Shown piece by piece: positions 1 through 64,000 of a stretch of 64,000 nt of DNA. The translations under genes were made by a program, and so were the position numbers. The notes below the pieces were generated by a model that saw only the letters and a list, made by a program, of their open reading frames with translations, did no database searches and was not told where the DNA came from. This DNA is from Bacteroidota bacterium (lineage in GTDB: Bacteria; Bacteroidota; Bacteroidia; Flavobacteriales_E; Vicingaceae). Position 1 is the first letter of the stretch, and each line of letters opens with the position of its first letter. The stretch is from contig JABFGJ010000005.1 of the NCBI GenBank assembly GCA_013112545.1, positions 124,001 to 188,000 on the forward strand, in the 5' to 3' direction.

Positions 1-848
1 GCTTCATTCGATAGTTTTAAATCTAAGGGATCGAACTCGAAACCATCGATTAGGATGGTTGTTTTATCAGTGTTTCCAAAAAAATTGCTAAAGAAATTGA
101 AAATATTGACACCCCAATCAAAAAATAATTTTCCTACCCCAAACAAACCGTCAGTTGCCTCATCCAAGACCATAAATAAGAGGTCGATCCCAATGCTTTG
201 GAGGTAGCTACTTGTATTTTGCCAAGCGAGATCAGTGGGGTCTTCATTTCCTACGGGTGGTGTGATTGACATTCCTTTTAACCATGGCAAATAATAGCGT
301 AATGCAAAGTGGGTATTTACGACTTTTCCATTTGGCAAACCACTGACTATATATGTTTTTTTTGTCCAATTACTCGGATAACCACCTTTAGCGTTACCGC
401 TATTAATATCATCTAATAGGATGTCAAAGTCTCCAGCTTGAAAAGGATTAGAAGGTATAGATATGCCACCAGTTGAAGAAAGTCTTACTTGAAGACGGTC
501 TTCTCCACTACTATTTGTGTGACTTTTTGTCCAAAAGCTAATTATATCCCCATTCGTAACAGAAAATTGTTTTGTGATTAACCATTGACTTACCACATCA
601 CCTTCAGTGGGGTCCTTGGCCATTCCCGCCATCATAGCAGACGAACCTGTCCCATTTAAAGCACTACCAGAACTGGTGGAAGGTAATTTTTCCCAGCCGT
701 ACATGCCATGATTAGCTGAGCTAAGGATCTCAACACGCCATCCACTCGGGAATGTTTCGAAATTTTCTACATCCTTAATTGGATTTTGAGAAAAGGACGT
801 TTGAATTGAAAAAAGAACTATTAATGAAAGAAATAAAAGCTTTTTCAT
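1..848 (-). CDS. Secreted adhesin-like protein, choice-of-anchor J type (3' end outside window)
   Basis: The reading frame is open from an ATG at 846-848 leftward to the window edge, giving 282 residues without a stop. The first 20 or so residues are a signal peptide (MKKLLFLSLI, then a hydrophobic run ending TSFSQ). The mature start, with FETFPSGW followed by Gly-, Ser- and Asn-rich beta segments, resembles the 'choice-of-anchor J' or cleaved-adhesin module of Bacteroidota surface proteins. That module usually sits ahead of a T9SS sorting domain, which would lie outside the window. The protein is probably exported and surface-bound or released; no enzymatic motif is visible. It is divergent from the kinase/LytTR pair at 998-3363, and a direct repeat lies between them. 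Export is clear; the family name is a pattern-level judgement. Confidence 0.7.
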   Translation of the reverse strand, partial: MKKLLFLSLIVLFSIQTSFSQNPIKDVENFETFPSGWRVEILSSANHGMYGWEKLPSTSSGSALNGTGSSAMMAGMAKDPTEGDVVSQWLITKQFSVTNGDIISFWTKSHTNSSGEDRLQVRLSSTGGISIPSNPFQAGDFDILLDDINSGNAKGGYPSNWTKKTYIVSGLPNGKVVNTHFALRYYLPWLKGMSITPPVGNEDPTDLAWQNTSSYLQSIGIDLLFMVLDEATDGLFGVGKLFFDWGVNIFNFFSNFFGNTDKTTILIDGFEFDPLDLKLSNE

Positions 849-868
849 AAGAATTAATTTTATGAGCT

Positions 869-876
869 CAAATCTA
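869..876 (-). promoter_or_regulatory. Candidate -7 element for the secreted protein
   Basis: On the minus strand these bases read TAGATTTG, an exact match to the Bacteroidota -7 consensus TAnnTTTG, 20 bp before the ATG. I found no clear -33 TTG at the usual 17-23 bp, so an activator may be needed; the direct repeat at 901-937 lies just upstream. Confidence 0.4.
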
Positions 877-900
877 AGGCATCAAATAGTTATAATTAAG

Positions 901-937
901 TTTTTGCTACCAACTACCTTTTTTTGCTATTAACTAC
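901..937. promoter_or_regulatory. Direct repeat, possible LytTR operator
   Basis: Two 17-bp units, TTTTTGCTACCAACTAC (901-917) and TTTTTGCTATTAACTAC (921-937), differ at two positions and have a 20-bp period. LytTR-domain regulators bind pairs of short direct repeats about two helical turns apart. On the minus strand each unit contains AGTTGGT or AGTTAAT, close to the core of the LytTR consensus. A LytTR regulator is encoded just downstream at 2701-3363. Assignment to that protein is inference. Confidence 0.5.
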
Positions 938-997
938 GTATTTTTTATTTTTAGAGAAGAAATTGAATTGTTCCCTTTGTATTATTAAATTTCCCAA

Positions 998-2704
998 TTG
1001 AGCTCTAATTCAAAACATACCATTCTAAAGGCTATATTTTTAGTGTTAATCTATGTGGTTTCCGTAGGTTTCGAACCTAAAAATTATCCCGATAGTATTG
1101 CAAAATATTCGGCAAGCGGTGACTATGGAAAAGCAAAAGAGTTTTTAAATGAATCTCGATTAAATACGCCTATTGATAATGATTCTAACTTGGTAGAATG
1201 GCTGATTAACCATGCTCAATTAACAGCTATTATTGGGGAAAACGATAGTGCGTTATACAGTATCCAACAGGCATTAGCACTCAGTAAAAAACTAAATTCA
1301 AAATACTTACAGCATAAAATTCAAGTTCAACAAATAGAATTTAACAGAAAGCTTCGAAAATACATCCTGGCTCATAAAATAATAAAAGCACTTTTAAAAG
1401 AAGGAATAGAAGACGCTACTTTACGTTGTAGGTTTTATCATAGGTCGGCAGCGGTTTACAATGAAATGCACTACGGTAACTTGAAGTCAAGTACCTTAGA
1501 TAGCGCAAGGCTATTTGCGGAAACAGCCTTAACCCTAGCTAAGCAACTAAACAACATATCTGCTCAAGCTACTTGTTATAATGAGCTAGGTGATATTTAT
1601 GAAAAAATGAATGCTCCTGAGCTCAGTTATAAAAATTACCACGAGGCCATTAAATTATGGAAGGGAGAGAACAATTTTGAAAGGTATAACGCAATAAAAA
1701 ATTTAGGTAAATTCTTTTTCAAAAACCAATTGTACGATTCTTCTCTATACTATTATAATTATGCTTTGGTTAATGTTAAAAACAGTAAAGATTTTGCATT
1801 AATCTCTAACGTTTATGGTGGATTAAAAGAGGCTTACTTTGGAAAGGGGGATTCTCTCAACGGCCATAAAAGCCATGTTTACGAGGTTTATAATATGGCA
1901 TTACTTGGTGAACAAATAATGAAAAGCAGAATCAATGAATTATATGTTGAACTTGAAACCGAGGTAAAGGAAAAGGAGATTGTAAAGAAGGAAGTTGAAC
2001 TAAAACAAAAAGATAAGCAGTTTAAATACTTTTCTGTCTTTGGGGTGTTGCTGTTAATTGTGATCATCTTTTTAATTTACTCTTTCTATATATCAAAAAA
2101 GAAAAATAAACTATTGAGGAAGTTAAATGACGAAAACCAATTTTTGATTGGTGAAACTAATCACCGCGTAAAAAATAATTTACAATTAATTATTTCCCTC
2201 ATCGGTAGAGAAATGTATAAGTATAAAGGAGAGGTTACCTCCCTTGAAAGCATTTCAGACAAAATAAATGCAATAGCATCGTTGCACCAGCAACTCTATT
2301 TAAACGAATCAATAAGCGCTATTTCGGTTAAAGCTTATGTCTATAATATCTATGAAAATTTGAAAGATAGTATGGCTCTTTCTGATTTTAACCTTGAAAT
2401 GGATATAGAGGATACAGAATTACCTGCTGAAAAGGCAACTTATTTGGGCTTACTAATAACAGAACTAATTACCAATACAGCTAAACATGCTTATGACTTG
2501 AGTGACGAGAAGCTCATTGGATTAAAAATATTTAAGAAGGAAAATAAGTTAGTTTTAAACTATTTTGATAACGGTAAAGGCATAGCCGAGGGAATTAAGC
2601 TAAAGTTGATAGATTTGTTGGTAAAGCAGCTGGAAGGAGAAATAACTCCCTTTCAACATGAAGGTATTAGTGGTTATTCGGTTCAATTAAAATTTATGAT
2701 ATGA
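998..2704 (+). CDS. TPR sensor histidine kinase, HisKA_2 type
   Basis: This 568-residue protein begins at a TTG; the first in-frame ATG lies about 155 residues downstream, after several TPR-like helices, so TTG is preferred. It has an N-terminal hydrophobic segment (about 8-25), helical TPR-like repeats (about 30-320), a coiled coil, a membrane segment (about 343-365), a HisKA_2 box NHRVKNNLQ with the phospho-acceptor His near residue 389, and an ATPase domain with an N box (ELITNTAKHA) and a G1 box (DNGKGI). It should phosphorylate the LytTR regulator encoded next, whose ATG overlaps its stop by 4 bp. The oddity is that the lid and G2 box after G1 appear shortened and lack the usual glycines, so kinase activity may be altered. 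Confidence 0.85.
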   Translation: MSSNSKHTILKAIFLVLIYVVSVGFEPKNYPDSIAKYSASGDYGKAKEFLNESRLNTPIDNDSNLVEWLINHAQLTAIIGENDSALYSIQQALALSKKLNSKYLQHKIQVQQIEFNRKLRKYILAHKIIKALLKEGIEDATLRCRFYHRSAAVYNEMHYGNLKSSTLDSARLFAETALTLAKQLNNISAQATCYNELGDIYEKMNAPELSYKNYHEAIKLWKGENNFERYNAIKNLGKFFFKNQLYDSSLYYYNYALVNVKNSKDFALISNVYGGLKEAYFGKGDSLNGHKSHVYEVYNMALLGEQIMKSRINELYVELETEVKEKEIVKKEVELKQKDKQFKYFSVFGVLLLIVIIFLIYSFYISKKKNKLLRKLNDENQFLIGETNHRVKNNLQLIISLIGREMYKYKGEVTSLESISDKINAIASLHQQLYLNESISAISVKAYVYNIYENLKDSMALSDFNLEMDIEDTELPAEKATYLGLLITELITNTAKHAYDLSDEKLIGLKIFKKENKLVLNYFDNGKGIAEGIKLKLIDLLVKQLEGEITPFQHEGISGYSVQLKFMI

Positions 2705-3363
2705 AAGTCATTATTGTAGAAGATGATTTTTTAATAGCAGACCATTTAAGTATGATGCTTGAAGAACAAGGAGTTAAGGTATTAGATGTAGTTAATTCTG
2801 TGGATTTAGCTTTAAAACTGCTTCCCAATGACCCAGATTTACTTTTTGTTGACATTCGATTAAAAGGCGAAAAAACGGGTATCGATTTAGGAGAGATATT
2901 AAGCGAAAAAAAGATTCCATTTATTTATGTTTCTGCTAATAATGAAATGACTACGCTTAAAAAAGCAACCAAAACAAACCCTTTAAGCTATATTACAAAA
3001 CCCTACAAGAAAAGTGATGTTATAGCTCAATTGGAATTATTCAAAATGAACTATATACGCACTTATGAAGTAAAAACGACTTTTGGTAAAAAACAAATCA
3101 AAATTTCTGACATTATTTACTTCGAAAGCGACAAGTCTTATGTGAAAATCGTTACGAACAAAGCAATTTATTCTGAGCGTAACAGTATGGCTGATTTAGA
3201 AAAAAGACTTAAAGGTGATTTTATTCGAATCCATCGAAGCTTTTTAGTTAATATCAACCATGTCGGTGAGTACACTTCAACTCACCTTTACATGAAAGAA
3301 AAAACAATTCCAATATCTAGAAAATATAAAGAGCAGTTAAAAGAATTAATGAGGGGAGGGTAA
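2701..3363 (+). CDS. LytTR-family response regulator
   Basis: The protein has 220 residues. An N-terminal receiver domain (1-115) carries the acidic pair in VEDD (residues 7-8), the phospho-acceptor Asp at about 51 (LLFVDIRLKG), and a conserved Lys in ITKPYKK. A LytTR DNA-binding domain follows (about 122-218; KTFGKK, FIRIHRSFLVN). It is translationally coupled to the kinase at 998-2704 through an ATGA overlap, so the two form a cognate pair. LytTR proteins bind paired direct repeats; a suitable repeat lies at 901-937 between this operon and the divergent secreted protein, suggesting that gene or the operon itself as a target. The target is inferred. Confidence 0.9.
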   Translation: MKVIIVEDDFLIADHLSMMLEEQGVKVLDVVNSVDLALKLLPNDPDLLFVDIRLKGEKTGIDLGEILSEKKIPFIYVSANNEMTTLKKATKTNPLSYITKPYKKSDVIAQLELFKMNYIRTYEVKTTFGKKQIKISDIIYFESDKSYVKIVTNKAIYSERNSMADLEKRLKGDFIRIHRSFLVNINHVGEYTSTHLYMKEKTIPISRKYKEQLKELMRGG

Positions 3364-3428
3364 TAAAACTCCCGCTTCATGAATAAAAACGAGAGTTTCA
3401 CTTTATATTTTGTAACTTTTTCAGTATT

Positions 3429-3608
3429 CTAAATTATGCTTCTTTGGTAAACTACTTTCCGGTTAATTAGTATTCTTCCGAACTCATCTATAAACCGTAC
3501 CTCAACATTCATTATAAAATCTTTAGGTTTTTGTAAATTTAGTTCATTGGTAAACGGATTTGGAAAACTACCAATTGTTGATCCATTTTTACAAGCTCTT
3601 GATTCTAC
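3429..3608 (-). pseudogene. Remnant of a T9SS C-terminal sorting domain
   Basis: On the minus strand a 59-codon stretch lies between an in-frame TAG (3609-3611) and a TAG (3429-3431). It reads through a FPNPF motif, then EVRFIDEFGR, and ends in a short Arg/Ser/Ile tail, which is the layout of a type A T9SS sorting domain (compare LYPNP and the GR turn in the intact cargo proteins of this window). There is no start codon or upstream cargo region. It looks like the 3' end of a lost exported-protein gene. Confidence 0.5.
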
Positions 3609-3611
3609 CTA

Positions 3612-3804
3612 GCATAGTCAATTTTTGAAAGCTATAAAGCAGCAATGTTAAGGTACTCTTCTCCAAATAAGGTCAAAAAGTACATCGAAGATAAATTCTA
3701 ATCGATTAGTGTAGTACTTGAACCAACCCACTTAGCTGATTTTGATACACTGTAGCCAATCCGAATATCTTGTTTAAGTTACTGACTTGATTAGAAATAC
3801 ATGC
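3612..3804. other. Non-coding stretch without recognised content
   Basis: This is the rest of the 3364-3880 gap, between the T9SS remnant and the hpd terminator. It contains only short reading frames (the longest attractive one is an 18-codon frame near 3645) and no tRNA-like fold or repeat that I could recognise. It may be decayed DNA from the same lost gene region. Confidence 0.4.
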
Positions 3805-3807
3805 CAT

Positions 3808-3862
3808 AAAAAAAGCCCATGTCACAAAATTCTGCTTCGCTCAGTTTGACATGGGCTTTTAT
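3808..3862 (-). terminator. Rho-independent terminator of hpd
   Basis: A perfect 10-bp stem, GCCCATGTCA (3815-3824) with TGACATGGGC (3847-3856), encloses a 22-nt loop and is flanked by A/T runs on both sides. On the minus strand it is followed by seven consecutive T residues, directly after the hpd stop codon, so it should end the leftward hmgA-hpd transcript. The A/T tails on both sides could make it bidirectional. Confidence 0.75.
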
Positions 3863-3880
3863 ATTTTAAATAAGTGGGTT

Positions 3881-5041
3881 TTACAACGTCCCCCTTTGTT
3901 CTTGCTCTCTTTCTATGGATTCAAACAAAGCTTTGAAGTTTCCTGCTCCAAAACCTCTAGCACCCATTCGTTGTATGATTTCAAAAAATAAGGTTGGCCT
4001 GTCTTCTAACGGCTTGGTAAATATTTGCAATAAGTATCCTTCCTCGTCTGCATCAATCATAATTCCTAAACTCATCAACGTTTTGATGTCTTCTTGCAAT
4101 TCATGACTAAATTCTTCTAATCGACCTGGAACCGCTTTGTAATATTCATCTGGGGGAGTTGACAAAAACTCTATCCCTCTGCTTCTTAAATCACTTACAG
4201 TTTTTATTATGTCGTCAGTAGCAACAGCAATGTGCTGAACACCAGGGCCTTCATAAAAGTCTAAGTATTCTTCAATTTGTGATTTCTTTTTCCCCTCAGC
4301 AGGCTCGTTTATTGGAAACTTAATTCTACCGTTTCCGTTACTCATTACCTTACTCATCAACGCGGAGTATTCCGTATGAATTTGCTTGTCGTCAAAGGAT
4401 AAGAAGTTTACAAATCCCATTACATCTTCATACCATTTTACCCAAATATTCATTTCATTCCAGCCTACATTACCTACCATGTGATCGATGTATTTTAAGC
4501 CAGTTGGTGCTGGATTATAGTCTGACTCCCATTTTCTAAATCCTGGCAAAAATTGTCCCTTGTAGTTTTTGCGTTCTACAAATAGGTGAACAGTTTCTCC
4601 ATAAGTATAAATGCCCGATCTTACCACTTCTCCATGTTCATCTTTCTCTACAGTTGGTTCCATGTATGATTTTGCTCCTCTTGAAGTTGTTTCTTCCCAT
4701 GATTTTCTAGCATCTTCAACCCAAAGAGCAATTACTTTTACACCATCGCCATGTTTTACAATGTGGTCGTTAATTGGGCTTTTAGAATTTAAAGGCGTAG
4801 TTAATACCAATCGAATTTTATCTTGTTTTAGCACATAGGATACTTTATCTCTACTCCCAGTCTCTAAGCCTTTGTAGGCATAAGATTGAAACCCAAAAGC
4901 AGTTTTATAAAAATGTGCTGCTTGTTTCGCATTTCCTACGTAAAACTCTACGTAATCTGTTCCTAATAGAGGCAAAAAGTCTTGTGCCCCTTCAAAAATT
5001 TTTTCTAAGCCGTAGTTTACGGATTCCGGTTGTTTTTTCAT
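3881..5041 (-). CDS. hpd: 4-hydroxyphenylpyruvate dioxygenase
   Basis: This non-haem Fe(II) enzyme converts 4-hydroxyphenylpyruvate and O2 to homogentisate and CO2, the second step of tyrosine breakdown. The 386-residue length is normal for the bacterial family. Two vicinal-oxygen-chelate domains are visible (about 22-160 and 182-345). The three predicted iron ligands are His187 (YIDHMVGNV), His270 (GVQHIAVA) and Glu354 (FFEIIQR), and the family's C-terminal GFGAGNFKALFESIE signature is present. It lies 42 bp downstream of the four-helix-bundle gene and in the same direction as hmgA, which encodes the next enzyme. A strong terminator follows. Identity is very secure. Confidence 0.95.
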   Translation of the reverse strand: MKKQPESVNYGLEKIFEGAQDFLPLLGTDYVEFYVGNAKQAAHFYKTAFGFQSYAYKGLETGSRDKVSYVLKQDKIRLVLTTPLNSKSPINDHIVKHGDGVKVIALWVEDARKSWEETTSRGAKSYMEPTVEKDEHGEVVRSGIYTYGETVHLFVERKNYKGQFLPGFRKWESDYNPAPTGLKYIDHMVGNVGWNEMNIWVKWYEDVMGFVNFLSFDDKQIHTEYSALMSKVMSNGNGRIKFPINEPAEGKKKSQIEEYLDFYEGPGVQHIAVATDDIIKTVSDLRSRGIEFLSTPPDEYYKAVPGRLEEFSHELQEDIKTLMSLGIMIDADEEGYLLQIFTKPLEDRPTLFFEIIQRMGARGFGAGNFKALFESIEREQEQRGTL

Positions 5042-5076
5042 AGTTATTTAAGAATTAGGAGGAAAGAATATAGAAT

Positions 5077-5094
5077 AAAGACTCTAAAGTCTTT
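5077..5094 (-). terminator. Small hairpin at the end of the four-helix-bundle gene
   Basis: The inverted repeat AAAGACT (5077-5083) and AGTCTTT (5088-5094) has a 4-nt loop and overlaps the stop codon of the gene at 5084-5440. The T-rich tail is better on the plus strand than on the minus strand. It may attenuate transcription into hpd; support is weak. Confidence 0.3.
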
Positions 5095-5440
5095 TTTGAA
5101 AACCCATGGTCCTCTTCTGAAATTCTTCTATGTTCTTTTCTATCTGTGTTAATTTTTCGTGTGTAATGTATTTTCTTTTTTCTGCTAATATTAGTTGAGT
5201 GCTCAATTCAAAAGTGGATCCAAGCGAAATATCTAGAAAGTGAGCAAATGACTTATCTGTTCTTACAGAACCTTCGGCGATATTACTGGGAATAGAAATT
5301 GAGCAATTATTAATTTGCGAAGTTAATCCAAATTTCTCTTCCTTAGGAAAACACGATTTAATTTCAAAAACTTCATTAGCAATCTCGATTCCTAAACTCC
5401 AATTTTTAAGATTTTTATAGTTATGTCTTTTCCGATCCAA
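5084..5440 (-). CDS. Four-helix-bundle protein (S23/23S rRNA intervening-sequence type)
   Basis: This 118-residue protein opens with KNLKNWSLGIEIANEVFEI and has the internal signature PSNIAEGSVRTDKSF, characteristic of the four-helix-bundle family first seen as ORFs inside 23S rRNA intervening sequences and related to retroelement accessory protein Avd. Its molecular role is not known; members form pentameric helical bundles. The start is a TTG. It interrupts the functional pair hmgA-hpd, with 91 bp of spacer on its hmgA side that carries an imperfect 13-bp direct repeat (5490-5502 and 5520-5532). Such genes are scattered singly through Bacteroidota genomes, so an insertion into the operon is a reasonable reading, though not shown. 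Confidence 0.85.
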   Translation of the reverse strand: MDRKRHNYKNLKNWSLGIEIANEVFEIKSCFPKEEKFGLTSQINNCSISIPSNIAEGSVRTDKSFAHFLDISLGSTFELSTQLILAEKRKYITHEKLTQIEKNIEEFQKRTMGFQKRL

Positions 5441-5531
5441 AATAATTTCTGTAATAACTTATTCCCAAAATCAACCTTTTATTTCTAATAGCGAAGCGGT
5501 CTAGCTTCTTACTTCTATCAGCACAGCGATC

Positions 5532-6689
5532 TTAATGTATCCAACTCTTATAATACTTTCCATCATCAATTTTCATAGCATTTTCCGTAACTTTTAATGG
5601 CTTAAATGTGTCTAACATAACTGCCAGTTCTTGGGTGTCTTTCTGCCCTACACTTCTCTCATAAGCTCCAGGGTGCGGTCCATGAGGAATTCCAGCTTGG
5701 TGCAAAGTAATTTGACCTTGAGCAATATCATTTCGACTCATGAAATCGCCATCAACATAATACAGTACTTCATCAGAATCTATATTGCTATGGTTGTATG
5801 GTGCTGGAATAGCTTGTGGATGATAATCATAAAGACGAGGTACGAATGAACAAATTACAAAACCACCCCCTTCAAACATTTGGTGAACAGTAGGTGGCTG
5901 ATGAACTCTTCCTGTTATTGGTTCAAAATCGTGAATAGAAATAGCATAAGGATAATTTAGCCCATCCCAACCAACAACATCAAACGGATGAGATGCATAT
6001 AAATAATCGTGAATGATGCCTTCTTTCTTAATTTTTATAATAAAATCTCCTAACTCATCATGAGTCTCTAAATCTTTTGGTGTTCTTATGTCTCTTTCGC
6101 AATAAGGCGAATGTTCTAATAGTTGGCCAAACCAATTTCGGTAACGCTTGGGTGTGTAAACAGGACTATACGATTCAATTACCAAGTGTCTATTGTCTTC
6201 CGAATCGAATTCCATTTGATAAATCATTCCTCTAGGAATAACCAAGTAATCGCCATATTTGAAATCGATATTACCAAGCATTGTTCTCAACTTACCACTG
6301 CCTTTGTGAATAAAAATCACTTCATCGGCGTCAGTATTTTTATAGAAATAAGCTTTCATTGATTTTTTAGGTGCAGCTAAGCCCATAAGTACATCTGAGT
6401 TGCACAACATCACTTCTCGCGACTCTAAATAATCATCCGTTGGTTTTACATCAAAACCAATTAATCTTCGAGATTTAAAATTTTTCTCTACTGCTATTTT
6501 GGGTCTAACGTCTTTAGAGCCTAAGTATTCTTTAACCATCGTTGGCCGATGAGTATGATACAGCAATGTTGACATCCCATCGAAACCAACCGTTCCAAAT
6601 AGTTGTTCGTAATACAAAGAGCCATCTGCTTTTTTAAACGTGATGTGTCTTTTGTTTGGAATCTTTCCTAAAGTTCTATAAAATGGCAT
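5532..6689 (-). CDS. hmgA: Homogentisate 1,2-dioxygenase
   Basis: The 385-residue cupin-fold enzyme opens the aromatic ring of homogentisate with O2 to give maleylacetoacetate. Visible family features are the central cupin (DEVIFIHKGSGKL, around residues 123-135), the later His-rich iron region with the motif QAGIPHGPHPGAYE near residue 340, and DEVLYYVDGDF around 305. It is slightly shorter than the human and Pseudomonas enzymes, as is usual for Bacteroidota homologues. It is the first gene of the leftward set hmgA, four-helix-bundle gene, hpd. Fumarylacetoacetase, which would complete the route, is not in the window. Confidence 0.93.
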   Translation of the reverse strand: MPFYRTLGKIPNKRHITFKKADGSLYYEQLFGTVGFDGMSTLLYHTHRPTMVKEYLGSKDVRPKIAVEKNFKSRRLIGFDVKPTDDYLESREVMLCNSDVLMGLAAPKKSMKAYFYKNTDADEVIFIHKGSGKLRTMLGNIDFKYGDYLVIPRGMIYQMEFDSEDNRHLVIESYSPVYTPKRYRNWFGQLLEHSPYCERDIRTPKDLETHDELGDFIIKIKKEGIIHDYLYASHPFDVVGWDGLNYPYAISIHDFEPITGRVHQPPTVHQMFEGGGFVICSFVPRLYDYHPQAIPAPYNHSNIDSDEVLYYVDGDFMSRNDIAQGQITLHQAGIPHGPHPGAYERSVGQKDTQELAVMLDTFKPLKVTENAMKIDDGKYYKSWIH

Positions 6690-6747
6690 TTCTTATTTTT
6701 TTAATGTTCTAAATTAACAATGTTCTAATTATTTCACGAAGAAAATA

Positions 6748-7779
6748 TTAGATTTCATTCAATTTTGGTCTTAGTCTGCTTTTATAAACAGCATGTGCAT
6801 CTGTTTTTAATTTCCCTTTTCTAATTTTTCGTTGTTCTTCAATTGGCAAATTAGCAATTTCTTGACACCCTGGGGTGCAAGCTCCATCATATTTTTCATT
6901 ACATGTTTCACACTGGATAAACAACAAGTGGCAGTCGTCGTTAGAGCAATTGGTGTGGTCGTCACACAAGTTTCCACATTGATGACATTTGCTAATTATT
7001 TCATCAGAAATACGCTCTCCTAGCCGCTCATCGAAAACAAAGTTTTTTCCAATAAATTTATTCTCTAAATTCTCCGCTTTTATTTGCCTTACATAATCAA
7101 TGATTCCACCATATAATTGATTGACATCGGCATAACCCTTATGTTTTAAATACGCACTGGCCTTTTCACAGCGAATTCCTCCTGTGCAATACAACAACAC
7201 CTTTTTGTCTTCCTTGCCTTTCAAAATTTCTTCCACTTGAGGTAATTCTTCACGAAAAGTATCTGCATCAGGACAAATAGCCTTTTCAAAATGACCTATC
7301 TCACTTTCGTAATGGTTTCTCATGTCTATAACAATAGCGTTTGGGTTTTGAAGCGCTTCATTAAACTCTTTAGCCGTTAAGTGTTTTCCAACATTGGTAA
7401 CATCAAAAGTGCCGTCGTCTAAACCATCGGCAACGATCTTATATCGCACTTTAACTTTTAGCTTATAAAACGATTTGCCATCGTCTTCAACCGCAATTTT
7501 AAAAGGTATTTCCTTGAAGTAGTCTCGAACATAAAGTTTTTCAACAAATTCATCCCAATTGTGCTCAGGCACACTCATTTGTGCATTTACTCCTTCTCGA
7601 GCCAAATAGGTTCGGCCAAACACATTTAACTCAGACCATTCTTTATAAAGCTCATTTCTAAGTTCATTTGGGTTATCAATAATTACATATCTATAAAAGG
7701 AAACAGTGATTCTTTTGAAATCCTCCAACATGAGTTTTTCTTTCAAAATGCGCTTGTCGTATTTATTGTACAATTCCAT
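6748..7779 (-). CDS. trhO: tRNA uridine(34) hydroxylase, rhodanese family
   Basis: The 343-residue protein matches the YceA/TrhO family, which uses O2 to hydroxylate the wobble uridine of certain tRNAs to 5-hydroxyuridine. An N-terminal acylphosphatase-like domain (about 20-125; [10 protein letters not shown]) is followed by a rhodanese domain (about 135-235) with the catalytic loop [11 protein letters not shown], and by a Cys-rich tail (CHQCG, CSNDDCH, CETC) likely to bind metal. The ATG at 7777-7779 is well placed. A -7 element (7802-7809) and an FNR-like box (7834-7845) lie upstream, suggesting oxygen-dependent control of an O2-using enzyme. The 58-bp gap to hmgA leaves shared transcription open. 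Confidence 0.9.
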
Positions 7780-7801
7780 AAGGCCATTATTAAGGAGCTT
7801 A

Positions 7802-7809
7802 CAAAGTTA
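7802..7809 (-). promoter_or_regulatory. -7 element of the trhO promoter
   Basis: The minus strand reads TAACTTTG, an exact match to TAnnTTTG, 22 bp before the trhO ATG. The FNR-like box centre lies 30.5 bp upstream of its first base, the spacing expected for class II activation by Crp/Fnr proteins. Confidence 0.5.
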
Positions 7810-7833
7810 CGCAAAGCTAGATTGTAGTAAAAA

Positions 7834-7845
7834 TGATAAATGTCA
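7834..7845 (-). promoter_or_regulatory. FNR-like operator upstream of trhO
   Basis: The plus strand reads TGATAAATGTCA; its complement, TGACATTTATCA, is identical to the site before ccoS (50805-50816) and differs only in the two centre bases from the site before ccoI (48306-48317). It fits the FNR box TGAT-N4-ATCA with one mismatch. Confidence 0.55.
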
Positions 7846-8124
7846 GCTTGAAGAGACTTTAGCTGTTAGACTTTCGGCGCAAGAAGACATGCTCAATAGT
7901 TTTCCAAATCTCTGAGTCCTGATTTCATCTTTCACATTTCTTATTTTCATAAATGTGCCTAAAGTTTGAAGTATTTCAAGTTAATTAAGTCTAATTTAAT
8001 TACCAATCTGTTTATGACCAATTAATAATCAGAGCATTCTGTACTTTTTACTCTAAGGTCTAAGTAAATAAATTATAGAATACTTAATAGTATCTCATTC
8101 GCCTTTAAACCCAATACAATTAAG

Positions 8125-8796
8125 TTACTGCTTCACAAATTTCTGCCGCCAACTTCCATCTTTACCAATAATATTCAACAAGTAAATTCCACTGGACAAG
8201 CTCTCTACATTCAACTGCCTATTAGTTTCGGTATAAGCTTTAACTAATCGACCCTTTACGTCCCTGACCTCTATTCTTTCGATAGCCAAAGACATAAAGC
8301 CATCAATATTTAGTTTATCACCCACGGGATTAGGATATAGGCTAAAATTAGACTTGAAATTTTCTAAAATAGAAGTTACTCCGGATTGAACCAATAGTTG
8401 CAAAGTATCTGAATCATAACGCGAATAAAAATTATTGGATCCTCCAGTTGTATCCAAAGCACTCCAAAATACTATTACCTCGTGTACTCCAGTAGATTGA
8501 AATTTATTAGTTGAAATTATTGTATCAAATCTGGTACAAGCACTACCCGGACTTCGAATACCACTTATATCAATGGTAATATCATAAATCAATTCTTGTT
8601 GTCCAATGGTATCGGATGAGGAAACAAATGAACCGCAAAAAAAAGGAGGGTTTCCAACACTAAATAAAAAGCTTGTTGAAAGGTATAGCGTTAATTCATC
8701 ACCTTGTTTAGGATTAGATGGTGAAAAAGTCTGAATATGTTGAGCCATACTAACTAAGCTCAGTATTATAAATAGGAAAAACAATCTATATCTCAT
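8125..8796 (-). CDS. Secreted protein with T9SS sorting domain
   Basis: The product has 223 residues from the ATG at 8794-8796 (a GTG one codon earlier is an alternative). It has a signal peptide (LFFLFIILSLVSMAQ), a central beta-rich region of about 120 residues with several Cys and no recognised enzyme motif, and a C-terminal T9SS sorting domain (about 145-223) with LYPNPVGDKL, VRDVKGRLV and SSGIYLLNI. It should cross the outer membrane by the type IX system. It starts a few bases after the stop of the subtilisin-like gene and so probably shares its transcript; a partner or inhibitor role is possible but has no direct support. Confidence 0.75.
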   Translation of the reverse strand: MRYRLFFLFIILSLVSMAQHIQTFSPSNPKQGDELTLYLSTSFLFSVGNPPFFCGSFVSSSDTIGQQELIYDITIDISGIRSPGSACTRFDTIISTNKFQSTGVHEVIVFWSALDTTGGSNNFYSRYDSDTLQLLVQSGVTSILENFKSNFSLYPNPVGDKLNIDGFMSLAIERIEVRDVKGRLVKAYTETNRQLNVESLSSGIYLLNIIGKDGSWRQKFVKQ

Positions 8797-8802
8797 CACA
8801 AA

Positions 8803-11800
8803 TTAATTTACAGTTAATACTTTTGCATCCACTAGCACTCCATCGCAAATTAGTCTTAAAATGTAATTGCCTTGATTTAGATTGGAAATGTTAATGGATG
8901 TTTGTTGTTGTTTGGGGTGTAATATGTGATTTGCTATTACCGTTTGACCCGAGTTTAAAACTTGCAAGTAAGCTGAACTAGCAGTACTTGCTTCATACTC
9001 TACTGTTAGTTGACTCTGATTACTGCTTGGGTTTGGATATAGATGAGATATATACTGTTCTTTAATAACTACCGTTTTTTTATCATAGTCTTTAAACCCA
9101 TCTGCATGGGCAATTACTTCAAGGGTATAGGTAGTGTTTTCGGTAGGCACAAAAGTGGTGTCTCTTCCCTCATAGATTAATTCACCTGCTTCATTATACC
9201 AACGGTAGAATGCCGCTTCTCCAATGTCAGCGGATTGTAAATGAACTGATTCGCCCATTTGCAATTGTTCATCGTCTCCGGCGTCTGCTGTAAATAAATT
9301 TCGATTGTCTCTATGTATTAAAAATTGCTCTCCTCCAATAAACTCTCCAAATTCTACATCCTCACTTTGCTCTACATGGTACTTATAAACTATCTTTTCT
9401 TCTACTTCTTCAGTTAAAAAATTTACGCCTAAATATAAATAGGCTTGCTCTCCTGCTTCAAAATTTAGATTACTTAGGTTTACTTCTTCGTCAGTTACTT
9501 TAAAAACTCCATCTCCATGATATTCTAGCCCATTTGATTCTTCACCGCCGTTCTCCCATTTTTGAGTAGCTTTCTCATCTAACTTGATGGTAATTTCGGC
9601 GGCGTCAAATAATGGATTCCCAAATTCAATGGTGCTTTCAAAAAAATCTAATTTGATGGTTTTGCTTCCTTCATCTTCATCGTTTCCAATAGCAATAGAA
9701 GCACCTAGTCCATATTCCGGCTCGGCAATTACATCTTGGTGTTTATCTACTAAGGTTACGTTTTTCCAAGCTATATTATTGTTGTTCTTTACATTTTGCC
9801 ACAATACACTTCCCTCTTGAACGGACATTGGGTCAGTTGTGCTTAAGATTCTAGCCAACAAACAAAAGTGCCAAATATCTTGATTTATGGAAGCATAGTC
9901 ATTAGGATTTGGCAGTAACCAAGGAAATCTTATTATAGTGTCTTTGCCTGCTATTAGTCCGTTTAAGGAAACAATATCTAAGGCCTCGCCCATTAATACC
10001 GGAGAAGTCATGCTGCCATCCCAATGAGATGGCCACGACAAGGCTGTGGATGCTTTTGCCCAATGTAACTTTAGACTATCATTTACACCTGCATCTACGC
10101 AACTTTTGTTTCGCACCCTTACATATACATAAACTGAATCAGTACTACTATACTCCGGATTTTCGGTGTATTGAAATGTTAATCCATCGGTGTCATTTCT
10201 AACCCAAATATCCTCGCTAACATACAAATACTGAGCTACTGTATCCGGTTCATAGCCAAAATCTTCAGGTACATCTTTAATGAGCAAGTCTAATGTAGAA
10301 GATTGCATGCTTTGAGCAGCCAAAACAGCTTGATGGGCATTTACTTTGCCATAACCTAACTCTTTGGAATGACCGGGCTTCATGCTGCTCCAATTATAAT
10401 TGTACCCACCCACTTTATCAGCTGTGTTTAATAAAATATCTTTCACTTGATTATTGCCCAAACAATTATTAACCGAAAGCACTAGGGCCGCAACTCCGGC
10501 AACCATGGGAGTGGCAGCGGAAGTACCACTAAATCTGCCAGAAAGAGCTAAATGATTTATACCACTTGAAGGTAAAACTTCGCCATTTGGTGGAAAATTA
10601 AAAGAAGAATTAGGCCACGGATTTCTTCCAGCTGAATCTGGTACGTCAATTGTCCAAATATCTTCACCCTCGTTTGGAAGAATTCCTCTCATTGTTTTTG
10701 AAGAAGGTGCAACTATGTCTATCTGTTCATTAATCGGACTGTATAATGCAATTTGATTATTTCTATCACTTGCCCCAACTCTCAATACTCCTTTTTCAAC
10801 TAAAGTATTTGCAGGAAAATCCACTACACCATTTATATTACCACCCGGAAAAGATCCATTCCTAGTATTACCAACTGCGAAAACTTGAATAACATCTTTA
10901 ACGCTTGAGGTTCTAATAGCTGTTTCTACAACAGGAATTATATTCGATCCATAAGTCCAACTATTTGAAGTTATCCTTGAATTATTATTTGCAGAAAAAT
11001 CAATAATCTGAGCAAGGCTAGAAGCAGAAACACCAGCTTCAAATTTAACTGGCATTATTTTGCAAACCGGGGCAACTCCGCTGATTCCATAATTGTTATC
11101 TTGCTCTGCTGCCAAAATTCCAGCACAGGCATCTCCATGATAAAAAGTAGGAGTTAAATCGTTCGGGTCATAAGGAAAAGCACCGCCAAAATTTGCGCCT
11201 GGCAATCTAACTTGTCTTGAATTCGGTAAATCAGGATGGTTTGAAGTTATTCCTCGATCAACTATTGATACGATTATATTGTTGTTCCCTTTGGTAATAT
11301 TCCAAGCTTCAGGCGCATCTATATCAGCATCTGCCATGCCTGTTAACCCATTATTTATAGGTTGCCCAGTATTATTTAAATAAAACTGCTTGTGAAAGTA
11401 AGTGTCATTAGGTATATGGGTTGGTTTAGGATTAATAATAAAATTAGGGTGACAGAATTTCACTAAACCACTTTCAAAAATGGCGGCAGCATCTTCTAAT
11501 GGATTTTCAGTTCCATATTGTTTAAAAAATGAAGAATCTTGAATTAAGCTAAGATTAAAAGCATTTATAAGACTATCCTTTTGGCTCTGATTAGTTGAGT
11601 TTTTAAAAGCCAAAACAAGCTCATCATTTTCATAGATAGTATCTACCCCATTAGTCAGACACTTAGAAATAGTATAATTCTCGTAATTCTCTTCAATTTC
11701 GGTCGTATTAGAAAGCAAATAATAATCTCCAACAAATTGATACTGACTTATTTCTAAAGGATCTTCACCAAGTCCATTTTTAAAATGCACCAAGTAGAGG

Positions 11801-11922
11801 TTTTCTATTTCTGAATAAAAGACTTTACTTCCATCGCTTAAATAGTAAAAATTAGTTTGAGATTTTAGGGTTGAAAGTAAAACTAATAAAGAAAACAAAG
11901 TGAAATAAATACGTTTTCCCAT
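8803..11922 (-). CDS. Subtilisin-like (S8) serine protease with T9SS sorting domain
   Basis: The 1039-residue secreted protease has a signal peptide (1-21), a propeptide-like region to about 170, and an S8 domain (about 200-535). The catalytic triad is visible: Asp222 (SIVDRGI), His262 (YHGDACAG) and Ser468 (SGTSAATPMVAG), with the oxyanion Asn at 352 (AVGNTRN). Beta-rich modules follow (about 540-950), then a T9SS sorting domain (about 955-1039; LYPNPSS, LNQGNYILRL). It is likely to be an extracellular or surface protease for protein degradation. It is the first gene of a two-gene transcript, and a -7 element lies at 11957-11964. The substrate is unknown. Confidence 0.9.
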   Translation of the reverse strand: MGKRIYFTLFSLLVLLSTLKSQTNFYYLSDGSKVFYSEIENLYLVHFKNGLGEDPLEISQYQFVGDYYLLSNTTEIEENYENYTISKCLTNGVDTIYENDELVLAFKNSTNQSQKDSLINAFNLSLIQDSSFFKQYGTENPLEDAAAIFESGLVKFCHPNFIINPKPTHIPNDTYFHKQFYLNNTGQPINNGLTGMADADIDAPEAWNITKGNNNIIVSIVDRGITSNHPDLPNSRQVRLPGANFGGAFPYDPNDLTPTFYHGDACAGILAAEQDNNYGISGVAPVCKIMPVKFEAGVSASSLAQIIDFSANNNSRITSNSWTYGSNIIPVVETAIRTSSVKDVIQVFAVGNTRNGSFPGGNINGVVDFPANTLVEKGVLRVGASDRNNQIALYSPINEQIDIVAPSSKTMRGILPNEGEDIWTIDVPDSAGRNPWPNSSFNFPPNGEVLPSSGINHLALSGRFSGTSAATPMVAGVAALVLSVNNCLGNNQVKDILLNTADKVGGYNYNWSSMKPGHSKELGYGKVNAHQAVLAAQSMQSSTLDLLIKDVPEDFGYEPDTVAQYLYVSEDIWVRNDTDGLTFQYTENPEYSSTDSVYVYVRVRNKSCVDAGVNDSLKLHWAKASTALSWPSHWDGSMTSPVLMGEALDIVSLNGLIAGKDTIIRFPWLLPNPNDYASINQDIWHFCLLARILSTTDPMSVQEGSVLWQNVKNNNNIAWKNVTLVDKHQDVIAEPEYGLGASIAIGNDEDEGSKTIKLDFFESTIEFGNPLFDAAEITIKLDEKATQKWENGGEESNGLEYHGDGVFKVTDEEVNLSNLNFEAGEQAYLYLGVNFLTEEVEEKIVYKYHVEQSEDVEFGEFIGGEQFLIHRDNRNLFTADAGDDEQLQMGESVHLQSADIGEAAFYRWYNEAGELIYEGRDTTFVPTENTTYTLEVIAHADGFKDYDKKTVVIKEQYISHLYPNPSSNQSQLTVEYEASTASSAYLQVLNSGQTVIANHILHPKQQQTSINISNLNQGNYILRLICDGVLVDAKVLTVN

Positions 11923-11956
11923 TCTATAACAATTTGATTATAAATTGTTTTCAAAT

Positions 11957-11964
11957 CAAATATA
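11957..11964 (-). promoter_or_regulatory. -7 element of the S8 protease promoter
   Basis: The minus strand reads TATATTTG, matching TAnnTTTG, 34 bp before the ATG. A T-run sits at the expected -33 distance, but no clean TTTG is present. Confidence 0.4.
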
Positions 11965-12017
11965 CGAATAAATATTAATTTTAAAAAAATTGCTTCACTA
12001 ACAAAAGCTTAGATAAC

Positions 12018-12025
12018 TACCTTTG
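12018..12025 (+). promoter_or_regulatory. -7 element before the threonine dehydrogenase gene
   Basis: TACCTTTG matches TAnnTTTG and ends 18 bp before the ATG at 12044. It overlaps a TTG at 12023 that could be mistaken for the start codon. The resulting 5' leader would be short. Confidence 0.45.
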
Positions 12026-12043
12026 TCCTCAAAATTTAATTGC

Positions 12044-12979
12044 ATGATATTAGTAATTGGTGCCGGAGGGCAAGTTGGACAGGAGTTAGTCTTTAACCTG
12101 AGAGAAATTTATGGTAATGATAAAGTGGTTGCTTCAGATTTAAGAGAACTACAAGACCAGAGTGGCCCATTCGAAGTATTAAATGCTTTAGACAAAAATA
12201 GATTACATGAAATTGTTGCCAAATACAAAATAAAAGAGGTTTATCATTTAGCTGCTTTATTATCAGCAACTGCAGAAAAACAACCTAAGTTTGGATGGGA
12301 ATTAAACATGGATAGTTTGTTTTATGTGCTTGATTTAGCCAAAGACAAAATTATAGATAAGATTTTCTGGCCTAGTTCTATTGCTGTTTTTGGCCCTAAT
12401 ACGCCAAGAGATAACACACCCCAACATACGGTTACAGATCCTACAACGGTTTATGGGATTAGCAAATTAGCTGGTGAACGCTGGTGCGAGTATTATGCTA
12501 AAAACTATGGAGTTGATGTCAGAAGTATTCGCTATCCTGGTTTAATTGGTTACAAAACACTACCAGGTGGAGGCACAACAGATTATGCAGTTGATATTTA
12601 TCATCAAGCGCTTGCTGAAGGAAAATATGAATGTTTTCTAAAAGAGAATGCCTATTTACCTATGATGTATATGGAAGATGCGATTCGAGCAACTATAGAA
12701 TTAATGCAATCTGATTCCGATAAAATAAGCATCCGATCAAGTTATAACTTGGGTGGAATTTCATTTTCTCCTAAAGAAATAGCAGCTGCAATAAAAAAAG
12801 AAATTCCAAGCTTTACAATTTCGTATAATCCTGATTTTAGGCAAAAAATTGCAGAAAGTTGGCCTTCGAGCATCGACGATTCTCAAGCCCAAAAAGATTG
12901 GAATTGGAAAATGAAGTACGATTTAGATAACATGACAATTGACATGTTATCTCAATTAAAAAAAATGAAGGCTCTATAA
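12044..12979 (+). CDS. NAD-dependent epimerase-type L-threonine 3-dehydrogenase
   Basis: This 311-residue short-chain dehydrogenase oxidises L-threonine to 2-amino-3-ketobutyrate with NAD. It resembles the flavobacterial enzymes that evolved from UDP-galactose epimerase rather than the zinc-dependent Tdh. Features seen are the nucleotide-binding loop GAGGQVGQ at residues 5-12, HLAALLSA near 78, the catalytic Tyr-x3-Lys in VYGISKLAGE near 150, and the family's PGGGTTDYAVDIYH and LPMMYMEDAI segments. I chose the ATG at 12044 over the in-frame TTG at 12023 because the latter lies inside a -7 promoter element. The gene stands alone; the next gene follows after 37 bp and may be cotranscribed. Confidence 0.87.
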   Translation: MILVIGAGGQVGQELVFNLREIYGNDKVVASDLRELQDQSGPFEVLNALDKNRLHEIVAKYKIKEVYHLAALLSATAEKQPKFGWELNMDSLFYVLDLAKDKIIDKIFWPSSIAVFGPNTPRDNTPQHTVTDPTTVYGISKLAGERWCEYYAKNYGVDVRSIRYPGLIGYKTLPGGGTTDYAVDIYHQALAEGKYECFLKENAYLPMMYMEDAIRATIELMQSDSDKISIRSSYNLGGISFSPKEIAAAIKKEIPSFTISYNPDFRQKIAESWPSSIDDSQAQKDWNWKMKYDLDNMTIDMLSQLKKMKAL

Positions 12980-13016
12980 AAAAGATTTTTGTACATTTAA
13001 ATTTCAAAATTTATAC

Positions 13017-13901
13017 ATGAAGAGAATCCTCTATTTCTTTATTCTAATTTATACTTTTAATTCAAGCCTTGCACAAACTTCTAAGGTAATAAACGGCGAA
13101 ACAGTTAATGTAATTGACGAAAACAACAAGCGCCAAGGAAAATGGCTAATCGCCGCAAGACCCAAAGTAGATGTGGGCTATGCAGCAGGTGAAATCGTTG
13201 AAGAAGGAAATTATGTAAATACTCGAAAAGAGGGATTCTGGAAAAAATATTATCCTGGAGGTAAATTGAAAAGTGAAATTTTCTATGTTGGAAGCAGACC
13301 AAAAGGTGCCTATACCTTGTACTATGAAAATGGCCAAATAGAGGAACAAGGGAATTGGGAAAGAAGTAAAAACACTGGAGAATTTAAAAGGTATCATCCA
13401 AATGGTAAAATAGCACAAGATTTTTCTTTTTCTGAAACAGGTCAGCGAACTGGTAAACAAACCTATTATTATGAAAACGGGAATGTAAGATTAGAAGGCA
13501 CTTGGCAAGAAGGATTAGAGGCTGGAGAAATGAAAGAATACTACGAAAATGGCGACATTATGAGTGTTAAAAATTTCAATAGTGGTGTTCTTGACAAAGC
13601 AAGTGTTGAAGTTTATGCCTCAAAAGTTGCTATTAAAGACCCAGTAAAAGCTGTGGTTGATGCAGGAAAAGACATCAATGCAAGTGTTGAAAAAGAAGAA
13701 AAACCAAACCAAGGCACTTTTGATGGGAATGGCTACAAACAGTTATTTAATGCCAACAAACAAATTGCAAAAGATGGCACTTTTAAACGATATCGCTTAA
13801 TGGATGGCAAGCAATATGTTTATGATGACAATGGCTTGTTAAAGCAAATTATGATTTTTAAAGAAGGCCGTTATATTGGTGATGGCGTTATTGAAGAATA
13901 A
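13017..13901 (+). CDS. Secreted MORN-repeat (YwqK-like) protein
   Basis: The 294-residue protein has a cleavable signal peptide (1-20, ending SSLAQ) and a run of about six MORN-like repeats between residues 60 and 190, each of the form Y-E-N-G or Y-x-N-G-x-x-x-x-E-G (YYENGQIEEQGNW, YHPNGKI, YYENGNVRLEGTW, YYENGDI). Similar proteins are often labelled 'YwqK family antitoxin', but no toxin partner is present and the export signal argues for an envelope role. A short conserved C-terminal tail (QYVYDDNGLLKQ) adds another repeat. It converges on the LytTR regulator with an 8-bp gap. The molecular function is unknown. Confidence 0.8.
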   Translation: MKRILYFFILIYTFNSSLAQTSKVINGETVNVIDENNKRQGKWLIAARPKVDVGYAAGEIVEEGNYVNTRKEGFWKKYYPGGKLKSEIFYVGSRPKGAYTLYYENGQIEEQGNWERSKNTGEFKRYHPNGKIAQDFSFSETGQRTGKQTYYYENGNVRLEGTWQEGLEAGEMKEYYENGDIMSVKNFNSGVLDKASVEVYASKVAIKDPVKAVVDAGKDINASVEKEEKPNQGTFDGNGYKQLFNANKQIAKDGTFKRYRLMDGKQYVYDDNGLLKQIMIFKEGRYIGDGVIEE

Positions 13902-13909
13902 ATTAAAGA

Positions 13910-14635
13910 CTAGCCTCTATTTAATCTCTTGATGATTTCATCTCGCTGGACTTTACCCACTGGCACTTCATCCTGATTTATAAACACTGTGTTTTGATTT
14001 AATTGCGTTAAATGGGCTAGGTTAACAATATAGCTTCGATGAACTCTGAAAAACTTGCCACCCAGTTTATTCATGTATTCATTTAAGCTCCCTCTTACAA
14101 TATGAATCTCTCCAGATTTCATTTTAATTTCAATATACACGTGATCACTTTTTAAATAAAGAATTTCATTAAAATTGAGCCGAATAAAAGCTTTGTTTTG
14201 TTTAATGAATAATGCATCTTGAATTATTAAACTAGTTTCGTTTAATTGATCAGAAGCTTTTTGAGAATAATTAAAAAGTGCAATTTCAATTGATGTATAT
14301 AATTCTTCTTTGCTAAAGGGCTTGACTAAGTATGCAAGTGGCTGTACACTCTTAGCCTCTTCTAAGGTAATCTGATCTGTGTTTGAACTTAAAAAAATGA
14401 ATGGAAACTTATAGATGTCATTAATGCGAGTAGCCAAATCTATACCTGATTTTTTTCCGGAAAGCTGTATATCTAAAATAGCTATGTCTGGCGATTCGCT
14501 AACTATTTTTTCAATAGCCTCAGTAAAGGTATTTGCAGGTTCAATTACATCGTAACCCAATTCCTCTAAACTGTCATAGATGTCGTTAGCAATAATTGCT
14601 TCATCTTCTACTATTAAAACCTTTACTTTAGACAT
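13910..14635 (-). CDS. LytTR-family response regulator
   Basis: The 241-residue protein has a receiver domain (1-120) with acidic residues in VEDE (9-12), the phospho-acceptor Asp55 (IAILDIQLSG), a switch Ser in LSSNTD and the Lys in LVKPFSK, followed by a LytTR DNA-binding domain (about 140-238; FFRVHRSYIVN). It is paralogous to the regulator at 2701-3363. The HisKA_2 kinase encoded 114 bp upstream in the same direction is its probable partner. The kinase-regulator gap contains no clear promoter. The target genes are not evident; I did not see a convincing paired repeat nearby. Confidence 0.88.
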   Translation of the reverse strand: MSKVKVLIVEDEAIIANDIYDSLEELGYDVIEPANTFTEAIEKIVSESPDIAILDIQLSGKKSGIDLATRINDIYKFPFIFLSSNTDQITLEEAKSVQPLAYLVKPFSKEELYTSIEIALFNYSQKASDQLNETSLIIQDALFIKQNKAFIRLNFNEILYLKSDHVYIEIKMKSGEIHIVRGSLNEYMNKLGGKFFRVHRSYIVNLAHLTQLNQNTVFINQDEVPVGKVQRDEIIKRLNRG

Positions 14636-14749
14636 ATAAGTGATGTTTAGTTCAAATATAAAACTCTTAAAAAGAACTCAAGCTTTTTTATTGTTAACTG
14701 TTACTAATTGCTTCTAGTTTGTTATAGACAAGTTGTCTTGGGTTCTAAA

Positions 14750-16702
14750 TTATGCGATTTCTGTTCTTTGATTCGCGTCTTTGAAGGTGATCTCAAAGTT
14801 TGCTCCTTTATTATATGTATAATGAAATTTACCTTGCAATTGCTTTGTTAATGTTCTTACAAGTCGTAGTCCCATGCTTTTCACTTTGTTAATATCAATT
14901 TCCTGTGGTATTCCTCTCCCAGAATCTTTAACATTCAACACATAATCATTTTCCCGTTTTATCAATTTCAAGCTAATGATGTCCGAATCGCTTAAAACAC
15001 CATATTTAAATGCATTGGTTAATAACTCATTAATAATTAAACCTAAAGGTATTGCAGTATCAATATCCAAGGAAATTTTATCAATAAACAATTCCACTTG
15101 TGGATCAAATTCTCCAGCATATAAATTGGAAATTTCTCGGACTAACTTACTTGTATAATCTGCGAAGTCTATGTTCAAGTCATCATTTTCGTACAATCGC
15201 TGATGAATTAAAGCCATAGACTTCACCCTGTTTTTCCCTTCTAATGCTAATTCTCTTGCTTTATGGTCTTCTATACCTTTAGATTGCATCTCTAACAAAC
15301 TTGAAATGATTTGGAAATTATTTTTAACCCGATGATGTACTTCCTTTAACAATAAACCTTTTTCATGTTCACGTTTTTCAATCTCCCTATTTTGAGCTTC
15401 AATTTTCTTGTTTTTCTGTTCTACAATTTTCTTTTGTTTTTTCATTCTGAACCAAGACAATAGAACAAACGATAACAATGTGCTAATAAAGATTAAACTA
15501 GCTATATACCTATTTGATTTCTCATGCTCTAAACTTAATTCCAGTTCTTTTTCCTTTCGAATCAAATTGCTTTTTTGATCAGCAAGCGATGCTGAAAGAT
15601 CTTGGCTATAAATTTTACGGTTTAAACTAATTGCTTTTACCATGAGTCCGTTTGAAATCTTTAATTCACCATAAGATTCCATTAAATCTGCAAGCACTTG
15701 ATATAAATAAAATTGATCATAATCGTATAAAAACCCTTCGGTTTCTGCTAATGCTTTATTTTTAAAATCAACGATATCTTTTACGTCTAACAGGTTAAAT
15801 AGTGCTTGCTTTTCATCTTCATTTGATTTGATATTCATAAAGTACCTTGCAAACATTTCAAAGCTTATTAGCCTACTTTCATCATTTTGATAGATCTTGC
15901 TAAGCATTCTTTTAGTTTGTTCTGGGTTTCGTTCAAAAAAAATATTTAACTCAACTAACTTTGATAAATTTTCGTAATAATGACTTGTCTTTACTGCTAA
16001 TTCTTCATCTAAGCGAATCGCTTCATTTATTGCATGGGTTGCCTTTTCTACATCCCTTTGTAAAGTATAAAGATTATACATATTCTGCCATCCTAACACT
16101 AATAAATTGGTATCTTTTAAAGCAGCAACATTCTTTAAATATTGTAGGCCCAGTTTTTTAGACATCATGGTGTCTTTCTGGATGTGAAACAATACCATAT
16201 CGTTAATTAAAGTGTATTGCCAAGCTCTATTTACTTCCTTTTTAGAAGTATCATGCTCCAATACATATGTCTCAAGCCCTTTATTTAGTTTTACAGCTTG
16301 ATCTAGGTTATTGTTATTCCTATAGTTAGAAATCAGATTAAACATGAGCTCAACATAAGCCATATCTAATTCTTGATTAGTCTCAGGTATTAAAATCTTT
16401 TGTATTACATAGTCACAAAGCCTTTTAAAATCAATTTTTGGTGTTTTCTGAATGCTAACCATAAACGCAAGTAATTCTTGATTACTTGGCTGTTCTTTTC
16501 TAATTATTTGAAATAGAGCTTTGTTTTCTAACTGGTATTTTTTATATATTAATCCAGCGGAATCTTTTTGATTCTCATACAATTGATGAACGATGGATTT
16601 CACCACCTCTTCTCTGCTATACTCTTTAGATTCTAGTTGAGCTATGGCTCCTTGGTTTAAAAATAAAAACGAAAAGGCTAATAAAGTATTTTTAATAAAC
16701 AT
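14750..16702 (-). CDS. TPR sensor histidine kinase, HisKA_2 type
   Basis: The 650-residue kinase has a signal peptide (1-21), a periplasmic helical TPR-like sensor (about 30-370), a membrane segment (about 395-417), a coiled coil, a HisKA_2 box (VHHRVKNNFQ) with phospho-acceptor His about 457, and an ATPase domain with N box (ELLTNAFKYG), G1 box (DSGRGIP) and G2 box (SMGLRLV). Unlike its paralogue at 998-2704, the ATP lid and G2 glycines are intact. It should phosphorylate the LytTR regulator encoded immediately downstream. The stimulus is unknown; TPR sensors of this type in Bacteroidota often respond through protein contacts. Confidence 0.88.
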   Translation of the reverse strand: MFIKNTLLAFSFLFLNQGAIAQLESKEYSREEVVKSIVHQLYENQKDSAGLIYKKYQLENKALFQIIRKEQPSNQELLAFMVSIQKTPKIDFKRLCDYVIQKILIPETNQELDMAYVELMFNLISNYRNNNNLDQAVKLNKGLETYVLEHDTSKKEVNRAWQYTLINDMVLFHIQKDTMMSKKLGLQYLKNVAALKDTNLLVLGWQNMYNLYTLQRDVEKATHAINEAIRLDEELAVKTSHYYENLSKLVELNIFFERNPEQTKRMLSKIYQNDESRLISFEMFARYFMNIKSNEDEKQALFNLLDVKDIVDFKNKALAETEGFLYDYDQFYLYQVLADLMESYGELKISNGLMVKAISLNRKIYSQDLSASLADQKSNLIRKEKELELSLEHEKSNRYIASLIFISTLLSFVLLSWFRMKKQKKIVEQKNKKIEAQNREIEKREHEKGLLLKEVHHRVKNNFQIISSLLEMQSKGIEDHKARELALEGKNRVKSMALIHQRLYENDDLNIDFADYTSKLVREISNLYAGEFDPQVELFIDKISLDIDTAIPLGLIINELLTNAFKYGVLSDSDIISLKLIKRENDYVLNVKDSGRGIPQEIDINKVKSMGLRLVRTLTKQLQGKFHYTYNKGANFEITFKDANQRTEIA

Positions 16703-16765
16703 GATTCTCTAAAAAAACTAAAATAGCTGTTTTTATTTAAAACGACTGTTCAATTGTGATTTAAT

Positions 16766-17224
16766 CTATAACAATCCAAACAATTCTTTCATTTTATTCT
16801 CCCTAAAACTAAATATTTCATTCAGTTTTGGCCTAACTAAAATGGGCTCTAAAAATCGCCCAATAAAACCAAAAGGCACAACGTAGTCAATTATATCTGT
16901 CATTTCTACACCTCCTTCTATGGCTTTAAAATGGTGTTGATGATGCCAAATCTTATAGGGGCCTATGCGTTGTTCATCAACAAAAAAAACTCGGTCATGT
17001 ATGTGAGTAATTTCAGTCATCCAACGTATCGGAATATTTAAAACTGGTCTTACTTTGTATGTAATTATCATTCCATTATACATAGAATCATTATATAGTT
17101 GTGAAGTGATATCAAAGCCCATATACTCAGGCGTAATCACTTTTAGATTCTTAGGGTTACTAAAAAATGCCCAAGCTTCATCAATAGAGATTGGTAGTCG
17201 AGTACTTGTTTTAAAAACGTGCAA
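16766..17224 (-). CDS. SRPBCC (START-like) family protein
   Basis: The 152-residue protein matches the ligand-binding SRPBCC family often annotated as 'cell division inhibitor' or 'CDP-paratose epimerase-like' small proteins. The N-terminal motif LPISIDEAWAFFSNPKNL and the later ITHIHDRVFFVDEQRIGPY and FKAIEGGVEMTD are typical. These proteins form a deep hydrophobic cavity; the ligand is unknown here. The start is a TTG at 17222-17224, which gives the complete first beta strand; the first internal Met is too far in. It lies 63 bp upstream of the kinase gene, in the same direction. Confidence 0.75.
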   Translation of the reverse strand: MHVFKTSTRLPISIDEAWAFFSNPKNLKVITPEYMGFDITSQLYNDSMYNGMIITYKVRPVLNIPIRWMTEITHIHDRVFFVDEQRIGPYKIWHHQHHFKAIEGGVEMTDIIDYVVPFGFIGRFLEPILVRPKLNEIFSFRENKMKELFGLL

Positions 17225-17539
17225 AATTTTTTAGTAGTTAACAAGCTGGTTTTACAATTGTTTGTTTCAATTATGTTAACTGGCTTTTTTACTAGAGTAA
17301 ACATTCTATAGTTATAATTTTTATAAATGATGGTTTTATTTTAACATGATGAAACCCTATTTAGAAGTTTCGATTAACTCAACAATATAATACATCTAAA
17401 ATATAAATGCCTTCGAATCAAGACACATGCAATTTTTATCAATTACCTTTACCGAACTATAAATGCAATTCTATGTAATTGTGCAATTTTATTTTTAAGC
17501 ATAACTAGATTTATAATCATACGTAACACGCACATTTAA
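17225..17539. other. Divergent intergenic region without recognised signals
   Basis: These 315 AT-rich bp separate the leftward SRPBCC gene from the rightward glycosyltransferase gene. Two GTTAAC hexamers lie near the SRPBCC start, and an imperfect inverted repeat around TGCAATT occurs near 17464-17488. I found no exact TAnnTTTG element, RNA gene or reading frame worth calling. Confidence 0.4.
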
Positions 17540-18259
17540 ATGAAAACCCTGATCATTATTCCTTGTTACAATGAAGAAAATCGACTCCCAATCCAAGATT
17601 TTATTCATTTCTTTAAAGCTGAACAAGAAGATATTAGGTTCTTATTTGTGAACGACGGTAGCACTGATAATACTATTAATATTTTAAATGATTTAGAAAA
17701 GAGGTTTCAAGTTGTTCGTGTTTTAGACCTGAAACAAAACGTAGGAAAAGCAGAAGCCGTTAGAACTGCCATGCTTAAAAGTGTTTCCACCGATTTCGAT
17801 TATATCTGTTATTTTGATGCTGACTTAGCTACTCCATTAGAAGAGATTTATCAATTTATTGCTAAAGCAGAAAAATATAATCCTCTAGTAATTATGGGTT
17901 CTAGAGTAAAACTATTGGGTATAACAAAAATAAAACGCAAATGGCATAGGCATTACTTTGGGCGTGTATTCGCCACCATCGCAAGCAATATGCTAAAAAT
18001 CCCAGTTTACGATACACAGTGTGGTGCTAAGATGATAAAAGCTTCTATTATTAAAGAGCTTTTTGCTTCACCATTTATAAGTTCATGGTTGTTTGACGTA
18101 GAGATGTTATTTCGTTTGAAAAACCTCCAAGTGTATAATCAAAGTCAAACTCCTATTATAGAGCTTCCTTTGACTCGCTGGGAAGACAAAGGTGACTCTA
18201 AATTTCCTCTCAGCTATTTGTTTAAATTCCCTTTTGAATTGATTCGAATCTATTTATAG
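17540..18259 (+). CDS. GT2 polyprenyl-phosphate glycosyltransferase, Alg5-like
   Basis: The 239-residue family 2 glycosyltransferase resembles dolichyl-phosphate beta-glucosyltransferase and bacterial polyprenyl-phosphate sugar synthases. It shows IIPCYNEENRL at the N-terminus, the nucleotide-binding VNDGSTDNT, the metal-binding CYFDADLATP around residue 95, the Alg5-type GSRVKLLG, and DTQCGAKMIKA near 160. There is no C-terminal membrane domain, so it probably acts at the cytoplasmic face of the inner membrane to charge a lipid carrier with sugar. It converges on two polytopic membrane proteins, overlapping the nearer stop by 6 bp (18254-18259), and these are candidate users of the lipid-linked sugar. 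The sugar is unknown. Confidence 0.85.
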   Translation: MKTLIIIPCYNEENRLPIQDFIHFFKAEQEDIRFLFVNDGSTDNTINILNDLEKRFQVVRVLDLKQNVGKAEAVRTAMLKSVSTDFDYICYFDADLATPLEEIYQFIAKAEKYNPLVIMGSRVKLLGITKIKRKWHRHYFGRVFATIASNMLKIPVYDTQCGAKMIKASIIKELFASPFISSWLFDVEMLFRLKNLQVYNQSQTPIIELPLTRWEDKGDSKFPLSYLFKFPFELIRIYL

Positions 18260-19669
18260 TATTCTTGACAAACTAACTCTTTCTGACGCAATTTTATCTT
18301 TAAATACTACTATTATTATTATTATCGCAAGCATAGGTATTAAAAATATTATTCGCCCTTGATATCGTGGAATTACATTTGAAAGTGTTGCGCAAAATGC
18401 TGCATTAAAAAATAAACCACTAAAAATTGCAATTAGTAATAAATATGAGTTACCATCAATTTTTGCTTTATGTTTAATGATGAAGTAAACTAATATTAAA
18501 AAAGATATAAATACGAGTATAGCCTCAACAACACTTTTATTTACAAATATAACATCCCTTGACGTTTGATTAGCTGAATCATAACTATATAAATCGTCTT
18601 CATAATACTTTTCTATGATGTATCTTAAATCGTGTGGATTCATCTCCGATTGCTCAATTGTAATTAATTGCTTTAGTGTTCCTGTGAAAGCTAATGCTAC
18701 AAAGTCGATTAATAATTTGTCATCTGATAATATATCTTTGATAAGCACTCCATAAGCTTCGTTTCTTTCTTCCCAACAAGTTGACCAGTTTCCTCTGCTC
18801 TTACAGTCTCCTAAATAAAGTGGACTGTTGTCGCTATACAAATAAAACCCAGCAGCAGGCCATTGATGAAATTGATCAACATATCCACACAATTCTTTGT
18901 ATGGCGGATTGAAATCAGGTGAATTACAATGTTTTTTCAAGTATTTATTTGCCAAACCACTTTCAATATAACGAGTAGCTAGAATTATATTATTAGTTCG
19001 TGAAATTATAAATCCATAGCCAAATGAATAGTTTATTGTAGAAATAGTAAGGAGGCTCACCCCAAATAATCCACCAATTAAAACTAGCCTTCCAAATTTT
19101 CGTTTAAATTGTCCTTTAAGTATAAAATATATAGCTATTAAGCAGATAACCATAAAAACAATCGGAATATGTGAAAGGTGAGTAATAATAGAAAAAATTA
19201 GAATAATAGATAAGCAAGTTAGGTGAAATACATTTTTCTTATCTAGAATAATTAATAAAACAGCACTAACTAAAGATATAGAAGTAAAAATATCAGCCAC
19301 AACTTGTCCAGCATAATAGCCAACACCTGTAAATAGTCCTAAAAAAATTGCAATAAAAGTACTTATTGTTAAAGGTTGTTTTGCCTTAATTATAAATTTG
19401 CTAATCAAGTATAATAAATAATTAAAAAGCAGAGATTGAGCTATTACAACTAACCAAATACTCCAAGAAAGACTAATATGTCTTACAAATAACCCATAAA
19501 TTATCGGTCGATCGATAGGAACCTCACCGGAATGACCTGTAGCTAAATAAGTTCCTGAATCAGAAAACAACAAAGGATATCCATTTTTAATAGCAGGCCA
19601 AATAAGTATTATCGTAGATACCAATAAAAGAATACTATAAAAAATAATTTCTTTTCTAATCTTTATCAT
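18254..19669 (-). CDS. Polytopic membrane protein, possible GT-C glycosyltransferase
   Basis: The 471-residue protein has about ten hydrophobic segments. After the first membrane helix comes a periplasmic loop with FSDSGTYLATGHSG, an acidic motif in the position where GT-C enzymes (lipid-linked-sugar-dependent) carry their catalytic Asp. A second soluble loop (about residues 230-330) contains several Cys, Trp and Tyr residues. No closer family is recognised. Its ATG overlaps the stop of the gene at 19666-21021 in an ATGA arrangement, so the two are translationally coupled. The Alg5-like enzyme encoded convergently supports a lipid-linked sugar pathway. The GT-C assignment is inference. Confidence 0.6.
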   Translation of the reverse strand: MIKIRKEIIFYSILLLVSTIILIWPAIKNGYPLLFSDSGTYLATGHSGEVPIDRPIIYGLFVRHISLSWSIWLVVIAQSLLFNYLLYLISKFIIKAKQPLTISTFIAIFLGLFTGVGYYAGQVVADIFTSISLVSAVLLIILDKKNVFHLTCLSIILIFSIITHLSHIPIVFMVICLIAIYFILKGQFKRKFGRLVLIGGLFGVSLLTISTINYSFGYGFIISRTNNIILATRYIESGLANKYLKKHCNSPDFNPPYKELCGYVDQFHQWPAAGFYLYSDNSPLYLGDCKSRGNWSTCWEERNEAYGVLIKDILSDDKLLIDFVALAFTGTLKQLITIEQSEMNPHDLRYIIEKYYEDDLYSYDSANQTSRDVIFVNKSVVEAILVFISFLILVYFIIKHKAKIDGNSYLLLIAIFSGLFFNAAFCATLSNVIPRYQGRIIFLIPMLAIIIIIVVFKDKIASERVSLSRIL

Positions 19670-21021
19670 CTTTCACCCTTTATTGCTTTTTCATAATCTG
19701 GTTTTACTAATAACTCATAATACTCATTATCAACATTTAATGTGCCAAAACTTTTAGTAAACGCTTGAAAAGTCATTGAGTCATAATGCAATGAACCTTT
19801 AATATACTGTTCGTTTTGAAAAAAATTAAGCCCAACAAGTAAAGCAATTAGAACAAGAAATGGAACTTTTATCTTGTAAGATAACTTTAAAATATAATTA
19901 ACTAATACACCAATCGGTATAATCAAAAGTGGATAAATATCTATTAAAGCTCTCATTCCAAATGAACCTCCATACCACCAACACCACCAAGAAAAAGTAA
20001 TGTATAAATGAATCGTCAGGAAAAGAAGTAGAGTTGATTTATACTTTTGAATTATGTCATTTCTAAGAAAAAGGCCAATCATAGCTAAAGACATCAAAGG
20101 TGTATAAATCAGCCATCCTTTTCTAAAACCAAACAATCCATTTAATAATTTGGAGTCATGAAAGAAATAGCTTTCTTCGGGATTTAAACAAAAGAACCAA
20201 TCTCCTGTATTGTATTTCCAATATAATAATTGAGGTATAATCACTAACAAGCACCCTAAAATGGCATAGATGACTTGCTTATAATTGTTTACAAATAATC
20301 TTAGTCGCTGTTTAAATTCAGGAAAAGATCGAATTCCCATAAAAAGAAAGAACAACAATACAGTTATATTAATTGGTTGAATTAATATAATCAAACCAGT
20401 CATAACTCCTAAAATGAATAAATACTTTGAACTCTGAACCTGATGCCATTTGATTGCATAATAGAAAAATACCGCAATGGAAAAGAAGCTAAAGACGTGG
20501 CTCATTCCAGGTTCATGAACTACATAATTGACTATATTAGTACCAATACTTACAATTAATATTGTTATTGCTGTTACATTCTCATTAAAGTAGTTGAGCA
20601 ATATTTTTCTAACAAAAACTAACCCTAGTATATAAAATAAAAAAGAGCTGAGCACAATTGCTAATCTATAAGGCTTAGTATAACCATTATTTAGATATCC
20701 AAATTGATTTGACAATTGATGAGCAAGCACAAAAAAAGGCATATAAAAGTATGAAACTCCAATAGTCTTTATAAAAACTCTTCCATCATTTTTGGTGTTT
20801 TTAAACCAAATTTTTTGTTTTACAGAAGGATACATTCTATCCCAATATGCTAAAGAGGCATCTTGATAAATAAATATGGCTGGCAAATAACCATAATAAC
20901 TAATAACATCATTTGAAATTATTTTATCATCATTTCTCCAATGCTTATTAGATAAAACAAGGCTCGCAATTATTACGGAACAAATAACAATACTCAACTG
21001 ACTCAGTGAAACCTTAACCAT
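19666..21021 (-). CDS. Polytopic membrane protein, possible GT-C glycosyltransferase
   Basis: From the ATG at 19019+2000 (21019-21021) the product has 451 residues and about ten membrane segments. An early periplasmic loop with SNDVISYYGYLP and aromatic-rich stretches (WWCWWYGGSFGMRALID near residue 355) are typical of GT-C-like enzymes. A longer reading frame to 21108 would run deep into the ABC transporter gene and adds a non-membrane tail, so I prefer the internal ATG, which overlaps the upstream stop by 8 bp. It is coupled to a second membrane protein downstream by a 4-bp overlap. The function is inferred from topology only. Confidence 0.6.
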   Translation of the reverse strand: MVKVSLSQLSIVICSVIIASLVLSNKHWRNDDKIISNDVISYYGYLPAIFIYQDASLAYWDRMYPSVKQKIWFKNTKNDGRVFIKTIGVSYFYMPFFVLAHQLSNQFGYLNNGYTKPYRLAIVLSSFLFYILGLVFVRKILLNYFNENVTAITILIVSIGTNIVNYVVHEPGMSHVFSFFSIAVFFYYAIKWHQVQSSKYLFILGVMTGLIILIQPINITVLLFFLFMGIRSFPEFKQRLRLFVNNYKQVIYAILGCLLVIIPQLLYWKYNTGDWFFCLNPEESYFFHDSKLLNGLFGFRKGWLIYTPLMSLAMIGLFLRNDIIQKYKSTLLLFLTIHLYITFSWWCWWYGGSFGMRALIDIYPLLIIPIGVLVNYILKLSYKIKVPFLVLIALLVGLNFFQNEQYIKGSLHYDSMTFQAFTKSFGTLNVDNEYYELLVKPDYEKAIKGER

Positions 21022-22747
21022 AGATCTCTTCTCCTTTTGGTATTGCAGCAATAAGCTTTTTAGTATATTCTTTTTGTGGGGCATCGTAAACATCTTCCGA
21101 AATCCCAATCTCCTCCACCTTGCCTTGATTCATTACTACAATTCTATCTGACATGTATTTCACCACTGATAAATCATGTGAAATAAAGATATATGTAAAA
21201 TTAAACTGTTGTTTTAAATCGTTAAGCAAATTTAAAACCTGTGCTTGCACAGAGACATCTAATGCAGAAACAGATTCATCGCAAATAATAAACTTTGGTG
21301 ATAATGCTAATGCTCGTGCTATACAAATTCGTTGTCTTTGACCACCCGAAAATTCATGTGGATACCGATTAAATTGCTCAGCCTTTAAGCCTACGGTTTC
21401 CATTAAATCAATTACTTTTTCTTTCCTTACTTTTTGATTCCCATAAACGTTATGTACTGACATGGGCTCTACTATTGCGTCGCCCACTCTCATCCTAGGG
21501 TTTAACGAAGAATAAGGATCTTGAAAAATAATTTGCAAATCTTTTCGAAAAGGCCTTAACTCTTTTGAAGTTAAATCTCTCAAATTAGTATTCTTATATA
21601 TTACCTCACCTGAAGTAGGCCTAATCAATTGTAAAACTGATCTCCCTAGAGTTGTTTTACCGCATCCAGATTCGCCAACTAATCCTAATGTTTCCCCTTC
21701 ATAAACATCAAATGAAATATCATCCACAGCTTTCACATGATCTACTGTTTTTTTTAGTAAACCCTTTTGTATTGGAAAGTAAGTTTTTAGATTTCTTACT
21801 TCAATCAACTTCGGTTTGTGATACAATTCTTTTAATTGAGAAGTCCGTTCTTCATTACTTATCTTAATCTCATTAAAAACAGTACTAATTTCCTTGTTCT
21901 GTGCTGTCAAAAAGTCTTGTACAATTGGCAATCGCTTTAGCCTGTAATCCAACGGAGGCCTACAAGCTAACAAGCCTTTAGTATAGGGATGTGCCGGATA
22001 CTTAAATATATTCCGTGTCGTGTTTTGTTCTACAATAGTACCGGCTTGCATTACAATAACTTTATCTGCAATTTCTGCAACAACTCCTAAATCATGAGTG
22101 ATAAAAACAACTCCCATGTTGTGCTTTTTTTGCAAGCTTTTAATCAATTGCAAAATATGTTTCTGAACCGTTACATCTAATGCTGTAGTTGGCTCATCTG
22201 CTATCAACAACTTGGGCTCGCAACACATGGCCATAGCAATCATTACTCGTTGCTTTTGACCTCCCGATATCTGATGAGGATAAGCATCAAATAGCTGTTC
22301 TGCTCTTGGAAGTTGAACCTCATTAAACCATTTAATAGCCTCTTCTTTTGCCTTCGTTTTATTATAGCCCATGTGTAATCTGATCGCTTCCGCAACTTGT
22401 TCACCACAAGTAATAACTGGGTTCAATGAAGTCATAGGCTCCTGAAAAATCATTGCGATTTCATTGCCCCTTAGTTTTCTAAGCTGATTTTCATTTTGTT
22501 TTAAAACATCAATACTTGACTCTCCTTGTTGAAATAAAATACTACCTGATTTTATTTTGGCAGATTTTGGCAATAATCCAATGGTTGCTAAAGAAGTGAG
22601 TGATTTTCCTGATCCTGACTCTCCAACTACTCCAAGGGTCTCCCCTTTTTCTATAGAAAATGAGATTCCACTAACCGCAAAATGCTCCTCTATATCATTT
22701 CCAAAGCTAATGGATAGGTTTTTAATTTCAAGTAATGGTAAATTCAT
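21014..22747 (-). CDS. Fused dipeptide/oligopeptide ABC transporter ATPase (DppD-DppF type)
   Basis: The 577-residue protein joins two ABC ATPase domains. The first has Walker A GESGSGKS at 42-49, signature SGGQKQR and Walker B LLIADEPTTALD; the second has Walker A GESGCGKT at about 358-365, signature SGGQRQR and Walker B FIICDESVSALD. The order and the inter-domain oligopeptide C-terminal region match fused peptide or glutathione-importer ATPases (compare GsiA and YejF). It should energise uptake of peptides with permeases encoded elsewhere; none is in the window. It abuts the exonuclease gene upstream and overlaps the membrane-protein gene downstream by 8 bp, so all appear to share a transcript. 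Confidence 0.92.
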   Translation of the reverse strand: MNLPLLEIKNLSISFGNDIEEHFAVSGISFSIEKGETLGVVGESGSGKSLTSLATIGLLPKSAKIKSGSILFQQGESSIDVLKQNENQLRKLRGNEIAMIFQEPMTSLNPVITCGEQVAEAIRLHMGYNKTKAKEEAIKWFNEVQLPRAEQLFDAYPHQISGGQKQRVMIAMAMCCEPKLLIADEPTTALDVTVQKHILQLIKSLQKKHNMGVVFITHDLGVVAEIADKVIVMQAGTIVEQNTTRNIFKYPAHPYTKGLLACRPPLDYRLKRLPIVQDFLTAQNKEISTVFNEIKISNEERTSQLKELYHKPKLIEVRNLKTYFPIQKGLLKKTVDHVKAVDDISFDVYEGETLGLVGESGCGKTTLGRSVLQLIRPTSGEVIYKNTNLRDLTSKELRPFRKDLQIIFQDPYSSLNPRMRVGDAIVEPMSVHNVYGNQKVRKEKVIDLMETVGLKAEQFNRYPHEFSGGQRQRICIARALALSPKFIICDESVSALDVSVQAQVLNLLNDLKQQFNFTYIFISHDLSVVKYMSDRIVVMNQGKVEEIGISEDVYDAPQKEYTKKLIAAIPKGEEIYG

Positions 22748-23470
22748 TTAATCTTTAGAGCGATAAATTTCTGATTTTTTAATCCCTTCAACTCCTTTAT
22801 AAGCTAATAATAGCTGAGCTATTGCTATTACGTCGTCTTCGCAATACTGCACAATTTTCTCCAAATTACCTTCTTCCCAATAAACTCGTCCTACATCACT
22901 TCCGTCCATATCAGTTTTGGGAGATTCTATTCCAAACAATGCAGTCAGTAGATCTAAAGAAGTATAATGTTTGTAGTCACCAAATTTCCACAACTGAAGA
23001 GTATCAAGATGTTGAACTTCCCAAGGTTTTCTACCTGCGATATCTAACAAATACGGTAATGGAAGTTGATTTACAAGTATCCTTCTTGCTAAATATGGAA
23101 AGTCAAACTCCTTTCCATTATGCGCACATAAAAGATAGTTGGGTGATTCGAAATATTTAGTTAACATTTCACCAAATTGGGATAATAGTTCTTTTTCATT
23201 ATCCCCATAAAATGATTTAACTCGAAATTGTCTTTTCCCATTTATCTCTCTATAAAGTCCAACTGATATACATATTACTTTCCCAAACTCTGCATAAATA
23301 GCGGCTTTTGTATATATGTCCTCAGGGCTTTCATCATTATTGATAAGAAAGCTAGCTTTTTTATCCCAGAGTTTTTTCCACTTTTTTGGTAGTTTTTGAT
23401 ATGTTTTATAATTAGATACGGTTTCAATATCTAAAAATACAATCCGGTCTAGTCGAATGTTTTCTAACAT
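22748..23470 (-). CDS. 3'-5' exonuclease, PolB-exonuclease-like
   Basis: The 240-residue protein belongs to the DEDD exonuclease superfamily, closest in pattern to the predicted 3'-5' exonuclease related to the proofreading domain of PolB (PF10108 type). Exo I is FLDIETVS (Asp14, Glu16), exo II is CAHNGKEFDFPYL near residue 118, and exo III is YCEDDVIAIAQL near 212. There is no polymerase domain; it is a stand-alone nuclease of about the usual size. I chose the ATG at 23468-23470; a GTG one codon earlier is also possible. Its stop codon is immediately followed by the start of the ABC ATPase gene. Confidence 0.85.
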   Translation of the reverse strand: MLENIRLDRIVFLDIETVSNYKTYQKLPKKWKKLWDKKASFLINNDESPEDIYTKAAIYAEFGKVICISVGLYREINGKRQFRVKSFYGDNEKELLSQFGEMLTKYFESPNYLLCAHNGKEFDFPYLARRILVNQLPLPYLLDIAGRKPWEVQHLDTLQLWKFGDYKHYTSLDLLTALFGIESPKTDMDGSDVGRVYWEEGNLEKIVQYCEDDVIAIAQLLLAYKGVEGIKKSEIYRSKD

Positions 23471-23490
23471 CACTTTTTTTTAGGTTAGAA

Positions 23491-25278
23491 CTATACTCTT
23501 ACTCCTATAACTAAAATATCATCTACTTGTTCTTCATCTTTCATCCAATCAAATAAAGACTCTTTTAATAGTTCTTTTTGTTGAGATAATTCTTTTGTGC
23601 CAATTTCCACTAACAATTCTCTAAATCGTTTATACATAAACTTTTTCCCTCTTGGTCCGCCAAACTGATCTGCATAACCATCTGAAAAAATATAGATTTG
23701 ATCTCCTTTTTCAAGTTGAATTTTATTGTTTGTAAAGTTTGATGGCTCTTCATCTACAAAAGAGCCTATTGGAAATTTATTCCCCTTAACTTGAATTATC
23801 TCATCATTTCTCAATAAATATAGAGGATTAAATGCTCCTGCATATTCTAACTCCAATGTTTTATAATCAAGAGAGCAAATTGCAATGTCCATCCCATCTT
23901 TATTTGTAGAATTTGCTTCTTTTTGATGTAAAGTTTCAGATACGCCTCGATTTAAATGATCTAATATTTCTGCAGGATTAGAACCTCCCGTAGTAATAAT
24001 GGCTTGTTTTAATTGGTTAAAACCCACAATAGACATAAATGCACCGGGAACACCGTGTCCGGTGCAATCTACAGCTGCAAAAAACACTTTGTCGTTAGCT
24101 TCACCTAACCAATAAAAATCGCCACTAACTATGTCTTTTGGTCTATATAAAATAAATGAGTCAGGCAACATTCTTTTTACTTGATAGTCTGGTGGCAAGA
24201 TAGCTTCCTGAATTTTTTGAGCATATTTAATACTATCTGTTACTTGTTCAAAGTATTCTTCAATTTGAGACCTTTGTTTATCAATTTCTTCCTTTTGAGC
24301 TACAACCTCAGCTGTTCTTTGTCTAACTTTTTCTTCAAGGAATCGTTCATTTTCTGCTAAGTCGTCACGCATTTTCAAAAGTGCAATTCCAAGAGAATCT
24401 TTGCTACTTAAAGGTTTATAGCTAGTTTCAAATTTGCCAGCTCCCACTTCTTGAGCAAAATCTTTAGTCCGTTTTAAGCCATCAACTACATTGTTCATCG
24501 CTGCTGTCATCTCGCCAATCTCATCTACTCCTTCTTTCATTCGAGTTTTAGGGAATACTCCTCGACCCAGTTTAACGGCAATCGCTTTTAACGCAATGAT
24601 AGGCCGAACTATGGTTCTAGTAGTATAAACAGCAATGATTATCCCTAATACAATTAAAGCGATTCCTAAGTTTCTTGTTAGAAATTTTAGCCGTTCAAAC
24701 GAAGCAAACATTTCTTCATTAAGACTAAGTGCACTTTGTTTTTGATCTTTAATTAAGACATCTAAATCAGCTAAAACCTGTTTTGTTAATCGATAAACAT
24801 CTCCACCTTCTTCAACACTTGTTTGCGCATTTAATTTTGCAAAAGCATCTTCATAGTCATCAAAAGATTGTAGTGCATATATAACGTCTATGTTTTGTGT
24901 TTCAAACAAAAGGTCTATTGTTTCAAACAAATGCAATAATGAATCTTGCTCATGTGACTCCCAAGCTTTTGATAGTTCAGATAACTCAGCTTTTAAAACA
25001 GGATAAACATCCTTGCGAAATTCCAACAATCGCTCTTTATCTTCATGAGCCTTTTGCTCTTTAATCCAGGTTTCTAGAAACAGTTTGGTTTCTAGAACAG
25101 AAAATTTTAATTCTTGTAAAGATTTTACAGATGGAGTATTAACGGAAGCGATACGATCATTAATACCTCTACTCTCTTGAAGCGTGTCATAAGTTGTGAC
25201 AAAAACTATTAGAGTAAGAAAAATTAAGATTCCAAAACCAATACCTATTTTGCGCCCAATAGTTAACCTAAATCTCAT
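23491..25278 (-). CDS. HAMP-linked SpoIIE/PP2C serine phosphatase with membrane sensor
   Basis: The 595-residue protein has a first membrane helix (about 9-29), a helical periplasmic sensor of MCP type (about 30-200), a second membrane helix (about 200-222), a HAMP domain (about 222-275; RPIIALKAIAVKLGRG), a coiled coil with the linker SIKYAQKIQEAILP (about 350-363), and a SpoIIE phosphatase domain with the metal Asp motifs SGDFYW, DCTGHGVPGAFMS and DGMDIAIC. It should dephosphorylate Ser/Thr on a partner protein in response to a periplasmic signal. It is third in the set YfiR, TPR protein, SpoIIE, with a 9-bp gap. No anti-sigma factor or antagonist is encoded next to it. Confidence 0.88.
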   Translation of the reverse strand: MRFRLTIGRKIGIGFGILIFLTLIVFVTTYDTLQESRGINDRIASVNTPSVKSLQELKFSVLETKLFLETWIKEQKAHEDKERLLEFRKDVYPVLKAELSELSKAWESHEQDSLLHLFETIDLLFETQNIDVIYALQSFDDYEDAFAKLNAQTSVEEGGDVYRLTKQVLADLDVLIKDQKQSALSLNEEMFASFERLKFLTRNLGIALIVLGIIIAVYTTRTIVRPIIALKAIAVKLGRGVFPKTRMKEGVDEIGEMTAAMNNVVDGLKRTKDFAQEVGAGKFETSYKPLSSKDSLGIALLKMRDDLAENERFLEEKVRQRTAEVVAQKEEIDKQRSQIEEYFEQVTDSIKYAQKIQEAILPPDYQVKRMLPDSFILYRPKDIVSGDFYWLGEANDKVFFAAVDCTGHGVPGAFMSIVGFNQLKQAIITTGGSNPAEILDHLNRGVSETLHQKEANSTNKDGMDIAICSLDYKTLELEYAGAFNPLYLLRNDEIIQVKGNKFPIGSFVDEEPSNFTNNKIQLEKGDQIYIFSDGYADQFGGPRGKKFMYKRFRELLVEIGTKELSQQKELLKESLFDWMKDEEQVDDILVIGVRV

Positions 25279-25287
25279 TGAATAAAG

Positions 25288-26211
25288 CTATTTATCTTGT
25301 ACCTCTTCGTCAATTTCCTCATCTTGAGTAGGCTTACCAGAGCCCTCAAGCATTTCTAATTCTTTTTTGAACAATTCAGATTTTGGCATGTCATTCAAGC
25401 TAAAATAAATCCCTTGTAGTCCAATCAAGGTTTCTTTTCTTGTCGGGTTTAAGTCATAAGCCTTTTTCATATAAGGTAATGACTTTCTAAATAATACAAT
25501 AATTTCATCTTGAATAATAGTCAGCTCCATTAAATCCAAGTTATAATCCATATTGTTAACTATATCAACCCCTTGATTATAATAGATAATTCCTAAATTA
25601 TAATTAGCACTTCTATTGTTTGAATCTAAGAGTAATACTTCTTTGTAAACCTCCTCAGCAGCTTCAATGTGAACTTTAGCATTTAGGGTATCTTTCTCAG
25701 CTAGAATATTGTATATTGAAGCCATTCTAAGTTTAAACATGATATCTTTATCTAAGAAATCTGTTTCTGGGTATGCGTAGCGCATTACTTCTTTATGAAA
25801 CTCATAAGCCGAAATAGCAGTTGAGTATGTTTTTTCATTAAATATACTTGCGGCTTGATTGTAAATAGTTGTAGCTAAATAACTAATTCCCTTTTTTGCG
25901 CTTTCTGCATACTGCCCTTCTGGCTCTAATTCAATGCATTTTTTAAAGTCATTAATTGCAGTTACTCGTGAAGGAGAGTTTAAATCATCGGATTCATTTT
26001 CTTTAAAAAGCCCTTTGTAAATATGTCCTTTAATATACCAAGTAGCTGGCAAATCATAAAACATTGAATCTACTACAGCTGCATCAATTAATTCTTTTGC
26101 TTTTACAAACTCTTCTTGTTGTAGGAAATATTTTGCATTAATAAGTTTATTTTGACTAAACGCAGTTGTCATGGAAAACAAAAAAACCAATATGTATATT
26201 ATCTTTTTCAT
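25288..26211 (-). CDS. Secreted TPR-repeat protein
   Basis: The 307-residue protein has a signal peptide (1-19, ending TAFSQ) followed by TPR-like helices across the whole length, with recognisable repeats near residues 65-110, 190-225 (NNRSANYNLGIIYYNQGVD) and 245-285 (ALDLNPT-like). The C-terminal 20 residues are acidic. The predicted location is the periplasm or outer-membrane face. It overlaps the YfiR-family gene by one base and lies 9 bp before the SpoIIE phosphatase gene, so it probably acts as a protein-protein interaction module linking the two. It is not a recognised lipoprotein. Confidence 0.75.
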   Translation of the reverse strand: MKKIIYILVFLFSMTTAFSQNKLINAKYFLQQEEFVKAKELIDAAVVDSMFYDLPATWYIKGHIYKGLFKENESDDLNSPSRVTAINDFKKCIELEPEGQYAESAKKGISYLATTIYNQAASIFNEKTYSTAISAYEFHKEVMRYAYPETDFLDKDIMFKLRMASIYNILAEKDTLNAKVHIEAAEEVYKEVLLLDSNNRSANYNLGIIYYNQGVDIVNNMDYNLDLMELTIIQDEIIVLFRKSLPYMKKAYDLNPTRKETLIGLQGIYFSLNDMPKSELFKKELEMLEGSGKPTQDEEIDEEVQDK

Positions 26212-26747
26212 TAGTTTACAATTACTGCTAAATTTTCAAGTAGCGATGCAACTTTCAAATTATGTTTAGACACATTTGCTTTATTTAATTCAAATTTCTG
26301 AGTGTTGCCAACAATGACAAAATTAATCGCTGAACCTTGTTTGGCCATGCCAGGTTTTTCGGTTACAATCAGAGTACTTTTCCCTTTCAGTTTGTTTATT
26401 GCCTCTTTTAACAACTCGGTATTATCAGCAGGAATATACAGGATATGTGGTTGATCTATCTCTGCAATGCCTTCAAATGAAATGATTGAAAAAGTACGAT
26501 TTGCAACTTTTTTTACTTTAGACATTTTTTCAAGCTCTGTATAGAGTGGAATGTCTTTGCCAAGTATTCCAATTTTAAATTCTCCTACCTGATCTTCGGA
26601 TGGCCATTCGATGTATTTCGTAAAATTATAGATAAACACCGACTTAATTTTAGCATTTGTATCTACTTTCTGATAGTCAGATTTCATCACAAAGCTAGAA
26701 TTAACAAGCAGTATAAAGGTTAATAATAGTCCTAATGTTTTTTTCAC
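26211..26747 (-). CDS. YfiR-family (DUF4154) periplasmic protein
   Basis: The 178-residue protein has a signal peptide (about 1-20) and the family opening KSVFIYNFTKYIEWPS, where members bind small ligands or partners in the periplasm. The later motifs IGILGKD, SIISFE, HILYIPA and SAINFVIVG also fit. In Pseudomonas, YfiR restrains the diguanylate cyclase YfiN; no GGDEF protein is nearby here. Instead it is the first gene of an operon with a TPR protein and a membrane-spanning SpoIIE phosphatase, so it may regulate that phosphatase. The start codon is GTG at 26745-26747, and a promoter lies at 26767-26794. Confidence 0.85.
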   Translation of the reverse strand: MKKTLGLLLTFILLVNSSFVMKSDYQKVDTNAKIKSVFIYNFTKYIEWPSEDQVGEFKIGILGKDIPLYTELEKMSKVKKVANRTFSIISFEGIAEIDQPHILYIPADNTELLKEAINKLKGKSTLIVTEKPGMAKQGSAINFVIVGNTQKFELNKANVSKHNLKVASLLENLAVIVN

Positions 26748-26766
26748 AATATTAATATCCAGATTA

Positions 26767-26794
26767 TAAATGTAAGAAAATTTGTGTGCACCAA
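26767..26794 (-). promoter_or_regulatory. Promoter of the yfiR-like/TPR/SpoIIE operon
   Basis: On the minus strand, a -33 TTG (26792-26794) is followed by 17 bp and TACATTTA (26767-26774), which matches the -7 consensus TAnnTTTG at 7 of 8 positions. It ends 19 bp before the GTG start. Confidence 0.45.
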
Positions 26795-26814
26795 CAATTT
26801 ATGTTAATTATTCA

Positions 26815-27204
26815 CTATTTTTTTCTTGTATTAAATAAATTTTTATTCTTTTTTCGACTTCCGCCGTTGTTTTTCATCCTACTTCCTGAACTTTTTAATC
26901 TACCTCTAGAAAGTGTTCTTTTCATGCCAAATGTTCTACCTGGCTTTGGTGCTTTTCTGTATTTTCCTCTTTGTTTATGTTTTCTCTTAATTAATTTAAT
27001 TTTTTGCTTTTTACTTTTAGACAGTCTCATCTTAGCTCTTCCTTGAAAAGGATTCACTCCACTAAACATCCTAGAGTTTCTATATTTTCCAGTGGGGGCG
27101 GATTTCTTGTGGCTGCTCTTTTTATTTAAAAATACAGCATTACTTGAATTACACCCAACAATGCAAAAAATAAGCGCAAAAAATAAAATATAAACTTTTG
27201 TCAA
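26815..27204 (-). CDS. Strongly basic predicted lipoprotein
   Basis: This 129-residue protein has a lipoprotein signal peptide ending FCIVGC (lipid-modified Cys at 18) and then a tail of about 110 residues in which roughly 40% are Lys or Arg, with many Gly, Ser and Asn and few hydrophobic residues (KSKKQKIKLIKRKHKQRGK is typical). The calculated charge would be far above +30. No family is recognised. The start is a TTG. Such a tail, tethered to a membrane by lipid, would bind anionic polymers such as LPS, teichoic-like polymers or extracellular DNA. It lies between the universal stress protein gene and the YfiR operon, in the same direction. Confidence 0.6.
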   Translation of the reverse strand: MTKVYILFFALIFCIVGCNSSNAVFLNKKSSHKKSAPTGKYRNSRMFSGVNPFQGRAKMRLSKSKKQKIKLIKRKHKQRGKYRKAPKPGRTFGMKRTLSRGRLKSSGSRMKNNGGSRKKNKNLFNTRKK

Positions 27205-27256
27205 TCAAGTATAAAAATTCGGGAATGCGAAAATACTAAAACCGTACCAAGAAATT

Positions 27257-28081
27257 TTATTCGTTTAAAACTATCAATGGAATTTCAGTCCTAAATGACA
27301 GTTTATTGGTTATAGATTTTAAAAAAAGTCGTTCAAATAATGTGTTTTTCCTTGATAACATGACAAAAATATCAGGCTTTGCTGTATTGATATATTCACT
27401 GATACCATTAATGATATCATCATTCGTTGTAAAATAAAAAGAAGTCTTAATTCCTTTTGCCAAAGCTTCTAGTTCTATTGCTTTTCTCGAGACTTCATCA
27501 GGCATATACTCATCTTCTTGTCTAATAATATGAACAAATTCTATTGGAATCTTCAAAGTTCTTGCTAAATCAAACATTGGATTAAGATTCTCTGGATGTT
27601 TCAATTTTTTTAAATCAGTTGAGTACGCAATTTTAGAAATTGTTTTTAATACTGCGTTTTCAGGTATTGCCAGCACTGGTATGTCTGTAGTATGTATTAC
27701 TTCAAGGGTATTGCTTCCAATAAACATCTCTTTTAAACCACTTGCACCTTTTGTACTCATCACTATAAGGTCGCATTCTGTAAAACTTGCAACCTTTGGA
27801 ATTGACTCTACAAATCCACCTGAACGAGATATCAGGTTTATTTTTATGTGCTTATATTTCTCTCTACTTAAAGCCTTTTGTTTCAACTTCTCCAGTCCAT
27901 CTTCTGAATCTTTTTTCATTCTATCGACAATAGACACTAGTAAATTAGATTTAGAGTATGGTAACTTATAACTATTGAATAGATTCAACTCTGCTTCATA
28001 GATTCTTGCTAATTCTAAGGCAAATGGCAACGCATGTTCGGAGTTATCAGAGAAATCTGTAGGAAATAAAATATGCTTCAT
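27257..28081 (-). CDS. Tandem universal stress protein
   Basis: The 274-residue protein contains two UspA domains. The first (1-145) starts MKHILFPTDFSDNSEHAL and includes CDLIVMSTKGASGLKEMFIGSN before the strand VLAIPE. The second (about 150-274) starts KTISKIAYSTDL and is more degenerate, lacking a clear GxxG phosphate loop. Such tandem Usps are common in Bacteroidota and are usually cytoplasmic stress-responsive proteins. It is transcribed in the same direction as the OmpR-type regulator 54 bp upstream and could be part of its output, but no shared promoter can be proven from the sequence. Confidence 0.85.
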   Translation of the reverse strand: MKHILFPTDFSDNSEHALPFALELARIYEAELNLFNSYKLPYSKSNLLVSIVDRMKKDSEDGLEKLKQKALSREKYKHIKINLISRSGGFVESIPKVASFTECDLIVMSTKGASGLKEMFIGSNTLEVIHTTDIPVLAIPENAVLKTISKIAYSTDLKKLKHPENLNPMFDLARTLKIPIEFVHIIRQEDEYMPDEVSRKAIELEALAKGIKTSFYFTTNDDIINGISEYINTAKPDIFVMLSRKNTLFERLFLKSITNKLSFRTEIPLIVLNE

Positions 28082-28135
28082 CGATTAGTCAAAAATGATA
28101 TAATCAAATATATACAAACTTTATTAAGAAAAAAA

Positions 28136-28831
28136 CTAATCAATTAATAGCTTAAACCCTTTTCCGTGACTATTTAATATTTGGATGGATTCATCCTCTT
28201 TGAAAATTTTTCTAAGTTTAGTAACATAAACATCCATGCTGCGAGAATTAAAATAATTATCATCTCCCCATATCATATTCAAGGCATCATTTCTATCTAC
28301 CACCTCACCAATATACATACACAAGAGTCTTAATAATTCATTTTCTTTTGAGGTTAATTTTTTTTCTTTTCCGTCTTTTATAATTATTCGTTTATCCGGA
28401 TAAAAAGTATAATCGTTTATTTTAAACTCTTTTTTATTCTTCAAACTATCTTCTGCATTTGAGATGCGTCGCAAAACTGCTTCAATACGCATTAAAAGGA
28501 CTTCCATGCTAAATGGTTTTGTAATGTAATCATCGGCTCCTGACTTAAAACCTTCTTTTACATCTTCCTCCATGGATTTAGCTGTCAAAAATAAAATTGG
28601 AATTTTTGGGTTTATCTCTCTTATTTCTTTAGCTAAAGTAAATCCATCTTTTTTGGGCATCATGACATCCAACAAACAAATATCAAATTGATCTTCAATA
28701 AATGTTTTAAACCCTGCTTCTCCATCTCTAGCTAAACTAACTTTAAAGCCTTTAACCTTTAAATAATCTGAAAGCATTTTACCTAAATTCTCGTCATCTT
28801 CAACGAGAAGTACATTGATCATTTCACTCAT
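28136..28831 (-). CDS. OmpR/PhoB-family response regulator
   Basis: The 231-residue protein has a receiver domain (1-120) with VEDDE (10-14), phospho-acceptor Asp55 (ICLLDVMMPKKDG), Thr in LFLTAKS, and Lys in YITKPFSM, followed by a winged-helix DNA-binding domain (about 135-230; LTSKENELLRLLC, VYVTKLRKIFK, SHGKGFKL). Its size and partner make it similar to the RprY regulator of Bacteroides. The ATG overlaps the stop of the kinase gene by 8 bp. Direct TTAACA repeats upstream of the operon (30448-30483) are a good candidate binding site. Confidence 0.9.
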   Translation of the reverse strand: MSEMINVLLVEDDENLGKMLSDYLKVKGFKVSLARDGEAGFKTFIEDQFDICLLDVMMPKKDGFTLAKEIREINPKIPILFLTAKSMEEDVKEGFKSGADDYITKPFSMEVLLMRIEAVLRRISNAEDSLKNKKEFKINDYTFYPDKRIIIKDGKEKKLTSKENELLRLLCMYIGEVVDRNDALNMIWGDDNYFNSRSMDVYVTKLRKIFKEDESIQILNSHGKGFKLLID

Positions 28832-30404
28832 AATTTTTTAGTTTAATTATTATTGTTGTCCCTTTTCCTAAATTACTTTCTATTTCTATAGAGCCTTGAT
28901 GAAGCTCTACAATTCTTTTGACATAACTCAACCCTAATCCAAACCCTTTTACATTATGGATATTGCCCGTTGGAACTCGATAGAATTTATCAAAAATCTT
29001 TTTTTGTTCTGCTTGAGAGATTCCAATTCCGTTGTCAATAAAAGATATTTCAACAAAACCATCTCTATTTCTAGTATTTACATTAATCTTTGGGGCTTCT
29101 TGGCTATATTTTTTTGAATTATCTAACAAATTATAGACAACATTCGTAAAGTGTACTTCATCAACTAAACAATTGTCTTTCTCTGCATTTAAATTTAATT
29201 CTAAACTCCCTTCCATTTTCTGTAGTTGAATATTAAAACTGCTTGCAACTGCTTTTAATATTCTATGTACAGATTGTTTCTTTATGTTTAATTCAAGCTC
29301 GATGGAGTCCCAGACAGCACTTTTAAGCACATTATCAACCAAGACAGAGAGTCTATCATTTTCTTCCTTTATCATCCTTACATACGATTTTTGCCGTTCT
29401 TTTTCTATGGCAATTTTATCGTCTTCTAGGGCTTCGCAAGCAAGGGATATAGTAGAAATTGGTGTTTTTAACTCATGTGTCATGTTGTTTATAAAATCGT
29501 TCTTTACTTGAGAAAGACGTTTTTGTTTGAAAATAGTTGATATACTTGAGTAAAATAAACTTATTAAAATCAATATTAACAACAATGATATCAGCAATAT
29601 CTTCCAGCTGTTTTTAAGAATGTATTTCGATTGGTTTGGAAAATAAATGACTAATTCATCTGAATCTATATAGAAATCATTTTGAAATAAACTTATTTTA
29701 TAAGTTGAGTTTTTTAATTCTCTTTGAATATCCTTATCATCTTCAAAGCTAAAAGCCTGTGTTTCAACATCGTAAATATCAAAAATAAATTTCAATTTGA
29801 TCCCGTATTTCTTTAACTCTAAAGCTAATAAAGAGTCCACATTTCTATAGTCAACTCGCTCATTAAAGCCTTTGCTAACACTAATTAAAGCCAGCTCATT
29901 AACTATGTCATTGATTAAAGTAGCCTTCTTTTGAATTTGATTGCTTAACAAGCTATCTCCTCCTTTAATCACTTCTTCAATACTAGAACTTAGAATTCGT
30001 TTTTGAGTTTTTCGGATTATAAAAATGGATGAGTCTAATTGTTTATTTGGATTAAAGTTAATTCTCAACTCATCTTTTTCAACCCCATCTTCATTGCTGC
30101 TTTTTATTATTTTATTGTTTACAAAAGGGTCGTTAATTGGGAATTGCTCAATACTAAAGACAGAGTCATTGGAATGCTCATTCTGAAAGCTATCATCTCT
30201 AAACAGTTTACTGGTAACTTGAGTAATAGCCTCTTCCTTTTCTAGTTTTTTTAGTGTTTCTTTAAGGCTTGACATTACTGCCTGATCGAATTTTTTCTGC
30301 TGAGTTTCTAAAGAAATTTTGATAAAATAGACTTGAATACCAATTAAAGTAGCAATACTCAGAGCTGCTGCAATTATTAAATATGATATCCCTCTTTTTT
30401 TCAT
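28824..30404 (-). CDS. Membrane sensor histidine kinase (RprX-like)
   Basis: The 526-residue kinase has a first membrane helix (about 8-28), a periplasmic sensor of about 225 residues, a second membrane helix (about 256-280), a HisKA domain with His310 (NNMTHELKTPISTI), and an HATPase domain with N box (NVVYNLLDNSKKYS), G1 (DNGIGIS), F box (IFDKFYRV) and G2 (GFGLGLSYVKRI). Length and architecture resemble RprX of Bacteroides. It is encoded first, with the regulator gene overlapping its end. Regulation is probably autogenous, given the repeats upstream at 30448-30483. Confidence 0.9.
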   Translation of the reverse strand: MKKRGISYLIIAAALSIATLIGIQVYFIKISLETQQKKFDQAVMSSLKETLKKLEKEEAITQVTSKLFRDDSFQNEHSNDSVFSIEQFPINDPFVNNKIIKSSNEDGVEKDELRINFNPNKQLDSSIFIIRKTQKRILSSSIEEVIKGGDSLLSNQIQKKATLINDIVNELALISVSKGFNERVDYRNVDSLLALELKKYGIKLKFIFDIYDVETQAFSFEDDKDIQRELKNSTYKISLFQNDFYIDSDELVIYFPNQSKYILKNSWKILLISLLLILILISLFYSSISTIFKQKRLSQVKNDFINNMTHELKTPISTISLACEALEDDKIAIEKERQKSYVRMIKEENDRLSVLVDNVLKSAVWDSIELELNIKKQSVHRILKAVASSFNIQLQKMEGSLELNLNAEKDNCLVDEVHFTNVVYNLLDNSKKYSQEAPKINVNTRNRDGFVEISFIDNGIGISQAEQKKIFDKFYRVPTGNIHNVKGFGLGLSYVKRIVELHQGSIEIESNLGKGTTIIIKLKNYE

Positions 30405-30447
30405 CTAAAATTCGAATTTAGTTGAATTTAATTCGAAAAATAACTCC

Positions 30448-30483
30448 TTAACAGAATTTAACAGATTAATAATTTTCTTAACA
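30448..30483. promoter_or_regulatory. Three phased TTAACA direct repeats
   Basis: TTAACA occurs at 30448-30453, 30458-30463 and 30478-30483, that is with periods of 10 and 20 bp and so on one face of the helix. OmpR/PhoB-family winged-helix regulators bind such tandem repeats; TTAACA is also the PhoP half-site of Bacillus. The array lies between the kinase/regulator operon (starting at 30404) and a rightward promoter whose -33 element begins at 30484. Confidence 0.5.
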
Positions 30484-30512
30484 TTTTGACATCGGTATTT
30501 CACTTACTTTTA
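30484..30512 (+). promoter_or_regulatory. Rightward promoter of a candidate small RNA
   Basis: TTTTG (30484-30488), 16 bp of spacer and TACTTTTA (30505-30512) match the Bacteroidota -33/-7 pattern TTTG...TAnnTTTG with one mismatch in the -7 element and a spacer one base short. The third TTAACA repeat abuts the -33 element, as expected for an activated promoter. Confidence 0.4.
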
Positions 30513-30518
30513 CGATGT

Positions 30519-30612
30519 TGTTAGATTAATTTCCAATTTAATTAGGTGTTAAACAGTTTTGAAATTAATTATTCATTGTATTAAAAACAGGTAAAATTTA
30601 CCTGTTTTTTTT
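30519..30612 (+). ncRNA. Candidate small RNA of about 94 nt
   Basis: The limits are inferred from a promoter at 30484-30512 and a hairpin with a T-run at 30583-30612. The interval has no reading frame of note. It could instead be the attenuated leader of the aldehyde dehydrogenase gene that starts at 30644. No RNA family is recognised. Confidence 0.3.
30583..30612 (+). terminator. Orphan terminator between divergent genes
   Basis: AAAACAGGT pairs with ACCTGTTTT around a short AAAATTT loop, followed by a run of eight T residues. It lies downstream of no annotated gene, since the kinase operon leaves leftward at 30404 and the dehydrogenase starts at 30644. It therefore implies a short rightward transcript or an attenuator. 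Confidence 0.6.
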
Positions 30613-30643
30613 ATGCCATTAGTTTTGTCATTACTTTTATTGC

Positions 30644-32086
30644 ATGGAAAAGATTTTAAATTATATAGACGGCAAATTAATTGAACCTGCTAGTCAAAAA
30701 TACCTTGACAATTTCGAACCAGCACTGGGTACTGTTTACAGTCAAATTCCTGATTCAGATGCCACCGATGTTGAATTGGCTGCAATATCCGCTTCAAAAG
30801 CTTTTCGATCTTGGTCAAACACTCCAAAAGAAAAAAGGTCTGCTATTTTATACCGCATTTCCGAATTGATTTTAGAAAATCTAGAAGAATTGGCTTTAGC
30901 CGAATCTCGCGACAATGGCAAACCTGTTTCTCTTGCCAAAAAAGTTGATATTCCCCGAGCTGCTCATAATTTTCGTTTTTATTCAACAGCAATTATTCAC
31001 TTTGCATCAGAATCACATTCAATGGAAGGCGGTGTAATTAATTATACTTTAAGAAAACCCATTGGTATTGCAGGTTGTATTTCTCCATGGAATTTACCAC
31101 TATATCTTTTCTCTTGGAAAATTGCTCCAGCTTTGGCTGCTGGCAATTGTGTTGTAGCCAAGCCTTCAGAGATAACACCTATGTCAGCCTTTTTACTTTC
31201 AAAAATATGTATTAAAGCAGGATTGCCACCTGGCGTGTTAAACATAGTGCATGGCTTGGGCCATAAAGTTGGCTCTGCTATTTCATCTCATCCTAATATT
31301 CCAATCATATCTTTTACTGGTGGAACAAAAACTGGAGAAACAATTGCCAAAATTGCTGCTCCCATGTTTAAAAAACTTTCTTTAGAGTTAGGTGGCAAAA
31401 ACCCAAACATCATTTTTGCCGATTGTAATTATGAAAAAATGCTTGATACTACAATTAAGTCTTCATTTGCTAACCAAGGTCAAATTTGTCTTTGTGGCTC
31501 AAGAATTTTTGTGGAACGCCCAATCTATGAGCGTTTCAAGAAGGACTTTGTAGAGGCTACAAAAAAGCTAAAAGTAGGAGATCCTAAAGCAGACACCACG
31601 AATCAAGGCGCATTAGTTAGTCAAGTACATCATGAAAAAGTATTGTCATACATTGAACTTGCAAAAACAGAAGGTGGAAAAATACTTGCAGGAGGACTTC
31701 CACTAGATTTAAGTCATGAAGGGTTAAATGGCTGGTTTTTACAACCAACCATAATTGAAGGTTTGCCATATAATTGCCGCACCAATCAAGAGGAAATTTT
31801 TGGTCCAGTTGTCACCATCATGCCTTTTGATCAGGAAGAAGAAGTATTGATGTATGCCAATTCTACTCAATATGGATTAGCCTCTACAATATGGACACAG
31901 GATTTAAGTAGAGCACATCGAATGGCAGACCAAATTCATGCTGGTATAGTATGGATTAACACGTGGTTGCTTCGAGATTTAAGAACCCCTTTTGGTGGAG
32001 TAAAAAACAGTGGTGTAGGTCGGGAAGGTGGCTTCGAGGCTTTAACCTTCTTTACTGAACCCAAAAATGTATGTATTCAGTTTTAG
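30644..32086 (+). CDS. Aldehyde dehydrogenase, probably 2-aminomuconate-semialdehyde type
   Basis: The 480-residue NAD-dependent aldehyde dehydrogenase has the cofactor region SPWNLPLYLFSWK (about 148-160), the active-site Glu in LELGGKNP (about 248) and the nucleophile Cys282 in NQGQICLCGSR. The C-terminal signature RTPFGGVKNSGVGREGG is typical of the hydroxymuconic/aminomuconic semialdehyde dehydrogenase branch, whose members act in the kynurenine or catechol meta-cleavage routes. No other gene of those routes is in the window, so the substrate is uncertain. A TACTTTTA element ends 4 bp before the ATG, which would give a nearly leaderless mRNA. The next gene begins at the base after its stop. 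Confidence 0.85.
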   Translation: MEKILNYIDGKLIEPASQKYLDNFEPALGTVYSQIPDSDATDVELAAISASKAFRSWSNTPKEKRSAILYRISELILENLEELALAESRDNGKPVSLAKKVDIPRAAHNFRFYSTAIIHFASESHSMEGGVINYTLRKPIGIAGCISPWNLPLYLFSWKIAPALAAGNCVVAKPSEITPMSAFLLSKICIKAGLPPGVLNIVHGLGHKVGSAISSHPNIPIISFTGGTKTGETIAKIAAPMFKKLSLELGGKNPNIIFADCNYEKMLDTTIKSSFANQGQICLCGSRIFVERPIYERFKKDFVEATKKLKVGDPKADTTNQGALVSQVHHEKVLSYIELAKTEGGKILAGGLPLDLSHEGLNGWFLQPTIIEGLPYNCRTNQEEIFGPVVTIMPFDQEEEVLMYANSTQYGLASTIWTQDLSRAHRMADQIHAGIVWINTWLLRDLRTPFGGVKNSGVGREGGFEALTFFTEPKNVCIQF

Positions 32087-32578
32087 ATGAGAAAATTTTT
32101 ATCAATATGGCTTTTTTTTCTAGTAATATTGGTTAGCATTCCAGCATTTTCTCAAAAATTCTTAGCCCTCGACAAAGGCGGTAAATCTAAACGAATTAAG
32201 TTTTTTAATGGAGATTATATTCATTTGACAACCAACGAAAAAGAGTCAGTGTTTGGGCAAATCGACCTACTCAAAGACTCCAGCATAATTATTGCAAGTA
32301 GAGAAATTTACATTCAAGACATTAAATCCATACATCTAAAAGATAGATACTATGGATTTAGTTTAATTTCAAATTTAAGTTGGGTTGCAGGCCTTGGGTA
32401 TTTTGCTTTAGACTCAGGCAATCGATTAATCAACAAGGAAAACCCTATAATTCAGGAGGGTACAATAAAAACCGGAGTAATTTTTCTAGGAGTCTCTCTG
32501 TTAAGTAAATCCATAACCAACAGAACATTTCGTATCAAAAACAGGCATCGATTAAAAATAATTGACATCAGCATTTGA
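32087..32578 (+). CDS. Small exported protein of unknown function
   Basis: The 163-residue product has a signal peptide (about 1-22, ending PAFSQ). The remainder contains RIKFFNGDYIHLTTNEKE and KDSSIIIASREIYIQDI, a beta-strand pattern, then a hydrophobic stretch (about 90-105 and 130-145) that may be membrane-associated. No family is recognised. Its ATG follows the aldehyde dehydrogenase stop directly, so the two are cotranscribed; similar small proteins in Bacteroidota are often outer-membrane or periplasmic. Confidence 0.6.
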   Translation: MRKFLSIWLFFLVILVSIPAFSQKFLALDKGGKSKRIKFFNGDYIHLTTNEKESVFGQIDLLKDSSIIIASREIYIQDIKSIHLKDRYYGFSLISNLSWVAGLGYFALDSGNRLINKENPIIQEGTIKTGVIFLGVSLLSKSITNRTFRIKNRHRLKIIDISI

Positions 32579-32781
32579 TGATTTGTGATAAGAAAACTTA
32601 ATGATTTCAAATCCATGTTATAAACAATAAATCTGTTAATAGTCTTTGGGTTTTTCTATCCTAATATGTGTTTTAACAAATATTTTTGCTTAAGGCAAAT
32701 TACTTAGTCCTAATCATTAGTTTAAGATTAAGTTTTAGCAATAACAAAACTTTTAATTGTTGCAATGAGCAATAAAATCAA

Positions 32782-34041
32782 TTGGTGCAAGTGCTAAAAA
32801 CAAAATCCTATATTATTATTTTCTTTTTATTAAATGTGTTTGTTTTAAAAGCTAATGTTGAAGATGAAAATCAATTTCAAATTAATTTTAATATAGCAAA
32901 GCAACATTTATCTCAAAGAAATATTTTAAAGGCACTGCCCTATTTAAATTACTTGCAAAGCAAATACCCAGATAATGAAAACTTAAAGTACCTAATCGGA
33001 GTTTGCTTAGCAGAAGAAAATATCGTCAACCCCTTGTCTATACAATATTTAGAAAGCGCAACCACTATGGCTTCGTTGGATTATAACCCGAATAGCATTG
33101 ATGAAGAAAGGACGCCGATTTATGTTTTTTACTATTTGTGTTTAGCTTACGCTCAAAATGGCTATTGTGATAAAGCTGAGGAAGCCAGGCAAAAATTTAT
33201 TGAAATTTACCCTTACGAAGACGTCTATTATATTGATAATTCTAAAGAATGGATAAACACTTGTAAAAGGAGTAAAGAAAAGCCAACCTTTCAAGACATA
33301 CCCGTTTTTCCTTCTTTTAAACCTTATATTCCTGTAGAAAAAGAACTTAAGCCCTCAGTTATTGAAAATGTACAATCAATATCTGCTGATATTAATTTAA
33401 CAATAACTGCAGAAACTCCTAAAGTCGATATAGAAAGCAAACAGATAGAAACTGCTAAAAATATAAAAACTAGGAGAATAGAATATAGCACTAAGAATCC
33501 GCTTTATGGCGTTCAACTTGGAGCTTATAAAGAAGTAGTGCCAGTGAGTCGCTTTGAATCTTTAAAAAATGTTGATGCATTTTTAGATAAACAAGGTTTG
33601 ATAAGGTATGTCGTAGGACATTTTTCGATTAGCTCACAAGCAAAATCGCTTTTAGATATAATAAAAGAGAAAGGTTATCATGATGCTTTTGTAGTAGATG
33701 TAAACAACGAAAAGTACTTTTCTGACGAAATAATTAGCGTTGACAACATAAACATCCGAGCAAATCCTTTTGAAAAACTAGAGTATAGAATTCAATTGGG
33801 TGCATTTAAAGAAGTTCTTCCATCTAAAACTGCAGATATTTATTTTAAAATCGAAGGCATAACAGAGCTTGTAGATGACAATTACACTTACTTAACAGTT
33901 GGCAAATACAAAACATACGACGAAGCAAAAGCTTATCTTCACGGAATTAAAGCAACTGGCATAAAAGATGCATTTGTAATTGCATTGAACGATGGAAAGA
34001 AAATTTCGCTACAACAAGCTAAAAACTTTTACACCAAATAA
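32782..34041 (+). CDS. Exported TPR protein with two SPOR-like repeats
   Basis: The 419-residue product starts at a TTG (GTG codons at 32785 and 32791 are close alternatives) and has a signal peptide (about 1-24). Helical TPR-like repeats span about 30-155, followed by a low-complexity linker. Two SPOR-like repeats follow (about 240-318 and 330-410), each opening YGVQLGAYKE or YRIQLGAFKE and ending with a strand such as HDAFVVDVN or KDAFVIALN. SPOR domains bind peptidoglycan stripped of stem peptides. It is paralogous to the next gene (34044-35204), 2 bp downstream, and both precede a SpoIIE phosphatase gene. Confidence 0.75.
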   Translation: MVQVLKTKSYIIIFFLLNVFVLKANVEDENQFQINFNIAKQHLSQRNILKALPYLNYLQSKYPDNENLKYLIGVCLAEENIVNPLSIQYLESATTMASLDYNPNSIDEERTPIYVFYYLCLAYAQNGYCDKAEEARQKFIEIYPYEDVYYIDNSKEWINTCKRSKEKPTFQDIPVFPSFKPYIPVEKELKPSVIENVQSISADINLTITAETPKVDIESKQIETAKNIKTRRIEYSTKNPLYGVQLGAYKEVVPVSRFESLKNVDAFLDKQGLIRYVVGHFSISSQAKSLLDIIKEKGYHDAFVVDVNNEKYFSDEIISVDNINIRANPFEKLEYRIQLGAFKEVLPSKTADIYFKIEGITELVDDNYTYLTVGKYKTYDEAKAYLHGIKATGIKDAFVIALNDGKKISLQQAKNFYTK

Positions 34042-34043
34042 AT

Positions 34044-35204
34044 ATGAAACATATTCTAATCGCTTTTTTTACCGTATTAATCAGCCTAAGCATTTACAGC
34101 CAAGATATACTAGAGTTTGAATTTGACAAAGCGAGGGTTTTACTGGCTCAAAGAAAAATTGACGAAGCTTTTTTATCGCTAAACAAACTTTATCAATCAA
34201 ATCCTGAAAATGGGAATTATAACTTTTTAATGGGAGCTGCTTTTGCTGAATCAATGGGTAAAAGCGCGGAAGCAGTTTTTCATTTAAAAAAAGCGATTAA
34301 ATATGTCTCTGAAGATTATACAGTCGGTAACTTCCAAGAAACAGACGCTCCAATACATGCCTATTATTATTTAACATTAGCATTTGTACAGCAAGATCGT
34401 TGTGAAGAAGCTTATTTAGCATTAGCGAAGTTAAAAACATTTAAAACAAGGCTAGATAAGTATTACATTGAAGAAGCCGAAAGGCATTTAATGAAATGCC
34501 CATTTGAACCTAATGAAACTGTAGAAAAAAACTGGAACAAAATAGAGCCTGCGCCTGCTGGTTATGACCCCACGTATGTACCAGAAGAAGTTTTTTTAGA
34601 TTCTACAGCGCTTGCAGAACGAGGAATATTCGTAAAAGAGCAAGTTTATTCAACAAAAGCTCCATTATATGGAGTGCAGATTGGTGCTAACATAAACCCA
34701 AGTCCAATTAGCAATTACGGAAGCATCAAAAACGTAGATGTTTTTATAGACACGAAGGGAATAATCCGATACGTAATTGGTCATTATTCTATTCGTTCTC
34801 AAGCAGAAACTTTACTTAAAACCTTGCAGGAACAAGGATATAAAGACGCTTTTATAGTCAACGTAAATGATGAACGCAAATACCATAACGAATTAATTAG
34901 CTTCAACAATGTAAATGTGAAAGCTGGAATTAAAGGCAAAGTCGAATTCTATTTACAATTAGGCGCCTTTGAACAAGTGGTGCCAGACTCTATTAAAAGC
35001 CTGTATCAAAACATTCCACAATTAATTGAATTAGATTATAAAAGCCACACTTTGTTATTGGTTGGGCCTACAGAATCTTATGAGAAAGCTTTAGCAATAA
35101 AAAAAGAAGTTGATGCTTTGAATGTATCAAAGCCCTTTATTGTTGCTTTTAACAATCGAAAAAAAATTCCGCTTCAAACAGCGATTAATCATACAAAACA
35201 CTAA
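34044..35204 (+). CDS. Exported TPR protein with SPOR-like repeats, paralogue of upstream gene
   Basis: The 386-residue protein has a signal peptide (1-19), TPR-like helices (about 25-155), and two SPOR-like repeats (about 208-290 and 300-380) with YGVQIGANINP and FYLQLGAFEQV as their first strands. Alignment by eye with the preceding protein is continuous from the TPR region to the C-terminus (for example ESLKNVDAFLD against GSIKNVDVFID), which marks a tandem gene duplication. The second repeat is more diverged at its end. It is directly followed, without a gap, by the SpoIIE phosphatase gene. The role is probably periplasmic, bound to peptidoglycan. Confidence 0.78.
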   Translation: MKHILIAFFTVLISLSIYSQDILEFEFDKARVLLAQRKIDEAFLSLNKLYQSNPENGNYNFLMGAAFAESMGKSAEAVFHLKKAIKYVSEDYTVGNFQETDAPIHAYYYLTLAFVQQDRCEEAYLALAKLKTFKTRLDKYYIEEAERHLMKCPFEPNETVEKNWNKIEPAPAGYDPTYVPEEVFLDSTALAERGIFVKEQVYSTKAPLYGVQIGANINPSPISNYGSIKNVDVFIDTKGIIRYVIGHYSIRSQAETLLKTLQEQGYKDAFIVNVNDERKYHNELISFNNVNVKAGIKGKVEFYLQLGAFEQVVPDSIKSLYQNIPQLIELDYKSHTLLLVGPTESYEKALAIKKEVDALNVSKPFIVAFNNRKKIPLQTAINHTKH

Positions 35205-36701
35205 GTGAGTTTTTTATTAAGAAAAATATTTCAAAATCATAGCACAAGGGTATTAACCTTGCTGTTTTTCGCTTTGCTAATTTTAATTGGCTATTTCTTA
35301 GGACATAGTTATTATGTTCAATTAGGCATACACAAAAACAAAGTTATCTCAACTTTGAATGCTGTAACCTCAACAGCTGCGGCTCAAATAGATGCAAATC
35401 AATTAGATTATGTGTTAAGCACATACCCAAAAAAAAATGATATTCAATCAAATACACAAGATGGAGTATATGAATTACTTCAAAAACAACTTTTAAAAGT
35501 TAAAGATCAGAATCACATCAACACAGCTTTATACACTTTAACTTATGACCCTGCAAACGATTTGTTTTACTATGGCGTAACAACATCTGAAAATCCATTT
35601 TATCGACATCCCTATAAAAACTATCCGAAAATATTAAAAGAAAAATATGAGGAAGGTGGAACCATTGATGTTTATAGAGATAGTAATGGACATTGGATAT
35701 CTGCTTTTGCACCTATAAAAAATGAAGCAGGAGTTACCATAGCCATTGTTCAAGCTGATTGGAGGTTTGATGAATTCTTAGAAACTGCTCAGTCTGAAAT
35801 ATTTAAAAACATTTGGATTTCAATTGCATTTACAGTTGTTGTTTTATTTTTTCTAATTCGTTCTATGCGTTCTATCTTGGCAACAGAAGATCAATTGACA
35901 GCACATTTAATTCAATCAAAATTAGAATTAGAGCAAAAAAACCAAGACACTTTGGATAGTATCTTATATGCTAAAAAAATACAAGACGCTATTCTTCCTG
36001 TTCGTTCTAAAATCAAAAAACATCTTCCAAAGTCTTTTGTATTACACATGCCCAGAGATATTGTAAGTGGTGATTTCTATTGGTTTAAACACACGAGAAA
36101 AAAAATATTTATTGCCAGCGTTGACTGTACTGGTCATGGTGTTCCTGGAGCTTTTATGTCGATGATAGGCTCTATTTTACTTGACGACATCATTAATAAG
36201 AAAAATGTAGATTGCCCTAAAGAGATTTTAACACAATTGCATCAAGGCGTGGTAAAGGCACTAAAGCAAAGCTATAAATCTAAAGCGGCTAGAGATGGAA
36301 TGGATATAGCTCTTTGTGTAATTGAAGATGATTATTCGAAACTCACATTTTCAGGAGCATTCAGGCCTTTAATCCATATCCGAAACGGAAAGTTAAACCG
36401 TATAAAATCAACAGCTGCTCCTATTGGAGGAATTAGGGAAGGGAATGTTGAGTTTGAGAAGCATGAAATAGAAATATTGGAAGGTGATATCTTTTATATT
36501 TTTTCAGATGGTTTCCCCGATCAATTCGGAGGTGATGAAAATAAAAAGTATATGACCAAGCGGTTCCGGGAATTATTACTTAAAATATCCAGTTATAAGC
36601 TAAGCTCTCAAGAAGGTCTCCTGCAAGAAGAATTTGATGCCTGGAGAGGCGATAACGAACAAGTTGATGACGTATTAGTTATTGGGTTTCAATTGAAGTA
36701 A
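35205..36701 (+). CDS. SpoIIE/PP2C serine phosphatase with extracytoplasmic sensor
   Basis: The 498-residue protein starts at a GTG directly after the preceding stop codon. Membrane helices at about 15-36 and 200-222 enclose a periplasmic domain with a Cache-like pattern (TAAAQIDANQLDY, YRDSNGHWISAFAPIKN). A coiled-coil linker with SILYAKKIQDAILP leads to a SpoIIE phosphatase domain (about 290-498) with SGDFYWF, DCTGHGVPGAFMS, DGMDIALC and SDGFPDQFGG. It is the third gene of the SPOR/SPOR/SpoIIE operon and is paralogous in its catalytic half to the phosphatase at 23491-25278. Together they suggest envelope sensing coupled to Ser/Thr dephosphorylation. Confidence 0.87.
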   Translation: MSFLLRKIFQNHSTRVLTLLFFALLILIGYFLGHSYYVQLGIHKNKVISTLNAVTSTAAAQIDANQLDYVLSTYPKKNDIQSNTQDGVYELLQKQLLKVKDQNHINTALYTLTYDPANDLFYYGVTTSENPFYRHPYKNYPKILKEKYEEGGTIDVYRDSNGHWISAFAPIKNEAGVTIAIVQADWRFDEFLETAQSEIFKNIWISIAFTVVVLFFLIRSMRSILATEDQLTAHLIQSKLELEQKNQDTLDSILYAKKIQDAILPVRSKIKKHLPKSFVLHMPRDIVSGDFYWFKHTRKKIFIASVDCTGHGVPGAFMSMIGSILLDDIINKKNVDCPKEILTQLHQGVVKALKQSYKSKAARDGMDIALCVIEDDYSKLTFSGAFRPLIHIRNGKLNRIKSTAAPIGGIREGNVEFEKHEIEILEGDIFYIFSDGFPDQFGGDENKKYMTKRFRELLLKISSYKLSSQEGLLQEEFDAWRGDNEQVDDVLVIGFQLK

Positions 36702-37050
36702 TATATCGGCATACTTTAAATTTTTCCATTTCTATTTTTTAGTTGATTAAACCCTTTTTTTCTTGACCTGCTTCGTATATCAAATAGGCTATAAAATAAT
36801 CGTAATGGGTTTGAAGTTTTTTAAATTAGCATTCTTCTATTAACACGAATTATACTTTATAATTTTCTGCAAACCAAATAGTTGCCAATTAAGTACTAAG
36901 TCTCATCAGTTGAAATAATTGATGAAATTCAGTGCTAGCTCGACATTATAATAAGAAAACCAACCAGTTTAATGCAAAAACTAAGTTGTAAAGCCTAGGT
37001 TGTTTTTTGCAATGTGTCTTCTTCTAGAGGGAACTTACTTGTGTAATAAA
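36702..37050. other. Intergenic region without recognised content
   Basis: These 349 bp separate the SpoIIE gene from the leftward adhesin gene, whose 3' ends face each other. A weak GGTTGG/CAACC pairing with a long loop near 36960-37006 may act as a terminator of the adhesin gene, but it is poor. No RNA gene or reading frame was found. Confidence 0.4.
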
Positions 37051-40000
37051 TTAATCATTTACAATCATTTTTCTTGTTTCATTTCTATAGCGAACAAAAT
37101 AAATACCAGATGCAAAGTCATACAAATTAATCTTACTCAGGTTTGACAATGGTAAAATTATTTTTATCAATCTTCCTTGTATGTTATAAATGCATATTTT
37201 ATCTTTCTTATTCAATTCAGAGATTTCTATGTTCACCCATTTTTTTGTTGGGTTTGGAAATAGTCTAAAATCTAAGTTTTTACGATTATTAATTTCAATC
37301 CCTACATTCATGATAGTTATGCAATCTGAAGTGTCTGTACAATTACTCTGATTAACTTCGAGTTGATAACTTCCGTTTGTCACAACAGTAAATGTTGATG
37401 AAGTTGCTCCTACAATTGCTGTATTTGTATGGCAATCTATCCATTGGTAAGTTGCATTAAGATTAGTATTTTGAGCTTGCAAATCAAATCCAACCCGAAC
37501 AACTCTTGTATCTACTGTATCTATGGTCAAGTCTAGCGTAATCACCGAATCACAACCTGCTACATTGGGAATAGTGTCTTTATACATTCCTGTCGTGTTG
37601 TATGTCATTCCGTTTTGTGGCCATAAATAACTATCACAGCTTGCCATACTAAACGTAGAAGAAGTAGATAAATTGATGGTCAAATCAATCGTACTGATCG
37701 AATCACATCCATTGACTGCCTGCAATGTATCGGAATATATCCCACTTGTGGTGTACTGCATGCCGTTACTTGCCCAAACATAACTATCACAAGCTGTAAC
37801 TGCATTGGTATCTCGAACGGTAGTGTTAATGGTCAAGTCTAGCGTAATCACCGAATCACAACCTGCTACATTGGGAATAGTGTCTTTATACATTCCTGTC
37901 GTGTTGTATGTCATGCCGTTTTGTGGCCAATTGTATGTATTACAAGCACTCTCAATTTGCACACTACTAGTAGGTTGACAAGGAATGGTGTACTGATAGG
38001 TTTGAATAAAACTTGGTGTTGTCGTATCTAACTCTTTATCAAAAAGTTGAGTAACTTCAGTAATTTTAATTTTTAAATCAAAGTTAGAATGACTTCCACT
38101 GTTGTAATTACTAAAGATTACATGACCATATGGATAAGTTCCCACTATGGCGCTTTCAAAAGCATGAGAGCCAGAACCATTAAAATTTTCAAAGGTGATG
38201 GAATAAGTATTTCCGGCAATAGTTGATATTAAGGTTGACAATTCAAAAGTTTGCCCTGTAGTAGCTGTATTATTTGAAACGTTCACTGTTTCCGAATGCA
38301 GTAAAATATGATTTCCTGTATGGAAATCTCCTGAATAAACCTTCAAGTCTGCAATTCCATTAAAAGTATGGTTCCCTGACTTTGGATAAACAACTACTTG
38401 CTTTAGATTTTCTTTGAAGGCCGTATAAGTTTGACCAATAACAGCATGATTTAAATAATCGTCTGTAAAAGTTTGGTCAACTGACAAGGTGTCGGTTATC
38501 GAAGCCCCTTTAATTTGATTGGAGCCACTAATGCCACCAACGCCCTTTACTTCTAGACCAATTGAGCCATCTACAGAAGAATTTAGAAATACATCAACTA
38601 AATGTTCTTTGTTATTTAGAGCACTTAACGCATTTATAGTGGCGCTATCAGCTAATTGGCCTGTTAGTCTAAAATCTGCAATATTCAGATTACCAACCGC
38701 TTGATTAAACTGTAGCTTAAACTGTAGATTTGATTGGCTTGTTACAGAGTCAAGTGGATGGTGACGAAGAATAGATTCTAATATAACTGGAACTCTATAC
38801 CGATAATCTTGATTGAGACTAGGTGCTAATGTATCAAGATTTTCCCCTATTCCCTCATAGGATTCTGTGATTTTAATTTTCAAATCAAAACCGCTATGAT
38901 TAGAAGAATTATAGTTTGTAAAAACGGCATGCCCTAGAGAATAATTACCTAAAGTGGCATTCTCAAAAGCATGGGAACCACTTCCACTAAAACCTTCAAA
39001 AACAATGGTATAGGTGTTTCCAGGAATAGTTGCCACTAGGCTCGACAATTCAAATGTTTGACCAGAGGTAGCAGTACTATTTGATAAACTTACTGTCTCT
39101 GAATGAAGCAAAGTGTGATTCCCAGCACTATAATCGCCTAAATATACCTTTAAGACCGCTGTTCCAGAAAAAGTGTGATTTCCTGATTTTGGAAAAACAA
39201 CCACTTGCTTTAAGTTTTCTTTGAAAGCCGTATAAGTTTGACCAATTATGGATTGATTTAAATAATCATTTGAAGTTAATTGATTCACAGATAAGGTATC
39301 GATAAGAGAAAAGGTGTAAATGCCATTTGAACCTGCAACACCCCCAACTCCTCTAATGCCTATGCCAATACTGCCATCAACAGAAGAATTTAGAGTCGCA
39401 TTCACCAAACAAGAACTATCTGTTTCATAAAATACTGAGTTGAGAGTTAAGCTATCTGCTAAGCTGCCTAGTGATTCAAAATCAGACAAAAAATAATTGG
39501 CTACTTTATCATTAAAAATAAATTTAAATTGCAATTTTGATTGTGTCGTTATGGAATCCGTTGGATTATTTCTTAGGATCGAAGTCAATTTAAAAAGGTT
39601 TATTTTAACGATTTCAACAGAATCAACAAGGGTTTGAGTGAGGCTTGAAGTACTTCCATTATTGTCCGTTACTGTAACATAATATTTACCTGAGCTCAAG
39701 CCAGTAATTGCAGTTGATCCAGCCCCATTATTCCATTGTACTACATAAGGAGGAATTCCACCTGAAACACTAACACTTGCACCACCGTTTGGAGTAGAAA
39801 GATTGGTTTGAATACTATCAACCGCTGTTGAAACCTGAAGAGGCACAAGAAAGTCATATGTTTCATCTGTAGCAGGAAGTTTCGAGCTTAGTGATTTAAT
39901 AGAAGGAGCTACAAAAGTTTTAAAGTAAAGGTCGGCAGACGACAGTACTCCAGGTTGATATATAACACCATTGGCGTAAGGGTTTCCCGTCTGTGCAGAA

Positions 40001-42021
40001 ACCGCTATATTATTAGTGGTAGCAGTCGGAAAATAAAAGCGGAAGGTATAAGTATTACCTGCAGTAAGTTGAGCAGGGTTACCTAGATAGAAGTTTATAT
40101 CTGTAAATCGTGGAGATGAAGGAAAATAAACGTTTGAAGAACTCAATAATGTTCCCCCAAATCCATTTCCACTATAAATTTCTAACACTCCATTTCCGGT
40201 AAACGAATGACCATAGCCGGTTCTTAAACTTATTTTTGTCAATACGCCACTTGCGCCTGCTACAAAAGACTGCCCAAACTCAGGGGAATTGGTAACCTGA
40301 ATGTCGTTCAACGCTTGCTGATCAAGTACACCATTGTCTTCTATAATATTATTTGTTCCACTAGCATCAACCCCTTTTATATCTAACCCAAGTGTACCAC
40401 TTGTTGGATTTGTGGTAGCTAAATTCACTAAATATTGGCTTCCATTCACTTTATTCACAGATTGTATGGTTGTATGACTTGAAGCCGAACCGCTCAATGC
40501 AAAGTCTGATGAATCAACTGCCAACACATCTTTATTAAAATTGACTTTGAACTGCATGTTATTTGATGTCGTTGAGGCAGCTATTGGATTGTTTCTTTCA
40601 ATAGAAAGTAAGCTAACTGTAACTAATGGAACTGGGGTGTAAGTATAAACTTCTGAAATAGCAGGAGCAGTCCCATCTAAGCTTTGTGCTTGAAGTCCAC
40701 TTTCCAAGACTAATTCAAAATCTAAATCAAAGTTGGCATGAGACGCATTACTATTGGTAAAATAGGCTTTTCCACCTGTATAATTACCTGATTTGGCTGC
40801 ATTAATTGCATAACCAGAACCACTAAAGTTGCTCAACTCAAAACTATAGGTGCTGCTATTATTTAGCTGAATGGTATCATTTAAAATAAAAGTATCTCCA
40901 CTGCCACTGCTAATGTTTACTTGTTGAGTATGAATTTCCGTTCCTCCACCCGAAGAATTGTCTCCAGAATAGATTTTTAAATCTGCGGTACCAGAAAAGT
41001 TGTGGTTTGCCGCATTATAAGCCAAGGTTATTTTAGTAACAGCGCCAGCTTGAGTAGTAGTAAAAGTTTGTCCAATAGTAGCCTGGTTGAGATAATCGTT
41101 GATCGTGCCTGTTTCAGCAATTGTATCTTTCTCAATAAAAGAAACTATGCCATTGCTGCCTGCAATACCACCAACTCCTTTAATACCTATACCAACATCT
41201 CCTGCTGCATTTGAATTAACTGTTGTATTTACTAATAATGTAGAATCGTTCTCAGTAGAAATAGTATTGATAATTAAATTATTGGCTAAAGTATTCGTTC
41301 CAACAAAATCTGAGGTTTGATAATTACTGATTTTTCGATCAAATGATACTTTAAATTGTAGATTGTTGCTATTTGTATTTTGTGTGGAAGGGTTGTTGCG
41401 TTCAATGGAGACAAGTTTGGGAGATGGATTAATATTAGGTGTGCCCAACAATACTTCAATGATTATGTCAGATGTACTAAAATTAGAAAAACCTGCTTGA
41501 ACTCCACTAAAAGTTCCGGAAAAAGTACCTGTGATGAAGTCAGCAAAAGTTGCCGTTCCAGAAATGTCAAACGTAGCACTTCCCGAAAGGGTATAAGAAG
41601 TATTACTTGCCATGGAAGTCAATGAACTTACGTTGAGAGCGAAATCATCATAGTCGCTACCAACATCATCGTCCAATACAATAGCACTAAAATTAATAGG
41701 GGATACACCATCAGTAAGCTGAAGGTTACCCGACAAGCTAAAGGTTTGGAAGTTGAGGTTTGAATTAACATAGTTAAAAGAAGAATTTCCAAATATTTGG
41801 TTGAATCCGTTACTACTAGTCCATGCATTACCTTTACCGTTTGTTGTAGCAGAGCCAGATCCTGTAACCGTAATGCTGGTAGCAGAAGTACTTGTAGCAC
41901 TAATGGTGAATTTAATCTGAGAAAAACTAGAAGCAGGTAGTAAGGTAAGTATCACTAACGACAACAAATAAACACGATATTTAACTTTTAATCTAATGTA
42001 TTTCGTTGTTAAGGCATTCAT
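37051..42021 (-). CDS. Giant repeat adhesin with T9SS sorting domain
   Basis: The 1656-residue protein has a signal peptide (about 1-34, ending SSFSQ). Its body has four modules of about 230 residues (about 205-465, 470-720, 820-1080, 1085-1350). Each opens with an Ig-like strand such as LSIERNNP or TSILRNNP, contains GIGIKGVGG, DYLNQATIGQT and HTFSG-(A/V)-L-K-Y-S-G-D, and has a jelly-roll pattern. Three shorter repeats of about 65-100 residues follow (C-D/N-S/T-Y...NGMTYNTTGMYKDT...GCDSVITLDL), then a T9SS sorting domain (about 1580-1656; FRLFPNPTK, FASGIYFVRY). It is likely to be a cell-surface adhesin used in attachment or gliding. Two 101-bp segments inside it are near-identical. No enzyme motif is seen. 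Confidence 0.85.
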   Translation of the reverse strand: MNALTTKYIRLKVKYRVYLLSLVILTLLPASSFSQIKFTISATSTSATSITVTGSGSATTNGKGNAWTSSNGFNQIFGNSSFNYVNSNLNFQTFSLSGNLQLTDGVSPINFSAIVLDDDVGSDYDDFALNVSSLTSMASNTSYTLSGSATFDISGTATFADFITGTFSGTFSGVQAGFSNFSTSDIIIEVLLGTPNINPSPKLVSIERNNPSTQNTNSNNLQFKVSFDRKISNYQTSDFVGTNTLANNLIINTISTENDSTLLVNTTVNSNAAGDVGIGIKGVGGIAGSNGIVSFIEKDTIAETGTINDYLNQATIGQTFTTTQAGAVTKITLAYNAANHNFSGTADLKIYSGDNSSGGGTEIHTQQVNISSGSGDTFILNDTIQLNNSSTYSFELSNFSGSGYAINAAKSGNYTGGKAYFTNSNASHANFDLDFELVLESGLQAQSLDGTAPAISEVYTYTPVPLVTVSLLSIERNNPIAASTTSNNMQFKVNFNKDVLAVDSSDFALSGSASSHTTIQSVNKVNGSQYLVNLATTNPTSGTLGLDIKGVDASGTNNIIEDNGVLDQQALNDIQVTNSPEFGQSFVAGASGVLTKISLRTGYGHSFTGNGVLEIYSGNGFGGTLLSSSNVYFPSSPRFTDINFYLGNPAQLTAGNTYTFRFYFPTATTNNIAVSAQTGNPYANGVIYQPGVLSSADLYFKTFVAPSIKSLSSKLPATDETYDFLVPLQVSTAVDSIQTNLSTPNGGASVSVSGGIPPYVVQWNNGAGSTAITGLSSGKYYVTVTDNNGSTSSLTQTLVDSVEIVKINLFKLTSILRNNPTDSITTQSKLQFKFIFNDKVANYFLSDFESLGSLADSLTLNSVFYETDSSCLVNATLNSSVDGSIGIGIRGVGGVAGSNGIYTFSLIDTLSVNQLTSNDYLNQSIIGQTYTAFKENLKQVVVFPKSGNHTFSGTAVLKVYLGDYSAGNHTLLHSETVSLSNSTATSGQTFELSSLVATIPGNTYTIVFEGFSGSGSHAFENATLGNYSLGHAVFTNYNSSNHSGFDLKIKITESYEGIGENLDTLAPSLNQDYRYRVPVILESILRHHPLDSVTSQSNLQFKLQFNQAVGNLNIADFRLTGQLADSATINALSALNNKEHLVDVFLNSSVDGSIGLEVKGVGGISGSNQIKGASITDTLSVDQTFTDDYLNHAVIGQTYTAFKENLKQVVVYPKSGNHTFNGIADLKVYSGDFHTGNHILLHSETVNVSNNTATTGQTFELSTLISTIAGNTYSITFENFNGSGSHAFESAIVGTYPYGHVIFSNYNSGSHSNFDLKIKITEVTQLFDKELDTTTPSFIQTYQYTIPCQPTSSVQIESACNTYNWPQNGMTYNTTGMYKDTIPNVAGCDSVITLDLTINTTVRDTNAVTACDSYVWASNGMQYTTSGIYSDTLQAVNGCDSISTIDLTINLSTSSTFSMASCDSYLWPQNGMTYNTTGMYKDTIPNVAGCDSVITLDLTIDTVDTRVVRVGFDLQAQNTNLNATYQWIDCHTNTAIVGATSSTFTVVTNGSYQLEVNQSNCTDTSDCITIMNVGIEINNRKNLDFRLFPNPTKKWVNIEISELNKKDKICIYNIQGRLIKIILPLSNLSKINLYDFASGIYFVRYRNETRKMIVND
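37523..37623. repeat. 101-bp direct repeat, copy A
   Basis: This segment matches 37829-37929 at 100 of 101 positions (T at 37609 against G at 37915). It encodes one of the short Cys-containing repeats of the adhesin. The offset of 306 bp equals 102 codons, so recombination would delete or add units in frame. Confidence 0.8.
37829..37929. repeat. 101-bp direct repeat, copy B
   Basis: This is the second copy of the segment at 37523-37623, with one mismatch. Adjacent repeats of the same protein family are clearly more diverged in DNA, so the match points to recent duplication or gene conversion. Confidence 0.8.
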
Positions 42022-42057
42022 AACTAATAAGTTTAGGTAAATAAAAAGGTCTTTAAT

Positions 42058-42513
42058 TTAAGTACGTTGAGTTCGTTTATATTCATGAACTGCAGATCTT
42101 GGATCATGCGGTTGTAAACTGGATTGTATTGATGACCTGAAGAAACTGTGGTCGGATTGGTAAATGCTAAAAATTGCACTTACGACTTCTTTATCTTCTA
42201 TATATAAGTCAGCTGAATCATTAAATGTATATCGTGTTGGCTGAAAATAACAAGTTGCTGAAGTAAAATAATCACTATAAGTATCTTCGAAAAAATGGCC
42301 AACTTTACTCCTACCGTTTCCCAAAAAATCATCCTCAGCAGTTTGATTAAGAATATTTTTCATTACGAATGTTTTGGATTTTATAGCTTTGCATACAGCA
42401 ACTCGACCAAACCCTTTAATACCAAGCTCAACATTACTGGACTCTATAAAGAGAAACTTAGTGTGAATTAATGAAGTGGAGTCATTTAATGCAGAAAGAG
42501 AAATTCCAATCAT
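42058..42513 (-). pseudogene. Decayed module of the repeat adhesin
   Basis: This 151-codon frame keeps the order of motifs of one adhesin module in degenerate form: SALNDSTSLI, ELGIKGFGRV for GIGIKGVGG, AEDDFLGNG for the N/D-DYLNQ segment, and YTFNDSADLYIEDKE for HTFSG-ADLKVYSGD. An in-frame TAG immediately precedes its first ATG, there is no signal peptide, and similarity fades near the 3' end, so it is probably a remnant of a paralogous adhesin gene rather than a functional protein. It lies 36 bp before the intact adhesin gene, in the same direction. Confidence 0.55.
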
Positions 42514-42576
42514 CTAGTGTGTTTTAAAATTCAAACACAAACCACGGGGTTAATATTTATTTAGAATTGCACTATT

Positions 42577-42607
42577 TGGTCAAATGCTTGCACAAAATGG
42601 TCAAATG
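42577..42607. promoter_or_regulatory. TGGTCAAATG direct repeat, possible AraC-type operator
   Basis: TGGTCAAATG occurs at 42577-42586 and again at 42598-42607, giving a 21-bp period (two helical turns), which suits the two helix-turn-helix motifs of AraC-family proteins. It lies between the end of the hybrid AraC-output regulator gene and the adhesin pseudo-module and gene. The link between regulator and site is inference. Confidence 0.5.
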
Positions 42608-42778
42608 TGTATTTGCCTTGGCTTCGACACAGCATTCTCTCTTGTCGTCGATAAATAACTCAGCACAACAAGCTGATATTACAATTTTAGTTCTACTGAG
42701 TGTTTGAGGCATGAGAAATGCATCGGTTGAGGTAAAATGCTTTCCTTTTAACAATAAGATTAAATGTTATGGGTTGAT

Positions 42779-45700
42779 TTAGTTTTGTGATAAGCCTGTA
42801 GGAGTGCTACCGTACTCTTCTTTAAAAAGTCTATTAAAATATGATACACTATTAAATCCACAGGCATAAGCAATTTCAGCAACATTATTTTTATTCTCTG
42901 TAATTAGTTGTTTTGCTTGCTCTAACCTCTTTTGCTTTAAATAGCCTAGTGGTGTGTTGTTATATTTATCTTTCACTGTTCGCTGAAATGTTGACTGACT
43001 CATTGCAAATTCAGTTAAGTATTTACTCCAACTAAAGTCAGGGTTAGCTAAGTTTTGAGTTAATATTTTTTGGAATTTAGTTTCAAAGTCATTATTATTC
43101 TGACCACCCTTAGTTTGCTCTTCTGATTTTTGATTTAAAAAATGGTTTCGCAACCTTAACCTATTACTCAAAACACTATTAATTATAGCGTTTAACTCGT
43201 TTACATTAAAAGGTTTTGATAAATATGCTTCAGCACCTTTTTGCCAAGCATCAATTTTTGTTTTATCAGCGCCTTTTGCCGTTAACATAATTACTCCAAT
43301 AAAGTTGGTCTCCTTATTACTCTTTAACATTTTAAGAAATTCAACCCCGTCTATTTTTGGCATCATTATGTCTGAAATAATTAAATCGGGCACATGTTTT
43401 TTGGCCATTTCAAAACCTTGAACTCCATTCTCTGCTTCAATTATTTGATATTGTGTCTCTAGGTTTTTGCGAATAAACTTTCGAATATCTTCATGATCTT
43501 CTACCAATAAAACAAGTGGTAATTCATCCTTGCTTTTATTTACAATACGAATAGGAGCTAGGTTTTTGGGCTTATTTATTATAGGATTTGTTTTTACGAT
43601 TATAACGCTTTCTTCTGACTCCTCAAAAGGGATTTCTAGTGTAAAACAGGCGCCCGAATTTTTACGGTTTTCTACAGTCAAGCTCCCTTCTAAAATTTCT
43701 GAAAATTGTTTGGAAAGAGACAAGCCAATCCCACTTCCAGTTTTATTACTATTTTCTTTCGTGTCAGACCTAAAAAACCGGTCAAAAACGTGCGGTATCT
43801 CATCGGGTTTTATTCCCTCTCCCGAATCTTCAACTTCTATCTTTAATCTATTGTTAACTAAATTGATTCGTATATATATATAGCCCTGCAACGGAGTAAA
43901 TTTTAATGCATTCGACAATAAATTATTGATTATTTTTTCGACTAAGTCGGGGTCTGATTTCCCAATCAAAGTTTGCTCAGGATTTTCAATCACAACTTTT
44001 ATTTCTTTCCTTTCAAACCATTGCTGATGTTGTGCAACTATATTTTCAATCAATTCAATACAATCAAATATTTTAATTTCTTTTTGAAGCTTCCCGTCTT
44101 CAGAACGAGCTATATCCAATAATTGGTTAATCAATTTAGTTAGGCGAATACTGTGTTTTTGAATAAAACCTAAGTCTTCATGTATCGATGGGTTTAATTC
44201 ACTCTTGTAGTTCTGTAAAATAGTGTCTATGGGTCCTTTTATTAAGGTCAGAGGTGTTTTTAGTTCGTGAGAAATATTTGAAAAAAACACCGTTTTTGCC
44301 CTATTTGCCTTTTCCAGTTCTTTTGATTGTATCGCCAGTCTTTTCAAAGCCAACTCAGTTTGTTCTTTTTCATTTTTTAGTTCAGCAGTTCTATGATCTA
44401 CCTCCCGCATTAAACTTAATTCCCGTTTTTTTGCTAATTGTTGCTTTCTGATAAACACAAAGACTAGTAAACTCAAAAATCCAACAACACAAAACACTTT
44501 AAACCAGGTAGTTTCATAAAAAAAGGAAGCAATAGTAATGGTTGAAAAAGCCACATCATTTCCAACAACTCCTTGATTATTTTTTGCTCTTACTTTAAAA
44601 GTAAAATCACCATGAGGTAATTGAGTGTAATTTGCAAACCTATTATTTCCCGCACTTCGCCAAGCTTTATCATACCCTTCTAGCCAGTATTCAAATTCAA
44701 TTAATTCTGGTGAAAGGAAATAAGGAGAGGTAAAATGAAAACTTAAATCCCTAATATCCTTATCAAGCATCACTTTCTGGGGAGATAAAATAGAGCTGTC
44801 TTTAAAAGTAAGTTCAGTAATTTCTACGAAGTTAATCAAAGGGTCATTCTTTATAAAGTCTGGCTCTAGCACTGCTAAACCTTGCATTGTAGGATAATAA
44901 AGTTGCTGATTACTATCCAAAATGCTAGATTGTTGAAAGCCTCCATTGGTTTCAGAAATATTCATTCCCCTGTTTTTATTGAATGTCTGCGGATAAACTC
45001 TATGTTGTTTCTTATCGAATACTTCTTGAATTTCCTTTTTACCAATTTTATATATTCCGTTATTTCCACTTAACCATATATTATCTTGGTTATCAATATT
45101 TATACTTGAAATTAAGTTCTCTTTTAATCCTTCTTCAGTGGTTAAATTTTTGAAGGTATCTCCTTTTTTTACAACAAGTCCTTTATCATAAGTCCCTATC
45201 CACAATTGTCCATTTTTGTCGAAAAATAACTCTCTTATATTGTTAGAAGGGAGCCCATTTTGTTTTGAAAAATTAATTAAGTTCCCTTCTGAAAACACGA
45301 AATAACCATTATTAAGTGTAGCAAAGTAAGGCTCATTCTTAGGAGAAAACTCAATTTTTGTAATCCTCGAACCTACTTCTTCAAAAGTGATAAGATTCGC
45401 CCAGAGCGTGTCTTTTAATGAATAAATCCCACCTAAATCTGTCCCTATTAACAATCGATCTTTAGATGTATCATACTTCATAGCAAGTATAGTATGGTTT
45501 TTTATCCCATCCATATTAAGGGCTTTAAAGGTGTTAGACTTGCTTTGATCTAATTCAAACACTCCAAAACCAAAAGTTCCAACCCAAACTTTTCCTCTCC
45601 CATCAGAAGCGATTGACCAAACATCAAAATCAGGTCCATTGTCACCTTTCTTATATATTATTGTTTCTCCATATTTATCCCTTTTGTATAGTGGCCCTCC

Positions 45701-46783
45701 ATTGGTTCCAACCCACAAATTTTGAGCAGCATCTTTATGAATTGCCAAAATTATTTCAGAAGCTAAATGACCTTTTATATACTTCACATCATTTAAACTT
45801 AGTTTAATCAATCCGCCACCATTGAACCCCAACCAGATTTCTTCCTTATTTTTATAATAAATTGCTGATACATTTCCTCTTATCTCAGCCATTTCTTTAG
45901 CTACTAATTGCTTATTCCCATTTATTAAACAATAAAGCCCTTTTTTCTGAACTCCAAAATAAAAAGTAATACTATCTATCGCAAGAAACTGTTTGGCTAA
46001 TATTGGTTCGCTAATCGAATATCTTTTTTCTAATGAATAGCTTTTACGGTTTACCTTATAGATTGCGGTTCTATTCATATAATACAATTCATTTTCAGAA
46101 CTTAATGAAATCCCAAAATCATCATTTGGTGGTTTAGAGTCTGCTACCCATTTTAATATTCCTGTTTCAATTGTAAAGCTATAAACACCCTCCGAAGAAC
46201 TAATCCAAGCAATATTATTTTCATCAACAATTACCTGTAAAGCCATTTTTCCATTTAGTTCTTGTTCAGAAACCCTAATTATAGAATCCTCTTTAATTAC
46301 AACTAATCCCCTTTCTTGAACTAACACAATTATTTCTCCATTGGCACCTTCTGCAATTCCGCTTATTCCATTGGCAGGCAACCCATTTGAGGTAGAAAAG
46401 TGGATTAACTCATCTTTATTATATTTAAATACTCCGTTATTTTCTGTGCCAACCCAAATATTTTGTTTCGAATCTTCAAATATATTTATTACTCTTTCGT
46501 AATCAAGGGTCTTGCTATTTGTTCTATGAAATCGCAATCCATCAAACCGAACAAGTCCTCCATATGTTCCTATCCAAATAAAACCATCAGATGCCTGTAG
46601 TATAGCATTAACTGAATTTTGGGGTAAATTATCCTGCGTAGTCCACCTGTTTATATTATATGTGGTAGGTAAATCTTGAGTAATCTTATCAGTTTGTGCG
46701 AGTATTAATTTAGAGCAACAACAAAGCAATAAAAGAAAAAATAGGTAACTTCTTAAAGACAAATCAAATAAGTAAAAAGGCAA
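42779..46783 (-). CDS. Hybrid two-component regulator with AraC output (HTCS family)
   Basis: The 1334-residue one-protein signalling system has a signal peptide (about 1-29), a periplasmic two-component-regulator propeller (about 35-650, with repeats such as GFIWIGTYGGLVRFDG and QNIWVGTENNGVFKY), a Y_Y_Y domain (about 690-755), a membrane helix (about 760-778), HisKA with His839 (FSNISHELKTPLTLI), HATPase (DSGEGIKPDE, GSGIGLSL), a receiver with Asp1138 (LIISDIMMPKIDG), and a C-terminal AraC helix-turn-helix (about 1235-1334; VAEIAYACGF, SYFNRLFKEEYGSTP). In Bacteroides, such proteins sense sugars and switch on polysaccharide loci. Here no SusC/SusD genes are nearby; the neighbour is the adhesin. 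The start is TTG. Confidence 0.92.
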   Translation of the reverse strand: MPFYLFDLSLRSYLFFLLLLCCCSKLILAQTDKITQDLPTTYNINRWTTQDNLPQNSVNAILQASDGFIWIGTYGGLVRFDGLRFHRTNSKTLDYERVINIFEDSKQNIWVGTENNGVFKYNKDELIHFSTSNGLPANGISGIAEGANGEIIVLVQERGLVVIKEDSIIRVSEQELNGKMALQVIVDENNIAWISSSEGVYSFTIETGILKWVADSKPPNDDFGISLSSENELYYMNRTAIYKVNRKSYSLEKRYSISEPILAKQFLAIDSITFYFGVQKKGLYCLINGNKQLVAKEMAEIRGNVSAIYYKNKEEIWLGFNGGGLIKLSLNDVKYIKGHLASEIILAIHKDAAQNLWVGTNGGPLYKRDKYGETIIYKKGDNGPDFDVWSIASDGRGKVWVGTFGFGVFELDQSKSNTFKALNMDGIKNHTILAMKYDTSKDRLLIGTDLGGIYSLKDTLWANLITFEEVGSRITKIEFSPKNEPYFATLNNGYFVFSEGNLINFSKQNGLPSNNIRELFFDKNGQLWIGTYDKGLVVKKGDTFKNLTTEEGLKENLISSINIDNQDNIWLSGNNGIYKIGKKEIQEVFDKKQHRVYPQTFNKNRGMNISETNGGFQQSSILDSNQQLYYPTMQGLAVLEPDFIKNDPLINFVEITELTFKDSSILSPQKVMLDKDIRDLSFHFTSPYFLSPELIEFEYWLEGYDKAWRSAGNNRFANYTQLPHGDFTFKVRAKNNQGVVGNDVAFSTITIASFFYETTWFKVFCVVGFLSLLVFVFIRKQQLAKKRELSLMREVDHRTAELKNEKEQTELALKRLAIQSKELEKANRAKTVFFSNISHELKTPLTLIKGPIDTILQNYKSELNPSIHEDLGFIQKHSIRLTKLINQLLDIARSEDGKLQKEIKIFDCIELIENIVAQHQQWFERKEIKVVIENPEQTLIGKSDPDLVEKIINNLLSNALKFTPLQGYIYIRINLVNNRLKIEVEDSGEGIKPDEIPHVFDRFFRSDTKENSNKTGSGIGLSLSKQFSEILEGSLTVENRKNSGACFTLEIPFEESEESVIIVKTNPIINKPKNLAPIRIVNKSKDELPLVLLVEDHEDIRKFIRKNLETQYQIIEAENGVQGFEMAKKHVPDLIISDIMMPKIDGVEFLKMLKSNKETNFIGVIMLTAKGADKTKIDAWQKGAEAYLSKPFNVNELNAIINSVLSNRLRLRNHFLNQKSEEQTKGGQNNNDFETKFQKILTQNLANPDFSWSKYLTEFAMSQSTFQRTVKDKYNNTPLGYLKQKRLEQAKQLITENKNNVAEIAYACGFNSVSYFNRLFKEEYGSTPTGLSQN

Positions 46784-46893
46784 CTAAAAATTTCAATTTT
46801 CAAAATAAGCAGATTTTTATTCATTTGCTAGGATAATTAACTTATGATAAAAAATTAATTATTATCCTTTAAGATATTTCAAGGAAGATTTTC

Positions 46894-46931
46894 TTAGAAT
46901 TTCTAAAAGTTTTTTAGAACGATTGTTCTAA
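46894..46931. promoter_or_regulatory. Two palindromic boxes before the TetR gene
   Basis: TTAGAATTTCTAA (46894-46906) and TTAGAACGATTGTTCTAA (46914-46931) are perfect palindromes that share the half-site TTAGAA. The second has 7-bp arms and a 4-bp centre, and contains the -33 TTG (46923-46925) of the promoter. These are typical properties of an autoregulated TetR operator. Confidence 0.65.
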
Positions 46932-46956
46932 TCTAACTAAAACAAGTTTACTTTTG
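46923..46956 (+). promoter_or_regulatory. Promoter of the TetR-family gene
   Basis: A -33 TTG (46923-46925), 23 bp of spacer and TACTTTTG (46949-46956), an exact TAnnTTTG match. It ends 33 bp before the ATG. The -33 element lies within the second palindrome, so a bound repressor would block it. Confidence 0.5.
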
Positions 46957-46989
46957 ACTTATATATTCAACAATTATTAACCCTTTAAA

Positions 46990-47571
46990 ATGGCAAGAGT
47001 AAAACAATTTGACCAAAATGAAGTATTAGAAAAAGCAATGAATCTTTTCTGGAATAAAGGTTATCATGCAACTTCAATGCAAGATTTAGTAGATCATTTA
47101 GGTATAAATCGAGCAAGTATATACGCGACTTTTGAAAGTAAAAACGAATTGTTTAATAAGTCCATCTCCTTGTATCAAGAACTTGAAACCAAAAGAATAG
47201 CAGACTTCTTATACCAATACGTCAATGTTAGGCAGGGCTTATATTACCTTTTTGAAACTGATGTGCAAAAAGCATGTTCTAGCACAACTAAAAATGGTTG
47301 TTTCTTAATTAATTCTATTGCGGAATTGGCAAATACAAATCATGACATTTGCGCTCAATTGTCAATATATCAAGGAAATTTTGAACGAGCATTTATTAAC
47401 TATTTGCAATACGGTGTTAATCAAGGTCAGATTTCGCCTTATAAAGACATTTATGCAATTGCCAATTATTTGTTTATTCTGCAAGGCGGTTTTAAAACCG
47501 TTTCAAAAATTCAACACAATTCAACTGAATTAACTAAAACGATAACTATCGGACTAACGATATTAGATTAG
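46990..47571 (+). CDS. TetR/AcrR-family transcriptional regulator
   Basis: The 193-residue protein has an N-terminal helix-turn-helix (about 10-55; VLEKAMNLFWNKGYHATSMQDLVDHLGINRASIY split across helices 1-3) and a C-terminal helical ligand-binding domain (about 60-193) with a Cys near 93 and another near 101. Length and layout fit the TetR family, AcrR/YxaF branch. Two palindromes directly upstream (46894-46931) indicate autorepression. No efflux pump is adjacent; the only close neighbours are the hybrid regulator (divergent) and the FNR-type gene (convergent, 8 bp). The inducing ligand is unknown. Confidence 0.87.
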   Translation: MARVKQFDQNEVLEKAMNLFWNKGYHATSMQDLVDHLGINRASIYATFESKNELFNKSISLYQELETKRIADFLYQYVNVRQGLYYLFETDVQKACSSTTKNGCFLINSIAELANTNHDICAQLSIYQGNFERAFINYLQYGVNQGQISPYKDIYAIANYLFILQGGFKTVSKIQHNSTELTKTITIGLTILD

Positions 47572-47579
47572 TGGTTCGG

Positions 47580-48287
47580 TTATTCCAATCGATTTGCTAA
47601 CATTGCTAAACCGTGGATATCGAGCAATTTAATTCTTTTGCCATCTAAAGATATTAGCTTTTCTTTTTTTAATTCTCCAATTAAGCGGATTACTGCTTCT
47701 GTAGCTGTACCAACTAGATTTGCAATTTCTTCTCGACTTAATTTGACATTAATGCAGTTTTCTTCATCCAAGCCAAATGTTTCTTTTAACCACAAAAGCA
47801 TTTCGGCAAGCCTTTGTTTAGTTGTTTTCTGAGCCATATCCGTAATCAAACGGGAGGCTTCATTCCAATTTTTGGCTGTTAATTCTAACATTTTCAAACT
47901 AAAGTTTGGGTCAGATTTTATAAGCCCAAAAAAATCATTCGCTGGAACAAAACAAACTATTGAACCTTCTAAAGCTACAGCAGTGCTACTCAGTTTGCTT
48001 TTACTCAACATCGAGTTGTAGCCCATGATATCGCCATCTTTAGCAAAGCGAATAATTTGTTCTTTGCCGCTTGGACCCATTTTGCTTAATTTGATTTTTC
48101 CTTTCTTTACACAAAACAAACCTCTAGCAAAACCACCTTCTTTAAAAATCGTTTCCCCTTTTTCATAAAAGTCACTGCTTTTATGGTTATCTATGTTTTC
48201 AAGTTGATCGGATTGCAAATCACAAAAAACAGATTTATTCCATGAGCTACAATTAAGACAAGAAATCGAATGAATTTTTTTACTCAT
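47580..48287 (-). CDS. FNR-type Crp/Fnr regulator
   Basis: The 235-residue protein has a cyclic-nucleotide-binding fold (about 20-140; EKGETIFKEGGFARGLFCV), a dimer helix and a winged helix-turn-helix (about 165-225; LSREEIANLVGTATEAVIRLIGEL). Cys10, Cys13 and Cys22 at the N-terminus and Cys112 (EGSIVCFVP) correspond in position to the four [4Fe-4S] ligands of E. coli FNR (Cys20, 23, 29, 122), so it probably senses oxygen. The recognition helix keeps the Glu and Arg that read the FNR half-site. It is divergent from ccoI; an FNR-like box (48306-48317) lies between them and overlaps its own -7-like sequence, suggesting autoregulation. Confidence 0.88.
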   Translation of the reverse strand: MSKKIHSISCLNCSSWNKSVFCDLQSDQLENIDNHKSSDFYEKGETIFKEGGFARGLFCVKKGKIKLSKMGPSGKEQIIRFAKDGDIMGYNSMLSKSKLSSTAVALEGSIVCFVPANDFFGLIKSDPNFSLKMLELTAKNWNEASRLITDMAQKTTKQRLAEMLLWLKETFGLDEENCINVKLSREEIANLVGTATEAVIRLIGELKKEKLISLDGKRIKLLDIHGLAMLANRLE

Positions 48288-48305
48288 GGTGTGAATACAG
48301 TTTCA

Positions 48306-48317
48306 TGACAAATATCA
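48306..48317. promoter_or_regulatory. FNR-like operator between fnr-type gene and ccoI
   Basis: TGACAAATATCA fits the FNR box TGAT-N4-ATCA with one mismatch. It is centred 29.5 bp before a -7-like AAATTTTG (48341-48348) of ccoI. In the other direction it overlaps GATATTTG (48309-48316), a -7-like sequence for the FNR-type gene. Confidence 0.6.
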
Positions 48318-48360
48318 TACTTTAAAGAGACAATTAAAAGAAATTTTGCCACCTTCTACT

Positions 48361-50769
48361 ATGAATAAAACAAACTCTAAAATAAAAGCTGAAGTCTGCT
48401 ACCACTGTGGCGATGCTTGCGATGTAGAGTTGATTATTTTTGATGAAAAGCAGTTTTGTTGTCATGGATGCAAAACAGTTTATGAAATTCTTGCTCAAAA
48501 TGATCTATGCGACTACTATCGGATAGAGCAAATGCCTGGTATAACACCCAAAATAAAAACAGAAAACAAATTTGAGTATTTAGAAAATGAATCCATCATT
48601 GAGCAGCTCGTAGATTTTAAAAATGAGTCCATTAGCAAGGTTCACTTTTTTATTCCTCAAATTCATTGTAGTTCTTGCTTGTGGTTATTAGAAAACCTCT
48701 ATAAACTTCATGAAGGAGTAAGTAGCAGCCGAGTCAATTTCATGAAAAAGGAAATATCGATTAGCTTTAAAAATGAATACTTAAGCCTTAGAAAACTTGT
48801 AGAATTGCTTGCTAGTTTAGGCTATGAACCCGAAATCACTTTAGACCAATTAAGTCCAAACAAACGAAAAAAAGTTAGCCGAAGGCTCATTTATCAAATT
48901 GGATTAGCAGGTTTTGCATTTGGAAACATTATGCTGATGAGTTTGCCAGAGTACTTTGGTCTAGATGAGCATAGTTTCGATCAGTTTTCAAAATGGTTTG
49001 GTTGGTTAAACTTGATTATAGCAACGCCTGTCGCAATATATAGCGGACAAGATTATTTTAAATCTTCGTGGATAAGCTTGAAACAAAGGCGTTTAAATAT
49101 AGACATTCCAATTGCTATAGGTTTGTTTGTATTGTATTTCAGAAGCAGCTATGAAATCATTAGTAAAACAGGGCCTGGCTATTTCGATTCGCTTTGTGGC
49201 TTGCTTTTCTTTTTGCTAATTGGCCGAATTTTTCAAGAAAAAACCTACCATCAATTATCTTTTGAGCGAGACTATAAATCCTACTTCCCCATTTCAGTTT
49301 CAAGAATTTCTAAAAAAGGAATCGAAGTAAGCACACCTGTGAATGATATAAAAAAGGGAGACCGTTTAAGAATTAGAAATGGAGAACTTATTCCGGTTGA
49401 TGCCATATTAATTTCTGGCGAAGCCAACATTGACAATAGCTTTGCAACAGGTGAATCGGATCCAATTAAAATGGTTTCTGGAGATCGAATTTACGCCGGT
49501 GGAAAACAAGAAGGCGAATCCATTATTGTTGAAGCCATTCGACCTTTATCGCAAAGCAAATTAACTCGACTTTGGAACGAACAATCTGGTCAACAACATT
49601 ACTCGAGCTCATTTTCTGAAATGACCGATCAAATTAGCCAATGGTTTACTCCCATCATTTTAATTATAGCGCTTTTATCCGGACTATGGCAAATGCAGCA
49701 TGGTTTAGGAAAAGCAATTCAAGTTGTTTCTGCAGTTTTAATTGTTGCATGCCCTTGTGCTTTAGCACTTGCTGCCCCTTTTACTTTTGGCCATGGTAGC
49801 CGTTGGCTAGGTCGCCAAAAATGCTATTTGAGAGACTCTTTTGTGATAGAAACTATGGCTAAACTAAGCCACCTTGTTTTTGATAAAACAGGAACTTTAA
49901 CCTATAGCAGACATAAAAACATTGAATACATCGGCAAAGTTCTATCGCCAGGTGAACAAGCTGCTATTCGTTCTATTTTTTATCAAAGTAATCATCCGCT
50001 TAGTCGATTAATATTAGCTTTCATACCTAAAGTCGAATTATTAGAAATTGAACAATTTGAAGAAATCGCTGGTCAGGGAATGCAAGCGAGAATAAATCAA
50101 ATATCATTTAGAATTGGGTCTGCCAAATGGATTAAACCGGACTTAATCAATGCTAAAGAAACCATTGTTGTAATTGAAAAAGATGGGGAGTATTTAGGGC
50201 ATTATTTAATAAAAAACGAATATCGAAAAGGCCTAGAAACTCTAGCTCAAAAATTAAATGAATCATACGAATTATCCATCTTATCAGGAGACAATGACGG
50301 TCAGCAAGAAAAACTAAAAACAATATTTGGCCATAAAATCAAGATGCTGTTTAATCAAAGTCCACAGGATAAATTAAATTACATCAAGCAAATTCAAAAA
50401 TCACAGCAAGTGATGATGATAGGCGATGGACTAAATGATGCAGGAGCTTTAAATCAAAGTGATGTGGGTTTAGCAATAGCTGAGGACACCAATGCCTTTT
50501 CGCCAGCCTGTGATATAATTTTGGGTGCTGAACATTTCGAAAATTTAGCTACTTACCTGGCTTTCACAAAAAGCTGCAAGAGAATAGTTATTATCTCTTT
50601 TGTTATTTCATTTTTATACAATTTAGTGGGACTAACCCTTGCAGTGCAAGGATTACTTTCACCAGTTTATGCAGCCATTTTAATGCCTTTAAGTTCAGTA
50701 AGTGTAGTTGGCTTTGTAAGTTTAGCCGTTAATTGGAAAGCATATCGTATAGAAAAACAAATTTTCTAA
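48361..50769 (+). CDS. ccoI: Copper-exporting P1B-type ATPase for cbb3 oxidase assembly
   Basis: The product has 802 residues from the ATG at 48361; a TTG 15 bp upstream is in frame but less likely. A Cys-rich N-terminal metal-binding segment (CYHCGDAC, FCCHGC, about 13-45) is followed by an HMA domain with CSSC (about 103-106). Membrane helices, the ion-site motif Cys464-Pro-Cys466 (VACPCALALAAPF), and the phosphorylation motif DKTGTLT at Asp508 come next, then GDGLNDAGAL. This is the FixI/CcoI pattern, which supplies copper to the oxidase active site. It starts the cbb3 cluster, and an FNR-like box and -7 element lie upstream. The gap to ccoS is 92 bp and holds a second promoter. Confidence 0.92.
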   Translation: MNKTNSKIKAEVCYHCGDACDVELIIFDEKQFCCHGCKTVYEILAQNDLCDYYRIEQMPGITPKIKTENKFEYLENESIIEQLVDFKNESISKVHFFIPQIHCSSCLWLLENLYKLHEGVSSSRVNFMKKEISISFKNEYLSLRKLVELLASLGYEPEITLDQLSPNKRKKVSRRLIYQIGLAGFAFGNIMLMSLPEYFGLDEHSFDQFSKWFGWLNLIIATPVAIYSGQDYFKSSWISLKQRRLNIDIPIAIGLFVLYFRSSYEIISKTGPGYFDSLCGLLFFLLIGRIFQEKTYHQLSFERDYKSYFPISVSRISKKGIEVSTPVNDIKKGDRLRIRNGELIPVDAILISGEANIDNSFATGESDPIKMVSGDRIYAGGKQEGESIIVEAIRPLSQSKLTRLWNEQSGQQHYSSSFSEMTDQISQWFTPIILIIALLSGLWQMQHGLGKAIQVVSAVLIVACPCALALAAPFTFGHGSRWLGRQKCYLRDSFVIETMAKLSHLVFDKTGTLTYSRHKNIEYIGKVLSPGEQAAIRSIFYQSNHPLSRLILAFIPKVELLEIEQFEEIAGQGMQARINQISFRIGSAKWIKPDLINAKETIVVIEKDGEYLGHYLIKNEYRKGLETLAQKLNESYELSILSGDNDGQQEKLKTIFGHKIKMLFNQSPQDKLNYIKQIQKSQQVMMIGDGLNDAGALNQSDVGLAIAEDTNAFSPACDIILGAEHFENLATYLAFTKSCKRIVIISFVISFLYNLVGLTLAVQGLLSPVYAAILMPLSSVSVVGFVSLAVNWKAYRIEKQIF

Positions 50770-50804
50770 TACCCCTTTTTTCTCTAAAGCAAGTTAAAAA
50801 AACC

Positions 50805-50816
50805 TGACATTTATCA
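50805..50816. promoter_or_regulatory. FNR-like operator upstream of ccoS
   Basis: TGACATTTATCA is identical to the complement of the site before trhO and differs from the ccoI site only in the two centre bases. It is centred 29.5 bp before the -7 element at 50840-50847, the same distance as at ccoI. Confidence 0.6.
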
Positions 50817-50839
50817 TTTTTTAACAATGTCAACTATTA

Positions 50840-50847
50840 CACCTTTG
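50840..50847 (+). promoter_or_regulatory. -7 element of the ccoS-ccoNO promoter
   Basis: CACCTTTG matches TAnnTTTG at 7 of 8 positions and ends 14 bp before the ccoS ATG. A T-run occupies the -33 position, and the FNR-like box lies just upstream. Confidence 0.45.
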
Positions 50848-50861
50848 CTTAAATTCTATTT

Positions 50862-51050
50862 ATGGGCGTACTCATTATTTTAATAATTGCAAGCTTCGTT
50901 GTTGCACTTGGTTTTCTTGTGGCTTTTATTTGGTCGGTAAAATCAGGACAATACGACGATTCTTATACTCCATCGGTTAGAATGCTATTTGACGAAAAAG
51001 GAAACACAACAAACACTAAAAACGATAAAAACAATACGAATGAACAATAA
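50862..51050 (+). CDS. ccoS: Cbb3 oxidase maturation protein CcoS
   Basis: The 62-residue protein has one N-terminal membrane helix (IILIIASFVVALGFLVAFIW) and the family's short cytoplasmic motif SVKSGQYDD, ending in a polar Asn-rich tail. CcoS is needed for insertion of haem and copper into the oxidase. Its end overlaps the ccoNO start by 11 bp, so they are translationally coupled. It is the first gene of the main structural operon, with its own promoter and FNR-like box. Confidence 0.9.
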   Translation: MGVLIILIIASFVVALGFLVAFIWSVKSGQYDDSYTPSVRMLFDEKGNTTNTKNDKNNTNEQ

Positions 51051-53199
51051 CACTTTAATCGAAAAATTTAGCTACGACAATAATATTGTTAGGCTATTTG
51101 CCAACGCCACCATGTTTTGGGGGATTACTGGTATGGTGGTCGGTCTTACGATCGCATTTCAGTTAATTTTTCCTTCTTGGAACTTAGGTATTGAATATAC
51201 TTCTTTTGGAAGGTTGAGACCACTTCATACAAATGCAGTCATTTTTGCTTTTGTTGGAAATGGAATTTTTGCTGGGGTTTATTACTCTTTACCTCGATTG
51301 CTAAAAACTCCGATGTGGAGTAAATTGTTAGGTAAGATTAACTTTTGGGGTTGGCAATTAATTATTGTTTCAGCTGTCATTACTCTACCTCTCGGATATA
51401 CAAGTTCTAAAGAATATGCCGAATTAGAATGGCCTATTGATATTGCTATTACATTAATCTGGGTGGTATTTGGTTGGAATATGTTTGCAACTATCCTTAA
51501 GCGAAGAGAACGTCACCTTTATGTTGCAATTTGGTTCTACATCGCAACTTTTGTTACCGTTGCTGTTTTGCACCTTGTAAACTCTTTTGCATTACCAGTT
51601 AGTTTTATGAAAAGTTATTCTTGGTATGCAGGAGTACAAGATGCTTTAGTGCAATGGTGGTATGGGCACAATGCGGTTGCATTCTTTTTAACTACCCCAT
51701 ATTTAGGTCTGATGTATTATTTCGTTCCGAAAGCTGCAAATAGACCTGTATTCTCTTATCGACTTTCGATTATTCACTTTTGGGCTCTAATTTTCTTATA
51801 CATATGGGCGGGGCCTCATCATTTGCTTTATACCGCTTTACCTGATTGGGCGCAATCATTAGGTGTAGTCTTTTCAGTGATGTTAATTGCTCCTTCTTGG
51901 GGTGGTATGATAAACGGGCTCTTAACCTTAAGAGGTGCATGGGATAAAGTGAGAGATTCTGTGGTGCTTAAATTTATGGTTGTAGCCATTACCGCTTATG
52001 GTATGGCAACTTTTGAAGGTCCAATGCTTTCCTTGAAAAATGTAAATGCGATTGCTCACTTTACCGATTGGATTGTCGCTCACGTTCATGTTGGAGCCCT
52101 TGGTTGGAACGGATTTTTAACTTTTGGTATGCTTTATTTCTTATGGCCAATACTATTTAAAACTAAATTATACTCTCAAAAACTTGCCAACTTCCATTTC
52201 TGGATTGGAACCTTGGGTATTCTTTTTTATGCAATTCCGTTGTATTGGGCAGGTTTCGCTCAAAGCCAAATGTGGAATGACTTTACAAAAGATGGATTTT
52301 TAGTTTATCCTAACTTTTTAGAAACCGTTACCAACATTATCCCAATGTATATGTATAGAGCTGTTGGTGGTACTTTATACTTAATAGGTGCTATTGTAAT
52401 GGTGGTCAACTTAATCCTTACTGCTAAATCAGGAACTTTTGTAAGAGAAGAACATGCAGAAGCACCGGCTTTGGTTCCATTGAGTAAAAATTACAAAGAC
52501 GAGCATTGGCATAGATGGTTTGAAAGAAAACCAACTCAAATGTTAATCGGGTCTTTAATTGTAATACTTATTGGTGGAGTTATCGAAATGGTTCCAACAT
52601 TCTTAGTAGAATCTAATGTACCTACAATAAAAGCTGTAAAACCATACACCCCACTAGAGTTACACGGTAGAGATATATACATACAAGAAGGTTGTGTAAA
52701 CTGCCACACTCAAATGATACGACCATTTAGATCAGAGACAGAACGATATGGAGAGTATTCTAAAGCTGGAGAATTTGTATATGATCACCCATTTTTATGG
52801 GGTTCTAAACGTACAGGACCAGATTTGGCCAGAGAAGGTTCTGCTAAATTGAGAAAACCGAATTCTTGGCATTTCAAACACATGTATGATCCACGTAGTG
52901 TATCTGATGGTTCAATTATGCCTGCATATCCTTGGTTGTTAGACAAGTCTTATGATACCACCATGACTGCTGCTAAAATTAGAGCGATGATAACTCTTGG
53001 AGTTCCTTATGCTGAAGATTTTCCTGAAAAAGCAAATGCAGATATAGAGCGACAAGCCAACGAAATAGTTGAAAGCATGAGAGATTTGCTTGAAGAAGAT
53101 GGGTTTGAAGTAGCTCCAGATCGAGAGATTATTGCTTTAATTGCTTATTTACAAAGATTGGGTAGAGATATAGAATCAAAAGAAACTAACGAAAAATAG
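51040..53199 (+). CDS. ccoNO: Fused cbb3 cytochrome oxidase subunits I and II
   Basis: From the ATG at 51040 the product has 719 residues. The first 480 or so form CcoN, a twelve-helix haem-copper subunit with RPLHTNAVIF (low-spin haem His), WWYGHNAVAFF and GPHHLLYTALPDW (copper-site His), and VAHVHVGALGWN. A linker and one membrane helix lead to CcoO (about 545-719), with a single haem-binding CVNCH at 552-556 followed by MIRPFRSE. The enzyme reduces O2 to water at low oxygen while pumping protons. The fusion is common in Bacteroidota. A longer reading frame to 50989 would lie inside ccoS and is rejected. Confidence 0.95.
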   Translation: MNNNTLIEKFSYDNNIVRLFANATMFWGITGMVVGLTIAFQLIFPSWNLGIEYTSFGRLRPLHTNAVIFAFVGNGIFAGVYYSLPRLLKTPMWSKLLGKINFWGWQLIIVSAVITLPLGYTSSKEYAELEWPIDIAITLIWVVFGWNMFATILKRRERHLYVAIWFYIATFVTVAVLHLVNSFALPVSFMKSYSWYAGVQDALVQWWYGHNAVAFFLTTPYLGLMYYFVPKAANRPVFSYRLSIIHFWALIFLYIWAGPHHLLYTALPDWAQSLGVVFSVMLIAPSWGGMINGLLTLRGAWDKVRDSVVLKFMVVAITAYGMATFEGPMLSLKNVNAIAHFTDWIVAHVHVGALGWNGFLTFGMLYFLWPILFKTKLYSQKLANFHFWIGTLGILFYAIPLYWAGFAQSQMWNDFTKDGFLVYPNFLETVTNIIPMYMYRAVGGTLYLIGAIVMVVNLILTAKSGTFVREEHAEAPALVPLSKNYKDEHWHRWFERKPTQMLIGSLIVILIGGVIEMVPTFLVESNVPTIKAVKPYTPLELHGRDIYIQEGCVNCHTQMIRPFRSETERYGEYSKAGEFVYDHPFLWGSKRTGPDLAREGSAKLRKPNSWHFKHMYDPRSVSDGSIMPAYPWLLDKSYDTTMTAAKIRAMITLGVPYAEDFPEKANADIERQANEIVESMRDLLEEDGFEVAPDREIIALIAYLQRLGRDIESKETNEK

Positions 53200-53207
53200 G
53201 AAAAGCC

Positions 53208-53420
53208 ATGTTAAAATTTATTAAACACAATATGGATACCATTGCAGGAATTGGAATTTTTCCTTTAATATCCTTTATCATTTTCTTCTTATTCTTTATT
53301 GTATTATTTGTTTGGGTAATAAATATGAAGAAAACAGAAATAGAACTTTTATCAAATCTCCCATTAAATGCGGACGATCAAGTGAATTCCGAATTAACTA
53401 ATAACACTCCGAACTCATGA
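53208..53420 (+). CDS. ccoQ: Small CcoQ/FixQ-like subunit
   Basis: The 70-residue protein has one membrane helix (IGIFPLISFIIFFLFFIVLF) followed by a short charged tail, as in CcoQ of cbb3 oxidases, which stabilises the complex. The position between ccoNO (8-bp gap) and ccoP (overlap of 4 bp) supports the call; the sequence alone is too small for certainty. Confidence 0.75.
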   Translation: MLKFIKHNMDTIAGIGIFPLISFIIFFLFFIVLFVWVINMKKTEIELLSNLPLNADDQVNSELTNNTPNS

Positions 53421-54475
53421 AAAATAAATTAGCAACAAAATGGAAGGCATTTATAGCCTTCAGCATCTTACCAAGTGCATTATTTGCTCAAGACAACACC
53501 TATGTATCAGGGGTTTCAGATATTGCCTTACTAACAATTATGCTATTGGTTATTGTTATTTTACTACTTGTAATAAATGCAATTGCTAGATCCATCATTA
53601 GCATCAACAGAAAGTTTAATCACAACAACAATACAAATACAATTGCCAAAGCAATTATTGGAATTGTTTTAATTGGAAGCTCTATCAATGCGAATGCAGC
53701 TCCAAACTCAACAGAAGCAGTCCCTTTTGTAATGTCTCAAGGCTTATTTATCACCTTAACTGTTGTTATCTTATTCTTGGCTGCCATCATCATGTATCTT
53801 TTTAATACCTTAAAAATCATGATTAAGCTTCAAAGTGGTGAAAGTTTTGAAGATGAAAAAGATTCAGTTTTTGATGTAATCAATTCAAGTTTAACCGATA
53901 ATGTTCCAATTGAAGACGAGTCAAATGTTATGCTTGACCACGAATATGACGGAATAAGGGAACTTGATAACAATTTGCCCCCCTGGTGGAAATACATGTT
54001 CTACGGAACAATCATTTTTTCTTTTGTTTACATGTTTAGGTATCATGTAACAGGCGATGGGCAATTGCAAACCGAAGAGTACCTTACTGAAATGGCAGAA
54101 GCTGCTATCGAAAAAGAAACTGCTATGGCAGAAGCTGGCGACCAAGTTACTGAGGACAATGTAAGCCTTATGATTAGCGAAGCAGACCTTGAAAAAGGAG
54201 CAGCCATATATGCGGGCAATTGTGCAACCTGTCATAGAGCAGATGGTGGTGGTGGTGCAGGGCCAAACTTAACTGATGAATATTGGATTCATGGAGGAAG
54301 TATTGGCAAAGTTTTCGCGACCATAAAATACGGAGTTCCTGCAAAAGGTATGATTGCTTGGCAAAGTCAATTTAATCCAACACAAATTCAACAAGTTTCA
54401 AGTTATGTATTAAGCCTTCAAGGAAGCAACCCAGCGGGCGGCACAGCTCCTCAGGGTGAAAAGTGGACAGAGTAA
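53417..54475 (+). CDS. ccoP: Cbb3 cytochrome oxidase subunit III, mono-haem
   Basis: The 352-residue protein has three hydrophobic segments: about 10-24 (signal-like), about 35-62 and about 105-130. A short linker includes NLPPWWKYMFYGTI, the usual CcoP anchor motif near 190. A cytochrome c domain (about 255-340) follows, with a single CATCH at 269-273. Classical CcoP has two haems, so this is the short, mono-haem form seen in many Bacteroidota, with an extra N-terminal membrane region. It passes electrons from periplasmic cytochrome c to CcoN. It is cotranscribed with ccoNOQ. Confidence 0.9.
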   Translation: MKNKLATKWKAFIAFSILPSALFAQDNTYVSGVSDIALLTIMLLVIVILLLVINAIARSIISINRKFNHNNNTNTIAKAIIGIVLIGSSINANAAPNSTEAVPFVMSQGLFITLTVVILFLAAIIMYLFNTLKIMIKLQSGESFEDEKDSVFDVINSSLTDNVPIEDESNVMLDHEYDGIRELDNNLPPWWKYMFYGTIIFSFVYMFRYHVTGDGQLQTEEYLTEMAEAAIEKETAMAEAGDQVTEDNVSLMISEADLEKGAAIYAGNCATCHRADGGGGAGPNLTDEYWIHGGSIGKVFATIKYGVPAKGMIAWQSQFNPTQIQQVSSYVLSLQGSNPAGGTAPQGEKWTE

Positions 54476-54508
54476 AAAATAGTTAATTTGGAAGAAAAGG
54501 AAAAATAT

Positions 54509-55915
54509 ATGGACCAAAGTTTTCGCGATTCTATCGGTACTATCGATGAATCGGGAAAACGACAATGGATATATCCAAAAAAACCTAAAGGTAAATTACA
54601 CAATTACAGAGTATGGGTTAGCATTTTTTTGCTAACCTTACTTTTCTCAGGACCCTTCATCCGCATAGGCGGGCAACCCCTTTTACTATTAAATATTTTT
54701 GAGCGAAAATTTGTCATTTTTGGGCAAGTTTTTTGGCCTCAAGATTTTTACATTTTTGTACTGATCATGCTTTGCATGGTTTTATTTATTGTCCTTTTTA
54801 CCGTTGTCTTTGGCCGAATCTTTTGTGGCTGGGTTTGCCCACAAACAATTTTTATGGAAATGGTATTCCGAAAAATAGAATACTGGATAGAAGGTGACTT
54901 TAAACAACAAAAAAAATTAAATGACAGCCCTTGGAATGCCGAAAAGATTAGAAAGAAAGGGCTAAAAACACTTGTTTTTTTAGCAATCTCATTTATTGTA
55001 TCTAATACTTTCCTAGCCTACATTATTGGTTCAGAAGCTTTAATCGAAATTGTAACAGATTCACCCGCTAATCACATTGCTGGACTAATATCTATTTTAT
55101 TGTTTACCGGTGTTTTTTACTTTGTATTTGCCTGGTTTCGCGAGCAAGTTTGTATCGTTGTGTGCCCCTATGGAAGGTTGCAAGGGGTAATGCTTGACAG
55201 AAACTCCATAGTTGTTGCCTATGACTACATTCGAGGTGAAATACGCGGCAAATTTCGTAAGAACGAAAGTCGTGAAGAAACCAAAAAAGGAGACTGTATT
55301 GACTGCAATCAATGTGTTAATGTTTGCCCTACAGGCATTGACATTAGAAACGGAACACAACTAGAATGCGTTAACTGTACTGCTTGTATAGATGCCTGCG
55401 ACCACATGATGGAAAGTGTTGGGCTGCCAAAAGGGCTTATCAGATATGATTCGGAAGAAAACATAGTGAGCAAGAAAGGGAAAATTTGGACTCCTAGAAT
55501 AATTGGATATACCATTGTTTTAAGTTTGATTTTAGCGCTTGTCACTTTCTTATTGTTAAGCAGACCTCAAATTGATATTACTGTTTTAAAAACTCCAGGG
55601 CAAGAGTATCAAAAGCACGAAAACGACATCATCAGCAACATGTATAACTACAAGGTAATCAACAAAACCTTTGACAGTATTCCCGCAGATATCCGCTTGC
55701 TAAACACCGAAGGTCGTATAGAAATGATTGGTCATAAAAATTTAATCGTTCCTGCTGAATCCATGACCGAAGGAACCTTTTTTGTTTACATCGACAAATC
55801 CTTACTCGAGGATAGAAAATCTGATATCAGCATAGGAATTTATAATCAAGATGGAGAATTAATGGACAGCTACGAAACTAGCTTTCTTGCACCTGTTAAA
55901 CGAAAAAGAAAATGA
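54509..55915 (+). CDS. ccoG: Cytochrome oxidase accessory protein CcoG (FixG)
   Basis: The product has 468 residues from the ATG at 54509, which has an AGGA at suitable distance; a TTG at 54488 would add seven residues. About five membrane helices are present, with the copper-handling CxxxCP pattern (FCGWVCPQT, VVCPYGRLQG) and a ferredoxin-like region with two Cys clusters (CIDCNQCVNVCP and CVNCTACIDAC, about 265-310). The C-terminal domain is Ig-like. CcoG is thought to reduce Cu(II) to Cu(I) for oxidase assembly. It follows ccoP after about 30 bp and overlaps fixH by 4 bp. Confidence 0.92.
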   Translation: MDQSFRDSIGTIDESGKRQWIYPKKPKGKLHNYRVWVSIFLLTLLFSGPFIRIGGQPLLLLNIFERKFVIFGQVFWPQDFYIFVLIMLCMVLFIVLFTVVFGRIFCGWVCPQTIFMEMVFRKIEYWIEGDFKQQKKLNDSPWNAEKIRKKGLKTLVFLAISFIVSNTFLAYIIGSEALIEIVTDSPANHIAGLISILLFTGVFYFVFAWFREQVCIVVCPYGRLQGVMLDRNSIVVAYDYIRGEIRGKFRKNESREETKKGDCIDCNQCVNVCPTGIDIRNGTQLECVNCTACIDACDHMMESVGLPKGLIRYDSEENIVSKKGKIWTPRIIGYTIVLSLILALVTFLLLSRPQIDITVLKTPGQEYQKHENDIISNMYNYKVINKTFDSIPADIRLLNTEGRIEMIGHKNLIVPAESMTEGTFFVYIDKSLLEDRKSDISIGIYNQDGELMDSYETSFLAPVKRKRK

Positions 55916-56346
55916 AAATAAATTGGGGTTCTGGAATCGCTGCGCTTTACATCACATTCGTTGTTTTTGTGTTGGCTATGGTTTATATGGCTTTTGGTGA
56001 AAAATACGAGCTAGTTACTGAAGATTATTATCAGCAAGAAATTGAATTTCAAGGTAAAATCGACAGATCAACAAATGCTTATGCCCTAGATGATAAACTA
56101 AAAATTAGTGTGAAAGATGGGCATTTAATTCTCGATTTTCCCAAATCTAAAAGTGCTACATCTGGTTTAATTCACTTCTTTAGGCCTTCTGACAAAAGTG
56201 CTGATTTTGACGCTACAATTGACCTTGATGAAGGGGTACAAGAAATTGATTTAAACAAATTTCTAAAAGGAAAATACCTCGTAAAAACAGAGTGGGAAAA
56301 TGAGGGTAAAGAATATTTTCAAGAAGACATTATAATTATACCCTAA
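55912..56346 (+). CDS. fixH: FixH-family protein
   Basis: The 144-residue protein has an N-terminal membrane helix (ALYITFVVFVLAMVYMAF) and the FixH opening YELVTEDYYQQEIEFQ, followed by a beta-sandwich-like periplasmic domain. FixH/CcoH is needed for stable cbb3 oxidase assembly. Its ATG overlaps the ccoG stop (ATGA), and the following gene starts directly after its stop codon. Confidence 0.88.
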   Translation: MKINWGSGIAALYITFVVFVLAMVYMAFGEKYELVTEDYYQQEIEFQGKIDRSTNAYALDDKLKISVKDGHLILDFPKSKSATSGLIHFFRPSDKSADFDATIDLDEGVQEIDLNKFLKGKYLVKTEWENEGKEYFQEDIIIIP

Positions 56347-57051
56347 ATGGAATATTGGACTGCATTTACAATTGGTTTATTAGGAAGCATGCATTGTGTA
56401 GGTATGTGCGGCCCAATTGCATTTGCACTTCCACTTAATAGAGCCTCTGTTTGGTCCATTTATTTCGGTAGCCTATTATATAATCTTGGAAGGTTGACCA
56501 CATACTTTTTTCTAGGTTTGGGTTTTGGACTATTGGGTTTTGGAGTTGCTCTGGCTGGCTTTCAACAGAGCTTGTCTATCCTCGTTGGTATTGGAATGAT
56601 ATTAAGTATATTAATCCCCTTTTTCTTAAAAAGAAACCTCAGCCTATTCAGCAAATGGAACCTTTATGTTGGCGCGGTGAAAGGCAGTCTCGGGAAACGA
56701 TTTGGCAACAAATCTCCTATTAATTTATTAAGCATTGGCCTGCTAAATGGCCTCTTACCCTGCGGGCTAGTTTATATGGGCTTAGCAGGTGCAACAGCCA
56801 TGGCAAACCCTTTAAATGGAGGTTTATTTATGTTCCTTTTTGGGCTTGGAACATTACCCTTAATGCTTGCTGTTTCAATTATGGGCAGCAGCTTAAAGCT
56901 ATCTTTTAAAAACAAAATTAAAAAAGCGAACCCTGTTTTTATTATAATCATTGGTGCTGTTTTTATATTGAGAGGAATGAACCTTGGGATTCCTTTACTC
57001 AGTCCTAAAATAGTAGCAGAATCTACAGAAATTATAACTTGTCATGAATAA
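56347..57051 (+). CDS. TauE/SafE-like membrane protein of the cbb3 cluster
   Basis: The 234-residue protein has six membrane segments and motifs (GSMHCVGMCGPIAF at the N-terminus with HCVGMC, GLLNGLLPCGLVYMGLAGA in the middle) seen in the 'sulfite exporter TauE/SafE' proteins that accompany cbb3 oxidase genes. These Cys motifs suggest copper binding or transport (CcoH/CopZ-like work in assembly) rather than sulfite export, but this is inference. It ends in THE tail CHE and overlaps the PLP enzyme gene by 8 bp. Confidence 0.85.
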   Translation: MEYWTAFTIGLLGSMHCVGMCGPIAFALPLNRASVWSIYFGSLLYNLGRLTTYFFLGLGFGLLGFGVALAGFQQSLSILVGIGMILSILIPFFLKRNLSLFSKWNLYVGAVKGSLGKRFGNKSPINLLSIGLLNGLLPCGLVYMGLAGATAMANPLNGGLFMFLFGLGTLPLMLAVSIMGSSLKLSFKNKIKKANPVFIIIIGAVFILRGMNLGIPLLSPKIVAESTEIITCHE

Positions 57052-58294
57052 AATTGGAATGAATTGGAATGCATTAACTCGATCCGAAATACTAAAGCGG
57101 GTTGATGATGCATTGGCTAAAAATCAAAATTATCACAACAATCCCATTTTAGGAATACCTGGTACTTATTTAGACCAAGAAGAGTTTTATAAAGATGCTG
57201 AATTTTTGAAAAAAGCTCCCTTTTTGAAAACCTTAATTGCAAATCCAAACCATATCGGATGCCATACCCTTGGGCATGATAGTTCACCTATTTTTAATGG
57301 AACACAGGAAATAGAAAGAGAATTAATAACCTTATGTGCCGAACAAATTTTTAAAGGCAGAAAAGGGCAACAAGATGGTTATGTAGCAACTGGGGGAACA
57401 GAAGCAAACCTCGAAGCCATGTGGATTTATCGAAATTATTTTCGAAAAGAATACGAAGCTAAGCCAGAACAAGTTGGCGTTATCTTTTCTGAAGACACCC
57501 ACTACTCTATTGCCAAAGGTTGCGATTTGTTGCAAATAAAACCCATCATGCTTCCTGTTGATGATGAAAGCAGGCAAATTCAAGAAGACACCTTTCGAGA
57601 GAAAGTAAGCCAAGCTAGAAAAAATGGAATCAAATACTTTATTGTCATTATAAATCTTTCTACTACCATGTTTGGTTCCGTAGATCAAATAGAACCCATT
57701 GCTAGTTTTCTGGAAGAAAAAGAATTTCCTTTTAAAATTCATTTAGATGCTGCTTTTGGTGGTTTCATCTATCCGTTTACAAATCCGAAGAGCAAGCACA
57801 ATTTCAGCAATCCAAGGGTTAGTTCCATTTCGATTGATGCGCATAAAATGTTACAAGCCCCATACGGCACTGGTTTATTTTTAATTCGCAAAGGTTTTAT
57901 GCATTATGTTACAACCGATGAAGCCCAATATGTGCCAGGCCTTGATTATACAATTTGTGGTAGCAGAAGCGGCGCAAATGCTATAGTTATATGGATGTTA
58001 CTCATGTCTTATGGTGCTATCGGCTGGAAAAACAAAATGAATGAACTCATACAACGAACTGACTACCTCTGCGAAAAATTAGATAAACTTGGATTAAGAT
58101 ATTTTAGAAATCCTCACATCAACATTGTGACCATTCGAGCCAATCAAATTCCCGATGCAATTGCTAGAAAATATGAACTTGTTGCCGACACTTACGAACA
58201 TCGACCAAGCTGGTGGAAAATAGTAGTGATGGATCATGTAAAAATGGAATTATTGGTCCAATTTATTGAAGAATTAGAGGCCGAAATGGTTTAA
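57044..58294 (+). CDS. PLP-dependent group II amino acid decarboxylase
   Basis: The 416-residue fold-type I PLP enzyme has the cofactor-binding region YVATGGTEANLEAMW (about 115-130), the Asp motif HLDAAFGGF (about 233-241) and the Schiff-base Lys in SIDAHKMLQAPYG (about 270). It resembles the decarboxylases of the MfnA/glutamate/histidine group; the substrate (aspartate, tyrosine, glutamate or histidine) cannot be told. Its ATG overlaps the TauE/SafE gene by 8 bp (a second ATG at 57059 is possible). Coupling to a cytochrome oxidase cluster is unusual. It ends the operon. Confidence 0.88.
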   Translation: MNKIGMNWNALTRSEILKRVDDALAKNQNYHNNPILGIPGTYLDQEEFYKDAEFLKKAPFLKTLIANPNHIGCHTLGHDSSPIFNGTQEIERELITLCAEQIFKGRKGQQDGYVATGGTEANLEAMWIYRNYFRKEYEAKPEQVGVIFSEDTHYSIAKGCDLLQIKPIMLPVDDESRQIQEDTFREKVSQARKNGIKYFIVIINLSTTMFGSVDQIEPIASFLEEKEFPFKIHLDAAFGGFIYPFTNPKSKHNFSNPRVSSISIDAHKMLQAPYGTGLFLIRKGFMHYVTTDEAQYVPGLDYTICGSRSGANAIVIWMLLMSYGAIGWKNKMNELIQRTDYLCEKLDKLGLRYFRNPHINIVTIRANQIPDAIARKYELVADTYEHRPSWWKIVVMDHVKMELLVQFIEELEAEMV

Positions 58295-58691
58295 GTTCAC
58301 TTTCTTCATTTTTAATATAAATGAACAACAGTTCGATTTGTGAAAAAATTTGTGGACATCATTAATCTTTCTTCAATTTTTTTCAAGGGACAGACTAACC
58401 TATTTACATTTATAGTTCAATTGGCTTATATAGTTCGTTTTGTTATCCTTCAGAATAACTTCCCTTTTGTTAAAAGGCAATCCCAAAATATAAATTTATA
58501 TTTGTTGCGATTCTATCGTATGTTATTAATTTGCAGAGATTTGAATTTAAAATCATACATGCATAAAAATTACCATAAAGGTTTTATAGGACAGAAATAT
58601 TTTTAAATTCATTTGTCGGTTTAATTCATTGCAGAATCATTTACATTCTTAGTTACTATGGTTAAGTTTGTGCTGAATTTAAAAATAAAGC
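58295..58691. other. Intergenic region with a -7 element at its end
   Basis: These 397 AT-rich bp lie between two rightward genes. TAAGTTTG at 58663-58670 matches the -7 consensus and lies 21 bp before the next ATG. An 88-codon frame at 58340-58606 with a GTG start is probably spurious. I found no terminator after 58294 and no RNA gene. Confidence 0.45.
58663..58670 (+). promoter_or_regulatory. -7 element of the ALDH7-type gene
   Basis: TAAGTTTG matches TAnnTTTG exactly and ends 21 bp before the ATG at 58692. No -33 TTG was seen at the usual spacing. Confidence 0.45.
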
Positions 58692-60218
58692 ATGAAAGAT
58701 TTCTTAAAAACCCTAGGTTTATCAGAAAATAACAACGGTACTTCTACTGGTCAAAAATCAGTAGCATCAACAACATTCGAATTAAGTTCTTATTCCCCAG
58801 TTGATGGTCAATTAATTGGAAAAGTAAGCGCAACCACGCCGCAACAATATGAAGAAGCGGTACAAACAGCTGCTGCTGCTTTTAAGGTTTGGAAACAAAA
58901 ACCAGCACCACTACGCGGAGAGATTGTCAGACAATTTGGAGAGAAATTAAGAGCGAAAAAAGAAGCATTAGGCTCCTTGGTTTCTTATGAAATGGGGAAA
59001 TCTTACCAAGAAGGATTAGGAGAGGTTCAAGAAATGATTGACATCTGCGATTTTGCTGTTGGTTTATCTCGTCAGCTTCATGGTTTAACCATGCATTCTG
59101 AAAGACCGATGCACCGCATGTACGAGCAATATCATCCTTTGGGAATTGTAGGAATTATTTCTGCATTTAATTTCCCAGTTGCAGTTTGGGCGTGGAACAC
59201 TGCTTTAGCTTGGGTTTCAGGTGATGTATGTATTTGGAAACCTTCAGAAAAAACACCTCTTTGTGGTGTTGCTTGTCAAAACATAATGGCAGAAGTGCTA
59301 AAAGAAAATGACTTACCAGAAGGCATTAGTGTATTAATCAATGGCGATTATAAAATTGGTGAATTAATGACCAATGACAAACGAGTTCCATTAATTTCGG
59401 CAACAGGTTCTATCCGTATGGGAAAAATAGTGGCGCAAGCCGTTGCAGCAAGATTGGGTAAATCTTTATTGGAATTAGGCGGAAACAATGCCGTTATCTT
59501 AACTGAAACAACAGACTTAAAAATGTCAATTCCCGCTTTAGTTTTTGGGGCGGTTGGCACTTGCGGTCAGCGTTGCACATCTACCAGAAGATTGATTATT
59601 CACGAAAGTATTTACGATACCGTAAAAGACAATCTAGTAAGCGCATACAAGCAAATACGTGTTGGAAATCCATTGGATGAAAACAACCACGTTGGTCCTT
59701 TAATTGACAAAGATGCAGTAGCTAGTTATTTAAAAGCCCTAGAAGAAGTGAAAAAAGCAGGCGGAAACATCTTAGTTGATGGCGGTGTTTTAAGTGGCGA
59801 CGGCTTTGAGTCTGGCTGTTATGTAAAACCAGCGATTGCCGAAGCGGATAACGCATGGGAAATAGTGCAACATGAAACCTTTGCTCCGGTATTATACATC
59901 ATGAAATACAGCACATTGGAAGAAGCCATAGCTTTGCAAAATGGTGTAGTTCAAGGACTTTCTTCAGCTATAATGACAACTAACATGCGCGACATGGAAA
60001 CATTCTTGTCTGTAAATGGCTCTGATTGTGGCATTGCCAATGTAAACATCGGAACATCTGGTGCAGAAATTGGTGGCGCATTTGGTGGCGAAAAAGAAAC
60101 AGGTGGCGGTAGAGAATCTGGATCTGACGCTTGGAAAATTTACATGAGAAGACAAACAAACACCATCAATTATGGTACTGAATTGCCTTTAGCACAAGGC
60201 ATCAAGTTTGAGTTGTAA
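58692..60218 (+). CDS. amaB: ALDH7-family semialdehyde dehydrogenase
   Basis: The 508-residue NAD-dependent enzyme matches the ALDH7 group (antiquitin, AmaB), which oxidises alpha-aminoadipate semialdehyde (piperideine-6-carboxylate) in lysine catabolism. It shows GIISAFNFPVAVWAWNTALA (about 157-175), the Glu motif LLELGGNNAV (about 260), the nucleophile Cys295 in TCGQRCTSTRRL, and the C-terminal GGEKETGGGRESGSDAWK signature specific to the family. A -7 element lies upstream and a strong terminator follows, so it is a monocistronic unit. The symbol is by family; the substrate is not proven. Confidence 0.85.
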   Translation: MKDFLKTLGLSENNNGTSTGQKSVASTTFELSSYSPVDGQLIGKVSATTPQQYEEAVQTAAAAFKVWKQKPAPLRGEIVRQFGEKLRAKKEALGSLVSYEMGKSYQEGLGEVQEMIDICDFAVGLSRQLHGLTMHSERPMHRMYEQYHPLGIVGIISAFNFPVAVWAWNTALAWVSGDVCIWKPSEKTPLCGVACQNIMAEVLKENDLPEGISVLINGDYKIGELMTNDKRVPLISATGSIRMGKIVAQAVAARLGKSLLELGGNNAVILTETTDLKMSIPALVFGAVGTCGQRCTSTRRLIIHESIYDTVKDNLVSAYKQIRVGNPLDENNHVGPLIDKDAVASYLKALEEVKKAGGNILVDGGVLSGDGFESGCYVKPAIAEADNAWEIVQHETFAPVLYIMKYSTLEEAIALQNGVVQGLSSAIMTTNMRDMETFLSVNGSDCGIANVNIGTSGAEIGGAFGGEKETGGGRESGSDAWKIYMRRQTNTINYGTELPLAQGIKFEL

Positions 60219-60245
60219 GTTATAATTCAAATATCTTTTTTAAAA

Positions 60246-60280
60246 AACCCCTTTCAAGTATTTCTTGAAGGGGTTTTGTT
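60246..60280 (+). terminator. Rho-independent terminator after the ALDH7-type gene
   Basis: CCCCTTTCAAG (60248-60258) pairs with CTTGAAGGGG (60264-60273) with a single T bulge and a 5-nt loop, followed by TTTTGTTTT. It lies 27 bp after the stop codon. Confidence 0.85.
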
Positions 60281-60362
60281 TTAAGAAAAAAATAAGAATC
60301 AAAATAATCACCTCGGAAATTTCTTTATTCGTTTCTTTGCAAGCTAATTCACAAGATTTGCG

Positions 60363-61838
60363 ATGAATTCCGATTTAGTTTTATACAACACCCTTAGCAG
60401 AGAAAAAGAAGTTTTTAAACCTATAGATCCCAATGTAATAGGTATGTATGTTTGTGGGCCTACCGTTTATGGTGATGCGCATCTTGGGCATGCAAAATCC
60501 TATGTTTCTTTTGATTTGATTTATCGATACCTGAAGCATAAATTTCCACGGGTTAAGTATGTTCAAAACATTACCGATGTTGGCCACCTTACCGATGATG
60601 CTGATGCTGGTGATGATAAAATTGCCAAGCAATCGCGTTTAGAAAAAGTGGATCCAATGGCCATTGTAGAAAAATACATGCACAACTACTTTCGCGATAT
60701 GGATGCGCTAAATGTCGAAAGAGCTGATATTTATCCAAGGCCTTCAGGACACATTCCCGAGCAAATCGAAAACATAGAAAGTCTAATTGAAAAGGGTTTT
60801 GCTTATGTCATGAACGGTTCTGTTTATTTTGATGTGGCTCAGTACGACAAAAATCACCATTATGGTAAATTGTCGGGGCGCTCTATTGAAGAAATGCTAG
60901 AAGGCGCAGCCAATAGAAGTTTGTCTTCTCAATCGGAAAAGAAAAACGGATTTGATTTTGCCCTTTGGAAAAAAGCGGATGAAAGCCACCTCATGCAATG
61001 GAATTCTCCTTGGGGAAAAGGTTATCCGGGCTGGCACATAGAATGTACGGTAATGAGTCAGAAATACTTGGGAGAAAATTTTGACATCCACGGCGGCGGA
61101 CTCGAAAATCAATTTCCACATCATGAATGTGAAATTGCACAGGCCGAAGCAAATACCGGAAAGGCCTTTGCCAATTACTGGTTGCACAATAATATGGTGA
61201 CCATCAACGGGCAAAAGATGGGGAAATCATTAGGCAATGGTATTTTTTGTGCCGAATTATTTAGTGGCGATAATTTTCAATTAGAACGTGCCTATTCTCC
61301 CATGACTGTTCGGTTTTTTATCTTGCAGTCGCATTATAGAAGCACACTCGATTTTTCGAACGACGCACTAGAAGCTGCTTCAAAAGGTTTTGACAGATTA
61401 AGTAAAGGTTTGGCTCGTTTAGAGCAATTAAAACCCTCCAGTGAAAGCAGCATCAATGTATCTGATTTTGAAAAAGGATTGTATGCAGCAATGAACGATG
61501 ACTTTAATTCTCCCATTGCCATTTCAAAATTATTTGATGGCTTAAAAATGATTGCCGCTTTAGAAAAAGGAGAAGCGAAAGTGTCGGCTGATGATTTAAA
61601 ACACTTAAAAACAGTTTATCACACTTTTTTCTTTGATATTTTAGGTTTAAAATTAGAACTAGACGATCGACAATCGAATGATATCACCGAGCATTTAATG
61701 CAATTGATATTAGATTTTAGAGCTGCGGCTAAAGCAGAAAAAAACTATGCAAGTGCAGATAAGATTAGAGATAAATTAAAAGAAATAAACATCGTAGTAA
61801 AGGATGGAAAAGATGGTGCAGAGTGGTCTTATGAATAA
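60363..61838 (+). CDS. cysS: Cysteinyl-tRNA synthetase
   Basis: The 491-residue class I enzyme charges tRNA-Cys. It has Cys31 (YVCGPTVYG), the HIGH-type motif HLGH at 40-43, the zinc ligands in WHIECTVMS and GGGLENQFPHHECE (about 225-260), and the KMSKS-type motif KMGKS at 285-289 followed by LGN. The anticodon-stem-binding DALR-type helical domain ends in ADKIRDKL. The length is normal. It is transcribed with the M28-family lipoprotein gene, whose ATG overlaps its stop codon by 8 bp. Confidence 0.97.
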   Translation: MNSDLVLYNTLSREKEVFKPIDPNVIGMYVCGPTVYGDAHLGHAKSYVSFDLIYRYLKHKFPRVKYVQNITDVGHLTDDADAGDDKIAKQSRLEKVDPMAIVEKYMHNYFRDMDALNVERADIYPRPSGHIPEQIENIESLIEKGFAYVMNGSVYFDVAQYDKNHHYGKLSGRSIEEMLEGAANRSLSSQSEKKNGFDFALWKKADESHLMQWNSPWGKGYPGWHIECTVMSQKYLGENFDIHGGGLENQFPHHECEIAQAEANTGKAFANYWLHNNMVTINGQKMGKSLGNGIFCAELFSGDNFQLERAYSPMTVRFFILQSHYRSTLDFSNDALEAASKGFDRLSKGLARLEQLKPSSESSINVSDFEKGLYAAMNDDFNSPIAISKLFDGLKMIAALEKGEAKVSADDLKHLKTVYHTFFFDILGLKLELDDRQSNDITEHLMQLILDFRAAAKAEKNYASADKIRDKLKEINIVVKDGKDGAEWSYE

Positions 61839-62829
61839 GCTGGGTTTTATAGCAATCTTGTGTGCAGTTTTGTGGGCTTGTGGCGAAAAACCAAAAGCGA
61901 TAAACAACACCACTTCTGAAAAAGAAGCTCCAAAACCCGCTCGTGTCGAAAGACCAAACTTTGATGCTGATTCAGCTTATGCTTTCATCGAAAAGCAAGT
62001 GAACTTTGGACCGCGTGTTCCAAATACGGAGAGCCATCGTAAAACAGGGAAATACCTTGCCAATAAATTGGGCTCTTATGGCTTTAACATCATCGAACAG
62101 AAAGCAAAAGTAACTGCATTTAACGGTGTTTCTCTAGACATGACCAACATCATAGGCGAATATTTACCAGAAAAAAACAACCGTGTTTTGCTGTTTGCCC
62201 ATTGGGATACTCGGCCCTTTGCAGACCAAGACACTAAGGATAAAAACAAACCGATAGATGGCGCAAATGATGGCGCTAGTGGTGTTGGCGTATTGTTAGA
62301 AATTGCCCGCCAAATACAAATAGAACAACCCAGCATTGGCGTTGATATTATCTTTTTTGATGCCGAAGATTATGGTCAACCAAGCGGAGGAATGACTCCT
62401 CCAAAACCTGGAACCTGGTGCTTGGGTAGTCAATATTGGGGAGCTAATCCACATAAAGCAAATTACTCGGCCAACTATGGAATTTTGCTCGATATGGTGG
62501 GTGCAAAAGATGCTTTTTTTACAAAAGAATCCATTTCGATGTATTATGCCCCACACATAGTCAATAAGGTTTGGAAAAACGCAAGAGACTTGGGACATGG
62601 AAAATATTTTGTGTTTCAAGAAACGCAACACGTTGGTGATGATGACCATGTTTATGTAAATAAACTCATGAAAATACCAAGCATTGATATTATACAATAC
62701 GACCCATCTACAGGAGCATTTGGGAAGCATTGGCATACGCATGATGACAACATGAGTATCATTGATAAATCAACAATTAGGGCTGTTGGGGAAACCGTTT
62801 TGGCAACTGTATTGGCGGAGTCAAAATAG
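61831..62829 (+). CDS. M28-family lipoprotein, glutaminyl-peptide cyclotransferase-like
   Basis: From the ATG at 61831 the product has 332 residues and a lipoprotein signal peptide (LGFIAILCAVLWAC, lipid-modified Cys about 17). The M28 fold follows, with the metal ligands and catalytic acids in FAHWDTRPFAD (about 123), DGANDGASGVGVLLE (about 142), FDAEDYG (about 180) and the late DDDHVYVN and HTHDD. The short zinc-site spacing resembles glutaminyl cyclases, which convert N-terminal Gln to pyroglutamate; this is common on T9SS-exported proteins in Bacteroidota. A reading frame from 61804 would overlap cysS further and lacks a proper signal peptide start, so I reject it. Confidence 0.88.
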   Translation: MNKLGFIAILCAVLWACGEKPKAINNTTSEKEAPKPARVERPNFDADSAYAFIEKQVNFGPRVPNTESHRKTGKYLANKLGSYGFNIIEQKAKVTAFNGVSLDMTNIIGEYLPEKNNRVLLFAHWDTRPFADQDTKDKNKPIDGANDGASGVGVLLEIARQIQIEQPSIGVDIIFFDAEDYGQPSGGMTPPKPGTWCLGSQYWGANPHKANYSANYGILLDMVGAKDAFFTKESISMYYAPHIVNKVWKNARDLGHGKYFVFQETQHVGDDDHVYVNKLMKIPSIDIIQYDPSTGAFGKHWHTHDDNMSIIDKSTIRAVGETVLATVLAESK

Positions 62830-62897
62830 TTGGATACACTCAGTTAAAATCTCCTATTTTTCACTAAATTGAGATTCCATTTTTAAAGAAAAAATTT

Positions 62898-64000
62898 ATG
62901 TCTGAAGAAAAAAAAATACTTTGGTTACTTGATGCCTATGCTTTGATTTATAGAGCTCATTTTGCTTTTAGCCAAAACCAAATGATCAACTCCAAAGGCT
63001 TGAATACCTCTGCAATTTATGGCTTTACTACTACGCTTTTTGAAGTATTAAGCAACCACAAGCCAACGCATATTGCCGTTGTTTTTGACACCAGCGCTCC
63101 CACAGAAAGACACATCGAGTTTCCGGCCTACAAAGCCAATAGAGAAGAAACTCCCGATGATATACGCAAGGCTATTCCATACATTAAGCGACTTATTGAA
63201 GGTTTCAATATTCCTGTAATTTATTCTGATGGTTATGAGGCAGATGACATCATTGGAACCTTAGCCAAAAAAGCAGAAAAAGCAGGCTATCAAACTTATA
63301 TGATGACGCCTGACAAGGATTTTGGACAATTAGTAAGTGAAAATATTTTCATGTACAAGCCTGCAAGAATGGGCAATCGAGCAGAAATATGGGGCATTAA
63401 GGAAGTGTGCGAACGCTTTGAAATATCTGACCCACTGCAAGTGATTGACTATTTAGGCATGACAGGTGATGCTGTAGATAATATTCCAGGTTTGCCAGGT
63501 GTTGGTGATAAAACAGCTAAAAAATTCTTAAAAGCTTATGGAAGCTTGGAAGGCTTGCTTGCGAATACCGCAGATTTGAAAGGTAAGATGAAAGAAAAAG
63601 TAGAAGCCAATAGAGAATTGGGCTTGCTTTCTAAAAAATTAGCTACCATCATCATAGATGCACCAGTTGACTTTGACCCAAAAAGTTTGAGGAAAGACCC
63701 TTTAGACAAACAAAAGCTAGAAGAATTATTTGCAGAACTTGAATTTAGAACCTTGAGTAAGCGAATATTGGGTGAAGAAGTTTCCATTGCGCCAAATCCA
63801 AGTGGGCAAATAGATTTATTTAGCTCAGCCACAAACGATACGAACCCTGAACCAGATGCAGAAGAAGAAGTGGTTTTACAGGAAATGAAAACCATAGAAA
63901 GCGTAAAGCACAACTACCATTTGGTTGATACAGCTCAGAAAAGGAAAGATTTAGTGGAAACACTCAAAAAAGCCAATTCTATTTGTTTTGATACCGAAAC
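62898..64000 (+). CDS. polA: DNA polymerase I (3' part outside window)
   Basis: From the ATG at 62898 the frame is open to the window end (367 codons). The 5'-nuclease domain (about 1-300) shows LLDAYALIYRAHFAF, VFDTSAPTERH, GYEADDIIGTLA, MTPDKDFGQLV and the helix-hairpin-helix GLPGVGDKTAKKFL. After an acidic linker, the start of the 3'-5' exonuclease domain is visible at the right edge (CFDTET). The polymerase domain lies outside. This enzyme fills gaps in Okazaki-fragment processing and excision repair. A short 68-bp gap separates it from the preceding gene. Confidence 0.95.
   Translation, partial: MSEEKKILWLLDAYALIYRAHFAFSQNQMINSKGLNTSAIYGFTTTLFEVLSNHKPTHIAVVFDTSAPTERHIEFPAYKANREETPDDIRKAIPYIKRLIEGFNIPVIYSDGYEADDIIGTLAKKAEKAGYQTYMMTPDKDFGQLVSENIFMYKPARMGNRAEIWGIKEVCERFEISDPLQVIDYLGMTGDAVDNIPGLPGVGDKTAKKFLKAYGSLEGLLANTADLKGKMKEKVEANRELGLLSKKLATIIIDAPVDFDPKSLRKDPLDKQKLEELFAELEFRTLSKRILGEEVSIAPNPSGQIDLFSSATNDTNPEPDAEEEVVLQEMKTIESVKHNYHLVDTAQKRKDLVETLKKANSICFDTE

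Follow-up and report, generated by a model that had tools for sequence, protein, structure and literature searches.

An FNR-type box upstream of trhO in Vicingaceae and other Bacteroidota, at a predicted class II promoter position

The closest described relatives of the promoter considered here are the class II promoters of cbb3 oxidase genes that are governed by FNR, FixK or Anr, in which a TGA-N6-TCA core lies at about -42 and the regulator is encoded beside the oxidase genes. The FNR consensus itself is TTGAT-N4-ATCAA. In a genome of the Bacteroidota family Vicingaceae, the gene for the tRNA hydroxylase TrhO is preceded by a box with the same core at about the same position, and here too an FNR-like regulator is encoded beside the oxidase genes. 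The box departs from the FNR consensus in lacking the outer T/A (C before, T after), and the promoter differs from those of the described cbb3 genes in its Bacteroidota -7 element and in having a tRNA hydroxylase as its target. Promoters of this kind are known; trhO would be new among their targets.

The hemF enzyme is O2-dependent. Expression of hemF in Pseudomonas is lower in an anr mutant and the gene has an Anr box, so that an FNR-type box before the gene of an O2-dependent enzyme has a parallel, although in that case the pathway is haem synthesis, the phylum is another and the box is common to the divergent qor (PMC6588701). An O2-consuming hydroxylase gene under FNR control is likewise described in Salmonella, where lpxO is governed by Fnr and ArcA, but the control there is anaerobic repression and the substrate is lipid A rather than tRNA (PMC6002686). 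In Escherichia coli, trhO (yceA) is itself reported to be activated by an Fe–S regulator, IscR, whose site overlaps the -35 region (PMC8561392). Control of trhO by an Fe–S regulator, predicted here, would resemble the E. coli case; the protein family and the site are different, and type II IscR promoters are regulated mainly in air, with a sign opposite to that of FNR. A YceA gene of Flavobacterium psychrophilum is listed under an ECF-type promoter motif (PMC9723704). The preliminary description of this DNA knew of no earlier account tying tRNA modification to the oxidase programme through an oxygen regulator. Searches of open-licence full texts turned up no account of trhO being controlled by FNR or FixK, but the published IscR activation in E. 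coli qualifies the novelty.

The trhO promoter and the boxes of the cbb3 locus

The window is a 64,000-nucleotide stretch of contig JABFGJ010000005.1. The trhO promoter region contains the following features.

6748-7779, minus strand: trhO, oxygen-dependent tRNA uridine(34) hydroxylase, 343 aa; NF001133 263 bits (cut-off 170), CTGGIR present
7802-7809, minus strand: -7 element TAACTTTG, of the form TAnnTTTG, 5' of trhO
7830-7833, minus strand: TTTT immediately 3' of the box, at the place expected for the -33 element
7834-7845, minus strand: FNR-type box TGACATTTATCA upstream of trhO, predicted centre about -42.5, kept in relatives

The preliminary description had read the complement of 7834-7845 as a 12-mer identical, base for base, to a site before ccoS and lying 30.5 bp before an exact TAnnTTTG, with trhO as the downstream gene. 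The letters and coordinates are confirmed, as are the second copy of the 12-mer, 42,971 bases away, the -7 element and the identity of the gene. The box contains the TGA-N6-TCA palindrome; its centre (7839.5) is 30.5 from the first base of the -7 element (7809), with 24 bases between the box and TAACTTTG. If the -7 element spans -12 to -5, the position given for F. psychrophilum in PMC9723704, transcription is predicted to start near 7797. The box centre is then predicted at -42.5 for a gap of 24 bases and at -41.5 for a gap of 23, against a class II reference of -41.5, the start itself being a prediction. The -33 element has the consensus TTTG; the TTTT found behind the trhO box recurs in 11 of 12 aligned near genomes, with an information content of 2.0, 2.0, 1.59 and 2.0 at its four positions. 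A divergent gene as the target of the box was considered and rejected, the next ORF upstream (8125-8799) being on the same strand. A scan for sigma-70 promoters, designed for another promoter type, was also discarded, its result being at shuffle level.

The cbb3 locus lies further along the same window.

47580-48287, minus strand: FNR-like regulator beside ccoI, with C10, C13, C22 and C112; the likeliest binder of the box
48306-48317, no strand assigned: box TGACAAATATCA between fnr and ccoI, kept in near relatives
50805-50816, plus strand: box TGACATTTATCA before the FixS/CcoS ORF at 50862-51050

Six TGAYNNNNRTCA sites occur in the window, three of them inside long ORFs. Of the three intergenic ones, one precedes trhO, one separates fnr from ccoI and one precedes ccoS; the distance from box to TTTG is 28 bases at trhO and 27 bases at ccoI and ccoS. 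The trhO box matches those of the cbb3 locus, and the TTTG spacing agrees to within a base, but the full TAnnTTTG is found at trhO only, ccoI and ccoS being without the TA. Boxes were looked for at 30 ccoI loci. Ten genomes, the own genome (G000) among them, have an fnr with full-length identity of 65% or more, and the fnr–ccoI box is present in every one (a partial match in G025 and a broken gene in G021 were set aside in forming this set); it reads TGACAAATATCA in nine of them and TGATAAATATCA in G007. A box on the ccoS side is present in some genomes, and in G000 and G014 it is TGACATTTATCA.

Conservation within the family and beyond

Within the family we considered 46 genomes, 26 of them with trhO, and read the upstream regions of all 26 (for G036 locus L216 was used, L012 being at a contig edge). 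G059, whose upstream region is masked, was dropped from the analysis. The full arrangement was defined as TGAYN4RTCA, a gap of 22-25 and TAnnTTTG, and the looser one as TGAN6TCA, a gap of 22-25 and nnnnTTTG. The full arrangement precedes trhO in 15 of the 26 genomes and the looser one in 16. As a control, among the 44 window ORFs of at least 120 aa the full pattern is met once, at trhO itself, and the looser one twice, at trhO and ccoI; among 51 other ORFs in trhO loci the full pattern is met once, before the hmgA-like gene of G040. Twelve of the 16 genomes of the near clade have the box, G026 among them without an exact -7 element and G036 with the looser form; G011, in the same clade, has a copy with the first base changed. 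No trhO box was found in the upstream regions read from genus g10 (G009, G019, G025). The rest of the family has the arrangement in 5 of 10 genomes (G012, G022, G060, G065, G066), and it was not found in the trhO upstream regions of G015, G017, G062, G063 and G068.

We aligned the promoters of 12 near genomes on the box and the -7 element, with the changed copy of G011 included and G030, a near-copy of G021, left out. The rows were chosen for TGA...TCA and the whole-box mean of 1.65 bits is therefore partly built in, so that only the six inner columns, which took no part in selecting the box, count; these average about 1.36 bits, against 0.33 in the preceding flank. Conservation of the box before trhO in neighbouring genera, which had been proposed as a check, is seen in the majority of close relatives and recurs in a number of separate lineages, but not in genus g10. 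There, two genomes (G009 and G019) keep fnr and the fnr–ccoI box and are without the trhO box, which is the pattern, here in one genus, that the preliminary description had named as speaking against its proposal.

Beyond the family, most other Bacteroidota lack the arrangement. We scanned the regions upstream of 554 ORFs in 80 named trhO loci of this phylum. Six of these regions have the full arrangement, each of them in front of a trhO gene (that of L095, which is a family genome, and those of L111, L118, L119, L120 and L151); it was not found before the other 74 trhO genes. For the looser pattern, eight of nine matches in these loci are trhO. One of 14 class-level genomes outside the family (G049) has the full arrangement. 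A matrix trained on the cco boxes only, applied to the named trhO promoters, gives sites scoring at least 6 at a gap of 23 (four) and of 24 (one); the rest of the range from 5 to 34 is empty, and gaps of 35, 36, 45, 48 and 56 have a single site each. There is no overall shift in score with this matrix (Mann–Whitney p 0.66; 61 trhO promoters against 91 controls) because the box occurs in few of the named lineages; in the upper tail, 5 of 61 trhO promoters against 2 of 91 controls score at least 6 (one of the five belongs to a family genome), and 5 of 61 against none of 91 score at least 8.

A tree of 47 trhO rows was built, with 11 of the 80 named loci in it and G065 left out; L099 and L103 show the looser pattern and were labelled box-less. 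On this tree the presence of the box requires nine changes, at least six of them forced by well-supported branches, and none of 500 shuffles was as low. The box is found on separate branches: the near clade, the distant family clade, a Salibacteraceae-like clade, G049 and Parachryseolinea. Several gains, or an early gain followed by many losses, would fit this distribution.

The TrhP-like gene and the genes downstream of trhO

TrhP is a U32 protein that supports a prephenate-dependent route needing no O2 (PMC6599085). Across the 46 family genomes, 23 have trhO only, 19 have only a U32 gene of about 420 aa, three have both and one has neither, a near-exclusion with a Fisher p of 8.5e-9, uncorrected for relatedness. 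Since most family genomes have either trhO or the TrhP-like gene and rarely both, more TrhO at low O2 would make sense, and most box-bearing species would depend on O2 for this tRNA modification if the role given to the U32 protein holds. The own genome is one of the three with both genes, the others being G017 and G062, so that it may have a second route besides TrhO, and this weakens the argument for this strain. Its U32 protein (G000:C7) has the TrhP model as its best match, at 190 bits against a cut-off of 534, with UbiU next at 164; given the score below cut-off, we call it TrhP-like only, and its role is inferred. No box was found close to the U32 gene in the promoters of the own genome, G003 and G006. 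In G017 and G062 trhO and the U32 match share a strand, with the U32 match about 340 bases or less behind trhO. Genus g10, without the trhO box, is also without the U32 gene.

Two dioxygenase genes follow trhO on its strand.

5532-6689, minus strand: hmgA-like gene (homogentisate 1,2-dioxygenase-like), 58 bases after trhO
3881-5041, minus strand: hppD, 4-hydroxyphenylpyruvate dioxygenase, same strand as trhO

No terminator-like site was found on the trhO strand between 3700 and 8200. The hmgA-like gene is probably co-transcribed with trhO, and the operon may end with hppD. A gene for a protein of the 23S rRNA-intervening-sequence type (PF05635; 5084-5440, minus strand) separates hppD from the hmgA-like gene. 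The hmgA-like protein matches homogentisate dioxygenase weakly (71 bits, cut-off 511), so its substrate is not certain.

Candidate regulators and alternative readings

The FNR-like protein beside ccoI has a cNMP-type domain and a Crp helix-turn-helix (PF00027, PF13545, PF00325), and its best structural hit is a regulator of the Crp/Fnr family, with FNR structures ranking closely behind. Its cysteines C10, C13, C22 and C112 are invariant in an alignment of five proteins (this one, the genome's second FNR and three out of nine close orthologs), and the spacing to the third cluster cysteine differs from that of E. coli FNR. With the NCBIfam Fnr model NF008365 it scores 104.9 bits against a cut-off of 228 and is therefore called FNR-like, outside the modelled subfamily. 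The recognition helix of FNR is E-x-x-S-R; this motif is not found in the protein, which has E197-A-V-I200-R201 and so keeps the E and the R with I in place of S. The replacement would fit the missing outer T/A of the boxes. In two relatives with strong trhO boxes (G002 and G005), the ccoI-linked FNR is the sole hit over the family cut-off with an E-x-x-x-R helix, three weaker hits lying outside that set. We consider it likely that this protein binds the trhO box in the present genome.

We suggest, with moderate confidence from sequence comparison, that the trhO promoter is a class II promoter activated by an FNR-type protein, such that low O2 would lead to more TrhO through the ccoI-linked FNR. 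As O2 falls, the four-cysteine FNR beside ccoI would hold its cluster, bind TGACATTTATCA at about -42 and recruit RNA polymerase to a promoter whose -7 element is good and whose -33 element is poor; ccoI and ccoS would be driven by this FNR as well. TrhO, and probably the hmgA-like enzyme with it, would then become more abundant when the substrate O2 is scarce, in species in most of which no TrhP-like gene was found. The site with its spacing and conservation, the closely similar layout at the cbb3 genes and the near-exclusion of trhO and the TrhP-like gene are observed; we infer which regulator binds, whether it activates or represses, the operon and the gain for the cell. If the ccoI-linked FNR does bind, activation at low O2 is very probable. 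Control of trhO by an oxygen regulator, as originally proposed, is partly supported by a precisely placed and conserved FNR-type site, its likeness to the cbb3 boxes and an FNR-like protein with cluster cysteines at the cbb3 locus, but the box is absent in genus g10 despite the presence of FNR.

Across genomes the box and the FNR do not track each other, as shown by several mismatches in addition to that genus. In G017 the FNR is present and the trhO box is missing. Conversely, the trhO box is kept in G012, G026 and G030, for which no helix-competent regulator was found among the hits read; G026 and G030 are incomplete drafts (91% and 84%), but G012 is 97% complete. In the draft of G021, fnr is broken (one further hit, on C10, is outside those read), and in that of G033 the fnr match contains a stop codon. 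In G021 (L075, L186; G021:C22), fnr and ccoI are broken or fragmentary and the trhO box is intact; this is perhaps a genome losing its cbb3 locus. G011, of genus g12, with its changed first base, is also missing the FNR; a recent loss of FNR in this genus with the box left over is possible, and another regulator is equally possible. A single Crp/FNR type present wherever the box is was sought among the hits read and none was found.

The simplest alternative, that the box is an AT-rich palindrome without a role, draws on the frequency of the word: in the genome of 3.27 Mb the exact 12-mer has two copies and the reversed pattern, used as a control, has three, and the window holds 15 matches at no more than two mismatches against 14.2 expected. 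These counts are at chance level, so the word alone is uninformative and it is position and conservation that carry the case; with a fixed spacing, recurrence across many genomes and few matches at control ORFs, a chance match is extremely unlikely and the trhO box is almost certainly a real regulatory site. A real site of this family could nevertheless be bound by another Crp/FNR member (the second FNR, a receiver–Crp fusion or one of the cysteine-less Crp types), the signal then perhaps being nitrate or NO, a kinase signal or something else other than O2. The own genome does have six HTH_Crp_2 matches, five over cut-off, including the second four-cysteine FNR, which clusters with MoaA, an MFS carrier and a COX1-family protein (L271, G000:C12:50000-63000), and the receiver–Crp fusion, which has an E-x-x-x-R helix and adjoins a PAS histidine kinase (L273, G000:C11:108000-115500). 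We take the latter two to be a FixL/FixK-like pair with the receiver and Crp parts in one protein. The ccoI-linked FNR was not found in box-bearing G012, G022, G026, G030, G060, G065 and G066, several of which are incomplete drafts, and the G065 box, TGATTTAAGTCA, has the flavour of the second FNR's boxes. However, the intergenic boxes of the second FNR read TGATNNAARTCA (TGATATAAGTCA, TGATGTAAATCA, TGATTTAAATCA, TGATTCAAGTCA), from which the own trhO box differs, being that of ccoS, and the G002 and G005 regulator sets described above offer no other helix-competent type over cut-off. We regard binding by another member as rather unlikely.

A repressing site, by which FNR would shut trhO off without O2, has its model in Salmonella lpxO, whose expression falls in anaerobiosis and rises in an fnr mutant (PMC6002686). 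Repression at trhO is nonetheless quite improbable: a box at about -42 by a non-consensus -33 element is the place of a class II activator (PMC8561392 for the class II position), and the box spacing differs by no more than a base from that of ccoI and ccoS, for which induction at low O2 is expected. In F. psychrophilum, cbb3 is induced by O2 limitation (PMC9723704). It is also conceivable, and compatible with FNR activation, that the true target is the hmgA-like gene and that trhO is merely first in the operon. In 14 of the 16 near genomes trhO is followed by hmgA in the same orientation, and of 20 upstream regions of lone hmgA genes that were read, a part of the family's total, those of G003, G016 and G028, all of one genus, have the full arrangement. 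G006 has it 174 bases upstream of hmgA, perhaps inside the previous gene; G015 has it before hmgA with one base of the -7 element changed; a second hmgA-like gene in G036 has the box with a looser -7 element; and the G040 box sits between trhO and hmgA. Set against this, the trhO box is present in four genomes of the distant trhO clade (G022, G066, G012, G060) with hmgA on another contig, and around L111, L118-L120 and L151 with no hmgA found in the available flanks, whereas G009, G019 and G025 have the linked pair without a box and 15 of the 20 lone hmgA genes have none at the right distance. Several lone hmgA genes have a strict box about 160-190 bases upstream with no -7 element at the right distance, and these boxes are probably coding sequence of the preceding gene. 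hmgA as the true target is thus improbable, and the dioxygenase link is a side line, not a rule.

Returning to activation by the ccoI-linked FNR, a broader reading can be put forward tentatively, at somewhat less than even expectation: that in Bacteroidota reliant on TrhO rather than on an O2-independent tRNA hydroxylase, trhO has come more than once under the FNR of the high-affinity oxidase, joined here and there by the tyrosine-degrading dioxygenases, such that O2-consuming enzymes rise as O2 falls and wobble decoding is sustained at low oxygen. If true, tRNA decoding capacity in a group that has received little study would be tied to the programme by which respiration senses oxygen, and the near-exclusion of trhO and the TrhP-like gene would provide natural contrasts for asking why an O2-dependent enzyme should be raised when O2 is scarce.
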